The notes under the pieces: generated by a model
Databases searched by the model: none
What the model was told of the DNA's origin: nothing
Seen by the model: only the letters and a program-made list of their open reading frames with translations
Program-made: the position numbers and the translations under genes
Assembly (NCBI GenBank): GCA_017466365.1
Contig: JAFTUG010000012.1
Location: forward strand, 62,001 to 126,000
DNA length: 64,000 nt
Direction of reading: 5' to 3'
From: Clostridia bacterium
GTDB lineage: Bacteria; Bacillota; Clostridia; Oscillospirales; Acutalibacteraceae
In this document: one piece after another, positions 1-64,000 of the stretch
Layout of the letters: each line of letters starts with the position of its first letter
Position numbering within the stretch: position 1 is the first letter of the stretch

Positions 1-178
1 CGGCGAGGATAATCCGAATAAGGGTCAGTTCTATAAATATGCCCATGATTTTCCGGGTCATTGGGTTGAACAGCAGTATCTCCCTGATGCAATAAAGAAC
101 AAAAAATATTATGAATTCGGCGATAACAAAATGGAGCAGGCATCGAAGGAGTATTGGTCAAGAATAAAGAAAAAATGA
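1..178 (+). CDS. rarA: RarA/MgsA recombination ATPase, C-terminal end (partial)
   Basis: The reading frame is open from base 2 to a TGA at 176-178 and is cut by the window edge, so only about 58 residues are seen. The tail reads YKYAHDFPGHWVEQQYLPD followed by KYYEFGDNK, the signature of the C-terminal domain of replication-associated recombination protein A, an AAA+ ATPase that acts at stalled forks. None of the ATPase motifs are inside the window, so the family call rests on this tail alone. A perfect 12-bp hairpin follows 12 bases after the stop. Confidence 0.8.
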   Translation, partial: GEDNPNKGQFYKYAHDFPGHWVEQQYLPDAIKNKKYYEFGDNKMEQASKEYWSRIKKK

Positions 179-190
179 ATATAAAAGCTT

Positions 191-217
191 CAAGGCAGCA
201 CAATTTGTGCTGCCTTG
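191..217. terminator. Bidirectional terminator between rarA and the FemAB gene
   Basis: A perfect 12-bp stem (CAAGGCAGCACA / TGTGCTGCCTTG) with a 3-base loop lies between the convergent rarA and FemAB genes. The minus-strand exit is followed by AAGCTTTTAT, a moderate U-tract; the plus exit has only a weak one. Confidence 0.75.
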
Positions 218-276
218 AGTCATATGGAGGATTTGAACGGACAAAGAAAAATTCTTTGCCGAGAAGATAAGCTGAA

Positions 277-1323
277 TTATTTGTTGAGAATTTTTGCTCT
301 GATTTTGCGTGTGGATTTTGCAAGCTTCTGCGCTGCGTTTACTGCCGTGAAACCGAGCTTGTCAATTATCAGGTCTGCTTCGCCCATAAGCTCCATGTAG
401 TCATTGCAGAAGCCTCTCTTGAATTTAAAAATACCGTGCAGAGGGTTATTTTCATCGGGATAACCGCCTCTGAAATCGTAATATTTGCAGCCACTTTCCA
501 TTGCCCACTTAATCATTTCCCATTGAACAAGATAATTCGGCATTACGTTACGGTATTCGTTTGAGCTTGCACCGTAAACATACCACACTTTATCGCCGCA
601 GAGGACATCAAGTGCGCCTGCAATGGGTTCCCCCTCGTAATATGCGAGATAAATCCGTGCATTCTCTCCGAATGCGTCCATTATTCGCTTAAAATATGAA
701 ACATCTCTTATAACAAAATTGTCTCTTGTTCCCGTAACGAGCATGAGCTTGTGAAAATCCTCACATGCTTCTGCGCCCCTGACCTCAACCGTAACACCCT
801 TTCTTGCTGCAAGGCGGATGTTATAACGGGTTTTCGGGTGGAAGGTCTGCATAAGCTCTTCTTCTGTTTTGCCGCTTATATCAAGGCGGAAAATGTATCT
901 TGATTGAATTGTATCAAAGCCTGCGCTATGCTCCTTGAATTTGAAGCCCATACCTTCGAGAAGGGAGATATATTTTGAGTTTGATGCAAGAGTATCGGTA
1001 TCGATTTTAAAAGTATATGCCTTGTTTTTTATGCCGTATTCTTTGGCTGCCGTGAGAAGCTCTGTTACCGTTTCTGTATCGTTAAGGTCACATACGGGTC
1101 CTCTGGGTGAATACATCATTTTAAACGGTGTCATGGGTATCTGACGGAGCAATACAGAACAAACGCCCTTTATTTCTCCGCTTTCGTTGCGGGCGATGAA
1201 GCCTGTCCATTCCCATTCTTTTTTTACGTTTCCCCATGCAGATGACTGCTGCATATGCCCTTTGGGGTGGGAGCACAGAAATTTATCGAATTCCTGCGCA
1301 TTGTCAATTTTTACAATTTCCAT
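277..1323 (-). CDS. FemAB/FemX-family peptidoglycan bridge aminoacyltransferase
   Basis: 348 residues when started at the ATG at 1323, which has AAAGGAG eight bases upstream; an in-frame GTG further up would overlap the cca stop. The protein has the FemXAB fold: an N-terminal GNAT-like half with HPKGHMQQSSAWG, the central RYIFRLDISGKTEEELMQTFHPKTRYNIRLA stretch typical of the family, and a second GNAT half ending in YYDFRGGYPDENNPLHGIFKFKRGFC. Family members add amino acids from aminoacyl-tRNA to the stem peptide of lipid II at the inner membrane face. The amino acid used cannot be told from sequence. It sits 12 bases after cca on the same strand and is probably co-transcribed with it. Confidence 0.85.
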   Translation of the reverse strand: MEIVKIDNAQEFDKFLCSHPKGHMQQSSAWGNVKKEWEWTGFIARNESGEIKGVCSVLLRQIPMTPFKMMYSPRGPVCDLNDTETVTELLTAAKEYGIKNKAYTFKIDTDTLASNSKYISLLEGMGFKFKEHSAGFDTIQSRYIFRLDISGKTEEELMQTFHPKTRYNIRLAARKGVTVEVRGAEACEDFHKLMLVTGTRDNFVIRDVSYFKRIMDAFGENARIYLAYYEGEPIAGALDVLCGDKVWYVYGASSNEYRNVMPNYLVQWEMIKWAMESGCKYYDFRGGYPDENNPLHGIFKFKRGFCNDYMELMGEADLIIDKLGFTAVNAAQKLAKSTRKIRAKILNK

Positions 1324-1334
1324 AATTGCTCCTT

Positions 1335-2675
1335 TCACAGCCCTGCAAGCTGTTTTGCCCGTTCGATTAATGCACTCTCATCGTTAGGCAGCTTTTCATC
1401 CATAACCTCATCGAGAAGCGTTTCCATTATCTTTCCCATGGCAGGGGAAGGGGATATTCCTATATTTGCAAGTTTTTTGCCGTCAACGGCAAGATCGCTT
1501 ATTTTTATGCATGAATTATCTTCTATGATATCTTGAAGAATTTTTTTGCCGATTTTATTTTGTTTCGCCGCTTCGTCATAAAAAACGGGATTCTGTGCTG
1601 AAATATCGGCTTCTCTTATGAGAAAAAGTTTTTCAACCGTTTCAAGTCCGAGCCTTGTGATATATTTCTTATAAGTTTTTTTGCTTATTTTATCGGGTAA
1701 AAAATCATGGTATTCAACAAGATTACAAACCGTATCTCTGAATTTGTTGGAGGTTTTAAGCCTTGATAATATTTCAAATGCGATATTCTTACTGATTTTT
1801 CCGTGAGAATAAAAATGGTCGGTTCCGCCTTGGTCCGTGGTTTTGCAATGGGGCTTTCCCGAGTCATGCAGAAGCATCGCAAAACGCAGAATCGGGTCGG
1901 GAGGTATTGCTTTAACAGCGGCAACGGTATGCCCCCAAACATCGTAAATGTGCCTTTCGTGATTTTGAACACAATTATCCATGGGCTCCAGTTCGGGTAA
2001 TATGCAGAAAATCACATCTTTATATTCATGGAGTATTTCCGCGGCATTTATTCCGCACAAAAGCTTTGATAATTCAACAAAAATCCGTTCAACGGAAATG
2101 TTCTTCAAAAGGTGCATGCTTTTGTGAATGCTTTTCGAGGTTTCACAGTCGATTTCAAATCCGAGAACGGAAGCAAATCTCAATGCACGCAGTATCCTTA
2201 AAGCATCTTCACCAAAACGCTTGTCCGGATTTCCGACACAGCGTATAATTTTTTCTTCGATGTCCTTGCAGCCTCCGAACGGGTCAACAAAGCTGTTTAT
2301 CGGTGAATATGCTATTGCATTGACCGTGAAATCTCTGCGTGATAAATCGTCCTCAACCTTGTCTGTAAAATCAACCTTATCGGGGTGGCGGTTGTCGGTG
2401 TATCCGTATTCGATTCTGTAGGTTGTGATTTCAAGGCTCATGCCGTCGATGATAACCGTTACCGTGCCGTGTTTTATACCTGTTTCAATTGTTCGGTAAT
2501 CCTTGAAAAGCTCAAGTGTTTCGCTCGGAAGAGCAGAGGTTGTAATATCCCAGTCATTAACGGGAATATCCATTATGATATTACGAACCGCACCCCCTAC
2601 GACATAAGCGGAATGTCCGCCGCTGCAGAGAATTTCAATCGCTCTATTGACTTGTGGCGGAATATTTATTACCAT
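1335..2675 (-). CDS. cca: CCA tRNA nucleotidyltransferase with HD domain
   Basis: 446 residues from the ATG at 2675. The N-terminal head domain has GGAVRN and NDWDITTSA, the metal-binding DxD of class II nucleotidyltransferases, followed by RRDFTVNAIAY and FGEDALRILRALRFAS. The middle carries an HD motif in FAMLLHDSGKP. The enzyme adds or repairs the 3' CCA of tRNA. The frame is open a further 135 bases upstream, but that part would overlap the divergent ArsC-like gene and has no Shine-Dalgarno, so I reject it. No clear ribosome site precedes 2675 either, so the mRNA may be nearly leaderless. Divergent from the gene at 2706. Confidence 0.9.
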   Translation of the reverse strand: MVINIPPQVNRAIEILCSGGHSAYVVGGAVRNIIMDIPVNDWDITTSALPSETLELFKDYRTIETGIKHGTVTVIIDGMSLEITTYRIEYGYTDNRHPDKVDFTDKVEDDLSRRDFTVNAIAYSPINSFVDPFGGCKDIEEKIIRCVGNPDKRFGEDALRILRALRFASVLGFEIDCETSKSIHKSMHLLKNISVERIFVELSKLLCGINAAEILHEYKDVIFCILPELEPMDNCVQNHERHIYDVWGHTVAAVKAIPPDPILRFAMLLHDSGKPHCKTTDQGGTDHFYSHGKISKNIAFEILSRLKTSNKFRDTVCNLVEYHDFLPDKISKKTYKKYITRLGLETVEKLFLIREADISAQNPVFYDEAAKQNKIGKKILQDIIEDNSCIKISDLAVDGKKLANIGISPSPAMGKIMETLLDEVMDEKLPNDESALIERAKQLAGL

Positions 2676-2705
2676 AATAGTATTACCATCAAAAGGAGAT
2701 TTTTT

Positions 2706-3047
2706 ATGAATATACAGATTTTCGGAACCAATAAATGCTTTGACACCAAAAAGGCACAAAGATATTTTAAGGAAAGAGGAATTAAATTCCAGTTTATAGA
2801 CCTTACTCAAAAGAATTTAAGCAAGGGTGAGTACAACAGTGTTAAACAGGCTGTCGGTTCGATGGAGGCTTTGATTGATGAAAAATCAAAGGCATATGAA
2901 AAGCATTTCATCAAGTATCTTGCAAGCAAGGAAGCTGTGGAAGAAAAGCTTCTTGAACACGGTGAGCTGTTTAAAACTCCGATAGTACGTAACGGTAAGC
3001 AGGCAACCGTCGGCTACTGCCCCGAAATTTGGAAAACCTGGGATTAA
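2706..3047 (+). CDS. ArsC/Spx-family thioredoxin-fold protein
   Basis: 113 residues; the ATG at 2706 is preceded by AAAAGGAG. The pattern MNIQIFGTNKCFDTKKAQRYFKERG with the Cys at residue 11 and a late TPIVRNGK motif places it in the arsenate reductase/Spx family. Only one Cys is present at the active site (CFDT rather than CxxC), as in many ArsC-like reductases of unknown substrate. The stop overlaps the 3' end of the convergent fucosidase by four bases. Arsenate reduction is not supported by any neighbouring ars gene, so the role is open. Confidence 0.8.
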   Translation: MNIQIFGTNKCFDTKKAQRYFKERGIKFQFIDLTQKNLSKGEYNSVKQAVGSMEALIDEKSKAYEKHFIKYLASKEAVEEKLLEHGELFKTPIVRNGKQATVGYCPEIWKTWD

Positions 3048-4465
3048 TATGCCTCAAATTTTGAGATTGTTGCAAAGCATCTTGCCTCATTTATAACAAG
3101 CTTGAAATAGCGGATTCTTGTTTCGTTGAAGCGGCAGATTTTCTTATAGCCTATTGTTGTTCCCGAAGCGAATTTTTTCCATTTGCCGTTAATCATGGCA
3201 TAAAGAGTGAATTTTTCAATCTGTTGACCTGTTCTTATATGTTCTCCAAGAACTATTTTATCGATATCATAATCATCGCCGAGGTCAAGAATCAACTCTG
3301 CACCCTCGGGATTATCGCCCGAATGCCAGTATTCCTCGGGATTATCGCTGAGTGCCATCTGACCTGTATGGTTTTCGTCAAGATGACGGTTATCGGTTAT
3401 TATCGAGCCTTCTGCAAGGTTTTCGTTGAAGTCTATTTCAAGCTGCGCTCCCATCGAAAGAAGGGTTTCCATATCCTTTTCGTGGATTTTTCCTTCGGGT
3501 GTAGGAGGAATGTTAAGAAGAAAGTTGGCGTTTGAACCGACCGAGTTATAATATATTTCCATCAGCTTTGAAAGAGGCTTAACCGAGTAATCCTCTTCGG
3601 GATGGTAGAACCAGCCTTTTCTTATGGAAACATCAACCTCTGCGGGATACCATATCAGCTTGTTGCATTTTTTTATTGCTTTCCTGCTGCCTAAATCAAG
3701 GGCAGTGGGATTTATCTTTTTAGGCGGTTTGGTGACGTCTTTCTGACTTGCCGCCGCAATCATTTCATGGTTTGAATGCCAGTAGGGGACAACGCTCCAT
3801 TCGCTTGAACGGCACACACCCGCTTCGTTTCCGCACCAACGTACGTCGGGACCGGTAATATTGATTGTTGCATCGGGCTGAAGCTCACGGATAAGCTTAT
3901 AATAGCTTTCCCAATCGTATTGCTGAACCTTGCCGTTAGGTCCTTCGCCGCACGCACCGTCAAACCATACGCAGAAAATATCTCCGTAGCCCGTAAGAAG
4001 CTCACGAAGTTGATTTAAAAAATAACGGTTGTATGCTTCTCCCGAGCCGTATGTGGGTTCGTGTCTGTCCCACGGTGAGAGATAAACTCCGAATTTAAGA
4101 CCGAACTCCTTGCAAGCCTTTGCACATTCGGCAACAACATCTCCCTTGCCGTCTCTCCATTTGCTTGAACGAACACTGTGATCTGTGTATGCTGAAGGCC
4201 AAAGACAAAAACCGTCATGGTGCTTGCAGGTAAGTATAACGCCCTTCATGCCTGAAAGCTGGCAGATTTTTACCCATTGACGGCAATCAAGCTTTTCAGG
4301 GTTGAATAATTCAGGGTCCTCATTGCCGTTGCCCCATTCGGAGTTGGTAAATGTGTTTATTCCAAAGTGGAAAAAAGCGTAAAATTCAAGCTCCTGCCAT
4401 TTAAGCTGTCTTTCGCTAGGAACGATTGAGGCAGCGTATTTAACATAATCGGGTGTTTTACTCAT
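3044..4465 (-). CDS. GH29 alpha-L-fucosidase, probably intracellular
   Basis: 473 residues from the ATG at 4465 (AAAGGATGG upstream). The catalytic (beta/alpha)8 domain shows AFFHFGINTF, TCKHHDGFCLWPS and GVYLSPWDRHEP, and the nucleophile Asp169 in VWFDGA. A C-terminal beta-sandwich of the F5/8 or CBM32 type follows from about residue 350 (ELILDLGDDYDIDKIVLGEHI). No signal peptide is visible, so it should act on fucosylated oligosaccharides after uptake. The ATG lies inside the last codons of the upstream XRE gene (8-base overlap), which indicates translational coupling. Confidence 0.88.
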   Translation of the reverse strand: MSKTPDYVKYAASIVPSERQLKWQELEFYAFFHFGINTFTNSEWGNGNEDPELFNPEKLDCRQWVKICQLSGMKGVILTCKHHDGFCLWPSAYTDHSVRSSKWRDGKGDVVAECAKACKEFGLKFGVYLSPWDRHEPTYGSGEAYNRYFLNQLRELLTGYGDIFCVWFDGACGEGPNGKVQQYDWESYYKLIRELQPDATINITGPDVRWCGNEAGVCRSSEWSVVPYWHSNHEMIAAASQKDVTKPPKKINPTALDLGSRKAIKKCNKLIWYPAEVDVSIRKGWFYHPEEDYSVKPLSKLMEIYYNSVGSNANFLLNIPPTPEGKIHEKDMETLLSMGAQLEIDFNENLAEGSIITDNRHLDENHTGQMALSDNPEEYWHSGDNPEGAELILDLGDDYDIDKIVLGEHIRTGQQIEKFTLYAMINGKWKKFASGTTIGYKKICRFNETRIRYFKLVINEARCFATISKFEAY

Positions 4466-4847
4466 TATGAATCCATCCTTTGTCGGTAGTTGTGTTTTGA
4501 AGAATGCAGCTCCAGTATTCCTCGGAAACACCGTTGCTGATTGCGTAATTTATCAAGCCAATCAATGCAGGTCTGTCCAGAACATATCGGAACATTTCGG
4601 GAGGAAGCATGCCTCTGTCAGCATAGGCAAGAAGCCTGAATTTGTCGGCTTCGTCACCCGAAAGATTAAGCTTTTTGATTAACAGATGAAGGTCGTTATC
4701 ATCAGGAGGAGAATTGTTTTTGCCTTTTTCGATATTGCTGATATACTGCGCCGTTTTGTGAAGCTCTGCGGCAAGCTCGCTTTGCGACAGCTTTGCGTTT
4801 TCTCTTGCTTGCTTGAGCATAATGCCGAACGGGGTAGGTATATGCAT
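4458..4847 (-). CDS. XRE-family regulator coupled to the fucosidase
   Basis: 129 residues with AAGGAGGAGC just upstream of the ATG. An HTH_3 domain occupies residues 5-65 (FGIMLKQARENAKLSQSELAAELHKTAQYISNIEKGKN); the remaining 60 residues are of unknown fold. It is the first gene of a two-gene unit with the GH29 enzyme and overlaps it by eight bases, so it may regulate fucosidase use or its own operon. A long 5' leader and two candidate operator motifs lie upstream (4902-4924 and 5048-5067). Confidence 0.8.
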   Translation of the reverse strand: MHIPTPFGIMLKQARENAKLSQSELAAELHKTAQYISNIEKGKNNSPPDDNDLHLLIKKLNLSGDEADKFRLLAYADRGMLPPEMFRYVLDRPALIGLINYAISNGVSEEYWSCILQNTTTDKGWIHNE

Positions 4848-4901
4848 GCGGCTCCTCCTTTCTGATTTTATAATAAAAATGTGAAGATTGTGTTAAGGTT
4901 T

Positions 4902-4924
4902 TTCAACCGAATATTTCCGGTTTT
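4902..4924. promoter_or_regulatory. Candidate XRE operator, motif shared with 45896-45920
   Basis: The partly palindromic TTCAACCGAATATTTCCGG lies about 60 bases before the XRE start at 4847. A close copy (TTCAACCGAATGTTTCTCGG) sits about 110 bases before another XRE gene at 45792. The repeat is seen directly; operator function is inference. Confidence 0.35.
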
Positions 4925-5047
4925 CCGCCCGAACACCGCTGCAATACGGTGCTCGGGTTTTGTTATGTTCAGGGATTATAGCAAAGAATAACTAATCGTT
5001 TTATCAATGGTTTGATTATTATTTTCTTATCTCGTATTGATTTTATC

Positions 5048-5067
5048 AATAAACAAATTTGTTTATT
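5048..5067. promoter_or_regulatory. Perfect palindrome AATAAACAAA/TTTGTTTATT
   Basis: Two perfect 10-bp half-sites with no spacer. The same two half-sites, with a 6-base spacer, recur at 16699-16724 next to the promoter of the phosphoesterase-glycosidase operon. I found no third copy in the window. Likely the site of a dimeric regulator of glycan genes (inference). Confidence 0.45.
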
Positions 5068-5410
5068 TAATATTGCTGAATAAAAGAATATCACAAAACG
5101 GATGAAATGTCAAGGCTTTACTATATTAAAGATTAAAGTGTGACGTAAGAAACAGGAGTAAGCTTCTGTCATACATTAAATACCATTTTGAGGTAGGGGC
5201 AGATATTATCCGCCCGTATGCGTTTATCGATACAGATTGCAGGAAGTCGGTAAATCAGCCTTGCGCTCGGGGTGGCATTTTTGCTGGAGATTAACAGAGA
5301 GGATTGATAATCAGCTTTTGCGGAGCAATGAAAACGGCGGTTTGGGTCAAGCTGCCCTACATTAACAATTAATGTGTTAATCAGAATAGAAGTTTGTCTC
5401 GGAGTTCTGT

Positions 5411-5436
5411 AAAAAAAGGCGGGGATAAACCCCGCC
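5411..5436 (-). terminator. Terminator of the BspA-type gene
   Basis: On the minus strand the stem GGCGGGG/CCCCGCC is followed by seven T residues, five bases after the stop codon at 5442. Confidence 0.9.
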
Positions 5437-5441
5437 GAATT

Positions 5442-8204
5442 TTATCGGATTATGCCTTTGTAAACGTTTTCGTAAGTTTTTGTTAAACCGAACAAGCTTT
5501 TGAAGAAAGCAATGATTTTATCAAAGAAGCCTGCCTTTGATGTCATTGTCTGTTCGTCGATTGAAACGGGATTTCCTTCTGCATCATATATTGTTGCAGT
5601 GAAGGTTGTGTCACCGCTTGATTTGGGTGAAATCTTGCATGTATCACCGTCTGCCGACCAACTGAAATTATTGTTTGATGCAGTCCATTCAACCCTACCG
5701 CCTTCGGGAATCTTTGATTCATCAACGTGGAGGATGATTGCATCGCCGTAGCTGATTGTTGAGGTTGAGGGATTCTTAACAACCGCAGTATCCTTCACAG
5801 GTTCTTTTGGAACATCCGAAACAATATCCTTGAAGTGTATGAAAGCATTCGAAAGATATTCATTTCCCGAACCTATAGACACATCTCTCCACTGTTCTTC
5901 CGTACCTAAATAATAAACATCTGTTATATTTTCTGAACAATCAAACGCCTGATATGATATTTGTTTTACTGACACAGGAATTTCTACAGTTACAAGCTTA
6001 TGACATTGTGCAAATGAATATCTGTTTATAATTGTTAAACCGTTGCCGATTTTTATTTCAGAAAGCTCGTCGCAATAATAAAACGCTTCTTCTCCTATAT
6101 ATGTAACACTATCAGGAATTGACAAACTCGTTATACTGTCGCAATCTGCAAAAGAACAGGCACCGATACGCTCTACACCATACGGGATCGAAATCTCTTC
6201 AAGATTTTCACCGTTGTAAAAAGCTCCATACTCAATACTTTTAACAGTTTCCGGAATTGAATAGGTTTTTCCTAAACTTCCGACAGGATAATTGATTAAT
6301 ATGGTTTTGTTTTTATTAAACATCACACCGATTTCATCGGACGAATAAAAAATATTATCTTTATGCACCGATATATTAATCAGATTTTCACAATTATAAA
6401 AAGCATAATCACCAATGCTTGTTACGGAAGCCGGAATTGAAATTTTTGTGAGTTTACAACAATAGTTAAAAGCGCTTTTACCAATACTCTCCAAAGTGTC
6501 TGGCAAGATAATTTCAGAAAGACTTTCGCACTGATAAAAAGCCCATCCACATATATTTCTGACGTTTTTGCTTAAAAAAACTTTTTCTAGTTTACTGCAT
6601 CCCGAAAAAGCGTTCTCATCGATTTTTGTTACTCCATCTCCAACTTTTATCTCAGTAAGACTTGTACAGCCGGAAAACGCATTTTTACCTATAATTTCAA
6701 CACTATTAGAAGCAATTACAGTAACAAGGTTTTTACACATACAAAATGACCAATCACCTATAGACCTTACGCCGTCACAAATATATAAATCAACAATAGA
6801 AAAGCAATAATCTTTCCACGGAGCATCATAATCTATATTGTAATTATACATATCGCCTGTACCGCCTATAAAAAGAGCCCCTGTTTCTTTGTTCAGATAC
6901 CAATTAACACACTCTCCGCATTTGCCGGTTATTATGTCTTGGGGAAAAGCTTCAATAATTGATTCTTCAAGAGTTACACTGCAATCGGTACATGTTTTTA
7001 TTTTCTTTCCTTCAGTTTCAAATGTGGGTTCAATCACTACTTGCCAGCCACCAATTGTATGGCCAATTGGTGGCATTGTTTCCATATAGCTGTCACCACA
7101 ATCGCAGGTGTAGGTAATAATTCCTGTTTGTGTGCAAGTCGCAGGTGTTGTTATCAAAGAATTATACACATGAGTATGTGTCTCTGTATCAACCACAAAA
7201 TGAATTGTTGCATTCAGCAATTTTTCATTTCCCAAATCCACAGAAATATTCTTCCATTTTTCTTCTGTTCCCATATAATAAACATCTTTTATATCTGTAT
7301 AGTAAAACGCCCGATATCCAATATAGGTAACACTATCAGGAAGTGTTATACTTTCAAGATCACAACCCAAAAAAGCTTCTGCGCTGATGCTTTGAACACT
7401 ATCGGGTATGATTATATTTGTTAGACCACAATTACTAAATGCAGAATTTCCTATGGAATATACATTTTCACCAATAACCACATCACTCAAATTGCTACAA
7501 CCGTAAAAAGATGATTCCGGAATATAAGTTAAACCTCGACCAATACAAACGCGTCTCAAACTGTAACAACCCCAAAAAGTGGCTTCTTCCATATTGGTAA
7601 CGCTGTCAGGAATAGTTATTTCTAATAAACTCTCACAATGTTGAAATGCACCCACCATAATTTTTTTTAAACCATTTTTGAGGATGATGTCTTGAAGATT
7701 ATAACATTCATAAAATGCTTGCGGTTCTATAGTCTCTACACTATTCGGGATTATCATCTTTGTAAGCTTATCGCATTCCATAAATGCTCCACAACCAACA
7801 GTTTTCACTCCGTCAGCAATAACAGCTTTTTTAATATAATCTTTGTAGGCACACCATGGTGCATCAAAGAAACAATTCATTTTACCAGTACCTTTGATAT
7901 CAAGCCTACCTGTACTCTTGTTAAGAGTCCACGTTAAATTATCACCGCATTTACCCGAAACAATATTTTGTTCTGCTTCTGTTATGCCTTCGTCATTCTC
8001 ACCGATAACGGTAATTTTAATGGTGTCGCAGATTTCAGGGTTATCAACAGAATAAATCGTAACATTAGCAGTTCCTATGTTTTCTTCAAGCGCAAGAGGG
8101 AGTATCCCCATAGGTTCACGGCTTTTTATTACTGCTTCGTTATCGCTTTTTAGTCCTATTTCTCCTTCATGGTTAATCGGGTTTATATTCCACTTGAAAT
8201 ACAT
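5442..8204 (-). CDS. BspA-type leucine-rich-repeat surface protein, C-terminal part of a split gene
   Basis: 920 residues from the first ATG, but this is not a natural start: the frame is open without interruption back to the TGA at 8324-8322, which is the stop of the next feature, and no ribosome site precedes 8204. Read through that TGA, the two pieces form one 1420-codon gene. The fragment holds an Ig-like stretch, a block of about eight BspA-type repeats (pattern IPxSVTxIGxxAFxxCxxL), a Cys-rich linker around ATCTQTGIITYTCDCG, a second repeat block, and a C-terminal Ig-like domain ending in AGFFDKIIAFFKSLFGL. It lacks a signal peptide, so alone it would not be exported. Such proteins usually bind host or matrix ligands; the ligand here is unknown. 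Confidence 0.75.
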   Translation of the reverse strand: MYFKWNINPINHEGEIGLKSDNEAVIKSREPMGILPLALEENIGTANVTIYSVDNPEICDTIKITVIGENDEGITEAEQNIVSGKCGDNLTWTLNKSTGRLDIKGTGKMNCFFDAPWCAYKDYIKKAVIADGVKTVGCGAFMECDKLTKMIIPNSVETIEPQAFYECYNLQDIILKNGLKKIMVGAFQHCESLLEITIPDSVTNMEEATFWGCYSLRRVCIGRGLTYIPESSFYGCSNLSDVVIGENVYSIGNSAFSNCGLTNIIIPDSVQSISAEAFLGCDLESITLPDSVTYIGYRAFYYTDIKDVYYMGTEEKWKNISVDLGNEKLLNATIHFVVDTETHTHVYNSLITTPATCTQTGIITYTCDCGDSYMETMPPIGHTIGGWQVVIEPTFETEGKKIKTCTDCSVTLEESIIEAFPQDIITGKCGECVNWYLNKETGALFIGGTGDMYNYNIDYDAPWKDYCFSIVDLYICDGVRSIGDWSFCMCKNLVTVIASNSVEIIGKNAFSGCTSLTEIKVGDGVTKIDENAFSGCSKLEKVFLSKNVRNICGWAFYQCESLSEIILPDTLESIGKSAFNYCCKLTKISIPASVTSIGDYAFYNCENLINISVHKDNIFYSSDEIGVMFNKNKTILINYPVGSLGKTYSIPETVKSIEYGAFYNGENLEEISIPYGVERIGACSFADCDSITSLSIPDSVTYIGEEAFYYCDELSEIKIGNGLTIINRYSFAQCHKLVTVEIPVSVKQISYQAFDCSENITDVYYLGTEEQWRDVSIGSGNEYLSNAFIHFKDIVSDVPKEPVKDTAVVKNPSTSTISYGDAIILHVDESKIPEGGRVEWTASNNNFSWSADGDTCKISPKSSGDTTFTATIYDAEGNPVSIDEQTMTSKAGFFDKIIAFFKSLFGLTKTYENVYKGIIR

Positions 8205-8321
8205 TGCATCGCCGACACGAAAAACAACCTCGTCTTTTTCAATATCAACCGAATTTATATATTTAGGGGTGATGTTTTCCTCTTCAAGAACGCCAAAATA
8301 TTCGGGATAATCTTCTTCAAT

Positions 8322-8324
8322 TCA
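8322..8324 (-). other. In-frame TGA splitting the BspA-type gene
   Basis: The codons before it read KSFWKT and those after it IEEDYPEYFG, and the frame then continues unbroken into the repeat protein. TGA is used as a normal stop elsewhere in the window (for example phoH, the TRAP binding protein and aspS), so code reassignment is excluded. A one-base change from TGG (Trp), CGA (Arg) or GGA (Gly), or a sequencing error, are the simplest origins. Confidence 0.8.
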
Positions 8325-9704
8325 TGTTTTCCAAAAAGATTTAATCATGTTGTATACGTTTTTCTCGGCATTTAATAAAGTATTTGATGCTTCTTCAAAT
8401 TCGTCAAATGTTTGCTTGTATTTATTGTTAAAAATATTTATTACAGTATTTACAATACCCTTGTTGCATAAAATATTCATCATTTCAACCGATGCTTCCG
8501 TAGCAACTCCATAGAGTGCATGAGAAAAATCGCATGCAAACATTAGCATCGCTGCATTCTCTCTATTAACAGATGACTTGCAGGAGTTAAAATAGCCATC
8601 ATACAGAGCACAAGCAGCTGTTTCAAGCTGAGTAAGAATTTTAAGATATTCATACTGTTCAATTGTGTCTTCAGTGGCAAAAAGAAGATTGCAAGCAATT
8701 GTTCCGGCAGCTTCACCGATTGTCATCCCGCCAAGGAAAGGACACATTGCACTGCAGCCTGTCCATGCATAATCTATAAGTTTTTCGGTTGCCGGAATAC
8801 CGAAAACAAAACCGACATCAATAATAGTCTTTTCAACGACTCCAAGCCATTCCTTTGAAATTGTGTTGATTACAGTCTGAACAGCACCGCCGAAAACTGA
8901 ATTTGGAGCTTTTGCTTTCAATGCATTAAGATATGACAACACTTCTGCCCCTGCATCGAGCATGGAAACATACATAGATACACTGTCAATTATATTTATT
9001 GCGCTAACAATACCTTCGGCAATATCGTCAACAATAGAGTTGTATTTATTTACTATGTCTGTATATTCTCCTAAAGCCGACCATTTACTTTCAACATCTT
9101 TTCCTTCGGTTAAAAATGCAAAAGCAGTGTCAATAAGTTCTTTTCTTTCTGTTCCGTCAAGGCTTGTTTTATCGAGCAATTCGGCATTCTTTCCCGAGGT
9201 TATAATTTTATTGGTAAGGCTTGTAATTTTGGAAATACCGTTTGAATATGAGAACTCTTCAAACTTTTCGTTTTTCAATGCACTGAAAAGAACGGCAAAG
9301 ATAACCTCTTCATATTGCTGCTGATATTTAAGATATTCTGCAAGATTTGAAGGGTTGGAAACCAACCTGATCGCTTCCCATGCTTCAATGGATGCCACAA
9401 AGCCTGCATTCTCCGCCGCTGCATTATAAACTTTTTTTGCCAAAGATAAGTTTATAAAATTCTCTGAAAAAGTTTTTAAACTTCCTCCGACGTTATTGCT
9501 GTCGCTGAAAATTCTGCTGACGTTATAAAGAGGCAGGTCAAAATCTTCGGGTAGGTCGCTTGCCTCAACAGCCTTTGCCTTTGATACAAAAAACTTTGAA
9601 ATATCAGGCAAATCAATTTCTGCCAGACCGGAAAGCGGTGCGCAGCAAAGGAGTGTTGCTGCTGCAAGGATTACTGCCAATATTTTCTTAAGAGTATGTT
9701 TCAT
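8322..9704 (-). CDS. N-terminal part of the split BspA-type surface protein
   Basis: 460 residues; AGGAGG lies eight bases before the ATG. A Sec signal peptide is clear (MKHTLKKILAVILAAATLL followed by CAPLSGLAE, cleavage near residue 28 or at AKA 43-45). The rest is mostly helical with hydrophobic stretches around LLFATED and no repeats; I recognise no named domain. Its stop codon is in the same frame as the repeat-rich 920-residue piece downstream, so it is best read as the export and N-terminal region of that protein. If the stop is real, a truncated secreted protein is made. Confidence 0.75.
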   Translation of the reverse strand: MKHTLKKILAVILAAATLLCCAPLSGLAEIDLPDISKFFVSKAKAVEASDLPEDFDLPLYNVSRIFSDSNNVGGSLKTFSENFINLSLAKKVYNAAAENAGFVASIEAWEAIRLVSNPSNLAEYLKYQQQYEEVIFAVLFSALKNEKFEEFSYSNGISKITSLTNKIITSGKNAELLDKTSLDGTERKELIDTAFAFLTEGKDVESKWSALGEYTDIVNKYNSIVDDIAEGIVSAINIIDSVSMYVSMLDAGAEVLSYLNALKAKAPNSVFGGAVQTVINTISKEWLGVVEKTIIDVGFVFGIPATEKLIDYAWTGCSAMCPFLGGMTIGEAAGTIACNLLFATEDTIEQYEYLKILTQLETAACALYDGYFNSCKSSVNRENAAMLMFACDFSHALYGVATEASVEMMNILCNKGIVNTVINIFNNKYKQTFDEFEEASNTLLNAEKNVYNMIKSFWKT

Positions 9705-9897
9705 GGGTTTTCCTCCTTTTATTTCCTGAATACAATAATATCATCTTATCGTTAAGATTGCAATAAAAATGTAATTAAGACGAGGATTATAATAATCCAG
9801 GTAAAAAAGAGGTGTGCAGTCAAAGTTATATACAAAAATGTTTTTTATTAAAAAATTTACTTCTTCAGTACCGGTATAAAATTTGCTATAACAAAAT

Positions 9898-9922
9898 CCC
9901 GCACATTCTGAAATGTGCGGGG
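9898..9922 (-). terminator. Terminator of the BspA-type gene at 9950
   Basis: Minus-strand stem CCGCACATT/AATGTGCGG followed by ATTTTGTT, about 25 bases after the stop. The rest of the 9705-9949 gap is AT-rich with nothing else recognised. Confidence 0.85.
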
Positions 9923-9949
9923 TTGGTTGTAATATATGTTCTGCTGCTT

Positions 9950-11545
9950 TTAATATATGAATACCTGTGCGTATGTTCTGTTTAGACCAAAGAGTGCTTT
10001 GAAGAATGCAATTATCTGATCAAAGAAGCCTGCTTTTGAGGTCATTTCCTGTGTATCAATAGCAACAATGTTATAGTCTACATCATAAACAATCGCAGTG
10101 AATGTTGTTTTTCCGCTTGTTATGGGTGTTATTGAGCAGGTTTCTCCGTCTGAACGTATGTGATATATAAAATTATCATTATTTGCATACCATCCCACAG
10201 AGCCGCCTCCGGGAATCTTGTCCGGATCAACATGAAGAACTATTGAATCACCGTATTTTATGGTTGTTCTTGAGGGCGTAGGAATAAGATTGGCATCAAT
10301 AACAGAAGGATCATACCCGGGAATGTTATCGGGAGTTTCGGGTGTTTCGGTTGAACCGCTGCCGGCAGGTCCCATGGAGTTGTAATGAATTTTTGCAGAA
10401 GTAAGGTTTGTGTTTTCTTTAGCTATCTCGATTCTATCCCAATCGGAATTTGAACCGCCGTAGTAAACATCATTAATGGCACAGTAGTAAAACGCACCCT
10501 GTTTTATGCTCGTAACACTAATGGGGATAGTAACACTAATCAAATCCATGCAACCGTGGAAAACACCTTTTTCCAGTGTTGATATTCCTTTACCGATTGT
10601 TACAGTTGTGATATTATGGCATGCAGCAAATGCCCACGCGCCCATGCTTGTTACACTGTCAGGAATTGATACACTTCCGATTTCGCAACCATAAAAAGCA
10701 TTTTCGCCTATATTTTCCAAACCATCGGGTAATGTTATATTTTCAAGGTAACGACAATTACTGAAAGCATAATTGCGTATGCTTGTTACTCCGTTAGGTA
10801 TAGAATAACTTTTATTTGTACTGCCCAGGGGATACTGAATCAATACGGATTTATCTTTGTTAAACAAAACACCATTGCTGTCACTTGCATAAGCTGTATT
10901 AGCAGAATCAACAGTTATGCTTCTGAGATTTGTGCACACGAGAAACGCATTATCGCCTATGCTTGTTACACCCTTACCTATAGTTACGGTTTTTAACTCA
11001 TTGCAATCGTTAAATGCACCGTATCCAATAGTTTTTACACTATCGGGAATCGATAAATTTTCGATACCGCTGCAATATAAAAACGTCTTTTCACCGATAA
11101 TTTCTACACTGTCGGGAATAGTAACATTTGTGAGCCCGCTGCAAAAAGCGAACGCACAATCACCTATGCTTTTTACACTGTTGCCGATCGTAAGACTTGT
11201 AAGATTTTTGCATGAGTAGAACGCATAATCATCAATGCTTGTTACGCCATCGCCTATTAAAACTGTTTTGATTTTTGAAGTTACAGAGTTCCACGGTAAA
11301 TAATACATACTTCCGCCGGCATCCATATCGCCCACACCACTGATAACAAGTTCACCTGTTACATCATCAAAAGTCCATGTAAGATAATTGCCGCAAGTAC
11401 CGCTTTTGGTTATTGCGGCTTTGGCTTTGGTGCCGAAAACATTCAGCGCCGGCAATTCAACGCCTACGAATCCCGAAAGGGGTGCGATGCTGAAAATAAT
11501 TACAGCAGCCAACAAAACGGAAACAATTTTTGAAATTTTTTTCAC
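9950..11545 (-). CDS. BspA-type leucine-rich-repeat surface protein
   Basis: 531 residues from a GTG at 11545, chosen because GAGGTGG lies five bases upstream; the ATG at 11578 has no ribosome site. Signal peptide in residues 1-30 (KKISKIVSVLLAAVIIFSIAPLSG). A short domain TCGNYLTWTFDDVTGELVISG precedes about ten BspA-type repeats (YAFYSCKNLTSLTIGNSVKSIG and similar), then a C-terminal Ig-like domain ending in AGFFDQIIAFFKALFGL. It shares both ends with the split protein downstream. Its promoter is a near-perfect sigma-A site whose spacer holds an XRE operator, so the adjacent XRE protein very likely represses it. Confidence 0.88.
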   Translation of the reverse strand: MKKISKIVSVLLAAVIIFSIAPLSGFVGVELPALNVFGTKAKAAITKSGTCGNYLTWTFDDVTGELVISGVGDMDAGGSMYYLPWNSVTSKIKTVLIGDGVTSIDDYAFYSCKNLTSLTIGNSVKSIGDCAFAFCSGLTNVTIPDSVEIIGEKTFLYCSGIENLSIPDSVKTIGYGAFNDCNELKTVTIGKGVTSIGDNAFLVCTNLRSITVDSANTAYASDSNGVLFNKDKSVLIQYPLGSTNKSYSIPNGVTSIRNYAFSNCRYLENITLPDGLENIGENAFYGCEIGSVSIPDSVTSMGAWAFAACHNITTVTIGKGISTLEKGVFHGCMDLISVTIPISVTSIKQGAFYYCAINDVYYGGSNSDWDRIEIAKENTNLTSAKIHYNSMGPAGSGSTETPETPDNIPGYDPSVIDANLIPTPSRTTIKYGDSIVLHVDPDKIPGGGSVGWYANNDNFIYHIRSDGETCSITPITSGKTTFTAIVYDVDYNIVAIDTQEMTSKAGFFDQIIAFFKALFGLNRTYAQVFIY

Positions 11546-11579
11546 TGAAACCACCTCATAATAATTTAAAATTGACACT

Positions 11580-11609
11580 ATTATACACTACATATGGTGT
11601 ATTTGTCAA
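11580..11609 (-). promoter_or_regulatory. Strong sigma-A promoter of the BspA gene with operator O1 in the spacer
   Basis: On the minus strand TTGACA (11609-11604) and TATAAT (11585-11580) are separated by 18 bases. The spacer is filled by AATACACCA-TATG-TAGTGTATA, an imperfect dyad matching operator O2 of the divergent promoter. Confidence 0.8.
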
Positions 11610-11631
11610 TACATCATTTCTGATGTATTAA
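11603..11631 (+). promoter_or_regulatory. Promoter of the XRE gene with operator O2 in the spacer
   Basis: TTGTCA (11603-11608) and TATTAA (11626-11631) are 17 bases apart. Between them lies the perfect dyad AATACATCA-TTTC-TGATGTATT (11608-11629). The position is that of a repressor site and suggests autoregulation by the protein encoded 20 bases downstream. Confidence 0.8.
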
Positions 11632-11650
11632 GATAAATTAGGGTGATAAT

Positions 11651-11869
11651 ATGAAAGAATATCCTGAAATTTTGCGTGAGCTTCGTGAGGATAACGACCT
11701 TACCCAAAACGATATTGCCGAAGTTCTTGGTACAACACAGCAGGTCTACTCAAGATATGAAAAAGGTATAAATGAAATGCCGATAAGACATATAATCACA
11801 TTATGTAAATTTTATAAAGTGAGTTCGGACTATATTCTCGGACTTAAAGAACAACCCGACAGATTTTAG
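11651..11869 (+). CDS. Small XRE-family repressor
   Basis: 72 residues, almost entirely one HTH_3 domain: YPEILRELREDNDLTQNDIA with the recognition helix in TTQQVYSRYEKG. The ribosome site AGGGTGAT precedes the ATG. It has no sensor domain and ends in EQPDRF, so it would act like a simple Cro-type switch. It is divergent from a BspA-type gene and the intervening 105 bases carry two copies of a 9-4-9 dyad placed inside each promoter, which strongly suggests that it represses both genes. The last codons lie inside a terminator hairpin. Confidence 0.88.
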   Translation: MKEYPEILRELREDNDLTQNDIAEVLGTTQQVYSRYEKGINEMPIRHIITLCKFYKVSSDYILGLKEQPDRF

Positions 11870-11885
11870 TTCTTGTCGGGTTGTT
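11851..11885. terminator. Bidirectional terminator between the XRE gene and the glycosidase
   Basis: Perfect 11-bp stem ACAACCCGACA/TGTCGGGTTGT; it contains the XRE stop codon and lies directly before the convergent glycosidase stop. T-rich on both exits. Confidence 0.85.
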
Positions 11886-11891
11886 TGCTGT

Positions 11892-14800
11892 TTATTTTGC
11901 TTTGATTATCGGCCTTGCGAGGATGCCGACATCGCGAAGAACATATTCATAGCTCCAGCATTCTTCGTCGCTTCTCCATGCATCGGGACCGTGCCATGAA
12001 TGCTTAACATCGGTAAGATGAACGGGGCCGAAGGAGTTATAACGGTTGCCTAAGAGAGTTATGTCAACCTTGTGCTTGCCTGCCGAAAGTCCGCCGATTT
12101 CAAGGTGATAGGGCGGATAAACAATCTTGCCCTTTTCTTCGCCGTCTACGGCAACGGAAATGAGTGCGCCCTTATATCTTGTTGCTTCAACTGCGATTGC
12201 TTTGCCCTCTGCTTCAAGGTGATATGTAATATTTCCGCCGTAGAAGGGGAGACCCTGATTTGTGATTGAACCGAATCCGAGTTTTTGGGGAAGTGCGGTT
12301 ATGATCTTATTCCAACCGGTAACTCTTACGCCGAAATCGCCGAGAAGATAGCACCATTCGGTGTTGGTGCGCTTGCCGAATGGAAGAGTGATTTCAAGAA
12401 TGTTTTCACCCTTCTTTATATCGGTGAGGGGAACGGTTTTGATATCTTTGTCAACATACCAGCCTGTGATATTGTTTGTAATTTCATTGCCGTTAAAAAT
12501 GATTTTTGCTTTTTCGGCATCTTCAAGAGCAAGCTCTGCACCTGAATATTCGATTTCACTGTTGATATTGAATCTTAAGGTTATATGATGCTCGATTGTT
12601 TCGGGTTCAAGCACCCAGGGCTGTGCAACGTGACCGCCTCTTTCAACAAATCCGAGAGCTTTTCTGCATACGTTATCAAGGCGGAGAATTTCTTCTTCCG
12701 TTTTAAACTCGCCGCCGTCAAGTGCGAATTCCGCAATATCAAGAAGATATGCGTTTCTTTCGGAAAGAGAATAATCAACAAGTGCAGGCATGGCGTATGC
12801 ATCAAACAAATCCACGCTGCAAAGATCTGCACCGATAAAGTCGGACTTACCTTCGTCAAGCTTGAGAAGGAGGCTGTCATAGTTATAGAGAACCTTTGAA
12901 ACAACGGTGCAGCCGTTTATATATTCGCAGGGAATCTTACGGATATCGCCGCTGATTGTATCATAAACATAAGGAGTAAATTCACCCTTGATGCTGATGC
13001 GGAGTTCGTTATCGCTTACAACATCCTTATTATAAGGCTCACGGCATCTGCTGATAAAGAGCCAACGGCTGTTGCCGTCTTTGCGCAGCTGATAAATAAA
13101 GCCGTCGGAAAGTCTGCCGTTTGCTTCGCGGATAGTGAGTGTTCTGTTATCCTCGAGAGCATTGAGAATCTTCTCTTTGTCAAAAGAAATGACGGTTGAT
13201 TTTTCGTAAAGAGCCTTGCCTCTTTCGCTGATAACGCCGTTTTCATAAACGGGAGCATTGCCTGCGAAGATGAGCTTACCGCCTGCTTCACGGAATTTTT
13301 CAAGACGTTCAAGAGTGGTTGAACGGAGGGTTTCACAATCGGGAACAATGATTGCATCATATTCCATTTCGCCAACCTTGAGAGGTGCGGATGCATTTTC
13401 ACAGAGCGTCGGGAAAAGAGATTCGCTGATGTAGTTGAAATCTATGCTGCCTTTGAGAAGCCAGTCTGCGAGATTTCTGAATTTATCATCCATGTTTTCA
13501 CGGGCAAGAGCGGTTTTATCGTTGGGACCCCAATGGAGCCAGTAGCTTTCAACGGGGTGGATTACGCCAACCTTAACAACGGGCTTACCTCTTGTCATTG
13601 CAGTGTTTACCCTTGCAAAATGGTCTTCAAGATATGAGAATTCTTCCCACCAGGGTGACTGATAATGGATTGAAGCGGGATAGTCTCTTTTTGCTTCGCC
13701 GCCCATTGCATACCATGAAAGGTGGGGAACTCTTATTGTAACGCCGAGACATGCCTGCCAGTCGCCGTGAAGCTTGTAGCCTCTGAAATCATAGTCCCAG
13801 CCCGTTACGCCGTAAAGCTCGGAAAGCATACCTTCTCTGCCAAACTGGTGAACAGCGGACTGTGCCTGCTTTGCGGTTGTGAATTCAAAGCTTGCGCAGA
13901 GCATATCAATGCCGGGAAGGTCAAAGCCTCTGTATGAACGCATGGCTTCGCCGAGAGCTGCTGTCTGGCTGTGAAGAGTGGGTTCTTCCATCATATGACC
14001 CGTAAGAGCTATTCCGTTTTCACGGCACCACGAACCGCAAACATCGGCAAAAGCCTGTGAAAATCTTTCGGAAATATGGTCGTGGTAATGATAGCGTGTA
14101 ACAGATACCTTACCGTCGGGAAGCTCCCAGAAAATTTCGGGGAGATGCTCAATGATATCTTCGCCGTACTGTGCCTTATAGGTGTCGGGAATATCGTCGG
14201 TCCAAGGCATTGTGATATCGTTATGTGTATCTGTGGAATTCTGCAGAACCTTTTTACGAGTGAATTGAGGTTCATCGGTGAATATTGCGGGAACAACGTT
14301 GCCGAAGTGCTCGCCGATTGTTTCCTTGTATCTTTCGTGGGTTACTTCAACAAAACGCTTTACAGCCTTGGGATTGAGTGTATCAAGATAGGTCTGATTG
14401 TTATACCAGGGTGAGGGGGCATGGATTTTAAGGTAAGCATACCATTTTGTTCCTTCCGCCTCATCGTTTTCGCCGATTTGTTTATATGATTTGAGACAGT
14501 TGTTTTCGTCGAGAACTACATCATAGCAGGTGATAAGATATCCCTTGCCTTCTCTGCCGCCTTCTGCTCTTGAATCAACGAATTTGGTTTTGTCGTATTC
14601 CTCATCACAGCGCTCGGTTGTCATAAGCAGGCAGCGTGCACGGTATTCTTCGTCCTTTGTAACAAGACCGCCTGCAGCACCCGAGGGCCATCTGTCCTCA
14701 TCATAAAGCCATGCAAGCATATGTTCTTTATCTGCTTTTTCAGCGCAGCACTTGATTAATGCCATAAATTCATCTGAAAGATAATTTGTGGACATACCCG

Positions 14801-14981
14801 TGCGTACATGCATATGGAAGCCGCCGAGACCCATTTTTTTGAAAATTTCAATCTGACGGCAAAGCTCATCTGCCTTAAGGTCACTGTTCCACGCCCAGAA
14901 GGGAGTTCCTCTGTATTCACATGTGGGGTTTTTGAAAAGTTCTTCCGTTAAAACGGGTGCTGAATTCTTTTTATAAAGCAT
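11892..14981 (-). CDS. Large intracellular glycoside hydrolase, GH106-like (alpha-L-rhamnosidase related)
   Basis: 1029 residues; AAGGAGG precedes the ATG. The N-terminus (NPTCEYRGTPFWAWNSDL, then MGLGGFHMHVRTGM) and the segment WLYDEDRWPSGAAGG are typical of the large family of glycosyl hydrolases related to GH106 rhamnosidases. Acidic candidates for catalysis include FTDEPQFTRK and GHMMEEPTLHS. A glutamine-amidotransferase-like subdomain (YDAIIVPDCETLRSTTLERL) and C-terminal jelly-roll domains (about 780-1029) follow. No signal peptide, so it works on imported oligosaccharides. The ATG overlaps the end of the phosphoesterase gene by 11 bases. The exact sugar specificity is not determined. 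Confidence 0.72.
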   Translation of the reverse strand: MLYKKNSAPVLTEELFKNPTCEYRGTPFWAWNSDLKADELCRQIEIFKKMGLGGFHMHVRTGMSTNYLSDEFMALIKCCAEKADKEHMLAWLYDEDRWPSGAAGGLVTKDEEYRARCLLMTTERCDEEYDKTKFVDSRAEGGREGKGYLITCYDVVLDENNCLKSYKQIGENDEAEGTKWYAYLKIHAPSPWYNNQTYLDTLNPKAVKRFVEVTHERYKETIGEHFGNVVPAIFTDEPQFTRKKVLQNSTDTHNDITMPWTDDIPDTYKAQYGEDIIEHLPEIFWELPDGKVSVTRYHYHDHISERFSQAFADVCGSWCRENGIALTGHMMEEPTLHSQTAALGEAMRSYRGFDLPGIDMLCASFEFTTAKQAQSAVHQFGREGMLSELYGVTGWDYDFRGYKLHGDWQACLGVTIRVPHLSWYAMGGEAKRDYPASIHYQSPWWEEFSYLEDHFARVNTAMTRGKPVVKVGVIHPVESYWLHWGPNDKTALARENMDDKFRNLADWLLKGSIDFNYISESLFPTLCENASAPLKVGEMEYDAIIVPDCETLRSTTLERLEKFREAGGKLIFAGNAPVYENGVISERGKALYEKSTVISFDKEKILNALEDNRTLTIREANGRLSDGFIYQLRKDGNSRWLFISRCREPYNKDVVSDNELRISIKGEFTPYVYDTISGDIRKIPCEYINGCTVVSKVLYNYDSLLLKLDEGKSDFIGADLCSVDLFDAYAMPALVDYSLSERNAYLLDIAEFALDGGEFKTEEEILRLDNVCRKALGFVERGGHVAQPWVLEPETIEHHITLRFNINSEIEYSGAELALEDAEKAKIIFNGNEITNNITGWYVDKDIKTVPLTDIKKGENILEITLPFGKRTNTEWCYLLGDFGVRVTGWNKIITALPQKLGFGSITNQGLPFYGGNITYHLEAEGKAIAVEATRYKGALISVAVDGEEKGKIVYPPYHLEIGGLSAGKHKVDITLLGNRYNSFGPVHLTDVKHSWHGPDAWRSDEECWSYEYVLRDVGILARPIIKAK

Positions 14982-16632
14982 GTTTTTCCTCCTTTTCGGG
15001 ATGCTTGCAAAGAGGCTTGTCTTCGCTTGCAGTGTTCCAATTTATATAATTATTTCTTTTTGCATGATACCATTCCATTTCAAACATCTTTGCGCTGTCG
15101 TCAACGGGAACAAAAAGCTGATTTCTTACAAAATACGCCTCGCCGCTCATTTCAACGGTGCCGAGGTCTGTTTTTGCAAGCTTGCTTCCGGCCGTAAAGG
15201 TTGCTCTGTGACCGTAAGCTTCAACATAGAGGGTTTCAGCCTCTTTGATAACTTTTCCGCCGATGAACTGAATAAGAACTCCGAACGGTGCATACCAAAT
15301 GCCGTCTTTTTGCTCGGGATAAAGCTCCCTTGAAATAAGCTCAAGCATCTGACCCTTGAATGCCATTTTTGTCCAGTCATATGTCGGTGCAAGTGCATGT
15401 GGAGTAATCATATCCTTGTTTTTATCAATGGTAAATATGTCAATTATCCTGCCGTCATCAAGATATGCCGTAGCGGTGAGAATATCGCCGTCGATTTCAA
15501 CAAGAGTGTATGAACCCATTCGGATTTCCTGCGGATAGAAACAGGAATGCCATATTTTCTGTGCGTTGGAATGATATATGTTACCTCCGCCGTTACCGAC
15601 TATATAATGAACCGTTCCTTCTGAAGGCTTGTCAAAAAGCTCATCGCCTTTTGTAGGGAATGTTCTGGCAAATGAATGCTCGTGACCCTCAAACAGAATA
15701 TCAAGCCTGCCTTCTTCTATCGGCTTGCGAAGCCAGGGATAGCCGTCGTTATTCTGACCCTCGGGCATAACGGGGTAAATCGGGAAATGATATCCGCCGA
15801 GCTTCCATGTTTTGCTGCTGTTTTGCAAATCGTTATATGCCCAATCCTCAACCGTTTGCGGGGCATTAATGCCCATAACAAGGAAATGAGTGTTACCGTA
15901 GTCAAATGAATAGTTTTCGCCCTTATATCCTTCCGGACCGTTGTCGGGATATGCAGGTGCAAACTGAAAATCAAAAAAGTCCGCATGTTCAAGATAAAAT
16001 TTGCCCGTGGGTTCGGGAAAATATGTAAGAAAGCCTCGGTTATCATGGTTGCCCGTAGTCATCATGTAGGGCATGCTTTCTATAATACCCTTGAGTCCTT
16101 CAAACATGCCGTTCCATTGAAGCTCGTTCTGACCGTTATCGCAGTTATCTCCCGCTGTGAATATAAATTTGCATTTGGGATGCCTTTTGAGCGCTCTTTT
16201 AAGCATTTCGCCCACCATGCTGTAATCGGGCAGGTGGCAGGGGTGTCCCTTCTGGTGGTCGGTTATGACGATAAAGCTGAATTTATCAAGGTTTTCAGGC
16301 TCCGTTTCAAATGAATACTCAGCACTTCTGATTTCGTCAGAGCCTACGGTGTAGTGATATTTTGTGCCTGCATCAAGACCGCAGAGCCTTACGGAATAAT
16401 AGTTGCTGATATCTATGTCGGTTTCTTTTGTTTCAAAAACCGCATCCTTTTTCATCCATTCGTCTGAATTCTCCTTGCGGTAGAGAATGAAGCCGTTTTC
16501 AACCTCGGTGCTTGTTCTCCATATAACCGACATCTCACTTTTTGCATCTCCGCAAAAGGCAAGCATTATATGGTCAGGTGCGGATGTTGAACCTCGATCC
16601 GGTTTGTAAAAATTGCCGTTTGAATCATACAT
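14971..16632 (-). CDS. Calcineurin-like/purple acid phosphatase-type phosphoesterase
   Basis: 553 residues from the ATG at 16632; an in-frame ATG at 16644 is only one base from the AGGAG site, so the choice is uncertain. Residues 20-110 form a fibronectin-like purple-acid-phosphatase N-terminal domain. The metallophosphatase domain follows with VITDHQ, FTAGDNCDNGQ, TTGNHDNRG, GYHFP and the late GHEHSF. The C-terminal 90 residues (FIGGKVIKEAETLYVEAYGH) resemble a copper-amine-oxidase-N type stalk domain that is normally extracellular, yet no signal peptide is visible. It leads an operon with the glycosidase. Confidence 0.75.
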   Translation of the reverse strand: MYDSNGNFYKPDRGSTSAPDHIMLAFCGDAKSEMSVIWRTSTEVENGFILYRKENSDEWMKKDAVFETKETDIDISNYYSVRLCGLDAGTKYHYTVGSDEIRSAEYSFETEPENLDKFSFIVITDHQKGHPCHLPDYSMVGEMLKRALKRHPKCKFIFTAGDNCDNGQNELQWNGMFEGLKGIIESMPYMMTTGNHDNRGFLTYFPEPTGKFYLEHADFFDFQFAPAYPDNGPEGYKGENYSFDYGNTHFLVMGINAPQTVEDWAYNDLQNSSKTWKLGGYHFPIYPVMPEGQNNDGYPWLRKPIEEGRLDILFEGHEHSFARTFPTKGDELFDKPSEGTVHYIVGNGGGNIYHSNAQKIWHSCFYPQEIRMGSYTLVEIDGDILTATAYLDDGRIIDIFTIDKNKDMITPHALAPTYDWTKMAFKGQMLELISRELYPEQKDGIWYAPFGVLIQFIGGKVIKEAETLYVEAYGHRATFTAGSKLAKTDLGTVEMSGEAYFVRNQLFVPVDDSAKMFEMEWYHAKRNNYINWNTASEDKPLCKHPEKEEKHAL

Positions 16633-16668
16633 AATAATGAGCATTCTCCTAAATAAAATATTAAAGTA

Positions 16669-16697
16669 ATTTTAGTGCTTTAATTTGTGTTTGTCAA
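16669..16697 (-). promoter_or_regulatory. Promoter of the phosphoesterase-glycosidase operon
   Basis: Minus-strand TTGACA (16697-16692), 17-base spacer, TAAAAT (16674-16669). Confidence 0.75.
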
Positions 16698-16698
16698 T

Positions 16699-16724
16699 AA
16701 TAAACAAATATATTTTTGTTTATT
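16699..16724. promoter_or_regulatory. Perfect inverted repeat AATAAACAAA-N6-TTTGTTTATT
   Basis: Lies one base upstream of the -35 of the phosphoesterase promoter and 11 bases before the -35 of the divergent BspA promoter. The half-sites are identical to those of the palindrome at 5048-5067. Its position fits an activator site for the minus operon or a shared regulatory site (inference). Confidence 0.5.
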
Positions 16725-16735
16725 ACAAAAAACTA

Positions 16736-16764
16736 TTGATTTTTGTGCTTTATTTAAGTATAAT
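16736..16764 (+). promoter_or_regulatory. Promoter of the third BspA-type gene
   Basis: TTGATT (16736-16741), 17-base spacer, perfect TATAAT (16759-16764). Confidence 0.75.
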
Positions 16765-16797
16765 CTACTGTGTGATATTATTATCGGGGGGTTAACC

Positions 16798-18354
16798 ATG
16801 AAAAAAATCACTAAAGCAGCAGGTGTAATACTTTCACTTTTGATTGTATTATCATGCATATCCTTATCTTTTGCATCTGCCGTAGGCGAAGTATATTCTT
16901 ACAGCCAAATCAACGGAGAGGCAACCATTAGCCGTTGCCAGCCTTTGGCAAGAGGAAAAATTGAAATTCCTTCAACATACACAGTCCCCAAGGCAATACT
17001 TATATGCATTAACGACGATTGCGGATATGAAAATAAAAACCTTGTATATGTCTGCCCGGAATGCGGATACGAAAGTGACACCGAAAAAGAGGTTTGTCCT
17101 GATTGCGAAAGCAAAAAAGGCTGTCGTTCAGACGTATGTCCTGATTGCGGAAAAGAAAACGTAATCTTACCGAAAGATATTGAAATTCCCGTTGTCAGAA
17201 TAGGTGCCGGAGCATTTTTGGATTGTGAAAACATAACAGAGATTGTTATTCCGTCAAGTGTTAAGAAGATTGAAGACGGAGCTTTCAAAAATTGTGCATC
17301 GCTTGAAAAAGTTACTTTTGAGGGGGCTGAATGCGAAATAGGAAAGTCTGTATTTGCATTCTGTACTTCTCTTAAAGAAATAAATCTTCCGGAATCACTC
17401 AAGGCGATTCCGGACGAAACATTCAGCACCTGCATATCACTTGAAACAATTAATATTCCTTTGAATGTTGAACTTATCGGCACGGAAGCATTTAAAATGT
17501 GTGAAAAGCTTGAGAAGATTGGTATTCCCGCAAGTGTAAAATATATCAAGAAAAATGCGTTTATAGGCTGCAAGTCCGTTAAAGCATTCAATGTTGATGA
17601 TGCCAATAAGATATATAATGATACTGGCGGCGTTCTTTACGGACCGTTTTTTGATTCTTCAAAAGAAGTTAATGATTTTACAAATGACAAAGCCCTTATT
17701 CAGTATCCCAACGGCTTGACAGCTTCTTCTTTCAGCGTTCCTTCGGATGTGGACAGAATTGATGACTATGCTTTCGGTGAAAATACAAGCATAACAAAAG
17801 TAACACTTCCCGAAGGTCTTAAAACCATTGAGGCTTTTGCATTTTACAGCTGCACCAATCTTTCCGAAATAAATATTCCTTCAAGCGTAACGTTTATCGG
17901 ACAAAATGCTTTTGCAAGATGTGATTCACTTAAAAAAATCAAAATTCCTGCATCTGTAGAATCATTCGGATATGCTTTTTACAAATCAGGACTTGAAGAG
18001 GTTACGGTTGAAAACGGTGTGAAAACAATCAGCACAAGAGCTTTTGAGGACTGCACAAGCCTTAAAAGCATCACTATTCCCGACAGTGTTAAAACAATCG
18101 GAGCAGGTGCTTTTTATAACTGCACCTCACTCGGAGAAATCGAAATTCCCTCAAGCATAACCTCAATCGGAACAAAAGCTTTTGACGGATGTTCTTCCAT
18201 TTCAATCATTGCCGAGGAAGGCTCTGCCGCATATGAATACGCCAAAGAAAACGGAATCACAGTTTCAACCGGCGAAGAGGAGCTTTCGTTCTTTGAGAAG
18301 CTTATAAAAGCAATTATGGATTTCTTTGCAATGATATTCTCTATTTTTATGTAA
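16798..18354 (+). CDS. BspA-type leucine-rich-repeat surface protein with an internal zinc-ribbon-like segment
   Basis: 518 residues from the ATG at 16798 (GGGGGG ribosome site; the open frame upstream lies before and over the promoter). Signal peptide 1-28. Residues 70-117 carry nine cysteines in paired knuckles (CINDDC, CPECG, CPDC, CPDCG) like a zinc-ribbon or double rubredoxin fold, unusual in an exported repeat protein. About eleven BspA repeats follow (IPSSVKKIEDGAFKNCASLEK and similar). The C-terminus (LSFFEKLIKAIMDFFAMIF) resembles the tails of the two other BspA-type proteins here. Monocistronic by position; the 3' flank leads to the TRAP promoter. Confidence 0.87.
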   Translation: MKKITKAAGVILSLLIVLSCISLSFASAVGEVYSYSQINGEATISRCQPLARGKIEIPSTYTVPKAILICINDDCGYENKNLVYVCPECGYESDTEKEVCPDCESKKGCRSDVCPDCGKENVILPKDIEIPVVRIGAGAFLDCENITEIVIPSSVKKIEDGAFKNCASLEKVTFEGAECEIGKSVFAFCTSLKEINLPESLKAIPDETFSTCISLETINIPLNVELIGTEAFKMCEKLEKIGIPASVKYIKKNAFIGCKSVKAFNVDDANKIYNDTGGVLYGPFFDSSKEVNDFTNDKALIQYPNGLTASSFSVPSDVDRIDDYAFGENTSITKVTLPEGLKTIEAFAFYSCTNLSEINIPSSVTFIGQNAFARCDSLKKIKIPASVESFGYAFYKSGLEEVTVENGVKTISTRAFEDCTSLKSITIPDSVKTIGAGAFYNCTSLGEIEIPSSITSIGTKAFDGCSSISIIAEEGSAAYEYAKENGITVSTGEEELSFFEKLIKAIMDFFAMIFSIFM

Positions 18355-18368
18355 TTCATGCAAAGTTA

Positions 18369-18397
18369 TTGCAATAATTTGCAAAATAGTGTATAAT
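18369..18397 (+). promoter_or_regulatory. Promoter of the TRAP operon
   Basis: TTGCAA (18369-18374), 17-base spacer, TATAAT (18392-18397). TTGCAA is itself a palindrome and recurs at 18379-18384 inside the spacer, so the pair may also be an operator. Confidence 0.6.
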
Positions 18398-18461
18398 CAT
18401 ATGGTAACTGATTTTCCGTGACATTTTTTAAAAACGGAAAATTAAAAATAGGAGGTAAATT

Positions 18462-19478
18462 ATGAAGAAAAAATTAGCTATCGTTATCTCGCTCGTTCTC
18501 GTTTTCGCAACACTCTTTATGACTGCTTGCGGCGGTAATGGTGATGCAGAAACAACCACAAATCCTGCCAACGATGCAGTAGCAAACGGTGACCTTTCTT
18601 CCATCAGCATCAATGTAGGCACAGGCGGCTCAACAGGTACATACTATGGCTTCTGCAATGTTATTTCCTCACTTCTTAAGGAAAAGACAGGCGCAAACCT
18701 TATGATCCAGTCATCAGGCGCATCAAAGGCTAACATCCTTGATATCGATGACGGCATCGTTGACATGGCTATCGTTCAGAACGATGTTATGGACTATGCT
18801 TACAAAGGCACATCACTCTTTGCTGATATGGATGAGCCAATCACAAGCTTCTCAACTCTCGGTGCAGCTTATGCTGAAGTTTGCCAGATAGTTGCAAGAG
18901 CTGATTCAGGCATCAAGACTGTTGCTGACCTCAAGGGCAAGAAGATTTCCGTTGGTGACAGCGGCAGCGGTGTTGAATTCAACGCTCAGCAGATTCTCGG
19001 TGCTTATGACATCACTTTTGAAGATATCGACAAGCAGAACCTTTCCTTCCAGGCATCCGCTGATGCTCTTAAGGACGGCAAGATTGATGCTTTCTTCTGC
19101 ACGGCAGGTGCACCCACAGTTGCTATCACAGACCTTTCAACAACAACAGGTATCGTTCTTGTTGAAATCGATGCAGAGCATCTTGCAAAGCTTCAGGCTG
19201 ACTACGGCTTCTATGCTGAATATGTTGTTCCCGCAGGAACATATAATGGCGTTGACACTGACGCAAAGACAGTTGCAGTTAAGGCAACATTCATCGTAAG
19301 CAATGACCTTGATGAAGAAACAGTTTACCAGCTCACAAAGGCTATCTATGAGAACAAGGATGAATATTCACATGAAAAGGCTGCGGAAATGAGCCTTGAA
19401 TATGCAGTTTCAAGCATCTCTGTTCCCTTCCATCCCGGTGCAGAAAGATACTTTAAAGAGGTTGGCGCTATCAGCTGA
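18462..19478 (+). CDS. TAXI-family TRAP transporter substrate-binding lipoprotein
   Basis: 338 residues; AGGAGG seven bases before the ATG. A lipobox is present (FMTAC at 19-23), so it is membrane-anchored outside the cell. The NVGTGGSTGTYYGFCNVISSLL segment and SSGASKANILDIDDG are hallmarks of TAXI binding proteins, which present carboxylates such as glutamate or other organic acids to the permease. It begins a three-gene operon with a DUF1850 protein and a fused permease. The codon bias (many GCT, CTC, GGC codons) suggests high expression. Confidence 0.93.
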   Translation: MKKKLAIVISLVLVFATLFMTACGGNGDAETTTNPANDAVANGDLSSISINVGTGGSTGTYYGFCNVISSLLKEKTGANLMIQSSGASKANILDIDDGIVDMAIVQNDVMDYAYKGTSLFADMDEPITSFSTLGAAYAEVCQIVARADSGIKTVADLKGKKISVGDSGSGVEFNAQQILGAYDITFEDIDKQNLSFQASADALKDGKIDAFFCTAGAPTVAITDLSTTTGIVLVEIDAEHLAKLQADYGFYAEYVVPAGTYNGVDTDAKTVAVKATFIVSNDLDEETVYQLTKAIYENKDEYSHEKAAEMSLEYAVSSISVPFHPGAERYFKEVGAIS

Positions 19479-20002
19479 TGAGCTGTAAGCTTTCTTCCGA
19501 CTTCAAAAAAAGGATAATCGCAGCAGCCGTTTTAATGATAATCATTACAGCGGCTGCTTTCGCTATAAAAGGTCTTTCGGCTGAATATCTGGTTTTATAT
19601 GATTCTGATACCGGGGTAAGATATATAACCGAAAAAGCCGAAGAAGGGCTGATGTTTTCGGTTGAATTTATTCACTCGGTAAATCAAACACCCGTAAAAG
19701 ACACTTATATTATTGAAAACGGCGAGATTTGCGCATATTCCACAACTTATCGTTCATTCGGGGCAGGAGTTCAGACTGCTCTCGAGGGAAATCAGAAAAT
19801 GACCTATGATGATGAGGGGAATATGATTATAACAGGTTTTGACATAACCTATGACCCTCTGCGGTATATAGTCGGAACAGTTTCCGATCATATACTTACT
19901 TTTCAAGGCGAGGAAATCAGTCTTCGCAATATGTGCGGCAGAAACGCAAAGGTAGTTTTTGAAATTGCCGCAGGCTACGAAATTCTGACGAAAGGAATGT
20001 GA
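19478..20002 (+). CDS. DUF1850 protein of the TAXI-TRAP system
   Basis: 174 residues; the ATG overlaps the stop of the binding protein (TGATG). One N-terminal membrane helix (IIAAAVLMIIITAAAFAI) is followed by an outside domain with FSVEFIHSVNQTPVKDTYII, RSFGAGVQTALEG and LTFQGEEISL, the DUF1850 pattern. DUF1850 genes are repeatedly found between TAXI binding proteins and their permeases; the mechanism is unknown. Confidence 0.88.
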   Translation: MSCKLSSDFKKRIIAAAVLMIIITAAAFAIKGLSAEYLVLYDSDTGVRYITEKAEEGLMFSVEFIHSVNQTPVKDTYIIENGEICAYSTTYRSFGAGVQTALEGNQKMTYDDEGNMIITGFDITYDPLRYIVGTVSDHILTFQGEEISLRNMCGRNAKVVFEIAAGYEILTKGM

Positions 20003-20005
20003 TTA

Positions 20006-21994
20006 ATGTCAGATGTAAACACAAAGCCCATCGCCATGGAGGCAGATGAGGAAGAGATTGACGTTGACAAACTTATGGCGGAGTTTGATAAGGAATCCAA
20101 TACCCGCCATTTTTCAGGTATATTTGAAAAGATAATCAAAATTGCCATGGTTCTCTTTTCTCTTTATGTAATGTTCGACGGCTGGACCGGAACAATGGAG
20201 GAAAGACAGAAAATGGCTTGGTTTATAGGCGTAATTGTTTTTATGGCCTATATTATCTATCCCGTAAGAAAGAAAGAAAAGAAAAGGCTCAACCATGTGC
20301 CCTTTTATGATTACATATTTGCGGTTGCAGGTGCAGGCTCATTCTTTTATTATGCTATAAACTGCCAGGCTATTGTTGACAGAGCATCAAGAATCAATGA
20401 GCTCGATATTGCAATCGCTATTATAGGAACAATTCTTCTGTTTGAAGCTTGCCGCAGAGTTGTAGGCTTGCCTATTGTCTGCGTTTCGGCGGCATTTATT
20501 GCGTATGCTTTTATTGTTACAGACCGCAATCCCTTGAGAGTTATTATGTATAAGCTCTTCTATACAACAGAAGGTATTGCAGGCACACCCCTTAACGTAT
20601 GTGCATCATTTATTGTTCTGTTCATTATTTTTGCATCCTTCCTTGAGCAGTCAGGTATCGGTGCATTTTTTGTTGACCTTGCAAACTCAATTGCAGGCAA
20701 GGCAACGGGCGGCCCTGCAAAGGTTGCTGTTATCTCCAGCGCAATGGAAGGCATGTATTCAGGCTCTTCTGTTGCAAACACCGTAGGCAGCGGTTCCGTT
20801 ACAATCCCCACCATGAAGCGCTGCGGCTACAAGCCCGAATTTGCGGCAGCTGTTGAAGCGGCGGCATCAACGGGCGGTCAGATTATGCCTCCTATCATGG
20901 GTGCAGCCGCATTCCTTATGACCGAATATACGGGTTTGCCTTACTCACAGATAGCTATTGCAGCTATTCTTCCCGCTGTTCTTTACTTCACGGGCATCTT
21001 TATGATGATTCACTTTGAAGCAAAGAAGCTCGGACTTAAGGGTCTTCCCAAGGAATCAATCCCTAATTTCTTCAAGCTTGTTTTAACAAAGGGATATCTT
21101 CTTCTTCCCGTTGCAACTCTTGTTATTGCAATGAATTATTTCTCACCTGCCAAATCGGCAATCATTGCAATTCTTGCAGCAATTGCAGTAAAGCTTATTG
21201 AAGGAATCATTAAATCACTCGTTCATAAGAAATTTGAATTTGACCTCGGTCTTTATATTCAGTCACTTGCAAACGGTACAAAGAACGCAATCGGCGTTGC
21301 ACTTGCTTGTTCGGTTGCAGGCTGTATCTCGGCAATGGTTCAGCAGACTGGTCTTGCAAATGTTCTTTCATCCCTTGTTCAGTCTGCTTCTCAGATCCAT
21401 CCGATTTTTGCTCTTGCACTTACAATGATAATGTGTATCGTTCTCGGCATGGGTGTTCCAACCACCGCAAACTATGTTATCATGGCATCAATGGTTGCTC
21501 CCATTCTTATGAGAAGCCTGAGCATTCCTGTTCTTGCGGCTCATATGTTTGTTTTCTACTTTGGTATCGTTGCCGATATTACACCTCCCGTTGCTCTTGC
21601 AGCTTACGCAGGCTCGGCAATTGCAAAGTCAAATCCAATGAAAACCGGTGTTATAGCAACACGACTTGCAATCACCGCTTTCATCGTTCCCTATATCTTC
21701 GCATTCAGCCCCGAAATGCTTATTATCGGCTCTGATAAACCCTGGTATGAGATTGTTCTTCTCGTTGTAACAGCTCTCTGCGGTATTTATATTATTTCCG
21801 CAGGTATGGAGGGATACATGGTAAGACATATGCCTTGGTGGCAGAGAATTGCGGCTATTGCAGGCGGTCTTTGCATGGTTATACCCGGTCTTGTTACCGA
21901 TGCGATAGGTCTGGTTATCATTGTTTTATTATTCCTTATTCAGAAGTTTGGATCCAAAAAGGATAAAAACAAAGCAGCAACAAATGCGGCATAA
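20006..21994 (+). CDS. TRAP transporter fused permease (DctQ-DctM)
   Basis: 662 residues starting three bases after the DUF1850 stop. The first 180 residues form the small DctQ-like membrane domain, the rest the large DctM-like one with SGSSVANTVGSGSVTIPTMKR, AAASTGGQIMPPIMGAAAF and LGMGVPTTANYVIMASMVAPIL, all typical of TAXI-associated fused permeases that are driven by an ion gradient. It ends with a Lys-rich cytoplasmic tail. A terminator follows 11 bases later. Confidence 0.94.
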   Translation: MSDVNTKPIAMEADEEEIDVDKLMAEFDKESNTRHFSGIFEKIIKIAMVLFSLYVMFDGWTGTMEERQKMAWFIGVIVFMAYIIYPVRKKEKKRLNHVPFYDYIFAVAGAGSFFYYAINCQAIVDRASRINELDIAIAIIGTILLFEACRRVVGLPIVCVSAAFIAYAFIVTDRNPLRVIMYKLFYTTEGIAGTPLNVCASFIVLFIIFASFLEQSGIGAFFVDLANSIAGKATGGPAKVAVISSAMEGMYSGSSVANTVGSGSVTIPTMKRCGYKPEFAAAVEAAASTGGQIMPPIMGAAAFLMTEYTGLPYSQIAIAAILPAVLYFTGIFMMIHFEAKKLGLKGLPKESIPNFFKLVLTKGYLLLPVATLVIAMNYFSPAKSAIIAILAAIAVKLIEGIIKSLVHKKFEFDLGLYIQSLANGTKNAIGVALACSVAGCISAMVQQTGLANVLSSLVQSASQIHPIFALALTMIMCIVLGMGVPTTANYVIMASMVAPILMRSLSIPVLAAHMFVFYFGIVADITPPVALAAYAGSAIAKSNPMKTGVIATRLAITAFIVPYIFAFSPEMLIIGSDKPWYEIVLLVVTALCGIYIISAGMEGYMVRHMPWWQRIAAIAGGLCMVIPGLVTDAIGLVIIVLLFLIQKFGSKKDKNKAATNAA

Positions 21995-22005
21995 ATAACA
22001 AAAAT

Positions 22006-22035
22006 AACCACCGAGGTCATCAGACTTCGGTGGTT
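22006..22035. terminator. Bidirectional terminator between the TRAP and trmD operons
   Basis: Thirteen-pair stem AACCACCGAGGTC/GACTTCGGTGGTT (one G-T pair) with a 4-base loop. It contains the trmD stop codon and serves both convergent operons. Confidence 0.88.
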
Positions 22036-22757
22036 TTAAGTTTATCAAGATATTCTTTATCTTTTTTAGTGAGTTCTGCTTTTTCAAGCATATCGGGTCG
22101 GCGTTTAAGGGTACGTTTAAGACTTTGCTCGCGCTGCCACTTCTCTATGTTGGCATGGTGTCCCGAGATAAGCACATCGGGAACTTTTTCTCCGTGCCAT
22201 TCGTAGGGGCGGGTATACTGCGGATATTCGAGCAATCCCGAATAATGGCTTTCAAGAGTGAAGGCATCTTCGTTTGCAAGCACTCCGGGAAGCATTCTTG
22301 CAATGCTGTCCGCAAGCACCAATGCAGGCAATTCGCCGCCGGTTAAAACATAATCGCCTATAGAGATTTCCTCATCAACGATTTCGTCAATAACCCTTTG
22401 GTCTATGCCCTCATAGTGACCGCAAAGAAGAGCAATGTTATCAAGCTTTGAAAGCTCCTTGACTCTCTCCTGCGTAAGTGTTTTGCCCTGCGGTGAAAGA
22501 TAAATAAGATGAGGCTTTGAAGCTGTTTCCTTACAGAGTGCGGCATAGCAATCGTAAATCGGCTGTGTCTGCATTATCATGCCCGTGCCGCCGCCGTAAG
22601 GCGCATCGTCAACACGGTTATGCTTATCAAGAGTATAATCCCTGATATTGCGGCAGTTGATTTCAACGCAGCCGTTAGCTCTTGCCCTGCCGATAATGCT
22701 TTCACCGAGCACGCTTTCACACATCTCGGGAAAAAGAGTTAAAATATCAATCCTCAT
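22020..22757 (-). CDS. trmD: tRNA (guanine-N1)-methyltransferase TrmD
   Basis: 245 residues from the ATG at 22757, with AAAGGT upstream inside rimM. The deep-knot SPOUT motifs are clear: [39 protein letters not shown] and [18 protein letters not shown], plus [17 protein letters not shown]. The enzyme methylates G37 of tRNAs and prevents frameshifting. It overlaps rimM by 11 bases. The usual next gene, rplS, is absent here; the operon stops at the terminator. Confidence 0.97.
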
Positions 22758-23268
22758 CGTCAAAAATACCTTTCAGAGGTCTTATAACTATACGGTTATT
22801 TGCAACATCCGTTTCAACGCATACATCGGGAATGGCAGGAATAAGATATTCCCTGCCGTTTTCGCTTTTGATATGCCAAACGTCATTTGCACCGGTGGGA
22901 CTTACATCAGAAAGAGTGCCGTAAACCTTTTCCGGGTTATCTGCATCGTAAACCGTGCAGCCGATAAGCTCTGCAATAAAGTAGCTGCCTTTTGGAAGCT
23001 TCGCATCGCTGCGCTTCATGTAGAGAATCTTGCCCCTCATTTTCTGCGCCTTTTCAACAGAGTCAATGCCATCAATTGTGAGCAAAACAATGTTGCCGTG
23101 CGGTCTCGCAGTTTTAATCTGCGCCGCACAGCTTCCATTGCTGTCATAATATAAGGTTTTGAATTTGGATACAAAATCGGGGGAATCGCACCACGGATTG
23201 AGTCGGATTTCGCCTCTAATACCGTGAGTGCCTACTATTTCGCCGATTTCAAGATATTCCTTAATCAA
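22747..23268 (-). CDS. rimM: Ribosome maturation factor RimM
   Basis: 173 residues from a TTG at 23268 that overlaps the khpA stop. [19 protein letters not shown] opens the RimM barrel, and the PRC-like C-terminal half shows [23 protein letters not shown]. RimM binds S19 and helps assemble the 30S head. The TTG start is supported by the family's usual N-terminus; no better start exists. Confidence 0.94.
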
Positions 23269-23494
23269 TTTCTACAACAACCCTTGCATTCTGGCGAGTT
23301 GCGGCTGCACGCATAACCGTGCGGATAGCCTTCGCAATTCTGCCCTGCTTGCCGATTACTCTGCCCATATCTTCTTCGCTGACGTGAAGATGATAAACAA
23401 CAGTACCGTCCTCGGCAGGTTCGTCAACGGTTACGCTGACTGCTGCGGGGTCATCAACAAGACCCTGTGCAATGCTGACAAGTAATTCTTTCAT
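23261..23494 (-). CDS. khpA: KH-domain RNA-binding protein KhpA
   Basis: 77 residues, one KH domain with the GxxG loop in RVIGKQGRIAKAIRTVMRAAA. KhpA binds RNA, commonly with KhpB, and in Firmicutes sits between rpsP and rimM exactly as here. Confidence 0.94.
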   Translation of the reverse strand: MKELLVSIAQGLVDDPAAVSVTVDEPAEDGTVVYHLHVSEEDMGRVIGKQGRIAKAIRTVMRAAATRQNARVVVEID

Positions 23495-23524
23495 TGGATA
23501 AACCTCGTTCTTATCCGTTAAGGA

Positions 23525-23767
23525 TTAAAGAACGCCTTCCTTCTTAAGGATAGCCTTAACTGTGTCTGTGGGCTGTGCGCCGTTAGCGATCCACTGCTTT
23601 GCCTTTTCAGCATCTACCTTAACCTCTGTGGGAGTTGCAACAGGATTGTAAGTGCCGATTTCTTCGATGAATCTGCCGTCACGGGGATATCTTGAATCCG
23701 CAACAACGATACGATAGAAAGGTGCTTTCTTTGCGCCCATACGGCGAAGTCTGATTTTTACTGCCAT
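23525..23767 (-). CDS. rpsP: 30S ribosomal protein S16
   Basis: 80 residues from the ATG at 23767, preceded by GGAGGAATTTAAA; a start 15 bases upstream would lie over this site. [26 protein letters not shown] is the S16 signature. Second ribosomal gene of the SRP operon. Confidence 0.97.
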
Positions 23768-23833
23768 TTTAAATTCCTCCAAAAATAAAAATATACAAAA
23801 TTAATTATTTATAATGTAACAGCTTTTGCTGTA

Positions 23834-25195
23834 TTACATTCCTAACTGCGACGGGTCAAAGCCCTGGGGCATTCTGAACTTTTGCTTTCTGCGGCGTTTA
23901 CCGCCTTTTTTGCCGCCCATCTGCTTGAACATTTTTTGCATCTGTCTGAACTGATTGAGGAGCTTATTAACATCCTCAATGCTTCGACCGCAGCCTGCGG
24001 CAATTCTCTTTTTGCGAGAGGGATTTATGATATCGGGATTACTGCGTTCCTTTTCGGTCATGGAAAGAATAATTGCTTTTGTGCGGTCAAATTGACGCTC
24101 GTCAATTTCAATATCCTTTGCCTTGTTGCCGATTCCGGGAAGCATTCCGAGAATATCCTGAAGCGAACCCATTTTGCGAATTTGCTCAAACTGGTCAAGC
24201 AAATCGTTGAGGTCGAATTTATTCTGCATAAGCTTCTTTTCAAGCTCTTCCGCCTTTTTCTCATCGATAGCCATTTCTGCTTTTTCGATAAGTGAAAGAA
24301 CGTCGCCCATGCCGAGAATTCTTGAAGCCATTCTGTCAGGATGGAAAACATCAAGATTTTCGAGCTTTTCGCCCATACCGACAAATTTAATCGGTTTTCC
24401 CGTAACAGCTCTTGCCGAAAGAGCTGCACCGCCTCGGGTATCACCGTCAAGCTTTGTAAGAATAAGACCGTCAATTCCGAGAGCTTCATCAAAAGCTGTT
24501 GCAACATTAACGGCATCCTGACCTGTCATTGCATCAACAACAAGGAGAATTTCATGGGGCTTAACCTCTGCTTTAACAGCCTTAAGCTCATCCATGAGTT
24601 CCTCATCAACATGAAGGCGGCCTGCGGTATCGAGGATAACATAGTCATATCCGTGTTCCTTCGAGTAGGCTATAGCCTCCTTTGCAATTTGAACGGGATT
24701 AGTCTGACCCATTTCAAAAACGGGAGCGCCAACCTGCTCACCGACAACCTGAAGCTGCTTGATAGCTGCGGGTCTGTAAATATCGCAGGCAACAAGAAGG
24801 GGACGGTGGTTATCCTTTTTAAGCATAAGTGCAAGCTTTGCACAGTGAGTTGTTTTACCTGAACCCTGAAGTCCGCACATGAGAACAACTGTGGGGGGAT
24901 GGTTTGCGTAAGCAAGGCGGCTCTTTGTTCCGCCCATGAGGCTTACAAGCTCCTCTTTAACGATTTTAATAACCATCTGGGAGGGGGTAAGGCTTTCCAT
25001 AACCTTTTCACCGATGGCTTTTTCGGTTACGGTATTTGTGAAATCCTTGGCAACTTTATAGTTAACGTCGGCTTCGAGAAGAGCCATACGAACCTCTCGC
25101 ATTGCAGAGCGAACATCCGCTTCGGTAAGGCTTCCCTTGCTTTTAAGATTTTTAAACGCAGACTCAAGTCTTTCTGAAAGTCCTTCAAATGCCAA
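23834..25195 (-). CDS. ffh: Signal recognition particle GTPase Ffh
   Basis: 453 residues from a TTG at 25195, chosen because GAGGTG lies six bases before it and family members begin MAFEGLSERL; a GTG nine bases upstream overlaps that site. N domain 1-85, G domain with G1 GLQGSGKTTHCAKLA, DTAGRLHVDEEL and TKLDGDTRGGAALS, then the Met-rich M domain ending in GKRRRKQKFRMPQGFDPSQLGM. It pairs with the SRP RNA and FtsY for co-translational export. Confidence 0.97.
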   Translation of the reverse strand: MAFEGLSERLESAFKNLKSKGSLTEADVRSAMREVRMALLEADVNYKVAKDFTNTVTEKAIGEKVMESLTPSQMVIKIVKEELVSLMGGTKSRLAYANHPPTVVLMCGLQGSGKTTHCAKLALMLKKDNHRPLLVACDIYRPAAIKQLQVVGEQVGAPVFEMGQTNPVQIAKEAIAYSKEHGYDYVILDTAGRLHVDEELMDELKAVKAEVKPHEILLVVDAMTGQDAVNVATAFDEALGIDGLILTKLDGDTRGGAALSARAVTGKPIKFVGMGEKLENLDVFHPDRMASRILGMGDVLSLIEKAEMAIDEKKAEELEKKLMQNKFDLNDLLDQFEQIRKMGSLQDILGMLPGIGNKAKDIEIDERQFDRTKAIILSMTEKERSNPDIINPSRKKRIAAGCGRSIEDVNKLLNQFRQMQKMFKQMGGKKGGKRRRKQKFRMPQGFDPSQLGM

Positions 25196-25240
25196 TGTTT
25201 TCACCTCGGTTTCGTAGAATTAATATAATGTATATGTATT

Positions 25241-25606
25241 TCAGCTTTCAAGCATTGTCATAGCTGCCGCTTTGATGCGCACGCTGTAGTCGTTAATTTC
25301 TTTTGAAAGGCTGTGGCGAAGATTATGCTCCGCAATCATGTTGGAGCATTCAATAATCTCATTGAGTCCTTGACGCATATCCTCAAAGCGCTTTGCCATG
25401 CCCAGACGGCTTTCCATATCCTGAAGCTGGGTTTCGGCTCTTTTTATTGCGTCACGCACGCCCTGCCTTGTTATGCCTTCGTTTTCGGCTATTTCCGAGA
25501 GAGAAAGGTCATCGTTATAATAATATTCCAAAAAATCACGCTGCTTTGCGGTAAGCATCTCGCCGTAGAAATCGATAAGTACAGCCATCTCATAATTTTT
25601 TGCCAT
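25241..25606 (-). CDS. ylxM: YlxM-type HTH protein, SRP regulator
   Basis: 121 residues from the ATG at 25606 (GAAAGGAGGG upstream). It has the sigma-70 region 4-like HTH: MLTAKQRDFLEYYYNDDLSLSEIAENEGITRQGVRDAIKRAE. In other Firmicutes YlxM binds Ffh and modulates SRP assembly. First gene of the operon to trmD. Confidence 0.93.
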   Translation of the reverse strand: MAKNYEMAVLIDFYGEMLTAKQRDFLEYYYNDDLSLSEIAENEGITRQGVRDAIKRAETQLQDMESRLGMAKRFEDMRQGLNEIIECSNMIAEHNLRHSLSKEINDYSVRIKAAAMTMLES

Positions 25607-25692
25607 TTCAGACCCTCCTTTCACGTTTTTTAAAGCCGTTTAAACACAAAAATAGCGGTCTTTTTCCGGACTTTTATTCCATGAAAAAGAAC

Positions 25693-25724
25693 CGACCTGT
25701 AAAGTTTTTTCGCTTTACAGGTCG
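25693..25724. terminator. Hairpin upstream of ylxM
   Basis: Eleven-bp stem GACCTGTAAAG/CTTTACAGGTC with an 8-base loop; on the minus strand it is followed by GGTTCTTTTTC. It lies upstream of the ylxM promoter region and may end leftward transcription from mutS2 or act in the ylxM leader. Confidence 0.6.
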
Positions 25725-25790
25725 TTATTATACTAAAAATATTCAGTATTGTCAAGAGCTTTTTTAACAGTGTTTTTATGAGTTTTCCAC

Positions 25791-25901
25791 TTTTTTCTCA
25801 CTAAATTTCCAAAAAAAACGTGAGTTTTCTATGGATTGTGGTTGTGGAACGTAAAAATCACAAAATGTATGCGGTTATCCACATTTTAATGGTGGAAAAC
25901 T
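25791..25901. repeat. Intergenic 10-bp inverted repeat enclosing a DnaA-box-like sequence
   Basis: AGTTTTCCAC (25791-25800) is perfectly repeated in inverse as GTGGAAAACT (25892-25901). Between them TTATCCACA (25875-25883) matches the consensus DnaA box exactly. No gene is present in 25725-25923. Confidence 0.5.
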
Positions 25902-25923
25902 TTTTTACACGCTGCCGGTGTTT

Positions 25924-25957
25924 AGTTTTTGTAAAGTTATAAGCCTTTACAAAAACT
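25924..25957 (-). terminator. Terminator hairpin at the end of mutS2
   Basis: Perfect 13-bp stem AGTTTTTGTAAAG/CTTTACAAAAACT; it includes the mutS2 stop codon. The T-run lies within the stem rather than after it. Confidence 0.6.
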
Positions 25958-28349
25958 ATTTCAATGTAACTATGGTTACACCGTCCTCACCCTCGCCGTA
26001 AACTCCCAAACGGCTTGTTTTGACATATGGTGAAGCCTTGAGATATCTCGTAACCGCTGTGCGAAGTGCGCCCGTGCCTTTTCCGTGAACAACGGTGAGC
26101 TCATTGAGACCCGAGCGAAGCCCTTGGTCGATAAATCTGTCAAGCTCAATGAGGCATTCGTCAACCGTCATTCCTCTTAAGTCGAGCCTTGTTGAAGGAG
26201 CCATATTGAGTCGGCTTTCGCCTTGAATTGAAATGCCGGATTTCTTTTCTTTTTTCTTCGGTGCACTTTCACAAAGACGAAGATTAGAAAGCTTGACTCT
26301 TGTTTTTATTGAGCCTGCCTGCACCTCGACATTGCCGTTTTTATCAACGGGAGAAAGTACCTTTGCCTGCTTTGCGATATCACGGATTATAACCGTATCA
26401 CCTGCAGCAAGTGCACGGGGAAGAACATAATCCTTATCGTCATCGTCAATTCCGATAACGGGGTCTGCTGCTGAATCGATTGAGTCGATGCCTTTTTTTA
26501 CTGCTGCCTTTGCACGCCTTGCAAGCTCTGCGGCATCCTTTGTTTTTTGCTGTTCTTTCTTCAGCTTGTCTATTTCCTGGAGGAGTGAATATGCCTCACG
26601 TTTTGCTTGCTCAACAACCCTCATTGCTTGTGAACGGGCTTTCTCCATTTCCTGCTCACGGAGCTTTGAGATTTCCTCACGGAGCTTTTCAGCACTTTCC
26701 TTTTCTTTATCGGCTTTTTCAGAGAGCAGCTTTGCTCTGTCGTATTCATCCTCCATGCGGCGGCGTGTCTCTTCAAGTTTATCAACAACATTCTCAAACT
26801 CCTTGTTTTCGCTTGAAACAAGGTCGCTTGCACGTTTGATAACTTCTGCATCAAGACCAAGCTTTTCACTTATTGCAAGTGCGTTTGATTTTCCGGGTAC
26901 GCCGATAAGAAGGCGATATGTGGGACGAAGCGAAACAATATCAAATTCACATGAACCGTTCTGAACCCTCGGAGTTTCAAGAGCATATGCTTTAAGCTCT
27001 GCATAGTGGGTTGTTGCGGCGATTTTTGCGCCTTTGAAATGGAGAGCTTCGAGTATTGCCATTGCGAGCGCAGCACCTTCAACGGGGTCTGTACCCGCAC
27101 CGAGTTCATCGATAAGAATAAGGCTTTTGTCATCTGCTTCATTGAAGATGCTGATGATATTTGTCATGTGTGCCGAGAAGGTTGAAAGAGATTGCTCGAT
27201 TGACTGCTCGTCACCGATATCGGAGAGAATTTTATCGAAAACGGAAATTTCGCTTCTGTCACCTGCAGGAATCATCATTCCGCACATAGCCATCATTGAA
27301 AGCAGACCGAGAGTTTTGATGGATACGGTTTTGCCGCCCGTGTTGGGGCCTGTGATAACGAGCGTATCAAACTCATCACCGAGCATTATATCCACGGGAA
27401 CAACTTTTTTAGGGTCTATAAGCGGATGCCTTGCCGCACGGAGATTTATGACTCCGTTATCGTTGAGAATCGGCGGACATCCTTTGATTTTATAGGCATA
27501 CTGTGCCTTTGCAAAAATAAGGTTCAGCTCAAGAGCGCATTCATAGCTGTTTTTTATGCTTTGAGCAAATTCGCCTGCACTTGTTGAAAGCTCTGCAAGA
27601 ATTCTTTCTATTTCTTCACGTTCTTTTGTCTGAAGCACACGGATTTCGTTGTTTGCTTCAACAACAGCCATGGGTTCAATAAAAACCGTTGCGCCGCTCG
27701 ATGAGGTATCGTGAACAAGACCCGCTATTTCGCCTCTGTATTCGCTCTTTACAGGTACAACATATCTTCCGTTTCGCTGTGTTATGATGTTTTCCTGAAG
27801 ATATTTTGAATGACTCTGCGAACGGGAGAACTTTTCAAGCTGTTCTCTGATTTTTGACTCCTGAACCCTTATTTTTCGTCTTATTGCGGCAAGAGTAGGG
27901 GAGGCATTGTCTGATATTTCTTCTTCTGAAATGATAGCATTAAATATTGCTGTTTCAAGAAATTTATTGGGAATAAGTGCGTTGAAAAGTGTATCAAGAA
28001 CACTTTGCACGCCTGCGTTTGATGCTCTCCATTGCGAAAGTGTGCGAATAACACGCAGAACACCGCCGATATCGAGCAGTTCTCTTGCGTTAAGAACGCT
28101 GCCTGCATTTGCTCTGCTTAAAGCATTGTTAACGTTTTTAAGTCCGCCGAAGGACGGACCTCCGAAACGGGCAAGCAGCATATGCGCATCAACCGTTTGA
28201 TTGAGTAAGGCTTTTGCAAGCTCAAGGTTGGTTTCGGGCTTAAGATGCAAAGCGTTATATCTTGAATCATCGCAGCAAGTGAATTCCGCAAGCCTTTCAA
28301 GCACCTTGTCAAATTCAAGCGATTTTGCATGTTTATCAAATGAATTCAT
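25956..28349 (-). CDS. mutS2: Endonuclease MutS2
   Basis: 797 residues, full family length; GGAGAAATAAA precedes the ATG. The MutS-type ATPase shows TGPNTGGKTVSIKTLG (Walker A), LILIDELGAGTDPVEGAALA (Walker B) and ATTHYAELKAYA. A long coiled coil lies at about 500-620. The C-terminal Smr domain has LDLRGMTVDECLIELDRFI and HGKGTGALRTAV. MutS2 acts on branched DNA and, in some Firmicutes, on collided ribosomes. Last gene of an operon that starts at the FHA gene. Confidence 0.96.
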   Translation of the reverse strand: MNSFDKHAKSLEFDKVLERLAEFTCCDDSRYNALHLKPETNLELAKALLNQTVDAHMLLARFGGPSFGGLKNVNNALSRANAGSVLNARELLDIGGVLRVIRTLSQWRASNAGVQSVLDTLFNALIPNKFLETAIFNAIISEEEISDNASPTLAAIRRKIRVQESKIREQLEKFSRSQSHSKYLQENIITQRNGRYVVPVKSEYRGEIAGLVHDTSSSGATVFIEPMAVVEANNEIRVLQTKEREEIERILAELSTSAGEFAQSIKNSYECALELNLIFAKAQYAYKIKGCPPILNDNGVINLRAARHPLIDPKKVVPVDIMLGDEFDTLVITGPNTGGKTVSIKTLGLLSMMAMCGMMIPAGDRSEISVFDKILSDIGDEQSIEQSLSTFSAHMTNIISIFNEADDKSLILIDELGAGTDPVEGAALAMAILEALHFKGAKIAATTHYAELKAYALETPRVQNGSCEFDIVSLRPTYRLLIGVPGKSNALAISEKLGLDAEVIKRASDLVSSENKEFENVVDKLEETRRRMEDEYDRAKLLSEKADKEKESAEKLREEISKLREQEMEKARSQAMRVVEQAKREAYSLLQEIDKLKKEQQKTKDAAELARRAKAAVKKGIDSIDSAADPVIGIDDDDKDYVLPRALAAGDTVIIRDIAKQAKVLSPVDKNGNVEVQAGSIKTRVKLSNLRLCESAPKKKEKKSGISIQGESRLNMAPSTRLDLRGMTVDECLIELDRFIDQGLRSGLNELTVVHGKGTGALRTAVTRYLKASPYVKTSRLGVYGEGEDGVTIVTLK

Positions 28350-28371
28350 TTTATTTCTCCTGTTTATGAAG

Positions 28372-29331
28372 TTATTCTTCTTCGGAGCCGTCTTCTGTTG
28401 TTTCCTCTTCTGTTATGCTTCCGTTTTCTTCGTCGGATTCGGTTGTAACAATTTCACCGTTCTCGTCCGTAACGGGTTCTTCCGAAACAATTTTGCCGTT
28501 TTCGTCTGTAACGGGCTCTGCGGTGATAATCTCGCCGTTTTCATCCGTCATTAATTCCGTAACGGATTGAGTAGTCTCGATAACAGAAGGAGCTTCGGTG
28601 GTTGAAGGCTCTGTTTCGGGAGCGCGGGTAGGTTCTGTTGTTCCGATAACCTCCTGACCGTCAACAGGCTGGATTGAGGAAACATACATCATTCCTCCGC
28701 TGCGTTCACGCAGGGTTATTTTCATATATTTATCAGGTTCGGGAGCGGTGTATTCTCCGTCCTCGATTTGTGCCCATGCAAGGTTGCCGATATATCCTAC
28801 ACTGAGGATTTTTGAACTGCCTTGCTTTTCAATTTCATATACCTTGGGAGTATATGCCGATTCAACACCCGTAACGGGAAGAATATAGCTTTTGAGTGCC
28901 GCATCGTATGTAATTTCATATTCGCTCATGTCGATTGAGGAATGGAGCGATGCAATGTCAATTTCAGTTCCGAAAAGGCTGACAAAATAGCTCTCGATAT
29001 CCTCCTGCGGAACAACAATACCGAAGGTTTCACCCTCCGAATAGGGATATTTATCCGCACCCTCGTCGCTCATAAGAAGAGCCCAGACGGCACTGTTCAG
29101 AAGCTGCGAAACATCTGCTTGGGTAAGGTCGTCAAACGGGTCTGGGTCAAACATAACGACGGGTCCCAGCATTTCCTCATATTCCGCTTTCTCTGCTGTG
29201 TTATCCGTGAAATCCTTAACGGTTTCAACCGTGAAATTGATAACCGTTATAAGACCGATAACTGCAAGAATGCCTGCGATTATACCAATCGGGAAAGCAA
29301 GCTTATTTTTACCTTTTTTATTCTTTGCCAA
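28372..29331 (-). CDS. Membrane protein with an acidic repeat tail, function unknown
   Basis: 319 residues from a TTG at 29331, supported by GGAGG eight bases upstream. A Lys-rich start (MAKNKKGKNKLAF) leads into one membrane helix (IGIIAGILAVIGLITVINF), so most of the protein is outside. Residues 75-215 are a globular domain I do not recognise. The last 90 residues are Thr/Glu-rich with four tandem copies of PVTDENGxI-type units. It lies between proA and mutS2 with gaps of 30 and 22 bases. Confidence 0.7.
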   Translation of the reverse strand: MAKNKKGKNKLAFPIGIIAGILAVIGLITVINFTVETVKDFTDNTAEKAEYEEMLGPVVMFDPDPFDDLTQADVSQLLNSAVWALLMSDEGADKYPYSEGETFGIVVPQEDIESYFVSLFGTEIDIASLHSSIDMSEYEITYDAALKSYILPVTGVESAYTPKVYEIEKQGSSKILSVGYIGNLAWAQIEDGEYTAPEPDKYMKITLRERSGGMMYVSSIQPVDGQEVIGTTEPTRAPETEPSTTEAPSVIETTQSVTELMTDENGEIITAEPVTDENGKIVSEEPVTDENGEIVTTESDEENGSITEEETTEDGSEEE

Positions 29332-29361
29332 TTTAATGACCTCCGTGTAATAAAACTGACT

Positions 29362-30606
29362 TTATCTTATCTGTCCGTTGCCGCTGATAACATATTTTGA
29401 ACTTACCATATGGGCAACACCGAGAGGACCTCTTGCGTGAAGCTTCTGTGTTGAGATGCCGATTTCGGCACCGAAGCCGAATTCGCCGCCGTCTGTAAAT
29501 CTTGTTGAGGCGTTGACATATACCGCAGCCGCATCAACCTCTGCTTTGAATTTTTCGGAAGCCGTATAGCTTTCCGTGATGATTGCTTCGCTGTGTCCCG
29601 TGCCGTATTTGGATATATGGGAAACAGCTTCGTCAATATCTTCAACAACCTTAACGCTGATTTTATAGTCAAGATATTCGGTTGCCCAGTCATCATCCGT
29701 TGCGGGGACTGCATAGGGGAGGATTTCACAAACCGCTTCATCGCCCCTGATTTCAACGTTCTTTTCTTTGAGCTTTTCACCTATTGTTATAAGCGCAAGC
29801 TCTGCGATATCCTTGTGAATAAGCAGTCCCTCACAGGCGTTGCATACAGAAACTCTTGATGCTTTTGCGTTTGCAACGATTTCAGCCGCCATGTTGATAT
29901 CCGCATCGCTGTCAACATAAACGTGACAGTTGCCTACGCCTGTTTCAATAACGGGTACGGTTGCATTTTCAACAACGGAGCGGATAAGACCTGCACCGCC
30001 TCTGGGAATAAGCAGGTCAACGTATCCGTTGAGCTTCATAAGCTCTGTTGCAGCCTGCCTTGAAATGTTTTCAATAAGAATTATGCAGTCCTCGGGAAGT
30101 CCTGCTTGCGCAGCCGCAGAGCGCATGACCGCAGCAATAGCCTTGTTTGAATTTATCGCTTCTTTGCCGCCTTTGAGAATAACGGAATTGCCTGCTTTAA
30201 GGCAGATTGCCGCCGCATCTGCGGTAACATTGGGTCTTGCTTCAAAAATGACGGCAATAACGCCGATGGGTACGGCTACTTTTTCTATTTTCAGTCCGTT
30301 CGGTCTTGTTTCGCCCCAAAGAACCTTGCCAACGGGATTTTCACTTGCCGAAACCTGCCTTAAACCCTGTGCCATTCCGGAAATTCTGTCCTGCGTAAGG
30401 GTGAGTCTGTCTATCATTGCCTGCGAGATGCCTGCATCCTCTGCTGCTCTTATATCTTTTGCGTTTTCTTCAAGTATAAATTGTGAATTTTTTTCAAGAG
30501 CATCGGCTATTGAATTAAGAGCCTTGTCTATTGCTGCTCCGCCTGATTTTGCAAGAATTCTTTGTGCCTGCTTGGAACGTGCACCTATATTAATCATTTC
30601 GCTCAT
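29362..30606 (-). CDS. proA: Glutamate-5-semialdehyde dehydrogenase
   Basis: 414 residues; GGAGG eight bases before the ATG. It reduces glutamyl-5-phosphate in proline synthesis. Aldehyde dehydrogenase features are clear: KVAVPIGVIAVIFEARPNVTADAA, LKGGKEAINSN, and the catalytic Cys in SVCNACEGLLIHKD. Starts directly after proB. Confidence 0.96.
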   Translation of the reverse strand: MSEMINIGARSKQAQRILAKSGGAAIDKALNSIADALEKNSQFILEENAKDIRAAEDAGISQAMIDRLTLTQDRISGMAQGLRQVSASENPVGKVLWGETRPNGLKIEKVAVPIGVIAVIFEARPNVTADAAAICLKAGNSVILKGGKEAINSNKAIAAVMRSAAAQAGLPEDCIILIENISRQAATELMKLNGYVDLLIPRGGAGLIRSVVENATVPVIETGVGNCHVYVDSDADINMAAEIVANAKASRVSVCNACEGLLIHKDIAELALITIGEKLKEKNVEIRGDEAVCEILPYAVPATDDDWATEYLDYKISVKVVEDIDEAVSHISKYGTGHSEAIITESYTASEKFKAEVDAAAVYVNASTRFTDGGEFGFGAEIGISTQKLHARGPLGVAHMVSSKYVISGNGQIR

Positions 30607-31404
30607 TTATTTAACCTCCGCTTTTGCTTTGAACAGCGTGCCAATCTGTCTGCCGTCAATAAGCTTATAAATATCTTCGGGGTCGGAGCCGTTCATAACA
30701 ACCGTATCAATACCTGCGGCTGTTGCAATCTGTGCCGCATGGAGCTTTGTTATCATGCCGCCCGTACCTCTGTTCGTACCGCTTCCTCCCGCAAGAGCAA
30801 GAATATCATCATTTATCTCTTCAACACTGTGAATAAGAACGGCATTTTCATCTTCTCTCGGATTTGCGCTGAAAAGACCGTCAATATCCGTAAGGATAAT
30901 AAGTGTATCGGCATCAACAATTTCCGAAACATGTGCCGAAAGGCTGTCGTTATCGCCGTAAACAATTTCTTCAACGGCAACGCTGTCGTTTTCGTTGACT
31001 ATGGGAAGTGCGCCGTATTCAAAAAGCTTCATAAATGAGTTGTGGAGATTACGGTGCCTCTCTTCATTCTCAAAATCGTTTCTTGTTACAAGGAGCTGAC
31101 CCGTTATGTTGCCGTATTCGCCGAAAAATTTATCGTAAAGAAACATCAGTTCACATTGACCTACGGTTGCGGCTGCCTGTCTGCCCGGGGTATCCTTCGG
31201 TCTTTCTTTAAGACCGAGCTTTCCCACACCCACGCCGATTGCACCGGAAGTGACAAGCACAATTTCTATACCTGCGTTTTTAAGGTCACTCAAAACCTGG
31301 GCAAGCTTTGACATGCGGCGGATATTTATTTTTCCTGTGTCGTAGGTCAGAGTCGATGTGCCGACCTTGACAACTATTCTTTTAATATCTTTTCTGTTAA
31401 TCAT
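30607..31404 (-). CDS. proB: Glutamate 5-kinase, short form without PUA domain
   Basis: 265 residues, an amino-acid-kinase domain only (VVKVGTSTLTYD, VTSGAIGVGVGKLGL, IVNENDSVAVEEI, GTGGMITKLHAAQIA). The usual C-terminal PUA domain of about 100 residues is absent, as in the short forms known from several lineages. Its ATG overlaps the stop of the M16 peptidase gene (ATGA). Confidence 0.95.
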   Translation of the reverse strand: MINRKDIKRIVVKVGTSTLTYDTGKINIRRMSKLAQVLSDLKNAGIEIVLVTSGAIGVGVGKLGLKERPKDTPGRQAAATVGQCELMFLYDKFFGEYGNITGQLLVTRNDFENEERHRNLHNSFMKLFEYGALPIVNENDSVAVEEIVYGDNDSLSAHVSEIVDADTLIILTDIDGLFSANPREDENAVLIHSVEEINDDILALAGGSGTNRGTGGMITKLHAAQIATAAGIDTVVMNGSDPEDIYKLIDGRQIGTLFKAKAEVK

Positions 31405-32678
31405 TTTTGCATACTTCTTTCGATTGCTGAATTTATTATTTCTTTATAAGCTTTTTGAGATTTTACTTTGCCTGCAACACAGAGCGAAATTTTTGACATA
31501 TCAAAGAGTTCCGAGGCGGTTTTTCTTATATCCTCAAGGGTTACCGCACGGATGTTTCTGATAACCTCATCCTCGGTTATTTCTTTGTTATAGAGCAGCA
31601 TGTTTCTGCCGTTGCGTGAGGCATGTGAGGCGGGGTTTTCGAGGTCCATAACAAAACCGGTAACCGCCTGCTCTTTGGCTCTTGCAAGCTCTTTTTCGGT
31701 AACTGTACGGGAAAATTCGGATATGATTTTGACGGTTTCGGTTATTGCTTTTTCTTCGGATTTTTCGCTCAAACCCATGCATACCGTGAAAATGCCCGAT
31801 TTAAGATAAGATACGCATGAAGTATCTATCGAATAAACAAGACCGAGATTCTCTCTGATATGCTGAAAAAGTCTTGAGGACGGAGTTCCGCCCAGAATTG
31901 ATGAAATAAGCAATGCACGTTCACGCTCTTTTGTTCCCGACGGAACACCCTCAAAGCCGAGAACGAGCTGATTTTGCATAAAATCTTTCTTTATCGGAAC
32001 AATTTTGGAACTGAATTCGGCAGAGGTCGGATTTAAATAAAATCCCGTGTTCTTTGCATCCGAAAAATAATTTCTGATTATTTCTGCAGCGATGTCTTTA
32101 TCAAAATTACCGCTTATGCTTATAACCGTTCTTTCCGGAACATAAAATTTGTTCATATGAGCGGTAAGGCTTTCTTTTGTTGTAGCTTCAACCGTTTTTA
32201 CCGTTCCGAGAATGTTTGAACCAAGCATGCTGTCTTCCCATACTTTTTCATAAAAAGTATCCGTGCATATATCCTCGGGGTCATCCTCATACATCGCGAT
32301 TTCTTCTTTAATAATTCCTTTTTCAAGCTCAATATCTCCTGCATCAAGCCTGGGATTTCTGACCATGTCACAAACAATATCAAGAGCCTTGGGCATATGT
32401 TCAGAGAGAGTTCTTGCGTAGAAGCATGTGGATTCTCTTGCCGTGTAAGCGTTAAGATATCCGCCGATTTCGTCCATTTCAACCGCTATGTCAAGAGCGG
32501 AACGCTTTTCGGAGCCCTTAAAAATCATGTGTTCAATAAAATGAGATGTGCCTGCTGTTTCGGGTGTTTCGTAGCTTGAACCGCTTGCCACCCAAATAAC
32601 AACCGAGCAGGTCTTTGCGTTTTTATTATTTTCAAGGACTATGCGAAGTCCGTTTTCAAGTGTTATAATTTCTGCCAT
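31401..32678 (-). CDS. M16-family zinc processing peptidase
   Basis: 425 residues. The inverted zinc motif HFIEH (residues 46-50) with the downstream EKGIIKEEIAMYEDDPED is diagnostic of M16B peptidases such as YmxG and mitochondrial processing peptidase. No signal peptide; the substrate is unknown. The C-terminal half is the usual inactive partner domain (NQLVLGFEGVPSG, GGTPSSRLFQHIRENLGLVY). Located between the FHA gene and proB. Confidence 0.9.
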   Translation of the reverse strand: MAEIITLENGLRIVLENNKNAKTCSVVIWVASGSSYETPETAGTSHFIEHMIFKGSEKRSALDIAVEMDEIGGYLNAYTARESTCFYARTLSEHMPKALDIVCDMVRNPRLDAGDIELEKGIIKEEIAMYEDDPEDICTDTFYEKVWEDSMLGSNILGTVKTVEATTKESLTAHMNKFYVPERTVISISGNFDKDIAAEIIRNYFSDAKNTGFYLNPTSAEFSSKIVPIKKDFMQNQLVLGFEGVPSGTKERERALLISSILGGTPSSRLFQHIRENLGLVYSIDTSCVSYLKSGIFTVCMGLSEKSEEKAITETVKIISEFSRTVTEKELARAKEQAVTGFVMDLENPASHASRNGRNMLLYNKEITEDEVIRNIRAVTLEDIRKTASELFDMSKISLCVAGKVKSQKAYKEIINSAIERSMQK

Positions 32679-32686
32679 CTGTTTAC

Positions 32687-33079
32687 CTACTTGTTATCAA
32701 AAATCAAGGTTATGTTGCCGAGGGTTATTTTGTCTCCTGTTTTAAGGAACTCTTTTTTATCGATTTTTTTGCCGTTAACAAAAACCTCGGCATCGTTTTT
32801 TATGCTTGTTATATACCATCCGCCTTTTGAGCAGACTATAACTGCGTGGGTTCTTGAAACGGTTGAATAATTTAAAATAATATCGCAGTTTTTGTGGCGT
32901 CCAATCGATGTTTCGCGGCATACCAGCGGAAACGTATCGCCGTTTACAGTGCTTATGAGCTTTGCGCTGCCGAGCGACGGCGCTCGGCGTTTGAGAAGTG
33001 CAAATATACACAGAGTAAGAACTGCCAATGCAAGCACGGGCAGGGAGTAATGCGATATCTGCAAAACAAATTCGAGCAT
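32687..33079 (-). CDS. Membrane-anchored FHA-domain protein
   Basis: 130 residues from the ATG at 33079, supported by GGAGAAGAAT directly upstream; a longer start overlaps that site. One membrane helix (HYSLPVLALAVLTLCIFALL) is followed by an FHA domain with SIGRHKNCDIILNYSTVSRTHAVI and VNGKKI, able to bind phosphothreonine on the cytoplasmic side. No kinase gene is adjacent. First gene of the operon to mutS2. Confidence 0.88.
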   Translation of the reverse strand: MLEFVLQISHYSLPVLALAVLTLCIFALLKRRAPSLGSAKLISTVNGDTFPLVCRETSIGRHKNCDIILNYSTVSRTHAVIVCSKGGWYITSIKNDAEVFVNGKKIDKKEFLKTGDKITLGNITLIFDNK

Positions 33080-33240
33080 ATTCTTCTCCATTTTAATTTT
33101 AAAATATATATAGCTAATCATATCACCACAAAATTAAATTGTCAATCAATATAATGTAAATATTATATGGTAATCATATTAAAAAAATAGTGACTTTTAG
33201 AAATAACTGTGTTATAATAAACGATAATTGAGGTGAATTT

Positions 33241-34218
33241 ATGTTTGAACAGATAATTAATGTTGACAGAATGGAGCAGGCGGTAAGCCTTTTTGGTTCC
33301 TTTGATGAAAACATCAAGCAAATTGAAAAAGAATTCTCCGTTTCGGTTATCAGCCGAGGCTCGGAGCTTAAAGTAACGGGCGAGGCAGAGAATGTTCAGA
33401 AAGGCGTGCGTGCCATCAACGGATTGCTCACTCTTATCAACAGAGGCGAGTCCTTGAGCGATCAGAATGTCCGCTATGTTATGTCGCTTGTCAATGAAGG
33501 AAATGAAGATAAGCTTGTTCAAATGGCGGCAGACTGCGTTTGTATCACCTCAAAAGGAAAACCCGTAAAGCCGAAAACACTCGGTCAGAAAAAATATATC
33601 GAAACAATAAGAAACAGCACCATAACCTTCGGCATCGGTCCTGCGGGTACCGGCAAAACCTACCTTGCGGTTGCAATGGCTGTTACCGCCTTCCGTGCCA
33701 AGGAAATTAACAGAATAATTCTTACAAGACCGGCTGTTGAGGCAGGCGAAAAGCTCGGATTTTTGCCCGGTGACCTTCAAAGCAAGGTTGACCCGTATTT
33801 AAGACCGCTTTATGATGCTCTTTTCGATATGCTCGGAGCGGAAAACTTCCAGAAGCATCAGGAGAGAGGCGATATCGAGGTTGCTCCTCTTGCTTATATG
33901 AGAGGACGTACTCTTGATGACAGCTTCATTATTCTTGATGAAGCACAGAACACCACGGCGGAGCAGATGAAAATGTTCCTTACCCGTCTCGGCTTTAATT
34001 CAAAAATGGTTGTTACGGGTGACGTTACGCAGATTGACCTTCCCGACGGAAAACGCTCGGGACTAAAGGAAGCCGTAAAAATCCTCAAAAATGTTGAGGA
34101 TATCGGAACTGTCAGGTTTAACGAAAAGGACGTTGTGCGCCACAGACTGGTGCAGGATATCATAAAGGCATATGAGAAACAGGAAGAGGAGCGAAGAAGG
34201 AATGACAGGAAAGGTTAA
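33241..34218 (+). CDS. phoH: PhoH-family ATPase
   Basis: 325 residues; GAGGTGAATTT precedes the ATG. A short N-terminal KH-like region is followed by the PhoH P-loop domain: FGIGPAGTGKTYLAVAMAV (Walker A), RPAVEAGEKLGFLPGDLQ and IILDEAQNTTAEQMKMFLTR (Walker B). Together with YbeY it is linked to rRNA or stress-related RNA metabolism. A promoter with TATAAT at 33213-33218 and a weak -35 (GTGACT) lies upstream. Confidence 0.94.
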   Translation: MFEQIINVDRMEQAVSLFGSFDENIKQIEKEFSVSVISRGSELKVTGEAENVQKGVRAINGLLTLINRGESLSDQNVRYVMSLVNEGNEDKLVQMAADCVCITSKGKPVKPKTLGQKKYIETIRNSTITFGIGPAGTGKTYLAVAMAVTAFRAKEINRIILTRPAVEAGEKLGFLPGDLQSKVDPYLRPLYDALFDMLGAENFQKHQERGDIEVAPLAYMRGRTLDDSFIILDEAQNTTAEQMKMFLTRLGFNSKMVVTGDVTQIDLPDGKRSGLKEAVKILKNVEDIGTVRFNEKDVVRHRLVQDIIKAYEKQEEERRRNDRKG

Positions 34219-34714
34219 GGTAATCATTTCCAATGAACAGAATGAGTTCAAGATACCTTCGGGTGTGCGTCTGCTCGTGCGCCGATGCTGCACTGCGGTT
34301 CTTGCAATGGAGGAATTTGAAGGCAAATCCGAAGTAAGCGTTACCTTTGTTGACGATGAAACCATACACAGACTTAATAAACAATACCGAAATATTGACA
34401 GAGCGACCGATGTTTTATCGTTTCCGCTCGGCGAGAACGGTGTTTACGATATAAATAACGATACGGGAGCAAAGCTTCTCGGCGACATTGTTATATCGAT
34501 ACCTCATGCTCTTGACCAGGCGGACAGATACGGTCATACTCTGCAAAGAGAAATAGGCTTTCTTACCGTTCACTCAATGCTCCACCTTCTCGGCTATGAT
34601 CATGTCAACGGCGGAATTGAGAGCGTGAGAATGCGTGAAAAGGAAGAAACCGTTCTCACAAAGCTCGGTCTTAAAAGAAATTCAAGCTATTATATGGAAG
34701 ATGAAAACGTATGA
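34202..34714 (+). CDS. ybeY: Endoribonuclease YbeY
   Basis: 170 residues from the ATG at 34202, which overlaps the end of phoH by 17 bases and has GAAGAAGGA upstream. The zinc motif HSMLHLLGYDHVNGG and the RNIDRATDVLSFPLGE segment are diagnostic. YbeY is needed for 16S rRNA 3' maturation and ribosome quality control. Confidence 0.95.
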   Translation: MTGKVKVIISNEQNEFKIPSGVRLLVRRCCTAVLAMEEFEGKSEVSVTFVDDETIHRLNKQYRNIDRATDVLSFPLGENGVYDINNDTGAKLLGDIVISIPHALDQADRYGHTLQREIGFLTVHSMLHLLGYDHVNGGIESVRMREKEETVLTKLGLKRNSSYYMEDENV

Positions 34715-35202
34715 AAAATCTTGCCAAAAGCTTTGTTTATGCATTTAAAGGAATTACATACTGCATAGCTCACGAACGAAACATGAGAATTCATTTGTGT
34801 TTCACTTTGTTTATGTTCGGCTTTTTAACCGTCCATGACTTTTTCGAGGTTACAAGAACGCAGTTTGCTGTGCTTTTTGCGGTCTGTTCTTCTGTGCTTG
34901 CGCTTGAATGCGTGAATACTGCGGTTGAAAAAACCGTTGACCTTGAAACTAAAGAAAAAAATCCTCTTGCAGCAATTGCAAAGGATGCGGCGGCAGGGGC
35001 CGTGCTTATTGCGGCAATCGGATCGGTTGCGGTGGGTCTTGCGGTTCTTTATCAGCCCGAGGCATTTGTTAAAATGGCTGATTATTATAAAGAAAATATT
35101 CCGGTTCTTATCGCTTTTATCGTGAGCGTTGCGGCGGCATTTGTATTTGTTTTTGCAGGTCCGTACGGAATTAAGAACTTTTTCAAAAAACATGTAAAAT
35201 GA
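34711..35202 (+). CDS. dgkA: DgkA-type diacylglycerol/undecaprenol kinase
   Basis: 163 residues, a small integral membrane kinase with the signature ALECVNTAVEKTVDL at residues 70-84 and three family helices; an extra fourth helix (IPVLIAFIVSVAAAFVFVFAG) lengthens the C-terminus beyond the usual 120-130 residues. In Gram-positives the substrate is usually undecaprenol. Overlaps ybeY by four bases (ATGA). Confidence 0.92.
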   Translation: MKNLAKSFVYAFKGITYCIAHERNMRIHLCFTLFMFGFLTVHDFFEVTRTQFAVLFAVCSSVLALECVNTAVEKTVDLETKEKNPLAAIAKDAAAGAVLIAAIGSVAVGLAVLYQPEAFVKMADYYKENIPVLIAFIVSVAAAFVFVFAGPYGIKNFFKKHVK

Positions 35203-35212
35203 GGAAAATATA

Positions 35213-36100
35213 ATGACAAAAACCGCTTTTATAGCAATAGTCGGCTGTCCTAACGTCGGTAAATCCTCGCTTCTGAACAGAATGCTCGGCCAAAAGGTAG
35301 CAATTGTTACCCAAAAGCCGCAGACAACCAGAACAAGGATTATGGGTGTTCTGACAAAAGGCGAAACACAGCTCGTTTTCACGGATACCCCCGGTTATCA
35401 CCGACCCAAAACCAAGCTCGGCGAAAAAATGATAAAATCCGTCGGCGAAGGCATTGCAGGCATGGATGCGTGCCTGTTTGTTGTTGAACCCGAGGGCGAA
35501 ATCAGAGATACCGAAATCGAGCTTCTCAACCGTCTTAAGAAAGAAAAAGCTCCCGTTGTGCTTGTTATCAATAAAATTGACACTATAAAGCAGAAAGAAA
35601 AGCTCATGGAGCGCATCGTTCAGTTTACGGGCATTTATGATTTTGAGGCTGTTGTACCCGTCAGCGCACTTAAAAACGAAAACGTAGATTTGGTTATTCA
35701 GGAGCTTGAAAAGCTGACTTATGAATCCGTTCATTTCTTCCCTGATGATACACTTACCGACCAGCCCGAGAGAGTGCTTGCAGGCGAGATAATCAGAGAA
35801 AAAATGCTTCTTCTACTTGATAAGGAAGTGCCCCACGGTGTTGCCGTAAGCATTGAAAAAATGCGTGAAAGACCCACGGGCGGTATTATGGATGTCGAAG
35901 CAACCATTTACTGCGAAAAGGATACCCATAAAGGTATCATCATCGGCAAAAAAGGCGAAATGCTCAAACGCATTTCAACCAAAGCGAGATACGATATGGA
36001 GAATTTCTTCCAGTGCAAAATCAACCTTCAGTGTTGGGTAAAAGTCAAGGAAGGCTGGCGCAATCGCGAGGGGATAATCCACAATTTCGGACTGGATTGA
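35213..36100 (+). CDS. era: GTPase Era
   Basis: 295 residues. G domain with VGCPNVGKSSLLNRMLG, the switch TTRTRIMGVL, FTDTPGYHRPK and VINKIDTI, and a C-terminal KH domain containing HKGIIIGKKGEMLKRI. Era binds the 3' end of 16S rRNA in 30S assembly. Position between dgkA and recO is the Firmicutes norm, though the cdd gene often found here is absent. Confidence 0.97.
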   Translation: MTKTAFIAIVGCPNVGKSSLLNRMLGQKVAIVTQKPQTTRTRIMGVLTKGETQLVFTDTPGYHRPKTKLGEKMIKSVGEGIAGMDACLFVVEPEGEIRDTEIELLNRLKKEKAPVVLVINKIDTIKQKEKLMERIVQFTGIYDFEAVVPVSALKNENVDLVIQELEKLTYESVHFFPDDTLTDQPERVLAGEIIREKMLLLLDKEVPHGVAVSIEKMRERPTGGIMDVEATIYCEKDTHKGIIIGKKGEMLKRISTKARYDMENFFQCKINLQCWVKVKEGWRNREGIIHNFGLD

Positions 36101-36294
36101 TACCTGATTGTGATAAATGCGCCGTATGACTTTTTTGCATTCGACATATACTCGATACGCCTTCGTGCGAGAAAAAAGCCATCCGTCATCATTTCTCAAA
36201 AATCATTTTATCAATCCCTATAAATAAAAATTCCAATCATTTTCTGTTGTTATTTTCCGTCAGTAAGGAAAACTTATAAACGGGAGATGATAAC

Positions 36295-36453
36295 ATGGAT
36301 AAAGAAAAAGCATGGCGAAAATTTTCAGAATCCGGCGCTGTCGGCGATTATCTTGAATTCAGAAATTGTGTCGGCGGTGCATCAGAGGTAAAACGAATTG
36401 AGAATGAATACCGACGCTCTGGTGCTGAAGGTAACGGACACGGGGGAAAGTGA
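36295..36453 (+). CDS. YqzL-like small protein upstream of recO
   Basis: 52 residues (start MDKEKAWRKFSESGAVGDYL) with GGGAGATGATAAC before the ATG. Firmicutes often carry a tiny YqzL-type gene with a similar WxxFxxTGxxxxYL pattern between era and recO, which fits both position and sequence. It overlaps the recO start by about 50 bases in another frame. No function is known. Confidence 0.65.
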   Translation: MDKEKAWRKFSESGAVGDYLEFRNCVGGASEVKRIENEYRRSGAEGNGHGGK

Positions 36454-37126
36454 CCGCCTCGTTACCCTTTTAACCTCCGAATACGGGGTTATGAGAGCTT
36501 TTGCAAACAGAGCAAAAAAAATAAACAGCCGTATGCACGGCGCAACTCAGTCCCTATGCTACGGAGATTTTTCAATCTACAAAAGCAGGGACAGCTACAT
36601 AATTGACGATGCGGTTGCGAAGGAGGTATTCTTCGGACTGCGTGAGGATATCGAAAAGCTTTCTCTGGCGCAGTATTTCTGCGCTCTTGCAATGGAGCTT
36701 GCACCTGAAACGGAGCCTGCAAGGGATTATTTGCGAGTGACCCTGAATTCCATGCATTTGCTTGAAACGGGCAGACGCTCCAATTATTTTTTAAAAGCCG
36801 TTACGGAGCTTAAGTTTATGATTTTTTCGGGATTTATGCCCGATTTAACCGCTTGTGCGGGCTGCGGCTGTGAGCCCGAAGGCGAAATGTATTTTAATAT
36901 CACCGACGGCTGTGTTTACTGCAAAAAATGCGGTAACGGCGAAAAAATAAATGCAACCGTTTTTGCCGCAATGCGGCATGTTTGCGCAAATCCCATAGAG
37001 AGAATGTATTCTTTCTCTCTGCCTGCCGAGGATGAAAAGCGCTTTGCCCAGGTCTGCGAAAAGTTCCTTCTTTTACAGACGGGAAAGAGATTCAAGGCGC
37101 TTGAATTTTATAAATCATTATTCTAA
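36404..37126 (+). CDS. recO: DNA repair protein RecO
   Basis: 240 residues from the ATG at 36404; a TTG two codons upstream is better spaced from AGAGG and is an alternative. The N-terminal OB fold shows DALVLKVTDTGESDRLVTLLTSEYG, and a four-Cys zinc finger follows (CAGCGCEPEGEMYFNITDG then CVYCKKC). RecO loads RecA with RecF and RecR. Confidence 0.93.
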   Translation: MNTDALVLKVTDTGESDRLVTLLTSEYGVMRAFANRAKKINSRMHGATQSLCYGDFSIYKSRDSYIIDDAVAKEVFFGLREDIEKLSLAQYFCALAMELAPETEPARDYLRVTLNSMHLLETGRRSNYFLKAVTELKFMIFSGFMPDLTACAGCGCEPEGEMYFNITDGCVYCKKCGNGEKINATVFAAMRHVCANPIERMYSFSLPAEDEKRFAQVCEKFLLLQTGKRFKALEFYKSLF

Positions 37127-37146
37127 ACACGAAAGGAACTGTGAAA

Positions 37147-38751
37147 ATGAAACAAGGATTTCTTCACAAATTGTTCGGAACAACTCCGGGCAAAGGCGTT
37201 CAGCCTAAAGAGGCTATTGCTTACAGCATAGCCGGCTTCGGTCAGAATTTTATCTGTACCATCATCGGCTCTTACATAACCGTGTTTATGACCGATGCTC
37301 TTCTTTTCGGCGCTGACGGTGTTATGGTCGGAAGCCTTAAAGGTGCAACAGCTGTTGCTATCCTTATGCTTGGTGCCCGTATTTTTGATGCTTTCAATGA
37401 CCCCATTATGGGTTCTGTTGTTGACAAAACCCGAACAAAGTGGGGCAAATGCCGTCCTTATCTCAAGTGGATGGCGATTCCGATCGGCATTATGACGATT
37501 CTTTGCTTCCTTCCCGTTTTCAGTGCAGAAAATGTTTATAACGGCACACAGACTTCACTTGTATTTGCCGTAATCGGTACTATCTATGTTATCTGGTCTG
37601 TTTTCTACACGGTTGCCGATGTTCCTTACTGGGGACTTTCGACATGCCTTACCAACAACACGGTAACAAGAGGTAACATTCTCACCGTTGCCCGTATGTT
37701 CTGCACAGTCGGCGCAGGAATTGTTACTGTATTTCTTCCCATGATTACAGGTGCGCTCACATCAAAGTTCAAGTATACTGCTGATGATATCGCTCTTATC
37801 CTTACGGATAAGGCTGAAGCAGTTGCAAACATGGTTGCTAACCAGGGCGTAACCGCAGAAGAAGCTGCCATGACTTTTGTCGGAACAGTAAGAAGCGGAA
37901 TGGAAATAGCAAACGCCGATACACTTAAGTGGTCTTATTTTATAGCGGCTGTTGTTCTTGTTGTTGCTGCTATTCCCATGTTCTTCTACGGCTTCAAGAA
38001 TACACAGGAACGCTTCACATCAGACGAAAATCCTCCCTCATTCGGACATAACCTCAAGCTCCTCTTTAAGAACAAAGAGCTTCTTCTCATTGTTCTTTCA
38101 GGCATTCTCGGCGGTGCAAGAATGGTTTATTCTTACACAGGCGGTCTTTACTTTGCAAAGTATGTCCTTCAGAACGAAGGTCTTTACGGCATCATAACTC
38201 TTCTTGTTGTTCCCGGCGGACTTGTTGCATCAATCCTTGTTCCCTGGATGTCAAAGAAATTCACAAAGAAATGGTCATATATCGCAGTTCATCTCTTCGG
38301 CGGTGTTGTAATGGCGGTTATGTATTTCGTAGGCTACGATGCACCGTGGAAAATGGTTATCTGCGCTATCGGTCTTGTTCTTCTCGGTATTCCCCAGGGT
38401 GTTAACAACATTATTACATATGCTATGATCGGTGATACCGTTGACTATCTTGAATGGAAAACAGGCGAAAGAGGCGAAGGCATCTGCTTTGCTATGCAGA
38501 CTCTTATCAATAAGATCGGTATGGCAGTCGGCGCATTTATAGGCGTTCTTTCAATGAGCATTGCAGGCATCAATGCAAGAACCTATGAAGTTGAAAATCC
38601 TGACGCACTTTGGAATGTTCTTATCATCTCGGGTATTATAAGTATGTTTGCCTGCGCAGTTCCCATGTTCTTCTACACAATCACAGAGAAGAGACAGGCA
38701 GAAATGGTTGCTGAAATCGAAGCAAGAAAAGCTGCCACAGCAAAGAAATAA
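37147..38751 (+). CDS. GPH-family (MelB-like) sugar:cation symporter
   Basis: 534 residues; the ATG at 37147 has AAAGGA nine bases upstream, whereas the GTG at 37141 is too close. Twelve membrane helices of the glycoside-pentoside-hexuronide family, with ARIFDAFNDPIMGSVVDKTRTKWGKCRPYL, VADVPYWGLSTCLT and the late MIGDTVDYLEWKTGERGEG motif. The transported sugar is unknown; no hydrolase is directly adjacent. Confidence 0.92.
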   Translation: MKQGFLHKLFGTTPGKGVQPKEAIAYSIAGFGQNFICTIIGSYITVFMTDALLFGADGVMVGSLKGATAVAILMLGARIFDAFNDPIMGSVVDKTRTKWGKCRPYLKWMAIPIGIMTILCFLPVFSAENVYNGTQTSLVFAVIGTIYVIWSVFYTVADVPYWGLSTCLTNNTVTRGNILTVARMFCTVGAGIVTVFLPMITGALTSKFKYTADDIALILTDKAEAVANMVANQGVTAEEAAMTFVGTVRSGMEIANADTLKWSYFIAAVVLVVAAIPMFFYGFKNTQERFTSDENPPSFGHNLKLLFKNKELLLIVLSGILGGARMVYSYTGGLYFAKYVLQNEGLYGIITLLVVPGGLVASILVPWMSKKFTKKWSYIAVHLFGGVVMAVMYFVGYDAPWKMVICAIGLVLLGIPQGVNNIITYAMIGDTVDYLEWKTGERGEGICFAMQTLINKIGMAVGAFIGVLSMSIAGINARTYEVENPDALWNVLIISGIISMFACAVPMFFYTITEKRQAEMVAEIEARKAATAKK

Positions 38752-38775
38752 GTGAATTTGAAAAGAGGGTTTAAG

Positions 38776-39357
38776 GTGAAAACACAGACTGTACTTCCTG
38801 AAAACTACTCAAAAATATTTGATATAGACCTTAAAGAGAATAAGAAGATGGCAGCAATCGTTAATGTCGGTGCGGTTGCCATTGCGGTTGTTATGGTTCT
38901 TGTTGCCATGAGGTTTCATTCAATCGGAATGCTTTTTGAAATGTCGGACGGCTTCGGTGCGTATATTGCAAGGTTTGTAACCGTAATGCTCGGAAGCCTT
39001 GCATACATAATTATCCATGAGCTTGTTCACGGATTTTTTATGAAGCGATTCAGCGGAATGAAGCCAAAATACGGCCACACCTTTGTTTATGCTTATGCAG
39101 GCAGTGAGGCGTATTTTAACAAGCGTGACTATATAATAATTGCCCTTTCTCCGATTGTTATTCTCGGAATTGTTATTGCAATCATAAATGCACTTGTTCC
39201 CGAAACATGGTTCTGGGTAATATATTTTATTCAGATTTGCAATATTTCGGGTGCTGCAGGGGATTTGTATGTTACCGCAAAGCTTCTTAAGCAGCCTGCG
39301 GATATATTGGTAAATGATTCCGGTGTTGCAATGCAGGTCTATGCACCCGAAAAATAA
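38776..39357 (+). CDS. DUF3267 membrane protein with a zinc-protease-like motif
   Basis: 193 residues from a GTG at 38776, supported by AGAGGG six bases upstream; the GTG directly after the transporter stop has no such site. Four to five membrane helices; IIHELVHGFFMKRF contains an HExxH motif and a later NISGAAGDLY may supply the third ligand, as in the DUF3267 family. Peptidase activity is not proven for the family. Co-transcribed with the GPH transporter. Confidence 0.82.
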   Translation: MKTQTVLPENYSKIFDIDLKENKKMAAIVNVGAVAIAVVMVLVAMRFHSIGMLFEMSDGFGAYIARFVTVMLGSLAYIIIHELVHGFFMKRFSGMKPKYGHTFVYAYAGSEAYFNKRDYIIIALSPIVILGIVIAIINALVPETWFWVIYFIQICNISGAAGDLYVTAKLLKQPADILVNDSGVAMQVYAPEK

Positions 39358-39364
39358 CAAACAG

Positions 39365-39391
39365 CCCGCTGAAAGATTTTCTTTCGGCGGG
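39365..39391 (+). terminator. Terminator after the DUF3267 gene
   Basis: Stem CCCGCTGAAAG/CTTTCGGCGGG followed by TATTTTTAC. Confidence 0.85.
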
Positions 39392-39469
39392 TATTTTTAC
39401 GCAAAAACATATTGAGATTTATTTAAAATAATGATATAATATCATAAATATGTGCTTTGAGGTGAAAGA

Positions 39470-40609
39470 ATGAAGAACAGACAGGCGGCGTTTCAAATAG
39501 CAACCGTTTTTGTTTCTGCGCTGATTATTCTTTTCTCATATATGTATATAGTCGGCAACGGAACTATTTTTAAAGGTAATCTTGACGGCGAAATAATAAA
39601 AGCCCGTGTTATTCGTGTTACGGATGTTGATGTTCAGAATGTCAGCGGAGAGAGCGAATTTATTACGGTAAAATTTAAGGCGCAGGCGCTCAATACGGAT
39701 TTGAGAGGGAAAACGGTTGAAGCGGTTCAGGAAATTGATAAATCCTATGCTTTCAGTCCCAGGCAGGTTGAGGAAAACGATAAAATCCTGATTGACAGCT
39801 ATGTTCAGAACGGCGAGCAATTTTATTATTTCGGCGATTTTGTCAGGATAACTCCGCTTATCTGGCTTCTTGTTATTTTCTGTGTTTTAATTGTTGTATT
39901 TGCAAAAATGCAGGGACTCAAAACCGTTGTTTCTCTTGGATTTACCTGCCTTTCTGTTTTTATAGTTCTAATCCCCGCCATTCTCAACGGTCATAACATC
40001 TATTTATGGTCAATACTTGTTTGTGTATTTATAACCGTTATGACCCTTTGTTTAATAAGCGGATTTAACGTCAAGGCTTTGTGTGCAGGCATAGGCTGTA
40101 TCTGCGGTGTCCTTTGTTCGGGACTGATAACCCTGATTATGGATATATTCCTAAATATGACGGGTCTTATTGAAGAAGAATCAATATATCTTGTTCAGCT
40201 TTATCCCGATAATCCGATAAATCTGAAAGCTATTATCTTTGCCATGATAATTGTCGGTGCGGTAGGTGCTGTAATGGACGTATCAATGTCGATTTCATCA
40301 TCGCTTTATGAATTACGCATAAAATCTCCGTCGATAAAACCCAAGACGCTTATGAAATCGGGCTTTACAATCGGCAGGGATATGATGGGCACAATGGCAA
40401 ATACCCTTATTCTTGCCTATATCGGAAGCTCGCTGACGAGCGTACTTCTTCTTGTTGCATACAACGCAAGCATCGAGCAGGTTATAAACAGAGAAATCAT
40501 AATTGCCGAAATTCTCCAGGCTCTTGCCGGAAGCATGGGTATGCTTCTTACTCTGCCTCTGACAAGTGCAATCTGTTCTGTTATATATTACGGTAAGGAG
40601 GAAAAATAA
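39470..40609 (+). CDS. YibE/F-family membrane protein
   Basis: 379 residues with about eight membrane helices. One N-terminal helix leads to an outside domain of about 80 residues, and the YibE/F membrane core follows (GLKTVVSLGFTCLSVFIVLIPA, VDVSMSISSSLYEL-like region and GRDMMGTMANTLILAYIG). Function is unknown in the family. It overlaps the aldolase start by one base (TAATG), so the three genes 39470-42479 form one operon. Confidence 0.85.
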   Translation: MKNRQAAFQIATVFVSALIILFSYMYIVGNGTIFKGNLDGEIIKARVIRVTDVDVQNVSGESEFITVKFKAQALNTDLRGKTVEAVQEIDKSYAFSPRQVEENDKILIDSYVQNGEQFYYFGDFVRITPLIWLLVIFCVLIVVFAKMQGLKTVVSLGFTCLSVFIVLIPAILNGHNIYLWSILVCVFITVMTLCLISGFNVKALCAGIGCICGVLCSGLITLIMDIFLNMTGLIEEESIYLVQLYPDNPINLKAIIFAMIIVGAVGAVMDVSMSISSSLYELRIKSPSIKPKTLMKSGFTIGRDMMGTMANTLILAYIGSSLTSVLLLVAYNASIEQVINREIIIAEILQALAGSMGMLLTLPLTSAICSVIYYGKEEK

Positions 40610-41454
40610 TGCCTCTTGTAAAAATGAGCACCCTTCTTAATGAAGCAAGGGAGGGCGGTTATGCCGTCGGCAGCTTCAGTGTTTCCAACATGGAAATGGT
40701 ACTCGGCGTGTTAAAAGCTGTTGAGGAAACAAAAAGTCCCGCCATTCTGCAGATAGCGGAGGTAAGACTCAATCATTCGCCCCTTGAAATCATCGGACCG
40801 CTTATGGTTGCAGCGGCAAGGAATTGCTCAATGCCCGTTGCCGTTCATTTTGACCACGGCAAAACAACCGAAAAAATAAAGCAGGCACTCGATATCGGTT
40901 TTACAAGCGTCATGCTCGACGGCTCACATCTTCCGTTTGAGGAAAATGCAGAAATAACCGCTGCAACAAAGCTTCTTGCACAGAAATATGATGCCGACTG
41001 CGAGGGTGAAATCGGCTGTGTCGGAGGAAGCGAAGACGGAAGTGAGGATATCGCAATCAACTGTACTTCACCCGTTCAGGCTCTTGAATTCTATAAGAAA
41101 ACGAATGTTGATGCACTCGCCGTTGCCATAGGGAATGCCCACGGCAACTATAAGCAGGCACCGAAGCTTCGTTTTGACATTCTCGAAGAAACGGCAAAGC
41201 TTGTGAAAGCACCTCTTGTTCTTCACGGAGGAACAGGTATTCTTCCCGAGGATTTCAGAAAATGCATAAAGCTCGGAATAAATAAGATAAATATTGCAAC
41301 CGCAACCTTTGACAGCGTTGAAAAATCAGTCAGAACAGCCTATGAAAACGGCGCAATAAATGGCTATTACGATTTGCAGACCGCCGAGGTTGAGGGTGCA
41401 TATCATAACGCAATCAAACATATAGAAATATTCGGATGTTCCATGAAAGGATGA
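40609..41454 (+). CDS. Class II ketose-bisphosphate aldolase (FbaA/IolJ type)
   Basis: 281 residues. Zinc ligands and motifs of class II aldolases are present: VAVHFDHGKTTEKIKQALDIGFTSVMLDGS, EGEIGCVGGSEDG, GNAHGNYKQAPKL and LHGGTGI. The next gene is an IolC-like kinase, so the substrate may be 2-deoxy-5-keto-D-gluconate 6-phosphate (IolJ role) rather than fructose 1,6-bisphosphate. No other iol gene is nearby, so this stays an inference. Confidence 0.85.
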   Translation: MPLVKMSTLLNEAREGGYAVGSFSVSNMEMVLGVLKAVEETKSPAILQIAEVRLNHSPLEIIGPLMVAAARNCSMPVAVHFDHGKTTEKIKQALDIGFTSVMLDGSHLPFEENAEITAATKLLAQKYDADCEGEIGCVGGSEDGSEDIAINCTSPVQALEFYKKTNVDALAVAIGNAHGNYKQAPKLRFDILEETAKLVKAPLVLHGGTGILPEDFRKCIKLGINKINIATATFDSVEKSVRTAYENGAINGYYDLQTAEVEGAYHNAIKHIEIFGCSMKG

Positions 41455-41459
41455 ATAAA

Positions 41460-42479
41460 ATGAGCTATATTAATTTTGACAAATCAAAACCCCTTGACGT
41501 AATCCCCATCGGCAGAATTGCCATTGACTTTAACCCCACGGATATGAATATGCCTCTTTCCGAGAGCAGTAATTTCAATAAGTATGTAGGCGGTTCACCC
41601 GCAAATATCGCTGTCGGTCTTGCAAGACTCGGTGCAAAGTGCGGCTTTATCGCAAGAGTTTCCGATGATCAGTTCGGTGACTATGTTGAAAATTATTTTA
41701 AGAACGACGGTATTGATGTTTCCCACGTTTTCAGATGCGAAAACGGCGAAAATCTCGGCCTTACATTTACCGAAATCCTCAGTCCCACACAGAGCAGTAT
41801 TCTTATGTACCGCGAAGGTGTTGCAGACCTTCAGGTTTGCGTTGACGATGTTGACGAGGAATATATAAAGCAGGCAAAGGCTGTTGTTATTTCGGGCACC
41901 GCTCTTTGTGCAAGTCCCTCAAGAGAAGCGGCTCTCAAAACTCTTTTCCTTGCAAAGAAAAACGGCGTTGTAGTTATCTTTGATATTGACTACAGAAGCT
42001 ATACATGGAAGAATAAGGATGAAATTTCTCTTTATTATTCGATCGCTGCAAAGAACAGTGATATCGTTCTCGGTTCAAGAGAAGAATTTGACCTCACCGA
42101 AGCTGTTGAAGGTGTTTGTGCAAGCGACGAAGACTCTGCGGCTCGTTGGTTCTCCTACGGCAATAAAATCGTTATCATCAAGCACGGTAAGGAAGGTTCG
42201 GTTGCATATCTTGACGACGGCTCGGCATATAAAGTTAAACCTTTCCCCGTAAAGATGCTTAAAGGCTTCGGCGGCGGCGACGGCTATGCATCCGCATTTA
42301 TCTATTCTCTCCTTAACGGTAAGAGCGTTCCCGATGCACTTGAATTTGCAACCGCATCCGCATCAATGCTCGTTTCGGCACACAGCTGCTCAGCTGCTAT
42401 GCCCTCTGCAGAAGCCGTTCAGGAATTCATCGACAAAACCAAACCCACATCAGGCGAAGTTATTGAGAAAATCAAATAA
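41460..42479 (+). CDS. iolC: 5-dehydro-2-deoxygluconokinase-like PfkB kinase
   Basis: 339 residues from the ATG at 41460 (AAAGGATGAATAAA upstream). PfkB motifs: YVGGSPANIAVGLARLGAKCG and the ATP/catalytic site KGFGGGDGYASAF, where the general-base Asp is kept although GAGD has become GGGD. DIDYRSYTW matches IolC closely. It would phosphorylate 5-dehydro-2-deoxygluconate, feeding the aldolase encoded just before. Confidence 0.82.
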   Translation: MSYINFDKSKPLDVIPIGRIAIDFNPTDMNMPLSESSNFNKYVGGSPANIAVGLARLGAKCGFIARVSDDQFGDYVENYFKNDGIDVSHVFRCENGENLGLTFTEILSPTQSSILMYREGVADLQVCVDDVDEEYIKQAKAVVISGTALCASPSREAALKTLFLAKKNGVVVIFDIDYRSYTWKNKDEISLYYSIAAKNSDIVLGSREEFDLTEAVEGVCASDEDSAARWFSYGNKIVIIKHGKEGSVAYLDDGSAYKVKPFPVKMLKGFGGGDGYASAFIYSLLNGKSVPDALEFATASASMLVSAHSCSAAMPSAEAVQEFIDKTKPTSGEVIEKIK

Positions 42480-42483
42480 TAAA

Positions 42484-42503
42484 AAGGGTGCTTATGCACC
42501 CTT
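42484..42503 (+). terminator. Terminator between iolC and tRNA-Arg
   Basis: Stem AAGGGTGC/GCACCCTT with a 4-base loop followed by ATATTT. Confidence 0.75.
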
Positions 42504-42509
42504 ATATTT

Positions 42510-42586
42510 CCGCCCGTGGCGCAGTTGGATAACGCAGCAGATTCCGATTCTGAAGAACGGGGGTTCAAATCCCTTCGGGCGGGCCA
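42510..42586 (+). tRNA. tRNA-Arg (anticodon CCG)
   Basis: 77 bases with encoded CCA. Acceptor stem CCGCCCG/CGGGCGG is perfect, the T loop reads TTCAAAT, and the anticodon loop TTCCGAT (anticodon 42544-42546) decodes CGG. Two positions do not pair: C13 with A22 in the D stem and G27 with A43 in the anticodon stem. Confidence 0.93.
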
Positions 42587-42661
42587 AAGTTAAATGTCCA
42601 TGCTTTGCGTGGGCATTTTGTTTTTTGCACAGATAGTGTTTCTGTCAGTTTTATTGATATA

Positions 42662-42690
42662 TTGATTTTTTGGCTGAAATACTGTATAGT
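42662..42690 (+). promoter_or_regulatory. Promoter of the crystallin-Vps62 gene
   Basis: TTGATT (42662-42667), 17-base spacer, TATAGT (42685-42690). Confidence 0.6.
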
Positions 42691-42713
42691 TAAATTGAGA
42701 AAGGAGAATGAAA

Positions 42714-43949
42714 ATGAAAAAAGCGTTAAAAATTATGTTAACGGTTACTGTGCTTATAGCCGTTATCATATTGGCAGGGCTTTCTGCAAATGCGTTAAGC
42801 TTTGCTCCGGATTTGCAATATCAGACCGAAAGTACGGTTACCCTTTGGAGCGAAAAAGAGTATGAAGGTGAGAGTAAAAAGCTTGGAATAGGTGAGTATC
42901 CGTCTGTTAATTTCAAAGTTTCAAGCATAACAGTTCCTCAAGAATATGTGGTTTATGCTTATTCGGAAGACAATTTCGGCGGCGATGAATATTTCCTGAA
43001 TGACAGTGTTGATAAGCTGTTCAGTATCAATATTCATAACGGAATTACATGTTATAAGAATTTCAAAAGTTTTAAAGTGGGGCTTATTGAAAGTGAACCT
43101 GTTGATATTACCGAGCTTGATGATGCAAAGAAGAATCGGATAATGACCGATTATGCACCGCGCATTCATATGGCGCAGGGAGACCCTTATGAAGCTGTAT
43201 CAATGGATTGGACATTTGAGCATTTTGAGCGTGTTATGGATTCCGACGGTAAGTCACGCATTGTTATGAAAGAAAAAATCGACGGACCGTTTGATATTTG
43301 CGAAACCTTTTACGGTGAGCAGGAAACGGCAGCTGCATATGCCTTTTGGGTTGAAAAGGATAATAATTATATAGATATTGTATATTTTATATACTGTTCC
43401 TACGACAGCGGAAAATATATATGGCTTGTAAATAGTATGGTCGGCGGACACCCAGGGGATTGGGAGCATTTCACCTTAAGGTTTTTAACATATGAGGAAA
43501 ACGGCAAAAAATATATGCGTCCCGTAAAAACAGCCTTTGCTGCACATACCTTTGCCGAGATCGAAACCTGGGAAGATCTGGAAATGTATGATGATACCCA
43601 TTGCACAATATATTGTGCGGCAGGTACGCACGGCTTATATCCTCATACCGGCACATATGTTTATATGAATTTGATTGTTGTGCAGCTTAAGGATGTATGC
43701 TCTGAAGGAGAAGTTTGGGATCTTTGGATGCCTGAAAAGCTTGAAACCTTTGAGCTTGTTCCGAAAAAGAGCTGCCGTGCACTTGCAGGCTCAAAGTGGG
43801 CGGAGGCTTTCAGTTATGATGTTGATAACCCTGACAGCCTTGCAACCCTTTATTGGGGCAATGAAGCTTCGTATCCGCCGTTTATGAACAGCGGTCCTCA
43901 AGGTCCGCAGTTTAAAACTGAAATGACAAGCAAATCCAGCTTTAAATAA
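42714..43949 (+). CDS. Secreted protein with beta/gamma-crystallin-like and Vps62-related domains
   Basis: 411 residues from the ATG at 42714, seven bases after AAGGAG; an ATG at 42708 is too close. Signal peptide 1-28. Residues 35-125 hold two Greek-key-like motifs (VTLWSEKEYEGESKKLGIGEY, then YAYSEDNFGGDEYFL) of the beta/gamma-crystallin type, often calcium-binding. The remainder matches the Vps62-related family: VGGHPGDWEHFTLRFL, YCAAGTHGLYPH and the C-terminal GPQGPQF. No enzymatic role is established. Monocistronic by position. Confidence 0.72.
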   Translation: MKKALKIMLTVTVLIAVIILAGLSANALSFAPDLQYQTESTVTLWSEKEYEGESKKLGIGEYPSVNFKVSSITVPQEYVVYAYSEDNFGGDEYFLNDSVDKLFSINIHNGITCYKNFKSFKVGLIESEPVDITELDDAKKNRIMTDYAPRIHMAQGDPYEAVSMDWTFEHFERVMDSDGKSRIVMKEKIDGPFDICETFYGEQETAAAYAFWVEKDNNYIDIVYFIYCSYDSGKYIWLVNSMVGGHPGDWEHFTLRFLTYEENGKKYMRPVKTAFAAHTFAEIETWEDLEMYDDTHCTIYCAAGTHGLYPHTGTYVYMNLIVVQLKDVCSEGEVWDLWMPEKLETFELVPKKSCRALAGSKWAEAFSYDVDNPDSLATLYWGNEASYPPFMNSGPQGPQFKTEMTSKSSFK

Positions 43950-44068
43950 TTTCAGTTTTCTGTTTAAACACATTTTGTTTATGAAATATTTACTCATTTG
44001 AAAAGCATTCTTGCTCTTTTCTCTTGGCTGTGTTAATATAATATTATCTTTTTATGGAAGGTAACGTT

Positions 44069-45232
44069 ATGAAAGATAAATCAACCATAGTTTTTACAGG
44101 TGATATCGGTTTTGACAGATATATGTACGGCAAGTGGAATGATGAGGAGCTTATTTCGGATGAAATCCTTGATTTTCTTCATTCCTCTGATCATGTTGTT
44201 GCTAATGTTGAGGGACCCGTTGCGCCCGTTGAACAGAACACAACCAAAGACGGAGTTCAACAGCTTCTTCATACCATTGACCCTGAAGCCGTTAAGGTAT
44301 TAAAAAAAATGAACGCCGATATCTGGAATATCTGCAATAATCATATCATGGATGCAGGCGAATACGGCATAAGGAAAACTCTTGAAATTGCAAGGGCAAA
44401 TAATGTTCAGACCATCGGCGCAGGCATGGATATTCACGAAGCGAGAAAACCCGTTATTCTTGATGAAGCAGGCGGAATAGGAATGTTCGGTGTCGGTTAT
44501 CAGCGTGCATGCAGAAAAGCCGATGAAAACAAAGCAGGCTGCTACAGCTGGAGCGACCTCGACGAAATTCAGAACACCATAAATGAAATAAAGGAAACCT
44601 GCCGTTGGTGCGTTGTTGTTGCTCATGCAGGCGAGGAGTTCACTCCTCTTCCGTCGCCATACACAAGAGAACGCTGTCATAAATATCTCGAAATGGGTGC
44701 GGATATCGTTGTGATGCACCATCCTCACGTACCGATGAATTATGAAACGGTAGGGGATAAGGTTATATTTTATTCGCTCGGCAATTTTATTTTTGATACC
44801 GATTATCAGCGTTCACAGTTCAACACTGAATTCGGTCTGCTTATAAAAATCAATTTCACCGAAACCGAGTTTTCATGGGAACCCATGGGGCTTGAAATAC
44901 TGAGAGATTCCGAACACGTTGTTAAAGCTGAATTGCCGAAAATTTTTGTGGATGTTCAGGAAGAAGATTATAATCTTCTTTCACCGCTTTCCGTAAAAAT
45001 GCATATTGCTGCAACAAGACGTCAGATGACTTATCTCAATCCGCAAAGATTCAAAAATGCAACCGAGGAAGAATGGGCGGAGCATTTTGCAGAGCCTTTG
45101 AGAACGGGCAGAGTGCCGGGCGAAACTCTCGATTTCTTCATTCTTTGCCCCCTTGCCGAAAAAGCAGAGGAAAATGAATGGAAGAAAAGCAAGCTTGAAG
45201 ATGTTAAGCGGTATATTTTGGAGCAGATGTAA
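44069..45232 (+). CDS. CapA-family metallophosphoesterase-like protein
   Basis: 387 residues from the ATG at 44069 (GGAAGGT upstream). The PGA_cap fold is clear: TIVFTGDIGFDRYM, VVANVEGPVAP, IWNICNNHIMDAG, VVVAHAGEEFTPLPS and DIVVMHHPHVPMNYE with VIFYSLGNFIF. CapA proteins of Bacillus act in poly-gamma-glutamate capsule synthesis, but this one has no membrane anchor and no capBC neighbours, so its role is unknown. Confidence 0.87.
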   Translation: MKDKSTIVFTGDIGFDRYMYGKWNDEELISDEILDFLHSSDHVVANVEGPVAPVEQNTTKDGVQQLLHTIDPEAVKVLKKMNADIWNICNNHIMDAGEYGIRKTLEIARANNVQTIGAGMDIHEARKPVILDEAGGIGMFGVGYQRACRKADENKAGCYSWSDLDEIQNTINEIKETCRWCVVVAHAGEEFTPLPSPYTRERCHKYLEMGADIVVMHHPHVPMNYETVGDKVIFYSLGNFIFDTDYQRSQFNTEFGLLIKINFTETEFSWEPMGLEILRDSEHVVKAELPKIFVDVQEEDYNLLSPLSVKMHIAATRRQMTYLNPQRFKNATEEEWAEHFAEPLRTGRVPGETLDFFILCPLAEKAEENEWKKSKLEDVKRYILEQM

Positions 45233-45235
45233 AAT

Positions 45236-45262
45236 AACGGGGCAGTTCAAAGCTGCCCCGTT
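45236..45262. terminator. Bidirectional terminator
   Basis: Perfect 10-bp stem AACGGGGCAG/CTGCCCCGTT between the convergent CapA-like and XRE genes; followed by AATTATTT. Confidence 0.88.
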
Positions 45263-45264
45263 AA

Positions 45265-45792
45265 TTATTTCAACCCGTATCTTGCACAGTAATCAAGAAC
45301 TATTTTTCTGAAATGCTCATGCTTAAAGCTGTTTCTTACATCCGTAACATCAACATAAGCACCCATTTGCAGATTCTGAATAACTGCTTCCGCAACAAAT
45401 GCCTCAAAGGCATAATCGTTTGAAAAAGCTTCTTCGATATCCGTGTTCATGGCTTGGTTGATACCGTTTATTGCTGAACGGTAAATGATGTTTTCTTTGC
45501 CTATAAGTCTGCCTGTTTCTTCGAGATGTCTTATACCGTCTATCATATCCGAAACGCTGATTCTGCCTTTGTATTCAATCGCTTTTTCACCGCCGTTAAG
45601 GATGAAATCAACCGTTGTTTCAAGCACCTTTGCCAAATCAGGCAAAACCGCAACATCAGGCAGAGTTTCGCCTCTTTCCCATTTGCTTACTGCTTGGAAC
45701 GATACACCGAGTCTTTCGCCTAATTCGTTTTGAGTAAGTCCTTTCATTTTTCGCAGCATTGAAATCTGTTCGCCTGCTTTTTCTATGTTCAT
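45265..45792 (-). CDS. XRE-family regulator with C-terminal domain
   Basis: 175 residues; CGGAGG before the ATG. HTH_3 domain in residues 5-65 (ISMLRKMKGLTQNELGERLGVSFQAVSKWERGETLPDVAVLPDLA), followed by a 100-residue helical domain of unknown ligand. A promoter TTTAAA-17-TATAAT lies upstream on the minus strand. A motif shared with the other XRE gene at 4847 is found at 45896-45920. Divergent from the aspS-gatC operon. Confidence 0.85.
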   Translation of the reverse strand: MNIEKAGEQISMLRKMKGLTQNELGERLGVSFQAVSKWERGETLPDVAVLPDLAKVLETTVDFILNGGEKAIEYKGRISVSDMIDGIRHLEETGRLIGKENIIYRSAINGINQAMNTDIEEAFSNDYAFEAFVAEAVIQNLQMGAYVDVTDVRNSFKHEHFRKIVLDYCARYGLK

Positions 45793-45895
45793 GGTAAAAC
45801 CTCCGTGAAAATTTTTTGAAGTACTTCGTTGTTTTTATTATATCACCGATGTGTGTATATTTAAATAACCGGATAATTGAAGCTTTTGTTGAAAA

Positions 45896-45920
45896 ATTCA
45901 ACCGAATGTTTCTCGGTTTT
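45896..45920. promoter_or_regulatory. Candidate XRE operator, second copy of the CCGAATRTTTC motif
   Basis: TTCAACCGAATGTTTCTCGG matches 4902-4920 except for one substitution and one inserted base. It lies about 110 bases before the XRE start and about 60 bases before the aspS promoter. Confidence 0.35.
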
Positions 45921-45978
45921 GGAGTTATTATATAATAAATACCTTATTAAAATCCTTGCATTTAGTTAAATTTGGTTG

Positions 45979-46006
45979 TTGACATTGAAGAAATTTTTGA
46001 TATAAT
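45979..46006 (+). promoter_or_regulatory. Strong promoter of the aspS-gatC operon
   Basis: TTGACA (45979-45984), 16-base spacer, TATAAT (46001-46006), both perfect matches to the sigma-A consensus. Confidence 0.85.
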
Positions 46007-46012
46007 AACTTG

Positions 46013-46217
46013 TGAAGCCCCGTCTTTTTCGGAAAGTTTAAAAGAGATAGCGCATCATAGGCTGAAAGTGCGCTTTAAATGAGTAGTAAGTACGGCAACA
46101 CTTCCTCGTATAAAAACAAAATATAAAGAGCGGATACCTTTTGGTATCAATACGGGTGGCACCGCGGGTAAATAATAACTCGTCCCGAGAATTGTAATGA
46201 TTCTCGGGGCGTTTTTG
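46013..46217 (+). ncRNA. T-box leader controlling aspS-gatC-gatA-gatB
   Basis: A leader of about 200 bases with AGAGA and GGCTGAAAG of stem I, the T-box GGGTGGCACCGCGGG (46154-46168) of the antiterminator, and a terminator CCCGAGAAT/ATTCTCGGG ending in a T-run (46183-46217). The T-box senses uncharged tRNA and lets the polymerase through when charging falls. The specifier codon is not resolved by eye; an Asn or Asp codon would fit the operon. Confidence 0.88.
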
Positions 46218-46268
46218 TTTTTATCATCATATATTAATTATGTAATTTCAGCATCGGAGGTATGGAAA

Positions 46269-48377
46269 ATGTATAGAACTCATCGTTGCAATGAAATAAG
46301 AGAAGCGCATATCGGTCAGGTTGTTCAGCTTGCAGGCTGGGTAGAGGTTATCCGTGACCACGGCGGCGTTCTTTTTGTTGATTTGCGTGACGAAACAGGC
46401 GTGACACAGGTTGTTGTTCACGACGAAAATCTTCTCAAGGGCGTAAGCAAAGAAACTGTTATTTCGGTTTCGGGCGAGGTTACAAAGCGTGATGAAAGCA
46501 CGGTTAACCCCAAAATCGAAACGGGTCTTGTTGAGCTTGTTGCCGATTCTCTTGAGGTTCTCGGTGTATGCAGCAGAGATTTGCCCTTTGAAATCGGTTC
46601 AAATGATACAAACGAGAATATCCGTCTTAAACACAGATTTCTTGATTTGAGAAATTCCGACCTTCATAATAATATTATTCTCCGTTCAAAGGTTATCGGT
46701 CATATGCGCCGCCTTATGGAGGAGAGGGGATTCCTTGATATTCAGACTCCCATTCTTACCGCATCATCACCTGAAGGCGCAAGAGACTTCCTTGTTCCCA
46801 GCCGTAAGCATCCCGGTAAGTTTTACGCTCTTCCCCAGGCACCGCAGCAGTTTAAGCAGCTTCTTATGGTATCGGGCTTTGATAAATATTATCAGATAGC
46901 TCCTTGCTTCAGAGATGAGGACGCCCGTGCTGACCGTTCGCCCGGTGAATTCTATCAGCTCGACTTTGAAATGGCTTTCTCCACCCAGGAGGAGGTTCTC
47001 AAGGTGTGCGAAGATGTTGTAAGCAACGTTTTCCGCACTTTCTCGGATAAGAAGATTACCGAAACACCGTTCAGATGCATTCCCTACAGAGAGGCAATGG
47101 CAAAATACGGCTCGGATAAACCCGACCTTCGCAACCCTCTTATTATCTGTGACCTCACAGACCTTTTCAAGAGAGTTAAGTTCAAGCCCTTTATGAATAA
47201 GCCCGTAAGAGGCATTGTTGCGCCCTGCAAGAACGAAAGATGGTTCTTTGATAAGTCACTCAATTTTGCTACAAAGCAGGCGAAGATGGCAGGTCTTGCA
47301 CATATCACTCTTCTCAATGCAGAGACCTATGAATTTAAGGATGACCCCATCGTAAAGGTTCTCACAGATGATGAAAAGAGAGAAATCGTTGAGCTTACAG
47401 GTGTTAAGGAAGGCGAAACAATCTTCTTTATCTGCGATACAATTTCCGATGTTGCAGATAAGAACGCAGGTGTTATCCGCACATGGCTCGGCAATGAGCT
47501 TGACCTTATAAACAAGGATTCGTTTGAATTCTGCTTCGTTGTTGACTTCCCCATGTATGAGCGTGACGAAACAACGGATAAGATTATCTTTACTCATAAC
47601 CCGTTCTCAATGCCTCAAGGCGGTCTTAAGGCTCTTGAGACAATGGATCCCTGCGAAATTCTTGCTTATCAGTATGACCTTGTATGCAACGGTATTGAGC
47701 TTGCATCGGGTGCAGTAAGAAACCACAGCCCCGAAATTATGAGAAAAGCCTTTGAAATTGCAGGCTACAGCGAGGATGAGGTTGAAAAGAGATTCAGCGC
47801 ACTTTATAACGCATTCCAGTTCGGCGCACCTCCCCATGCAGGTATGGCACCCGGTGTTGACAGAATTGTAATGCTTCTTGCAGATACAGAAACCATCAGA
47901 GACGTTATTGCATTCCCCCTTGACGGTACTGCACAGGATCAGATGCTCGGTGCACCCGGCGAGGTTACGGAGCTTCAGCTTTATGAAGCAAATGTCAGCA
48001 TCAGAGGCAAGGGCAGCGTTGAAACCCTCGGTTCTGAAGGCGGAGATGCATCTGCATTCGCTTCAACCGTTAAGTCATCAAAGGCGGGTGTTGTTTCAAC
48101 AAAGAGCAAGCTTGATTCTCTTGAATCCGTTAACGAAATCGCTTTCACAGCCGAAGAAAAGAAAGCTATGGAAAAGATTTTCGGCGATATGAAGAAGAGC
48201 GAAGAAGCTCTTGGAAAGATTGATACAGAGAATGTTGAGGCGATGATTTACGTTATGCCCATGACCAATGTTCTCCGTGATGATAAACGTGAACAGCCGT
48301 TTGAACGCAAGGACCTTCTTGCAGGCGCTCCCCAGAGCACGGAAGACAGCTGGCAGGTTCCCAGACTTGTAAAGTGA
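46269..48377 (+). CDS. aspS-gatC: Aspartyl-tRNA synthetase fused to GatC
   Basis: 702 residues from the ATG at 46269 (GGAGG at 46256-46260); the longer open frame begins inside the T-box terminator. Residues 1-580 are a full bacterial AspRS: anticodon-binding OB fold, motif 2 FRDEDARADRSPGEFYQLD, the bacterial insertion domain, and motif 3 GMAPGVDRIVMLLAD. His31 in RDHGGVLFVDLRD marks non-discriminating AspRS, which charges both tRNA-Asp and tRNA-Asn with Asp. After a Ser/Gly-rich linker (581-621) comes a complete GatC (622-702) with FTAEEKKAMEKIF, GKIDTENVEAMIYV, NVLRDD and DSWQVPRLV. The fusion would tether the synthetase to the amidotransferase. gatA follows 10 bases after the stop. Confidence 0.95.
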   Translation: MYRTHRCNEIREAHIGQVVQLAGWVEVIRDHGGVLFVDLRDETGVTQVVVHDENLLKGVSKETVISVSGEVTKRDESTVNPKIETGLVELVADSLEVLGVCSRDLPFEIGSNDTNENIRLKHRFLDLRNSDLHNNIILRSKVIGHMRRLMEERGFLDIQTPILTASSPEGARDFLVPSRKHPGKFYALPQAPQQFKQLLMVSGFDKYYQIAPCFRDEDARADRSPGEFYQLDFEMAFSTQEEVLKVCEDVVSNVFRTFSDKKITETPFRCIPYREAMAKYGSDKPDLRNPLIICDLTDLFKRVKFKPFMNKPVRGIVAPCKNERWFFDKSLNFATKQAKMAGLAHITLLNAETYEFKDDPIVKVLTDDEKREIVELTGVKEGETIFFICDTISDVADKNAGVIRTWLGNELDLINKDSFEFCFVVDFPMYERDETTDKIIFTHNPFSMPQGGLKALETMDPCEILAYQYDLVCNGIELASGAVRNHSPEIMRKAFEIAGYSEDEVEKRFSALYNAFQFGAPPHAGMAPGVDRIVMLLADTETIRDVIAFPLDGTAQDQMLGAPGEVTELQLYEANVSIRGKGSVETLGSEGGDASAFASTVKSSKAGVVSTKSKLDSLESVNEIAFTAEEKKAMEKIFGDMKKSEEALGKIDTENVEAMIYVMPMTNVLRDDKREQPFERKDLLAGAPQSTEDSWQVPRLVK

Positions 48378-48387
48378 GGTGCTGAAA

Positions 48388-49578
48388 ATGAGTTATTATA
48401 TCAATGAAATAAATAAAGCAGGAAAAATCGCGGTTGACGATACAATTCTCGTTAAAGATGTTCCTGCAACTGCAGGTTCAAAAATGCTTGAAAACTTCAA
48501 GCCTCTTTTCAGCGCAGAAGCCGTTGAAAGACTTGAAAAGGCAGGCTATGCAATTTCAGGTAAAACAAATGTCGGCGAATTCGGTCTTGACCTTCTCGGC
48601 GAATTCTCAAGCTTTGAAGCAGTAACCGAAAACGGCAATCTTGCAGGTGCTGCAGCATCGCTTGTTGCAAAGGGCGAGATCAAGGCAGCTCTTAACGTTG
48701 ACCTCAACGGCGCACCCAGACGTGCAGCTGCTGTTTCAGGTGTTGACTTTATAAAGCCTACCTACGGCACAGTTTCGCGCTATGGTATCATCGCTTGTGC
48801 TTGCTCGGGAGAGCAGATAGGTGTTACCGCTTCAAATGCCGCAGATATGAAAGAGATTCTTTCGGCTATCGCAGGACATGACGATAAAGACGGCACAAGC
48901 CTTCCCGCTGAAAAATATGAATATTCACTTGATGAAAATGTTTCGGCAATGGAAATCTGCATCGTAAAAGAGCTTTATGATGCTGCAAGTGCCGAAGTTA
49001 AGGCAAATATCGATGCCTATGCAAAGAAGCTTGAAGCTCTCGGCGCAAAGGTTGAAACCGTTTCTCTTGATATCGTTTCCGATGTTCAAACCGCATGGCA
49101 GATTCTTATGTCGGCTGAAACAACAAACAACCTTTCAAGATTTGACGGCGTTAAGTACGGATACAGAACTCCCGAATATAAAAATATCGATGAGCTCTAT
49201 GTAAAGAGCAGAAGCGAAAGCATGAACTTCCTTACAAAGGCAACAATCATCTACGGTTCGGACGTTCTTTCAAAGGGCAGATACGAAAACTGCTACGATA
49301 AGGCACTCCGTATCAGAAGAATTGCTTGTGATAAGACAAGAGAAATTCTCGCATCATACGATGCAATCCTTGCTCCCGCATGCGGAAAGGCAAGCTATCA
49401 GTCTTATGATATCCTTGAAGCTTTCGGAAAGGTGTTTGAAGAAAGCCTTTACACGGCAATTCCGAGCATAACAGGTATGCCGGCGGTTGTTACAAAGGGT
49501 GTTCAGCTTATCGCCGATTCATATAAAGAGAGCGTTCTTTTAAGTATCGCTCATACCGTTGAAGGAATGGAGGCATAA
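48388..49578 (+). CDS. gatA: GatA-like subunit lacking the amidase serines
   Basis: 396 residues from the ATG at 48388 (GAGGTG upstream), against about 485 in normal GatA. It aligns with GatA from ILVKDVPATAGSKML onward, through GKTNVGEF, IKPTYGTVSRYG, IAGHDDKDGTS, RFDGVKYGYRTPEY and ITGMPAV. The first 60 or so residues are missing. The catalytic Lys is kept (K23), but the GGSSGGSA segment has become NLAGAAAS, replacing the cis-Ser by Leu85, and DTGGSIRQPA has become DLNGAPRRAA, replacing the nucleophile Ser by Ala109 (codon 48712-48714). It should not hydrolyse glutamine. Its frame is intact and its codon use is like that of its neighbours, so it is not a decaying gene. Confidence 0.88.
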   Translation: MSYYINEINKAGKIAVDDTILVKDVPATAGSKMLENFKPLFSAEAVERLEKAGYAISGKTNVGEFGLDLLGEFSSFEAVTENGNLAGAAASLVAKGEIKAALNVDLNGAPRRAAAVSGVDFIKPTYGTVSRYGIIACACSGEQIGVTASNAADMKEILSAIAGHDDKDGTSLPAEKYEYSLDENVSAMEICIVKELYDAASAEVKANIDAYAKKLEALGAKVETVSLDIVSDVQTAWQILMSAETTNNLSRFDGVKYGYRTPEYKNIDELYVKSRSESMNFLTKATIIYGSDVLSKGRYENCYDKALRIRRIACDKTREILASYDAILAPACGKASYQSYDILEAFGKVFEESLYTAIPSITGMPAVVTKGVQLIADSYKESVLLSIAHTVEGMEA

Positions 49579-49581
49579 AAG

Positions 49582-50994
49582 ATGAAATACGAACTTGTTA
49601 TAGGTCTTGAAACTCATGTTGAGCTTTCAACAGACTCAAAGCTTTTCTGCTCCTGCGGCGGTCATTCAAGCCCCAAAGAGCCCAACGACTGCGTATGCCC
49701 TGCCTGCAGCGGTATGCCCGGTATGCTCCCCGTAACAAATAAGCACGCAATTGAGCTTGCCGTTAAAGCAGGATTTATGCTCAACTGCAAAATTAATCAG
49801 TATACAACCTTTGATAAAAAGAGCTACTATTATCCCGACCTTCCCTGCGCTTACCAGATAACGCAGTGGTTTCATCCCGTTTGTGTTGAGGGCAGCGTTG
49901 ATATCGGCGGCAGACAGATCGGCATTAAGCAGATTCATGTTGAAGAAGACGCAGGCAAGCTTGTTCACGATGAAGCAACAAACACTTCATTCGTTGACTA
50001 TAACCGCACAAGCGTTCCTCTTATAGAAATCGTAAGCAAGCCTGATTTCCGTTCATCGGATGAGGTTATTGCTTACCTTAAGAAGCTTAAATCAAGCCTT
50101 CAGTTTGCAGGTATTTCCGAATGTGAAGAAGGCGCAATGAGATGCGACGTTAATATTTCCGTTCGTCCCGAAGGTTCAAACGAACTCGGTGTTCGTTCCG
50201 AAATCAAGAACATGAGCTCACTTTCCGAAATCAAGGATGCAATTGAATTTGAGAAGGTTCGTCACGTTGATGCAATTGAGCGCCATACCGAAATGCTCGT
50301 TCAGGAAACACGCCGCTGGGATGACGTTAAGAGACGCACATTCCCCATGAGAAACAAGGAAACTGCGGCTGATTACCGTTATTTCCCCGATCCCAACCTC
50401 ATGCCTATTATCATTGATGATGAATGGCTTGATAAGATAAAGGCAAGCATGCCCGCAACCTCCGAGGAAAAGACAAAATATTATGAGGATATGGGCATTG
50501 CAACAAAGGAAGCATCTGTTCTTTCTTCGGACAGAAAGCTCTCCGATATGTTTGATAAGGTTGTTGCAATGGGCAGAAGCCCCAAGGCTGTTGCAGGCTG
50601 GATTCTCACAGAGTGTATGGGTCAGATGAAACGTCTTGAACTTGATTCACTTGATATCAGCCCCGAAAAGCTTGCAAGAATTATCGAGCTTGCAGAGAGC
50701 GGTGAAATAACCCGTGCGGCAGGCAAGAAGATCCTTTCAGCAGTATTTGAAAACGATGTTGATGTTGATAAATTCTGCGAAGAAAACGGACTCAATGCCA
50801 AGGTTGATGAATCTTTCATTTCCGATACGGTTAACCGTGTTATTGCCGAAAATGAAAAGGCAGTTGCAGACTACAAGAGCGGTAAAACAAAGGCTGCACA
50901 GGCACTTTTCGGAAGCGTTATGAAGGAACTCAAGGGCACAGGCGACCCCGCAGTTATCAGAACACTTCTTGAAGAAAAACTCAAGAGTCTTTAA
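49582..50994 (+). CDS. gatB: Asp/Glu-tRNA amidotransferase subunit B
   Basis: 470 residues; GGAGG lies within the end of gatA. The transferase domain is intact: VIGLETHVELSTDSKLFC, the zinc-type Cys cluster CSC...CVCPACSGMPG, YYYPDLPCAYQITQW, IHVEEDAGKLVHDE and VDYNRTSVPLIEIVS. The C-terminal YqeY-like tail (QALFGSVMKELKG) that contacts the tRNA is present. GatB activates the carboxyl of Asp-tRNA-Asn or Glu-tRNA-Gln and adds ammonia. Last gene of the T-box operon. Confidence 0.95.
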   Translation: MKYELVIGLETHVELSTDSKLFCSCGGHSSPKEPNDCVCPACSGMPGMLPVTNKHAIELAVKAGFMLNCKINQYTTFDKKSYYYPDLPCAYQITQWFHPVCVEGSVDIGGRQIGIKQIHVEEDAGKLVHDEATNTSFVDYNRTSVPLIEIVSKPDFRSSDEVIAYLKKLKSSLQFAGISECEEGAMRCDVNISVRPEGSNELGVRSEIKNMSSLSEIKDAIEFEKVRHVDAIERHTEMLVQETRRWDDVKRRTFPMRNKETAADYRYFPDPNLMPIIIDDEWLDKIKASMPATSEEKTKYYEDMGIATKEASVLSSDRKLSDMFDKVVAMGRSPKAVAGWILTECMGQMKRLELDSLDISPEKLARIIELAESGEITRAAGKKILSAVFENDVDVDKFCEENGLNAKVDESFISDTVNRVIAENEKAVADYKSGKTKAAQALFGSVMKELKGTGDPAVIRTLLEEKLKSL

Positions 50995-51016
50995 TAAATG
51001 ATTATAGGGAACGTCG

Positions 51017-51052
51017 GAAGGGAGGCACTTCATAAGGAAGTTGCCTCCCTTC
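51017..51052 (+). terminator. Terminator of the aspS-gatC-gatA-gatB operon
   Basis: Long stem GAAGGGAGGCA-CTTC/GAAG-TTGCCTCCCTTC followed by AGTTTTTG. Confidence 0.88.
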
Positions 51053-51118
51053 AGTTTTTGTAGAAAGTCGGAATGATTGAATTGTAAGGATTATCAATCT
51101 GTTACGGAGGTTTACAAA

Positions 51119-51374
51119 ATGAAGACTTTTATTATGGCAACATTGAACCGCAGGAATGCTGTTCGGAATTAAATGTGAATTAAAGAAAAAGTTAAACTCT
51201 CTTACAGAAAAAGAAGAATCATTAACTTCAAGGTTAAGCGGTGAAGAAAAAGATTTGTTCGTAGCCTACACAAGTACATATAACGATTTTCTGACCGTCA
51301 GTATAGCCGATAGTTTTATTTTAGGTTTTCGGCTTGGGGCAAAGTTTACACACAACACATTTGTTACTGATTGA
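51119..51374 (+). pseudogene. DUF6809-like gene broken by frameshifts
   Basis: A good ribosome site (CGGAGG) precedes an ATG that reads into a stop after 17 codons. The next frame (from 51121) gives DFYYGNIEPQECCSELN, the usual start of DUF6809 proteins, and a third frame (from about 51165) gives CELKKKLNSLTEKEE through ILGFRLGAKF, the family's C-terminal half. At least two frameshifts are needed to join them. DUF6809 genes are typical passengers of Clostridia mobile elements. Confidence 0.65.
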
Positions 51375-51388
51375 AAGTAGTTATAGTT

Positions 51389-51766
51389 ATGAATAAATCC
51401 TCTCTTGAACAAAACGGCAGCACATACAGAACGGTTGTAGATTACAGAATACCTAATATTAAATTGTCTGCCGAATCAAGCAATCCGCTCGGTATATGGG
51501 GACTGAAACGTAAAGATTATCTTATGAAACACAAACGAGTTCAATTTAACATTATGCTTATGAACGGCACGTTGTGGACTCATCTTGCAGAGATTGATGA
51601 ACAGGCATCTGCTATGTTCTCTCAGCTGGAAGAACAGATGAAAGTTAATGAGGACATAACAGAAAAGCTTAAGGCAGATGGCCAAATGGAGTGGATTGCC
51701 CGTATGAATAACATAGAAGAGAGGGCAAGAGAGGATGTTAATCACGAGCTGATTTTCACGGCATAA
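51389..51766 (+). CDS. TnpV-family transposon-encoded protein
   Basis: 125 residues. The pattern NPLGIWGLKRKDYLMKHKR, TLWTHLAEIDEQA, EKLKADGQMEWIARMNNI and NHELIF is that of TnpV proteins carried by Clostridia transposons. There is no good ribosome site before the ATG at 51389 and no recombinase next to it, so it is probably a left-over of an old insertion after gatB. Confidence 0.75.
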   Translation: MNKSSLEQNGSTYRTVVDYRIPNIKLSAESSNPLGIWGLKRKDYLMKHKRVQFNIMLMNGTLWTHLAEIDEQASAMFSQLEEQMKVNEDITEKLKADGQMEWIARMNNIEERAREDVNHELIFTA

Positions 51767-51783
51767 ATACATCTTGAAATTAC

Positions 51784-51824
51784 AATCAGGTGCAACGGGA
51801 TTTAACTCCTGCTGCACCTGATTT
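51784..51824. terminator. Hairpin after the TnpV gene
   Basis: Stem AATCAGGTGCA/TGCACCTGATT with a 19-base loop followed by TTATCTTTTT. Confidence 0.65.
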
Positions 51825-51930
51825 TATCTTTTTATGCTATGTTTTTCTGTGGGGTGTCAGGGGTGAAAACCCCTTAATTGCGGATCTGAATGTACAAATC
51901 AACTGCTCGTTAAGACAAATGTCATAAAAA

Positions 51931-53919
51931 TCAGTACCCGTATTCGGGGTAAATGTAATCTTCGCTCCATATGCAATTTTCGGTTGTTATATCTTCGAGA
52001 AACATGAAACATGATGTTTCCCAATAACCGAAAGTGCAGTCGGTGAAACGTAGTGTGCAGTTATCGGTTTTTTCAAAGTAACCGAAGCCGTCGGAATCTG
52101 TAAGAGTGCAGTTCGTGAATTCAAATGTGCCGTATGCATCAGCAACATTCATCGGACCGTTTGAACAATCTCGGATAGTGCTGTTGCTGACATAAATATT
52201 TCCTGTTCCTTTGTTTGCTCCGATTCCGTAAACACCGCAGCCGTAGAGGTCCATTGATTTAAGTTTTATATTTTGACATTCCGAAAAATTCAGAACATTG
52301 CCCGAGCAGTCACCTGTTTCGGTGTGTCCCATAGTTATACCTGACAAACCGAAGTCACGGCAGTTTTCAAAATTCAGCACTGCGGCGTATCTTGGCGTGA
52401 CAACAAGCTCCGTATCTGCGAAATTATCTGTTTCACCCGTAATATACAGGTTTGATACATCGGTTATAATAACCTCTGCGCCGTCAAAACATTCACGAAG
52501 CTTAACATAGTCATGTGAATCGTTCCAATTTTCGCTCTGCGTTTCCCAAACTTCAGATATGAAAGAGCTCATATTGTAATAACCCTTTTTAATAACTATA
52601 TTTGTGTTTGGGGATACGGCATTAAGAAACTCTTCAACCGAACTGACCGAAACAGTCTTCATCGGTATGCCGTTTTCGTTTGCCGAGAAAACAGAATCCG
52701 TTTTACCGTCATAAGAAAGAAGAAGATTTTCGGGGTCTGTCGGCACGGCAAAAGTGTTGTTTCCTCTGTAAAGCAGACCCATATCCGTTTTGCTGACCTG
52801 CTTGATTTCACCGTTTTTAAGGCTGAATACGCACAGAATCATCTGTCGGTCTTCCGCTTCGCTTTCCTCGCTGAATACATAGAGGAAGCTGTCACCGTCT
52901 GCAGTTTTGACATAATACGGATTCAGGTCATAAGCAAACCAGTCCACCTCATAGTTTGAGTTTTCCGAAAATATGCCGAGTGTGTAATAAAATCTGTCGT
53001 CATAGTCGTAGCTGCCCGAAACGATAAGCTCTTCCGCTTTGTTATCGCCTGTAATATCAGTAAAAAACGATGATGACAAAGGCAGACTGACAATATATGC
53101 ATCGGGCACGGCAGTATATTTTTCGTTGAACAAATCAGGATATTCCGCAAAGGTAACGGTTGCAGTCTGTATGCCGAAATTAGTGGGAGCAATATTGCCG
53201 GGATTAAAATAAAATGTTATGCCGTTATAGTCAAGTATCCAAGTAATATCTTCTTCTGGTGTGCTTTCAAAATAATCGGGAATAGCTGTTTCACCGTTAA
53301 ATTCTCCCTGCCACATACGGCTTGTTACTTCTTTTTCAACGGTTGCAGGGAGTTTTGTAATATCCGTCACAACATCGGAAAGAGCAAGCACTTTTCCGCT
53401 TTCAGTGTCGTAATTCAGACTGTTGAAAGAACGGAAGCTTTCCGTAGCGTTGTAATCTTCAAGAATACTTACCGCAACGCTGTCTGCACGGCGTACCTGA
53501 ACATCAAGCGTTGAAACATAGGTTGAAAAAGCTTCGCCGTTGTTCAAAAAATCCTCTTTTGCATCAACAATGAAATTATCTTTTTCTTCTTCCATTGTTC
53601 TCTTTCGCATAACAGAGGTTTCAATGAGAGCTTTGGCAAGATGCGGATAATCTTTCTCCGTTGATTTATCAAGGGTAACATCTGTGTATTCGCTTCTTAC
53701 GAGCATTTCGGGATAATCTTTATACCACTCATAATGAGAGATATATTCTTTGTTGAGTGAAAGAACAGTAATATCTTTATTTGTTTCATTTTCGGCAGTT
53801 TGTGTTGTTTCGTTCGGAGCACCCTCCTGCGGAGACTCTTCTCCGCAGGAGGGAAAAGCAACAAAGAAACACAACGTCAATAATATGCCGATAATTCTTT
53901 TTAACTTATCCATTATCAT
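51931..53919 (-). CDS. Lipoprotein with RsiV/DUF3298-like and beta-helix domains
   Basis: 662 residues; the ATG overlaps the stop of the upstream lipoprotein gene (TGATG) with AAAGGA in front. Lipobox FPSC at about 22-25, then an Asn/Thr-rich linker. Residues 50-270 resemble the DUF3298/RsiV extracellular domain (NSLNYDTESGKVLALSDVVTD, GITFYFNPGNIAPTNFG). A middle segment has an EF-hand-like FTDITGDNKAEELIV. From about 440 a right-handed parallel beta-helix follows (NCRDFGLSGITMGHTETGDCSGN, IYVSNSTIRDCSNG). Last gene of the SPFH operon; substrate unknown. Confidence 0.7.
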   Translation of the reverse strand: MIMDKLKRIIGILLTLCFFVAFPSCGEESPQEGAPNETTQTAENETNKDITVLSLNKEYISHYEWYKDYPEMLVRSEYTDVTLDKSTEKDYPHLAKALIETSVMRKRTMEEEKDNFIVDAKEDFLNNGEAFSTYVSTLDVQVRRADSVAVSILEDYNATESFRSFNSLNYDTESGKVLALSDVVTDITKLPATVEKEVTSRMWQGEFNGETAIPDYFESTPEEDITWILDYNGITFYFNPGNIAPTNFGIQTATVTFAEYPDLFNEKYTAVPDAYIVSLPLSSSFFTDITGDNKAEELIVSGSYDYDDRFYYTLGIFSENSNYEVDWFAYDLNPYYVKTADGDSFLYVFSEESEAEDRQMILCVFSLKNGEIKQVSKTDMGLLYRGNNTFAVPTDPENLLLSYDGKTDSVFSANENGIPMKTVSVSSVEEFLNAVSPNTNIVIKKGYYNMSSFISEVWETQSENWNDSHDYVKLRECFDGAEVIITDVSNLYITGETDNFADTELVVTPRYAAVLNFENCRDFGLSGITMGHTETGDCSGNVLNFSECQNIKLKSMDLYGCGVYGIGANKGTGNIYVSNSTIRDCSNGPMNVADAYGTFEFTNCTLTDSDGFGYFEKTDNCTLRFTDCTFGYWETSCFMFLEDITTENCIWSEDYIYPEYGY

Positions 53920-55349
53920 CAGAATCCTTTGATGATGAACGCAACAAGTTCTGTTGCAGATTTATCTTCACGTTCATCAGTCATAATTGTTATAATACTG
54001 CCGTCATCAAGAACTGTAGAATCACAGAACCACGGATAATTTGTGCTGAACAGGTCGCCATCGGAAATTTCGGCAATAAACGTACCGTTATTATCCCAGA
54101 GAAGAACGTCTCTCATATTGCCGTCAAAGGCGATATAGCCGTTTGCAGTCTGAGTAACGAATGTTACACTTCCGAGACCTTCGCCCTCTGCATTACAGAG
54201 GGTTTTCTGAAGAACGCCGTCTTTACTGTAAATGAACACCTTGTGTCCGCTGTCATCAGCAGCATTTGCACAGACATAAATATTGTTTTCATCAATGCAG
54301 AGCTGCATTATTGTATCTGCTTCTTTGAAAGTTACGGGAGTTGAGGTATAAGTATTTTCGCTGAACGTAACAATCGCACATTCATTTGATGTGAAATAAT
54401 TAACGCCCCAAGCACCTGACGGATGGATTGCAAGGTTATCAATATCTTCGTAAGTTGCAACTATGCTGCCGCCCTTGATGCAGAGAATGTCGTTCAAACC
54501 GCCGCTTATCCAGAGTGTTCCGTCGGAAGTTGCTTCAATTCTCTCATAATCATCTTCAGGAAGGTCTATAACTTGAACAAAGGCAAGCACTGTGCCGTCA
54601 TAGTGACATTCTCTGAGCTCACCGTCAACAAGAACATACACTCTGTCGCCGATTGCGGCAACGGAATGGTCAAAAGTTTCAAATGTGGTGATGGGTGCCT
54701 CAAAGGGAACAAATGTTGATGTAACGGTAAATGTGCCTGCAGCTATGCTTGCATCATCAGCATGGAAGGCTTCGCCTTCCCATTCCCACGGACCGTCAAT
54801 GTTGTCGATATCCTCAAGATTGAAGGTTATTCCTTGAAGAAGAGCATCTATATGGCTGTCGTTGATATCGGTTGCATCAAATTCGACATAAACGGAGGCG
54901 TTTGCTTCTTCAACACGGTTGAAATAAACAAGTGTGTCATCGCCGTCATCATACTTAAGCAGGTCAACACCGCCGATATTTACGGTTTCATAAGCTTTGT
55001 TTTCTTTGTATTCATATTGGTTGAATCCGTAATAAACAAGGTCTTCACGGAAATCGTAAGGTTCATCGATTTCAACGCTGATTGTAGCCTCAACTATGTA
55101 ATATTCTTCGTCTTCGGGGTCGAGAACCTGGAGAACAGCTTTGGAGTATTCTTCTTCATTTTTGAAGTCATCTTCAATGTTTATCCAACCGTCACTGGGA
55201 TTAACCGTAAAAAACGAGGCTTCAATAACTGAATCCGTATTGTTTGACGGTGCTTTTGTGTTATCGGGTATATCGGGAGTATCATCGCCGCAGGCGGCAA
55301 GTGAAAACATCATTACAAGTGCAAGGAGCAATGCAAATATTTTTTTCAT
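53919..55349 (-). CDS. Lipoprotein with C-terminal beta-propeller-like region
   Basis: 476 residues; AAAGGAG upstream. Lipobox SLAAC at residues 16-20. The N-terminal 180 residues resemble a generic substrate- or stress-sensing lipoprotein domain (SFFTVNPSDGWINIEDDFKNEE). From about 220 a series of strand-turn-strand units (GDRVYVLVDGELRECHYDG, ENNIYVCANAADDSGHKVFIYSKDG, VLLWDNNGTFIAEI) suggests a beta-propeller. Very acidic. No function is recognised. Located between the DUF6935-like gene and the beta-helix lipoprotein. Confidence 0.72.
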   Translation of the reverse strand: MKKIFALLLALVMMFSLAACGDDTPDIPDNTKAPSNNTDSVIEASFFTVNPSDGWINIEDDFKNEEEYSKAVLQVLDPEDEEYYIVEATISVEIDEPYDFREDLVYYGFNQYEYKENKAYETVNIGGVDLLKYDDGDDTLVYFNRVEEANASVYVEFDATDINDSHIDALLQGITFNLEDIDNIDGPWEWEGEAFHADDASIAAGTFTVTSTFVPFEAPITTFETFDHSVAAIGDRVYVLVDGELRECHYDGTVLAFVQVIDLPEDDYERIEATSDGTLWISGGLNDILCIKGGSIVATYEDIDNLAIHPSGAWGVNYFTSNECAIVTFSENTYTSTPVTFKEADTIMQLCIDENNIYVCANAADDSGHKVFIYSKDGVLQKTLCNAEGEGLGSVTFVTQTANGYIAFDGNMRDVLLWDNNGTFIAEISDGDLFSTNYPWFCDSTVLDDGSIITIMTDEREDKSATELVAFIIKGF

Positions 55350-55376
55350 ATCAAAATCTCCTTTGTTTTAGTTTGG

Positions 55377-55988
55377 TTATGCCCAAGGGTCTTCCTCAAC
55401 AGGAACACGGATATCCGCAAGGCATTGAATTTCAACCAGAAACCACTGACCTGTTGAAGGCTTTTTGCGAAGCTTCATCGGTCTCGGATTATCTGCGCCG
55501 CCGCTTTTAACATAAAGCGTTGCCCAGTTTTCGTTATCAAAAGAATACGGATTTTCGATTACTGTAATTTTATAGGGCGTATCGGGCTTATAGCTGTTTT
55601 CAGGGGTTGCACCCTCAAAATATGAGCGTGCTTTGTAAGGATCGGAGCCGAGATGCTCTTTGATAAACTGCTTTTCAAAGCCGCTGACTTCCGCAGGACC
55701 TTTAAGGAAATTTAGCATTTCGACTGTTGCATCGGGGTTATGCTCATAATTGCAAAGCACGGCAAGTGTTAATGCGGTTGTTTTGAAGGCTGAATCAAGG
55801 TCTGCCTCGGGCAACGCCTGAAGCTCGGCAACATTGGTCGGCAAAGCGGAAAAACTAAAGGTTTCCGTATGATTTCTGCCTTTGCCGACAGACTGAACGG
55901 CGTTATTTACCGCTTTGTTGATACCTTGTGAAACCTCTCTTTTAATTGCGGACTCTGCCTGCCTTTTGAGTGAATCAAAAAATCCCAT
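55377..55988 (-). CDS. DUF6935-like cytoplasmic protein of the SPFH operon
   Basis: 203 residues from the ATG at 55988, preceded by AGGAGGTAATACCG. It starts MGFFDSLKRQAESAIKREV with an amphipathic helix suited to membrane contact, like the starts of the neighbouring SPFH and DUF4428 proteins (MGL...). The rest includes KTTALTLAVLCNYEHNPDATVEMLNFLKGP and ends VEEDPWA. The family is seen beside zinc-ribbon and SPFH genes; no activity is known. Confidence 0.68.
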   Translation of the reverse strand: MGFFDSLKRQAESAIKREVSQGINKAVNNAVQSVGKGRNHTETFSFSALPTNVAELQALPEADLDSAFKTTALTLAVLCNYEHNPDATVEMLNFLKGPAEVSGFEKQFIKEHLGSDPYKARSYFEGATPENSYKPDTPYKITVIENPYSFDNENWATLYVKSGGADNPRPMKLRKKPSTGQWFLVEIQCLADIRVPVEEDPWA

Positions 55989-56001
55989 CGGTATTACCTC
56001 C

Positions 56002-56757
56002 TTATTTCTTCTCTGTCTGCTTCGGTTTTTCGGTGCGGTCGAGATTCTTATAGAGGAAATTATCCGCACTGCCTGTAATATTCATACTGCCGGGTCTGGT
56101 ATAAACGGTTGCATTTTCCTGCATTTTAACGGATTTGTTCTTTGATGCAATTGAATTGATAATAAGAAAACCGACAAGCAGACCGATAAGAAGCGAAACG
56201 GGCAGCCATATAATTGAAACGCCGTCTTTTTCATTTTCTGTTTTCGGATCGTCTGCTTCGCCTGCGTAAACAAACTCGTCATCATTATAAACATATCCGC
56301 CCGTATACCCGTTTTCAAGATATTCCATCGCAAGGTCATAGCAGGCATAAATTCCGCCGTAATAGCTCTCGTTCAGATCATAGGCATCCTTCATGCTGTC
56401 AACGGCAGCATCAGTCAGATATTCTCCCGCATTTCCCGAGGTAAACACGCAATATGTTTTGTTCCAATCATCGTGAACGATTATTATTCCGTTTTTGTTA
56501 TCGGTATAATCGCCATAAGTTTCTTCTGCGAATTCATCGGCAGATACATCTCCCGTGCTTTCGGTTATGCAGAAAAGCACGGCAACTCCGTAAGCCGTTT
56601 CAAGCTTTTCGGCAAATAAATTGAGTTCTTCAATTTCACTTGAAGAGAGCTTATCCGCATAGTCAATAACATACTCCTGTGTATAAGCCGATGCGGAAAT
56701 TGCCACCGAAAGACAAATTATAACCGCAACCAAAGCTGCAAAAATCTTTTTAGTCAT
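56002..56757 (-). CDS. TPM-domain membrane protein (YdjH/YgcG type)
   Basis: 251 residues from the ATG at 56757 (AGGAGGTGCGGAAA). Signal peptide 1-24, then a TPM domain (VIDYADKLSSSEIEELNLFAEKLETAYGVAVLF, DKNGIIIVHDDWNKTYCVFTSGNAGEYL), one membrane helix (IIWLPVSLLIGLLVGFLIINSI) and a short cytoplasmic tail. It corresponds by domain and order to Bacillus YdjH. Confidence 0.85.
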   Translation of the reverse strand: MTKKIFAALVAVIICLSVAISASAYTQEYVIDYADKLSSSEIEELNLFAEKLETAYGVAVLFCITESTGDVSADEFAEETYGDYTDNKNGIIIVHDDWNKTYCVFTSGNAGEYLTDAAVDSMKDAYDLNESYYGGIYACYDLAMEYLENGYTGGYVYNDDEFVYAGEADDPKTENEKDGVSIIWLPVSLLIGLLVGFLIINSIASKNKSVKMQENATVYTRPGSMNITGSADNFLYKNLDRTEKPKQTEKK

Positions 56758-56770
56758 TTTCCGCACCTCC

Positions 56771-57847
56771 TTAAAGCAGCTCAATCAGCCACATGAGTCC
56801 GTAAATAACGGCTCCTATGCCTGCACCGAGAAGAAGCGAAGCCTTGGTAACGGCTTTTTTATCCGTCGGAATGTTGCCGACGAATTTGCCCGTTTGTCCG
56901 TTCATTGCAAAGGTGAACTTTTCGCCGTTCCACGAGGTGTTGAGAAGCCAAACGGGATAAAGAGCATATTTGTAAATACCGTTGGCAATATTCATATTTG
57001 CGCCCTGATTTTCAATATCGTCATATCCTTTTACGGTTTCTCTGAACGAATCAATAATGCTCTGTCTGATTCTTTCATTGGCTCTGGGCATACTCTCTTC
57101 TGCGGTAACATCGTATTTATCGGCAAGATAGCCTGCCAGATATGCCGTGTTGAAATCAACAGCCTGCGATAAGTCAAAGGGTTCAACGGATTCCATAAGG
57201 TCATCGGGCATTTTTGTTGAGCCGTCAACGGGGATATTGTCAAAGCCTATATTGCCGCTTCTGTAAACATCAAAATACGAGGTTTCGGTGTAATTATAGT
57301 TTTCATCAGACCATTTCCTGACCTTAGTTGCCTTGTAGTTTGCGTTACCGACGGCATCGCAGGTGAAAAGCCAATGAGGAACATAAACACCCTTAATTTC
57401 TTCAAGGCGGTTATCGGCAAGAAATGACTTGGGCACGAATTTCTTTGTTGAAATATGCTTTTTAAGAGCTTCCTTTGCCGCTTTTTTATCAAGTTTAAAG
57501 GGAATAACCAAATCAGGCTTCAATGCACCCGAAAACTGTCCTTTCATAACAACCTGATTGCCGCAGTAGGGACAGCTTGTTGCGCCCGTTGTTGAATCGG
57601 CAACAATTTCGCCGCCGCAGGAATTGCAGGCATAAACGCTCATTCCGTCTGTTTCGCCCGCAGCCCATTGATTTCCCTGCGAATTCCAGTTAACCTGTTC
57701 AACCTGATTTGCAGTATCTTCAGGCATAGCGGTAATATCAAACTCGGTGTCGCAGTAGGGGCATTTCAGCCTTTGTGCAACGGTGTTGAACTCAACCGCA
57801 CCGCCGCAGTTCGGGCATTTTTGTTCAAGTATTGTTGACAAGGTCAA
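56771..57847 (-). CDS. Zinc-ribbon membrane protein (YdjG type)
   Basis: 358 residues from a TTG at 57847 that overlaps the stop of the small upstream gene, with AAGGAG four bases before. Two zinc ribbons (CPNCGGAVEF...CPYCDTEF at 11-36 and CNSCGGEI...CPYCGNQV at about 73-95), a middle domain with GVYVPHWLFTCDAVG and YPVWLLNTSW, and a C-terminal membrane helix (ASLLLGAGIGAVIYGLMWLI). This is the architecture of Bacillus YdjG, a partner of PspA. Confidence 0.85.
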   Translation of the reverse strand: MTLSTILEQKCPNCGGAVEFNTVAQRLKCPYCDTEFDITAMPEDTANQVEQVNWNSQGNQWAAGETDGMSVYACNSCGGEIVADSTTGATSCPYCGNQVVMKGQFSGALKPDLVIPFKLDKKAAKEALKKHISTKKFVPKSFLADNRLEEIKGVYVPHWLFTCDAVGNANYKATKVRKWSDENYNYTETSYFDVYRSGNIGFDNIPVDGSTKMPDDLMESVEPFDLSQAVDFNTAYLAGYLADKYDVTAEESMPRANERIRQSIIDSFRETVKGYDDIENQGANMNIANGIYKYALYPVWLLNTSWNGEKFTFAMNGQTGKFVGNIPTDKKAVTKASLLLGAGIGAVIYGLMWLIELL

Positions 57848-58005
57848 TCATCTCCTTGTTCGTGAATTTCGGTGCTTTCATAAACCATTCCGTCTTTGTC
57901 ATAAACTGTCATCTTGTTTTTGACGTAATATATCACGCCTGCCGTTAAGGCAACAAGAACGGCAATGATTACAGCTATTGTTGCAGTTTTCATTTTATTG
58001 CTCAT
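57844..58005 (-). CDS. Small single-helix membrane protein
   Basis: 53 residues (MSNKMKTATIAVIIAVLVAL, then TAGVIYYVKNKM and an acidic tail ending EIHEQGDD). One membrane helix with the acidic end probably outside. It fits exactly between the DUF4428 and zinc-ribbon genes: five bases after the former's stop and overlapping the latter's start. The ribosome site is weak, so it may depend on coupling. Confidence 0.65.
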   Translation of the reverse strand: MSNKMKTATIAVIIAVLVALTAGVIYYVKNKMTVYDKDGMVYESTEIHEQGDD

Positions 58006-58010
58006 ATAAA

Positions 58011-58937
58011 TCAACCGTTTCTCGGTGTGCCGCAGAATGCGCAGAATCTGCCGCCGTCATTGTTTGCCTGACAAGAAGGACATACCCAGTTTTGAGATAT
58101 GGGCTGCTGTACGGGAGGCTGATTATACTGATTCTGCTGTGCGTAGGGGTTAGCTTGCTGTTGAGCATATGGATTCTGCTGAACATAGGGATTTGCCTGA
58201 GGCTGTCCGTAGGGATTCTGCTGTGCATAAGGATTGGGCTGACCGTAAGCATTTGCGGGAGTGTAACCCTGATTCACAGGCATTGAGTTATTCATGCCCA
58301 TATTCATTCCCATACCGTTGTTCATAGGCATACCTGCATTTCTGCCGGGCATAAGGTTGTTGATAACATTCTGTGCCATCTGTTGGTAACGGTTATATTC
58401 CATTGTGCCCATACCCTCAATGTCGGAATCGTTGAGTCTTACCGTAATTTCATCAAAATATGGGTTGTTGACATTGATGTCAATGTAGAAATTATATGTA
58501 AACTTGTATCTCGGCGGATTGTAGCTTACCTCCTCGCCGTCTTTGCCCTGTGTATAAATTTCTTCACGGTCTTCATCAACTCTGAGGTTGCAATTTGTAA
58601 CGCTTGAAAGCGGAATAACGTCAGGGTTTTCATCGCTCCAGCTTCCGGGATTACGGCTTGAAACAACAAAGCTCTGCTTCATCGGATCAATATAGATTTT
58701 GTCATCCTCTCCGAAATTCAGCATCGGTGAAAAACCTGCAAGGATCTGCTTATTTTGCTCTCTGTAAGCAAGCTGCTGCTTGATTTCATCAACAGTCGAG
58801 CTTCTTCTGTCGCTGAAAAACGGTGAAAGCTTCTTTGCACAATCCTTGCACATATTGCCGTCTTCAAGTTTTCTGTTGCCTAAAAGTCCGATTTTGTCAC
58901 CGCAAATGTCACAATATTTCTTATCAAAAAGTCCCAT
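58011..58937 (-). CDS. DUF4428 protein with Asn-Pro-Tyr repeats and C-terminal zinc ribbon
   Basis: 308 residues; AAAAGGAG upstream. The N-terminus has a treble-clef-like DUF4428 (KYCDICGDKIGLLGNRKLEDGNMCKDCAKKL) and a beta-rich middle (residues 65-170). Residues 200-285 are low-complexity with seven or so NPYAQQ/NPYGQP units, and the end is a zinc ribbon (WVCPSCQANNDGGRFCAFCG). The repeat tail may mediate assembly with the equally Gln-rich SPFH protein encoded just upstream. Confidence 0.82.
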   Translation of the reverse strand: MGLFDKKYCDICGDKIGLLGNRKLEDGNMCKDCAKKLSPFFSDRRSSTVDEIKQQLAYREQNKQILAGFSPMLNFGEDDKIYIDPMKQSFVVSSRNPGSWSDENPDVIPLSSVTNCNLRVDEDREEIYTQGKDGEEVSYNPPRYKFTYNFYIDINVNNPYFDEITVRLNDSDIEGMGTMEYNRYQQMAQNVINNLMPGRNAGMPMNNGMGMNMGMNNSMPVNQGYTPANAYGQPNPYAQQNPYGQPQANPYVQQNPYAQQQANPYAQQNQYNQPPVQQPISQNWVCPSCQANNDGGRFCAFCGTPRNG

Positions 58938-58980
58938 AATAAAAATCTCCTTTTAGTTGTTAAAATGTTTTTTGGTTTAA

Positions 58981-60303
58981 TTATTTTGCATCGCTTTCGT
59001 TGAAGATGTCACCGCATTCGGGGCAGAACTTGGGAGGATTGTGGGGGTCTTCGGGTTTCCAGCCGCATTTGTCGCATTGATAAAGAGGTGCGCCTTCGGG
59101 TTTCTTCGCTCCGCACTCGGGGCAGAACTTGCCTTTGTTTACTGCACCGCATGAACAGGTCCAGCCTTCTTCGGCAGGTTTCTTTGCACCGCATTCTGTG
59201 CAGAAGTTACCGCTTACCGTTGCACCGCATGCACATTTCCAGCTGCTTACGGGTGCAGATTGCTGCTGTGCCGCCATTTGCTGTTGCTGCTGAACTCCCG
59301 CCTGATACATCTGTGCCGCATTGAATCCGCCGTTAGCATTCATTGCCATTCCCATGCCCATAAAACCTGTCATAGCTCCGGCTTCATTTGCTGCTGCAGC
59401 TTCCATTGCATTTGCCTGCGCATCTGTCATTCTGCCTGCCATCATAAACGGATTTGAGCCCATTGTTGCGGCATCTTCCATCTGATTGATTTTCTTCATA
59501 TCATCTTCAGTGAGGGTAATCGGATTCAATGCGATGGATTCAACAGAAATACCTCTGCGGTCTGTCCATTCAACTTTAAGAGCCGCATTCATTGCATTTT
59601 TAAGTTCGGTTGTATGAGCGGGAATCTGTGCAGGACGAAGCTCGAGCTCTGTGAGCCTTGCAAATGCAGGCTGAAGAGCAGAGATGAACTCTGTCTTGAG
59701 CTGCATATCAATTTCTTCGCGTCTGTACTCGTCGTCAACATTACCAGCAATCTTTGTGTAGAAAAGAATAGGGTCTGTAATCTTGTATGAGTATATACCG
59801 TTGCATCTTACCTGAACGGTTCTGCTCATGCCAATACGTTTGTTAACGACCTCGAACATAAACGGATTTGCGGTGCCGAATTTATTATCCATTATTTCCT
59901 TCGTGTTGAAATAATAAACTCTCTGGTCTTTGCCTGTGTCTCCGCCGTATGTAAATCTCTTGCCTACAAGCTTGAATGTTTCTTTAATGCTGTCGCCAAG
60001 CTTGCCTGAAAAAATTGAAGGCTCTGTTGATGAATCATAGGTGAATTCACCGGGTTCTGCACAAACCTCAACGACCTTTCCCTGCTCTACGATAATCATG
60101 CACTGACCGTCTGCAACGGCAATGCCTGAACCGTTGGAGATTATGTTGTCGTTGCCCTTGGTGTTGGAGCTTCTGCCTCCGATTCTCTTTGAACCTTTCA
60201 CCATCAGCACATCGTTTTCGAGTGAATCACAATAGAAAAATTCCTTCCACTGGTCTGCAAGCACTCCGCCGAGTGCGCCTATTCCTGCTTTAATAAGTCC
60301 CAT
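58981..60303 (-). CDS. SPFH-domain protein with three C-terminal zinc ribbons (YdjI type)
   Basis: 440 residues; GAAAGGAG upstream. The SPFH/virion-core domain covers about 1-280 (VLMVKGSKRIG, GQCMIIVEQGKVVEVCAEPGEFTYD, RTVQVRCNGIYSYKITDPILFYTKIAGNV, GISVESIALNPITLTEDD). A Met/Ala/Gln-rich linker with MYQAGVQQQQQMAAQQQ follows, then three zinc ribbons (CACG...CTECG, CSCG...CPECG, CDKCG...CPECG). Bacillus YdjI recruits PspA to stressed membranes and shares the SPFH core. First gene of the eight-gene operon. Confidence 0.88.
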   Translation of the reverse strand: MGLIKAGIGALGGVLADQWKEFFYCDSLENDVLMVKGSKRIGGRSSNTKGNDNIISNGSGIAVADGQCMIIVEQGKVVEVCAEPGEFTYDSSTEPSIFSGKLGDSIKETFKLVGKRFTYGGDTGKDQRVYYFNTKEIMDNKFGTANPFMFEVVNKRIGMSRTVQVRCNGIYSYKITDPILFYTKIAGNVDDEYRREEIDMQLKTEFISALQPAFARLTELELRPAQIPAHTTELKNAMNAALKVEWTDRRGISVESIALNPITLTEDDMKKINQMEDAATMGSNPFMMAGRMTDAQANAMEAAAANEAGAMTGFMGMGMAMNANGGFNAAQMYQAGVQQQQQMAAQQQSAPVSSWKCACGATVSGNFCTECGAKKPAEEGWTCSCGAVNKGKFCPECGAKKPEGAPLYQCDKCGWKPEDPHNPPKFCPECGDIFNESDAK

Positions 60304-60347
60304 ATCATATTTCTCCTTTCGGATTTAAATTTATACTGTGTAATTCT

Positions 60348-60426
60348 ATTGTATTTTCTTTTATATTTAAAAATAAGTAGCCCTGAAGGCTACTTCCTTA
60401 AAAACAGGGCTACCTTTAGGGCTACC
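60348..60426 (-). promoter_or_regulatory. Promoter of the SPFH operon with an array of TAGCCCT half-sites
   Basis: On the minus strand TACAAT (60353-60348) is preceded at 17 bases by a poor -35, TTATTT (60376-60371). Directly upstream lies the inverted repeat AGTAGCC-ctgaa-GGCTACT (60376-60394), then two direct copies of AGGGCTACC at 60406-60414 and 60418-60426, 12 bases apart. A weak -35 with tandem sites upstream is typical of activator-dependent promoters; the divergent LuxR protein is the obvious candidate. Confidence 0.65.
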
Positions 60427-60487
60427 GTGACAAAAACGGCTTTTAAAATTTGTGCAAAATCACAAAAGCATCGTTGCATACCGTTAT

Positions 60488-60516
60488 TTGACACCATGAA
60501 CATAATATGATAAAAT
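60488..60516 (+). promoter_or_regulatory. Promoter of the LuxR-type regulator
   Basis: TTGACA (60488-60493), 17-base spacer, TAAAAT (60511-60516), then AAAGGAGG before the ATG. Confidence 0.75.
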
Positions 60517-60546
60517 AATATATAACCAAAATAAAGGAGGGATAAT

Positions 60547-61536
60547 ATGTCCACCGTTTACGGCTTAGCAATGGCGGTTTCGCTTCTTATGATCGGCGTT
60601 TACTATTATGTTGACCGTAAACACGACAAATGGCTGTTGCTTTTGTTTGTTTTCGTTGCCATTTGTGACTTTGGCTATTTTTTATTATCCCTTTCAAAAA
60701 CACTTGATGCAGCACTTTGGTCAAACAGAATTGCATATCTCGGCAATGTTTTTCTTCCGTTTTCGCTTCTGATGATGGTAATGACTCTGTCACGGTTTAC
60801 TTATCCTAAATGGTTACCGAAAGTTCTTGTCGCAGTAAACACAGTTATGCTGTTAATTGCCGCAAGCGGAGGGTGGCTCCCGATATATTACAAAAAAGTT
60901 TCACTTGATTTTGTCAACGGATTGCCCGTTCTCATCAAGGAATACGGTCCGCTTCACGCAGTTTACAAGGTGTTTCTTTTTGCTCACTTTGCCGCAATGG
61001 TTGCGGTTATTGCATATACCGCAGTCAAAAAAACCGTTGTTTCAAGCAAACACACTGTGTTCCTCGCTTTTGTTGTAATCGGAAACATTGCAATATGGCT
61101 TGTTGAAAATATGATTCATTCAAGCTTTGAGTTCCTTTCGATTTCATACATCGTAACTGAAGGAATGATTCTTTTTCTCTATTCGATTTTGCAGGATTAC
61201 GGGCTTGCCGATACACAAAAAATCTCCGATTCATCCGTAGTGGTTTCACAAAACACAAGTGAAAATGTTGTGCCTTCCGAAACGGTCAAATCATTCAGCG
61301 GCGAACAAATAGAGAGTATTCTGAATAACTGGAAAGCCGTTGAAACACTTTCTCAAAGAGAAAAAGAAGTGTTGCGCTTCTTGCTCGAAAACAAAAAACG
61401 CAAGGTTATTGCTGATACACTATTCGTAACCGAAAGCACCATCAAAAAACATACTGCGGCAATATACCGCAAGCTCGAAACCGCAAACAGAGCAGAGCTT
61501 TTTGAAAAAGCAAAAGAATATTCCGTACAAACTTAA
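60547..61536 (+). CDS. Membrane-anchored LuxR-type regulator with 7TM sensor
   Basis: 329 residues. Residues 1-225 form about seven membrane helices of the type found at the N-terminus of some histidine kinases (RIAYLGNVFLPFSLLMMVMTLSRFTY, with a GPLHAVYKVFLFAHFAAM segment). A cytoplasmic linker leads to a LuxR HTH domain at 265-325 (LSQREKEVLRFLLENKKRKV, VTESTIKKHTAAIYRKL). It joins sensing and DNA binding in one membrane protein. It is divergent from the SPFH operon and probably controls it through the sites at 60376-60426. Confidence 0.87.
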   Translation: MSTVYGLAMAVSLLMIGVYYYVDRKHDKWLLLLFVFVAICDFGYFLLSLSKTLDAALWSNRIAYLGNVFLPFSLLMMVMTLSRFTYPKWLPKVLVAVNTVMLLIAASGGWLPIYYKKVSLDFVNGLPVLIKEYGPLHAVYKVFLFAHFAAMVAVIAYTAVKKTVVSSKHTVFLAFVVIGNIAIWLVENMIHSSFEFLSISYIVTEGMILFLYSILQDYGLADTQKISDSSVVVSQNTSENVVPSETVKSFSGEQIESILNNWKAVETLSQREKEVLRFLLENKKRKVIADTLFVTESTIKKHTAAIYRKLETANRAELFEKAKEYSVQT

Positions 61537-61638
61537 TGTAAGGTATTTATTACGAGAACTATATTTTCTTAAAGCTCTCAACAAACAAATGTTCTATGTG
61601 GTATTAAATTTGATAATTGAATAATGATGTAATTGATT

Positions 61639-61866
61639 GCGGATGTGAATCCGCCTAAAGCCTGCGATATGCTAAAAGAAAATTATCGCACTCCTCACCT
61701 TTGTTCATACTGTACGTGGCGAATGCTACAGGCGATGCGGGATTAAAAAACAGTATGCCTTTGAGATTATTTTAAATTTCAAAGCCGTTACATAAGTCAT
61801 CATTTGCAAAAGCGAGAGCAAGGCTCCCGCCGATTTATGCTGCTTGTGTGACGGCTTTTTGTTTTT
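61639..61866 (+). ncRNA. Candidate structured RNA ending in a strong terminator
   Basis: No protein is seen in 61537-62218. The hairpin GCGGAT-gtga-ATCCGC (61639-61654) is followed by GCCTG (61660-61664) pairing with CAGGC (61729-61733), with AATCC-GC/GCGGGATT as an alternative extension. CATACTG (61706-61712), inside that loop, is complementary to CAGTATG (61751-61757) outside it, a pseudoknot geometry. A 16-bp stem (61781-61796 with 61843-61858, two G-T pairs) encloses a smaller GC hairpin and is followed by a T-run. I recognise no known family (not tmRNA, RNase P or SRP RNA). Confidence 0.4.
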
Positions 61867-62043
61867 CTCAAATTTGATTATGAACTGTAAAAAATGCAGA
61901 AATCAATTTGGAGAGCATTTGATTTAACACTGTATCGTTTCAAAAATTTCTGTCGGATGAAACTTTCTTTTTTATAGTTGTTCAGCTATGAAAAAGTTAA
62001 TAAAAAAGCCGCCTTTTGAAAAATATTTTTTTGGAAAGGATGT

Positions 62044-62067
62044 ACGCCAAACGGCGTTCCTTTTTTT
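62044..62067 (+). terminator. Hairpin with T-run upstream of the SulP gene
   Basis: ACGCC-aaac-GGCGT followed by TCC and seven T residues. It lies upstream of the SulP promoter, so it would end rightward transcription from the preceding region. Confidence 0.6.
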
Positions 62068-62150
62068 ATCGATGTTTTTACTACAAAAAGCTTTAAAAAT
62101 CCGTATAAGTTGTGAGAAATTCCGAATTTAAAAAACAGCGCATAAAAACC

Positions 62151-62178
62151 TTGAAAATAAAGAAAAAAGGCGTATAAT
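62151..62178 (+). promoter_or_regulatory. Promoter of the SulP transporter gene
   Basis: TTGAAA (62151-62156), 16-base spacer, TATAAT (62173-62178). Confidence 0.75.
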
Positions 62179-62218
62179 ACAACCCGAAATAATTAAAATA
62201 TTATAATGGAGAATTGTT

Positions 62219-63859
62219 ATGAACATATTTCAGCCGAAATTATTTTCGTCATTTAAAAGCTACAGCAAAAAACAGCTTGTAAATGATCTTGTTGCGGGGG
62301 TTATTGTTGCAATTATAGCGCTTCCGCTTTCAATCGCTCTTGCAATTGCATCGGGTGTTTCTCCCGAAAAGGGTATCTATACCGCTATTGTTGCAGGTTT
62401 TGTTATTGCATTTCTCGGAGGCAGTAACGTAAACATCTCGGGTCCGACGGCGGCTTTTGCAACAATTGTTGCAGGAATAGTTGCCCAGTTCGGAACAAGC
62501 GGTCTTGTTATTGCAACCATAATGGCAGGTCTTATTCTCATTATCATGGGAATTTGCCGCTTCGGTTCACTTATTAAATATATTCCGCACACCATAACAA
62601 CGGGCTTTACCTCGGGTATCGCTCTTACAATAGTTATCGGTCAGATAAAGGATTTTCTCGGTCTTACCTTTCCCGAAGGCATGCCTACGGTTGAAACTGC
62701 GGAAAAGGTTGAGGCAATTGCACATTCAATCGCAACAATCAATTGGCAGGCACTTCTCATGGGCGGAATTGCACTTGCAATTCTTATTGTATGGCCGAAA
62801 ATCAGCAAGAAAATTCCCGGTTCGCTTATTGCCGTTGTGGTCGGAGTTGTTGTTGTAAAAGTATTTGACATGGATGTAAACACTGTCGGAGATCTTTATA
62901 CAATTTCACGTGATTTGCCGAAATTTGCGCTTCCGGGGTTTAGCTTTGATACCGTCAAGCAGCTCATTCCCAGCGCATTCACAATTGCAATTCTTGCAGG
63001 CATTGAGTCGCTTCTTTCATGTGTTGTTTCTGACGGAATGATTAACGATAAGCATAATTCAAATACCGAGCTTATCGCACAGGGCGTAGGCAACATTTGC
63101 TCGGGTCTTTTCGGCGGTATTCCCGCAACGGGTGCAATTGCAAGAACGGCAGCAAATGTTAAAAACGGAGGCAGAACCCCCGTTGCAGGCATTGTTCATG
63201 CTGTTGTTTTGCTCCTCGTTCTCGTTGTTCTCATGCCCTATGCAGCATGGATTCCCATGCCCGTTATCGCAGCAATCCTCTTTATGGTTGCTTATAATAT
63301 GTGCGAGTGGAGACAGTTTGTAAAAATCTGCAAAACCGCACCCAAGAGCGATATTATTGCACTTGTTGTAACCTTTGTTCTGACCGTCGTTTTCGACCTT
63401 GTTGTTGCAATTGCGGTTGGCATGATTATTGCGGTTGTTCTCTTTATGAAGAGAATGGCAGATGTTGCAAATATCAGAACATGGACAAAGGGCGGCGAAA
63501 ATTCTCCCGACAGCGAACGTCTTAAGGAGATTCCCGAGCATACAATGGTTATCGAATTTGAGGGACCCATGTTCTTTGCTTCATCGGAAAAGTTCAATTC
63601 GATAACATTTGAAGAAGGTGTAAAAACCGTTATTCTCCGAATGAGAAACGTTCCCGCACTTGATTCAACGGCAATGCGTGCACTCAATGAAATATATTCA
63701 ACCTGCAAGAAATCAGATTTAAAGCTTATTCTTTCTCATACTAACGAACAGCCTCTTTCGGTTATGAAAAAAGCAGGTTTCTATGATGAACTCGGTGAAG
63801 AAAACTTCCTTCCGAATATTGATGAAGCACTTGCTTATGCAGAAAGCATAAATAAATAA
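62219..63859 (+). CDS. SulP-family anion transporter with STAS domain
   Basis: 546 residues. The membrane part has ten or more helices with VNDLVAGVIVAIIALPLSIALAIASG, GGSNVNISGPTAAFATIVAG and GIESLLSCVVSDGM followed by NSNTELIAQGVGNICSGLFGGIPATGAIART, the SulP signatures. A C-terminal STAS domain follows from about 440 (MFFASSEKFNSITFEEGVKTVILRMRNVPALDSTAMRAL). Relatives carry sulfate, bicarbonate or dicarboxylates; the substrate is not determined. Monocistronic, with promoter and terminator both visible. Confidence 0.94.
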   Translation: MNIFQPKLFSSFKSYSKKQLVNDLVAGVIVAIIALPLSIALAIASGVSPEKGIYTAIVAGFVIAFLGGSNVNISGPTAAFATIVAGIVAQFGTSGLVIATIMAGLILIIMGICRFGSLIKYIPHTITTGFTSGIALTIVIGQIKDFLGLTFPEGMPTVETAEKVEAIAHSIATINWQALLMGGIALAILIVWPKISKKIPGSLIAVVVGVVVVKVFDMDVNTVGDLYTISRDLPKFALPGFSFDTVKQLIPSAFTIAILAGIESLLSCVVSDGMINDKHNSNTELIAQGVGNICSGLFGGIPATGAIARTAANVKNGGRTPVAGIVHAVVLLLVLVVLMPYAAWIPMPVIAAILFMVAYNMCEWRQFVKICKTAPKSDIIALVVTFVLTVVFDLVVAIAVGMIIAVVLFMKRMADVANIRTWTKGGENSPDSERLKEIPEHTMVIEFEGPMFFASSEKFNSITFEEGVKTVILRMRNVPALDSTAMRALNEIYSTCKKSDLKLILSHTNEQPLSVMKKAGFYDELGEENFLPNIDEALAYAESINK

Positions 63860-63865
63860 CAAGAA

Positions 63866-63895
63866 AACCTATGCGCTGAAAACGCATAGGTTTTT
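63866..63895. terminator. Bidirectional terminator after the SulP gene
   Basis: Perfect 10-bp stem AACCTATGCG/CGCATAGGTT with a T-run on the plus side and an A-run before it (TTTT on the minus side). Confidence 0.9.
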
Positions 63896-63897
63896 GC

Positions 63898-64000
63898 TTA
63901 TTCGGTATAACTTAAATCCGTGCCTATATATCCGACCTCTTTGAAATCCTCAAAATTATGGCGTATAATATAATCAATATAAGAGGCAACCATATGTGCC
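63898..64000 (-). CDS. C-terminal end of an unidentified gene (partial)
   Basis: On the minus strand an open frame enters from the right edge and ends at a TAA at 63900-63898. The visible 33 residues read MVASYIDYIIRHNFEDF and KEVGYIGTDLSYTE. It is placed like a real gene end, convergent with the SulP gene and sharing its terminator, but too little is present to assign a family. Confidence 0.55.
   Translation of the reverse strand, partial: AHMVASYIDYIIRHNFEDFKEVGYIGTDLSYTE

Follow-up and report, generated by a model that had tools for sequence, protein, structure and literature searches.

An AspRS-GatCAB operon of Clostridia with a glutaminase-dead GatA: a probable tRNA-dependent route to asparagine

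The analysis of the window, a stretch of 64,000 nucleotides from a genome of the Clostridia, revealed an operon for AspRS, GatC, GatA and GatB that probably encodes an Asn-directed, tRNA-dependent amidotransferase which has lost its glutaminase. Judged from the sequences, there is a strong case that the glutaminase is gone, that GatB is kept, and that the system is Asn-directed, old and under selection; from these data we infer complex formation, specificity, activity and the ammonia source of the enzyme. In textbook GatCAB an ammonia tunnel connects two active sites. In the operon enzyme a non-discriminating AspRS, fused to GatC in the window, would charge tRNA-Asn with Asp, and the Asp side chain would be phosphorylated and then amidated by GatB. 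The dead GatA would hold the complex together and possibly contribute to the ammonia path, with a supply from solution (free NH4+) or from a partner protein. The Asn-tRNA product would feed translation and give AsnA-less cells an Asn route, with free Asn recycled by AsnRS where this enzyme is present.

The operon and its altered GatA

The following features were located in the window:

45988..46190, + strand: T-box leader, divergent; Rfam T-box (RF00230) match of 49.1 bits, E 4e-10 in 261 bases
46097-46099, + strand: candidate Asn specifier AAC, within the leader
46154-46166, + strand: antiterminator GGGTGGCACCGCG, within the leader
46184..46221, + strand: intrinsic terminator of the leader, hairpin and T run, read off the sequence
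46269..48377, + strand: AspRS with C-terminal GatC domain, 702 aa; ATG at 46269, start placed by homology; His in 'RDHGG'
48388..49578, + strand: glutaminase-dead GatA, 396 aa; Asp17, Leu85, Ala109, Thr286 and Ser353 replace canonical Lys, cis-Ser, Ser, Arg and Asp
49582..50994, + strand: GatB, 470 aa; ATP/Mg/transamidase residues present; Cys89 where the canonical protein has Lys

The GatA frame is open over 396 codons, as had been claimed, and the good ribosome site noted upstream of it is a GAGG ending 8 nt 5′ of the ATG. The product matches the Pfam Amidase family (2.2e-51), and its TIGR00132 gatA score of 252 bits is far under the 481-bit cut-off. Residue 14 aligns with position 63 of the GatA model in a profile alignment and lies opposite residues 63-69 of the solved chains 3h0l and 3al0, so that about 50-60 N-terminal residues are absent, close to the 60 given originally. 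Alignment with canonical rows also bore out the replacement of the cis-Ser by Leu85 and of the nucleophile Ser by Ala109. The original prediction further held that the catalytic lysine remains as Lys23, which is the wrong lysine: the Lys of IAVKDN/VAIKDN in solved GatA chains aligns over Asp17. Among 18 canonical GatA rows, selected by us, 17 have Lys at the Asp17 position and merely 11 at that of Lys23. Both glutamine-binding residues, overlooked earlier, are gone as well (Arg to T286, Asp to S353); they were placed by the bacterial numbering.

The same sites were read across carriers of the operon, 83 loci in all, which after removal of 7 duplicates gave 76 distinct loci as the basis of the GatA residue and leader counts. 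No readable locus retains the catalytic Lys (0 of 75), the cis-Ser (0 of 76), the glutamine-binding Arg (0 of 76) or the glutamine-binding Asp (0 of 75); the nucleophile position is still Ser in 16 of 76. Hence none of the 76 operon loci has the Ser-cisSer-Lys glutaminase triad of GatA. For yeast GatFAB the triad is named together with R334 and D418 in the accessible part of PMC4027206.

Compared with canonical GatCAB, the window operon has a GatC subunit, the GatA fold as judged by sequence, with the motifs KPTYGTVSRYG and RFDGVKYGYR kept, and a GatB with the kinase/transamidase residues. It differs in that all five catalytic and glutamine-binding positions of GatA are changed, GatA is short at its N-terminus, and Lys89 of GatB is replaced.

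Altered GatA copies were also seen elsewhere. A GatA in the canonical GatB clade (L094:1480-2811) is without GGSSGG and DTGGS and has Glu at the catalytic Lys; AsnA is present in its genome (G094). This is perhaps a second, independent glutaminase loss. In L170:1453-2922 (G549) a GatA adjoining GatC and GatB has Lys changed to Glu and GGSSGG to GGASAG, with DTGGS kept, and is possibly a further inactive copy. A degenerate GatA-like frame of 412 codons (L148:4838-6073, G037) has no GatB or AspRS in the flank examined, and its genome has a second GatA with intact motifs.

Spread and conservation of the operon

A pattern scan of a species-genome collection found 50 related loci with 55-95% identity. 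In the order sample, a profile built from 44 members detected the dead-GatA family in 17 of 394 genomes with scores of at least 412 bits, canonical GatA scoring below 300 bits; in the class sample it did so in 13 of 391 genomes with at least 478 bits, canonical GatA reaching 312 bits. The window's own genome is included in both counts. The substitutions are therefore not private to one assembly, and a private change or an assembly artefact is ruled out. A plasmid search gave only matches below 60% identity, the eight matches listed being at about 35%.

The order AspRS, GatC, dead GatA, GatB was found wherever the DNA reaches; in L139 there is a gap between gatC and gatA. In a GatB tree of 73 rows, which were selected by us, the 41 operon rows form one clade (100/100) separate from the 32 canonical rows. 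The clade divides into a long type of 29 rows and a second branch of 12. GatA frames of the second branch have 298-387 codons, and their catalytic segment has been changed, cut down or removed, with L030, L138 and L173 as stages of the change.

GatB residues E10, H12, E122, E149, N191 and S193 are identical in 29/29 long-type and 18/18 canonical rows; one of the 12 second-branch rows has Gln at E122. These six were placed by motif from yeast residues, yeast T189 lying outside the tested set. Position 89, by contrast, counts against our explanation: Lys, which we take to sit at the ammonia tunnel, is present in 17 of 18 canonical rows (Arg in the other) and in 0 of 41 operon rows. At least 80% of the long-type rows keep 87 of the 107 GatB columns, and 49 of the 114 GatA columns, that are invariant in canonical proteins.

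Purifying selection is indicated by dN/dS values of 0.05-0.13 for GatA (13 pairs), a comparison that the original prediction had called for, of 0.01-0.10 for GatB (12 pairs) and of 0.01-0.08 for AspRS (13 pairs); the pairs were selected by us, and dS was saturated or above 1 in some of them. It could be argued that GatA is a remnant in decay and that the operon is being lost. This would agree with the two copies of 76 that are damaged, one split into two frames in its assembly (L082/L152, G014) and one with an internal TAG (L132, G163), which are also points against our own explanation, and with the faster evolution of GatA and GatC compared with AspRS and GatB. We nevertheless regard decay as very improbable given the low GatA dN/dS, the length of 388 codons or more in 74 of the 76 frames, the 49 retained GatA columns, the single GatB clade and the exclusion of AsnA from carriers described below. 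A pseudogene was rejected on dN/dS and frame lengths. Because the site is lost in 76 loci, the GatB residues are intact, selection is purifying and the operon rows form one clade, this GatCAB would be unable to make its own ammonia; the central proposal made earlier, of such an enzyme with a structural GatA, is well supported.

Evidence for direction towards asparagine

The window leader scored below the Rfam gathering score of 93 bits, which is a point against our explanation. The gathering score was reached ahead of aspS in 8 of 22 loci searched, and because of its place in these eight scored T-boxes AAC was taken as the specifier; we infer the same role for AAC in the window leader. Of the 68 distinct carrier loci in which the upstream DNA is long enough, 65 have an antiterminator 5′ of aspS, and in 63 of these 65 the AAC motif precedes it. 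Second-branch loci show these elements less often (antiterminator 6/10, AAC motif 2/6), again a point against, and neither element was found with the two sibling aspS genes examined. In the window leader (45988-46190) Stem I is divergent, and the score is sub-gathering despite a clear antiterminator. Many carrier loci have a leader of similar form, 'TAAG...GG(C/G)AACACTTC', which may represent a T-box subtype.

The window AspRS scored 743 bits with the aspS model, and its C-terminus is a GatC domain (PF02686, 1.5e-10; TIGR00135, 49.7 bits against a cut-off of 47.1). This fusion, missed earlier, puts GatC and AspRS in a single frame in 49 of 74 distinct loci. At the position of P. aeruginosa H31, where His rather than Leu presumably marks a non-discriminating AspRS, His is present in 84/84 operon rows, a count that includes duplicates and the second branch, and Leu in 2/2 siblings. 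A second determinant, which we take to be Gly in non-discriminating and Lys in discriminating enzymes, is E, D, N, S or A in the operon rows, never Lys and never Gly, and Lys in the siblings. No paper on the His/Leu determinant was found in the open-licence PMC literature. The best solved match of the operon AspRS is the AspRS of entry 4wj3, to our understanding the P. aeruginosa transamidosome. Fusion by itself does not track glutaminase loss: in L009 (G050) a more distant AspRS-GatC fusion adjoins a GatA whose motifs are intact.

Among 50 loci scanned, two tRNA-Asn genes were found, and both have the U1-A72 pair that GatCAB requires according to the accessible part of PMC4206432. One tRNA-Asn gene (L080:2573-2647) lies directly 5′ of the leader and operon. 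The sole tRNA gene found in the window is a tRNA-Arg (CCG) at 42510-42586.

The operon and asnA exclude each other in the genomes compared. In the order sample asnA was found in 0/17 carriers and in 245/377 other genomes (p 4e-8), 239 of the 245 matches being over the cut-off; when 10 second-branch carriers are moved to the carriers the counts become 0/27 and 245/367. In the window's genus they are 0/12 carriers and 20/25 non-carriers (p 3e-6). These statistics treat genomes as independent, and the counts cover the order sample and the window's genus; 12 further carriers of the class sample lie outside them. Eight more genera of the order sample contain asnA-less carriers alongside asnA-bearing non-carriers. 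Two points tell against the operon as AsnA's substitute: five of the 25 non-carrier genus-mates are without AsnA (63-88% complete), and asnB is over the cut-off in two of the 12 genus carriers, G002 and G011. On our best reading the operon would take AsnA's place, making Asn on tRNA with free or partner ammonia.

It was also suggested originally that genomes with the dead GatA be checked for asnS. A search for asnB and asnS in 60 relatives gave a divided answer: AsnRS is present in 8 of the 12 genus carriers and was not found in the other four, whose completeness is 74-81%. Both GlnRS and a second AspRS-like gene are present in the window's genome. Since AsnRS and GlnRS are there, translation may not need the operon, and the complex might amidate something other than Asp-tRNA-Asn or act as a regulator. 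This is improbable in view of the Asn T-box, the His signature of AspRS, the exclusion of AsnA and the tRNA-Asn gene directly 5′ of the L080 operon.

Ammonia source and relation to known systems

As the GatA-like subunit has lost its active site, ammonia must come from elsewhere, and we give free ammonia about an even chance of being the source. Ammonium chloride is used in vitro by yeast GatFAB (accessible part of PMC4027206), and AsnA is ammonia-dependent (accessible part of PMC4206432). A second GatA, one of the donors originally proposed, is unlikely for the window, whose 79.6% complete MAG has one Amidase gene; the 97% complete genus-mate G021 likewise has a single Amidase gene, and a second GatA was rejected as the general donor. 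One carrier, G046, has a second GatA with intact motifs. Loci L072 and L074 have a further GatA-GatB pair 3′ of the dead-GatA operon, which suggests labour divided between two amidotransferases.

The other original suggestion, ammonia from another amidase, gains a candidate in family A2, an asparaginase-fold protein resembling the archaeal GatD that partners a GatB-like subunit in GatDE. That A2 replaced the glutaminase and releases ammonia for GatB is possible, though we consider it rather doubtful. When genes neighbouring the operon were clustered in the search for an ammonia source (86 loci), A2 was the commonest cluster (20 loci; the next had no more than 7). It flanks 24 of 73 distinct GatB-containing carrier loci, four of the 73 having less than 1.5 kb behind gatB. 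In 15 of the 24 linked loci it follows gatB on the same strand, 12 times within 110 nt. A2 just behind gatB should be under the Asn T-box and would therefore be odd as an Asn-destroying enzyme. In 9 of the 24, however, A2 is upstream, outside the T-box unit (same strand in four, divergent in five, duplicates removed).

Genome-wide, A2 was found in 27/40 carriers (170 bits or more) and in 0/40 controls, counted at 100 bits or more, with one weak match on each side (G222, 37.7 bits; G056, 64.2 bits); 35 of the 40 controls have asnA. As 13 of the 27 positive carriers contributed their own protein to the profile, contributors were removed, leaving 14/27 carriers and 0/40 controls. The search covered 80 of 110 genomes; one control, 12 genomes of the second branch (including G041) and 17 others lay outside it. 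Two matches have one in-frame stop (G773, G564).

GatD (1zq1, 2d6f) is among the best solved matches of A2, after asparaginase 9ufr/9ufq, and the LSENM motif is common to A2 and 2d6f. The family is similar to type I asparaginase and to archaeal GatD, with scores well under both cut-offs; the GatD models, whose cut-offs are 310 and 324, gave 53-88 bits. Of the catalytic site, which we take to be Thr, Thr, Asp and Lys as in asparaginases, A2 keeps both Thr and the Asp; the position aligned to the Lys is variable, so the full site of archaeal GatD is lacking, as is the N-terminal part of GatD, and the partnership of A2 with GatB is conjectural. Its distribution also tells against A2 as the donor: it is present in just 3 of the 12 carriers of the window's genus, was not found in G021, and has no copy in the flanks of the 12 second-branch loci. 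It is linked in five close loci (L048, L049, L051, L059, L083), and a divergent subtype (192 bits) occurs unlinked in the window's genome. A fuller scheme, in which the clade dropped the amidase-type glutaminase once, a GatD-like A2 with a rebuilt site feeds GatB and A2-less lineages use free ammonia, is tentative and unlikely as a whole. If it is true, the A2-served system is a chimera that combines the design of bacterial GatCAB with that of archaeal GatDE, and the lineages living on free ammonia include most of the window's genus.

The operon has counterparts among known systems. Clostridium acetobutylicum reportedly carries an aspS2-gatCAB operon under Asn T-box control for Asn synthesis (work attributed to Saad, 2012 and 2013). 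The likeness lies in the second AspRS and gatCAB under T-box control for Asn synthesis; the operon described here differs in its dead GatA and, in many loci, in the fusion of GatC to AspRS. AsnA likewise makes Asn from Asp and ammonia, and the operon replaces it in the genomes compared, but the product of AsnA is the free amino acid, made without tRNA. According to the accessible part of PMC4206432, Deinococcus, Thermus and Bdellovibrio make Asn on tRNA alongside AsnRS and GlnRS, keeping GatCAB for Asn without asparagine synthetase; GatA site loss is not reported in that part, and the second AspRS of Deinococcus and Thermus is of archaeal type, whereas that of the operon is bacterial. In the open-licence PMC literature, an incomplete corpus, we found no report of a dead GatA, an ammonia-only GatCAB or a bacterial GatD-like partner.

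Annotation would name the operon's GatA gatA or overlook it, the latter because the protein scores under the GatA cut-off. A clade in which one GatCAB site is lost and the other kept makes the non-glutaminase role of GatA directly testable, as well as how ammonia enters GatCAB and whether tRNA amidation runs on free ammonia in cells. Many gut Clostridia carry the operon and, with it, an apparent route to Asn that is built directly on tRNA.
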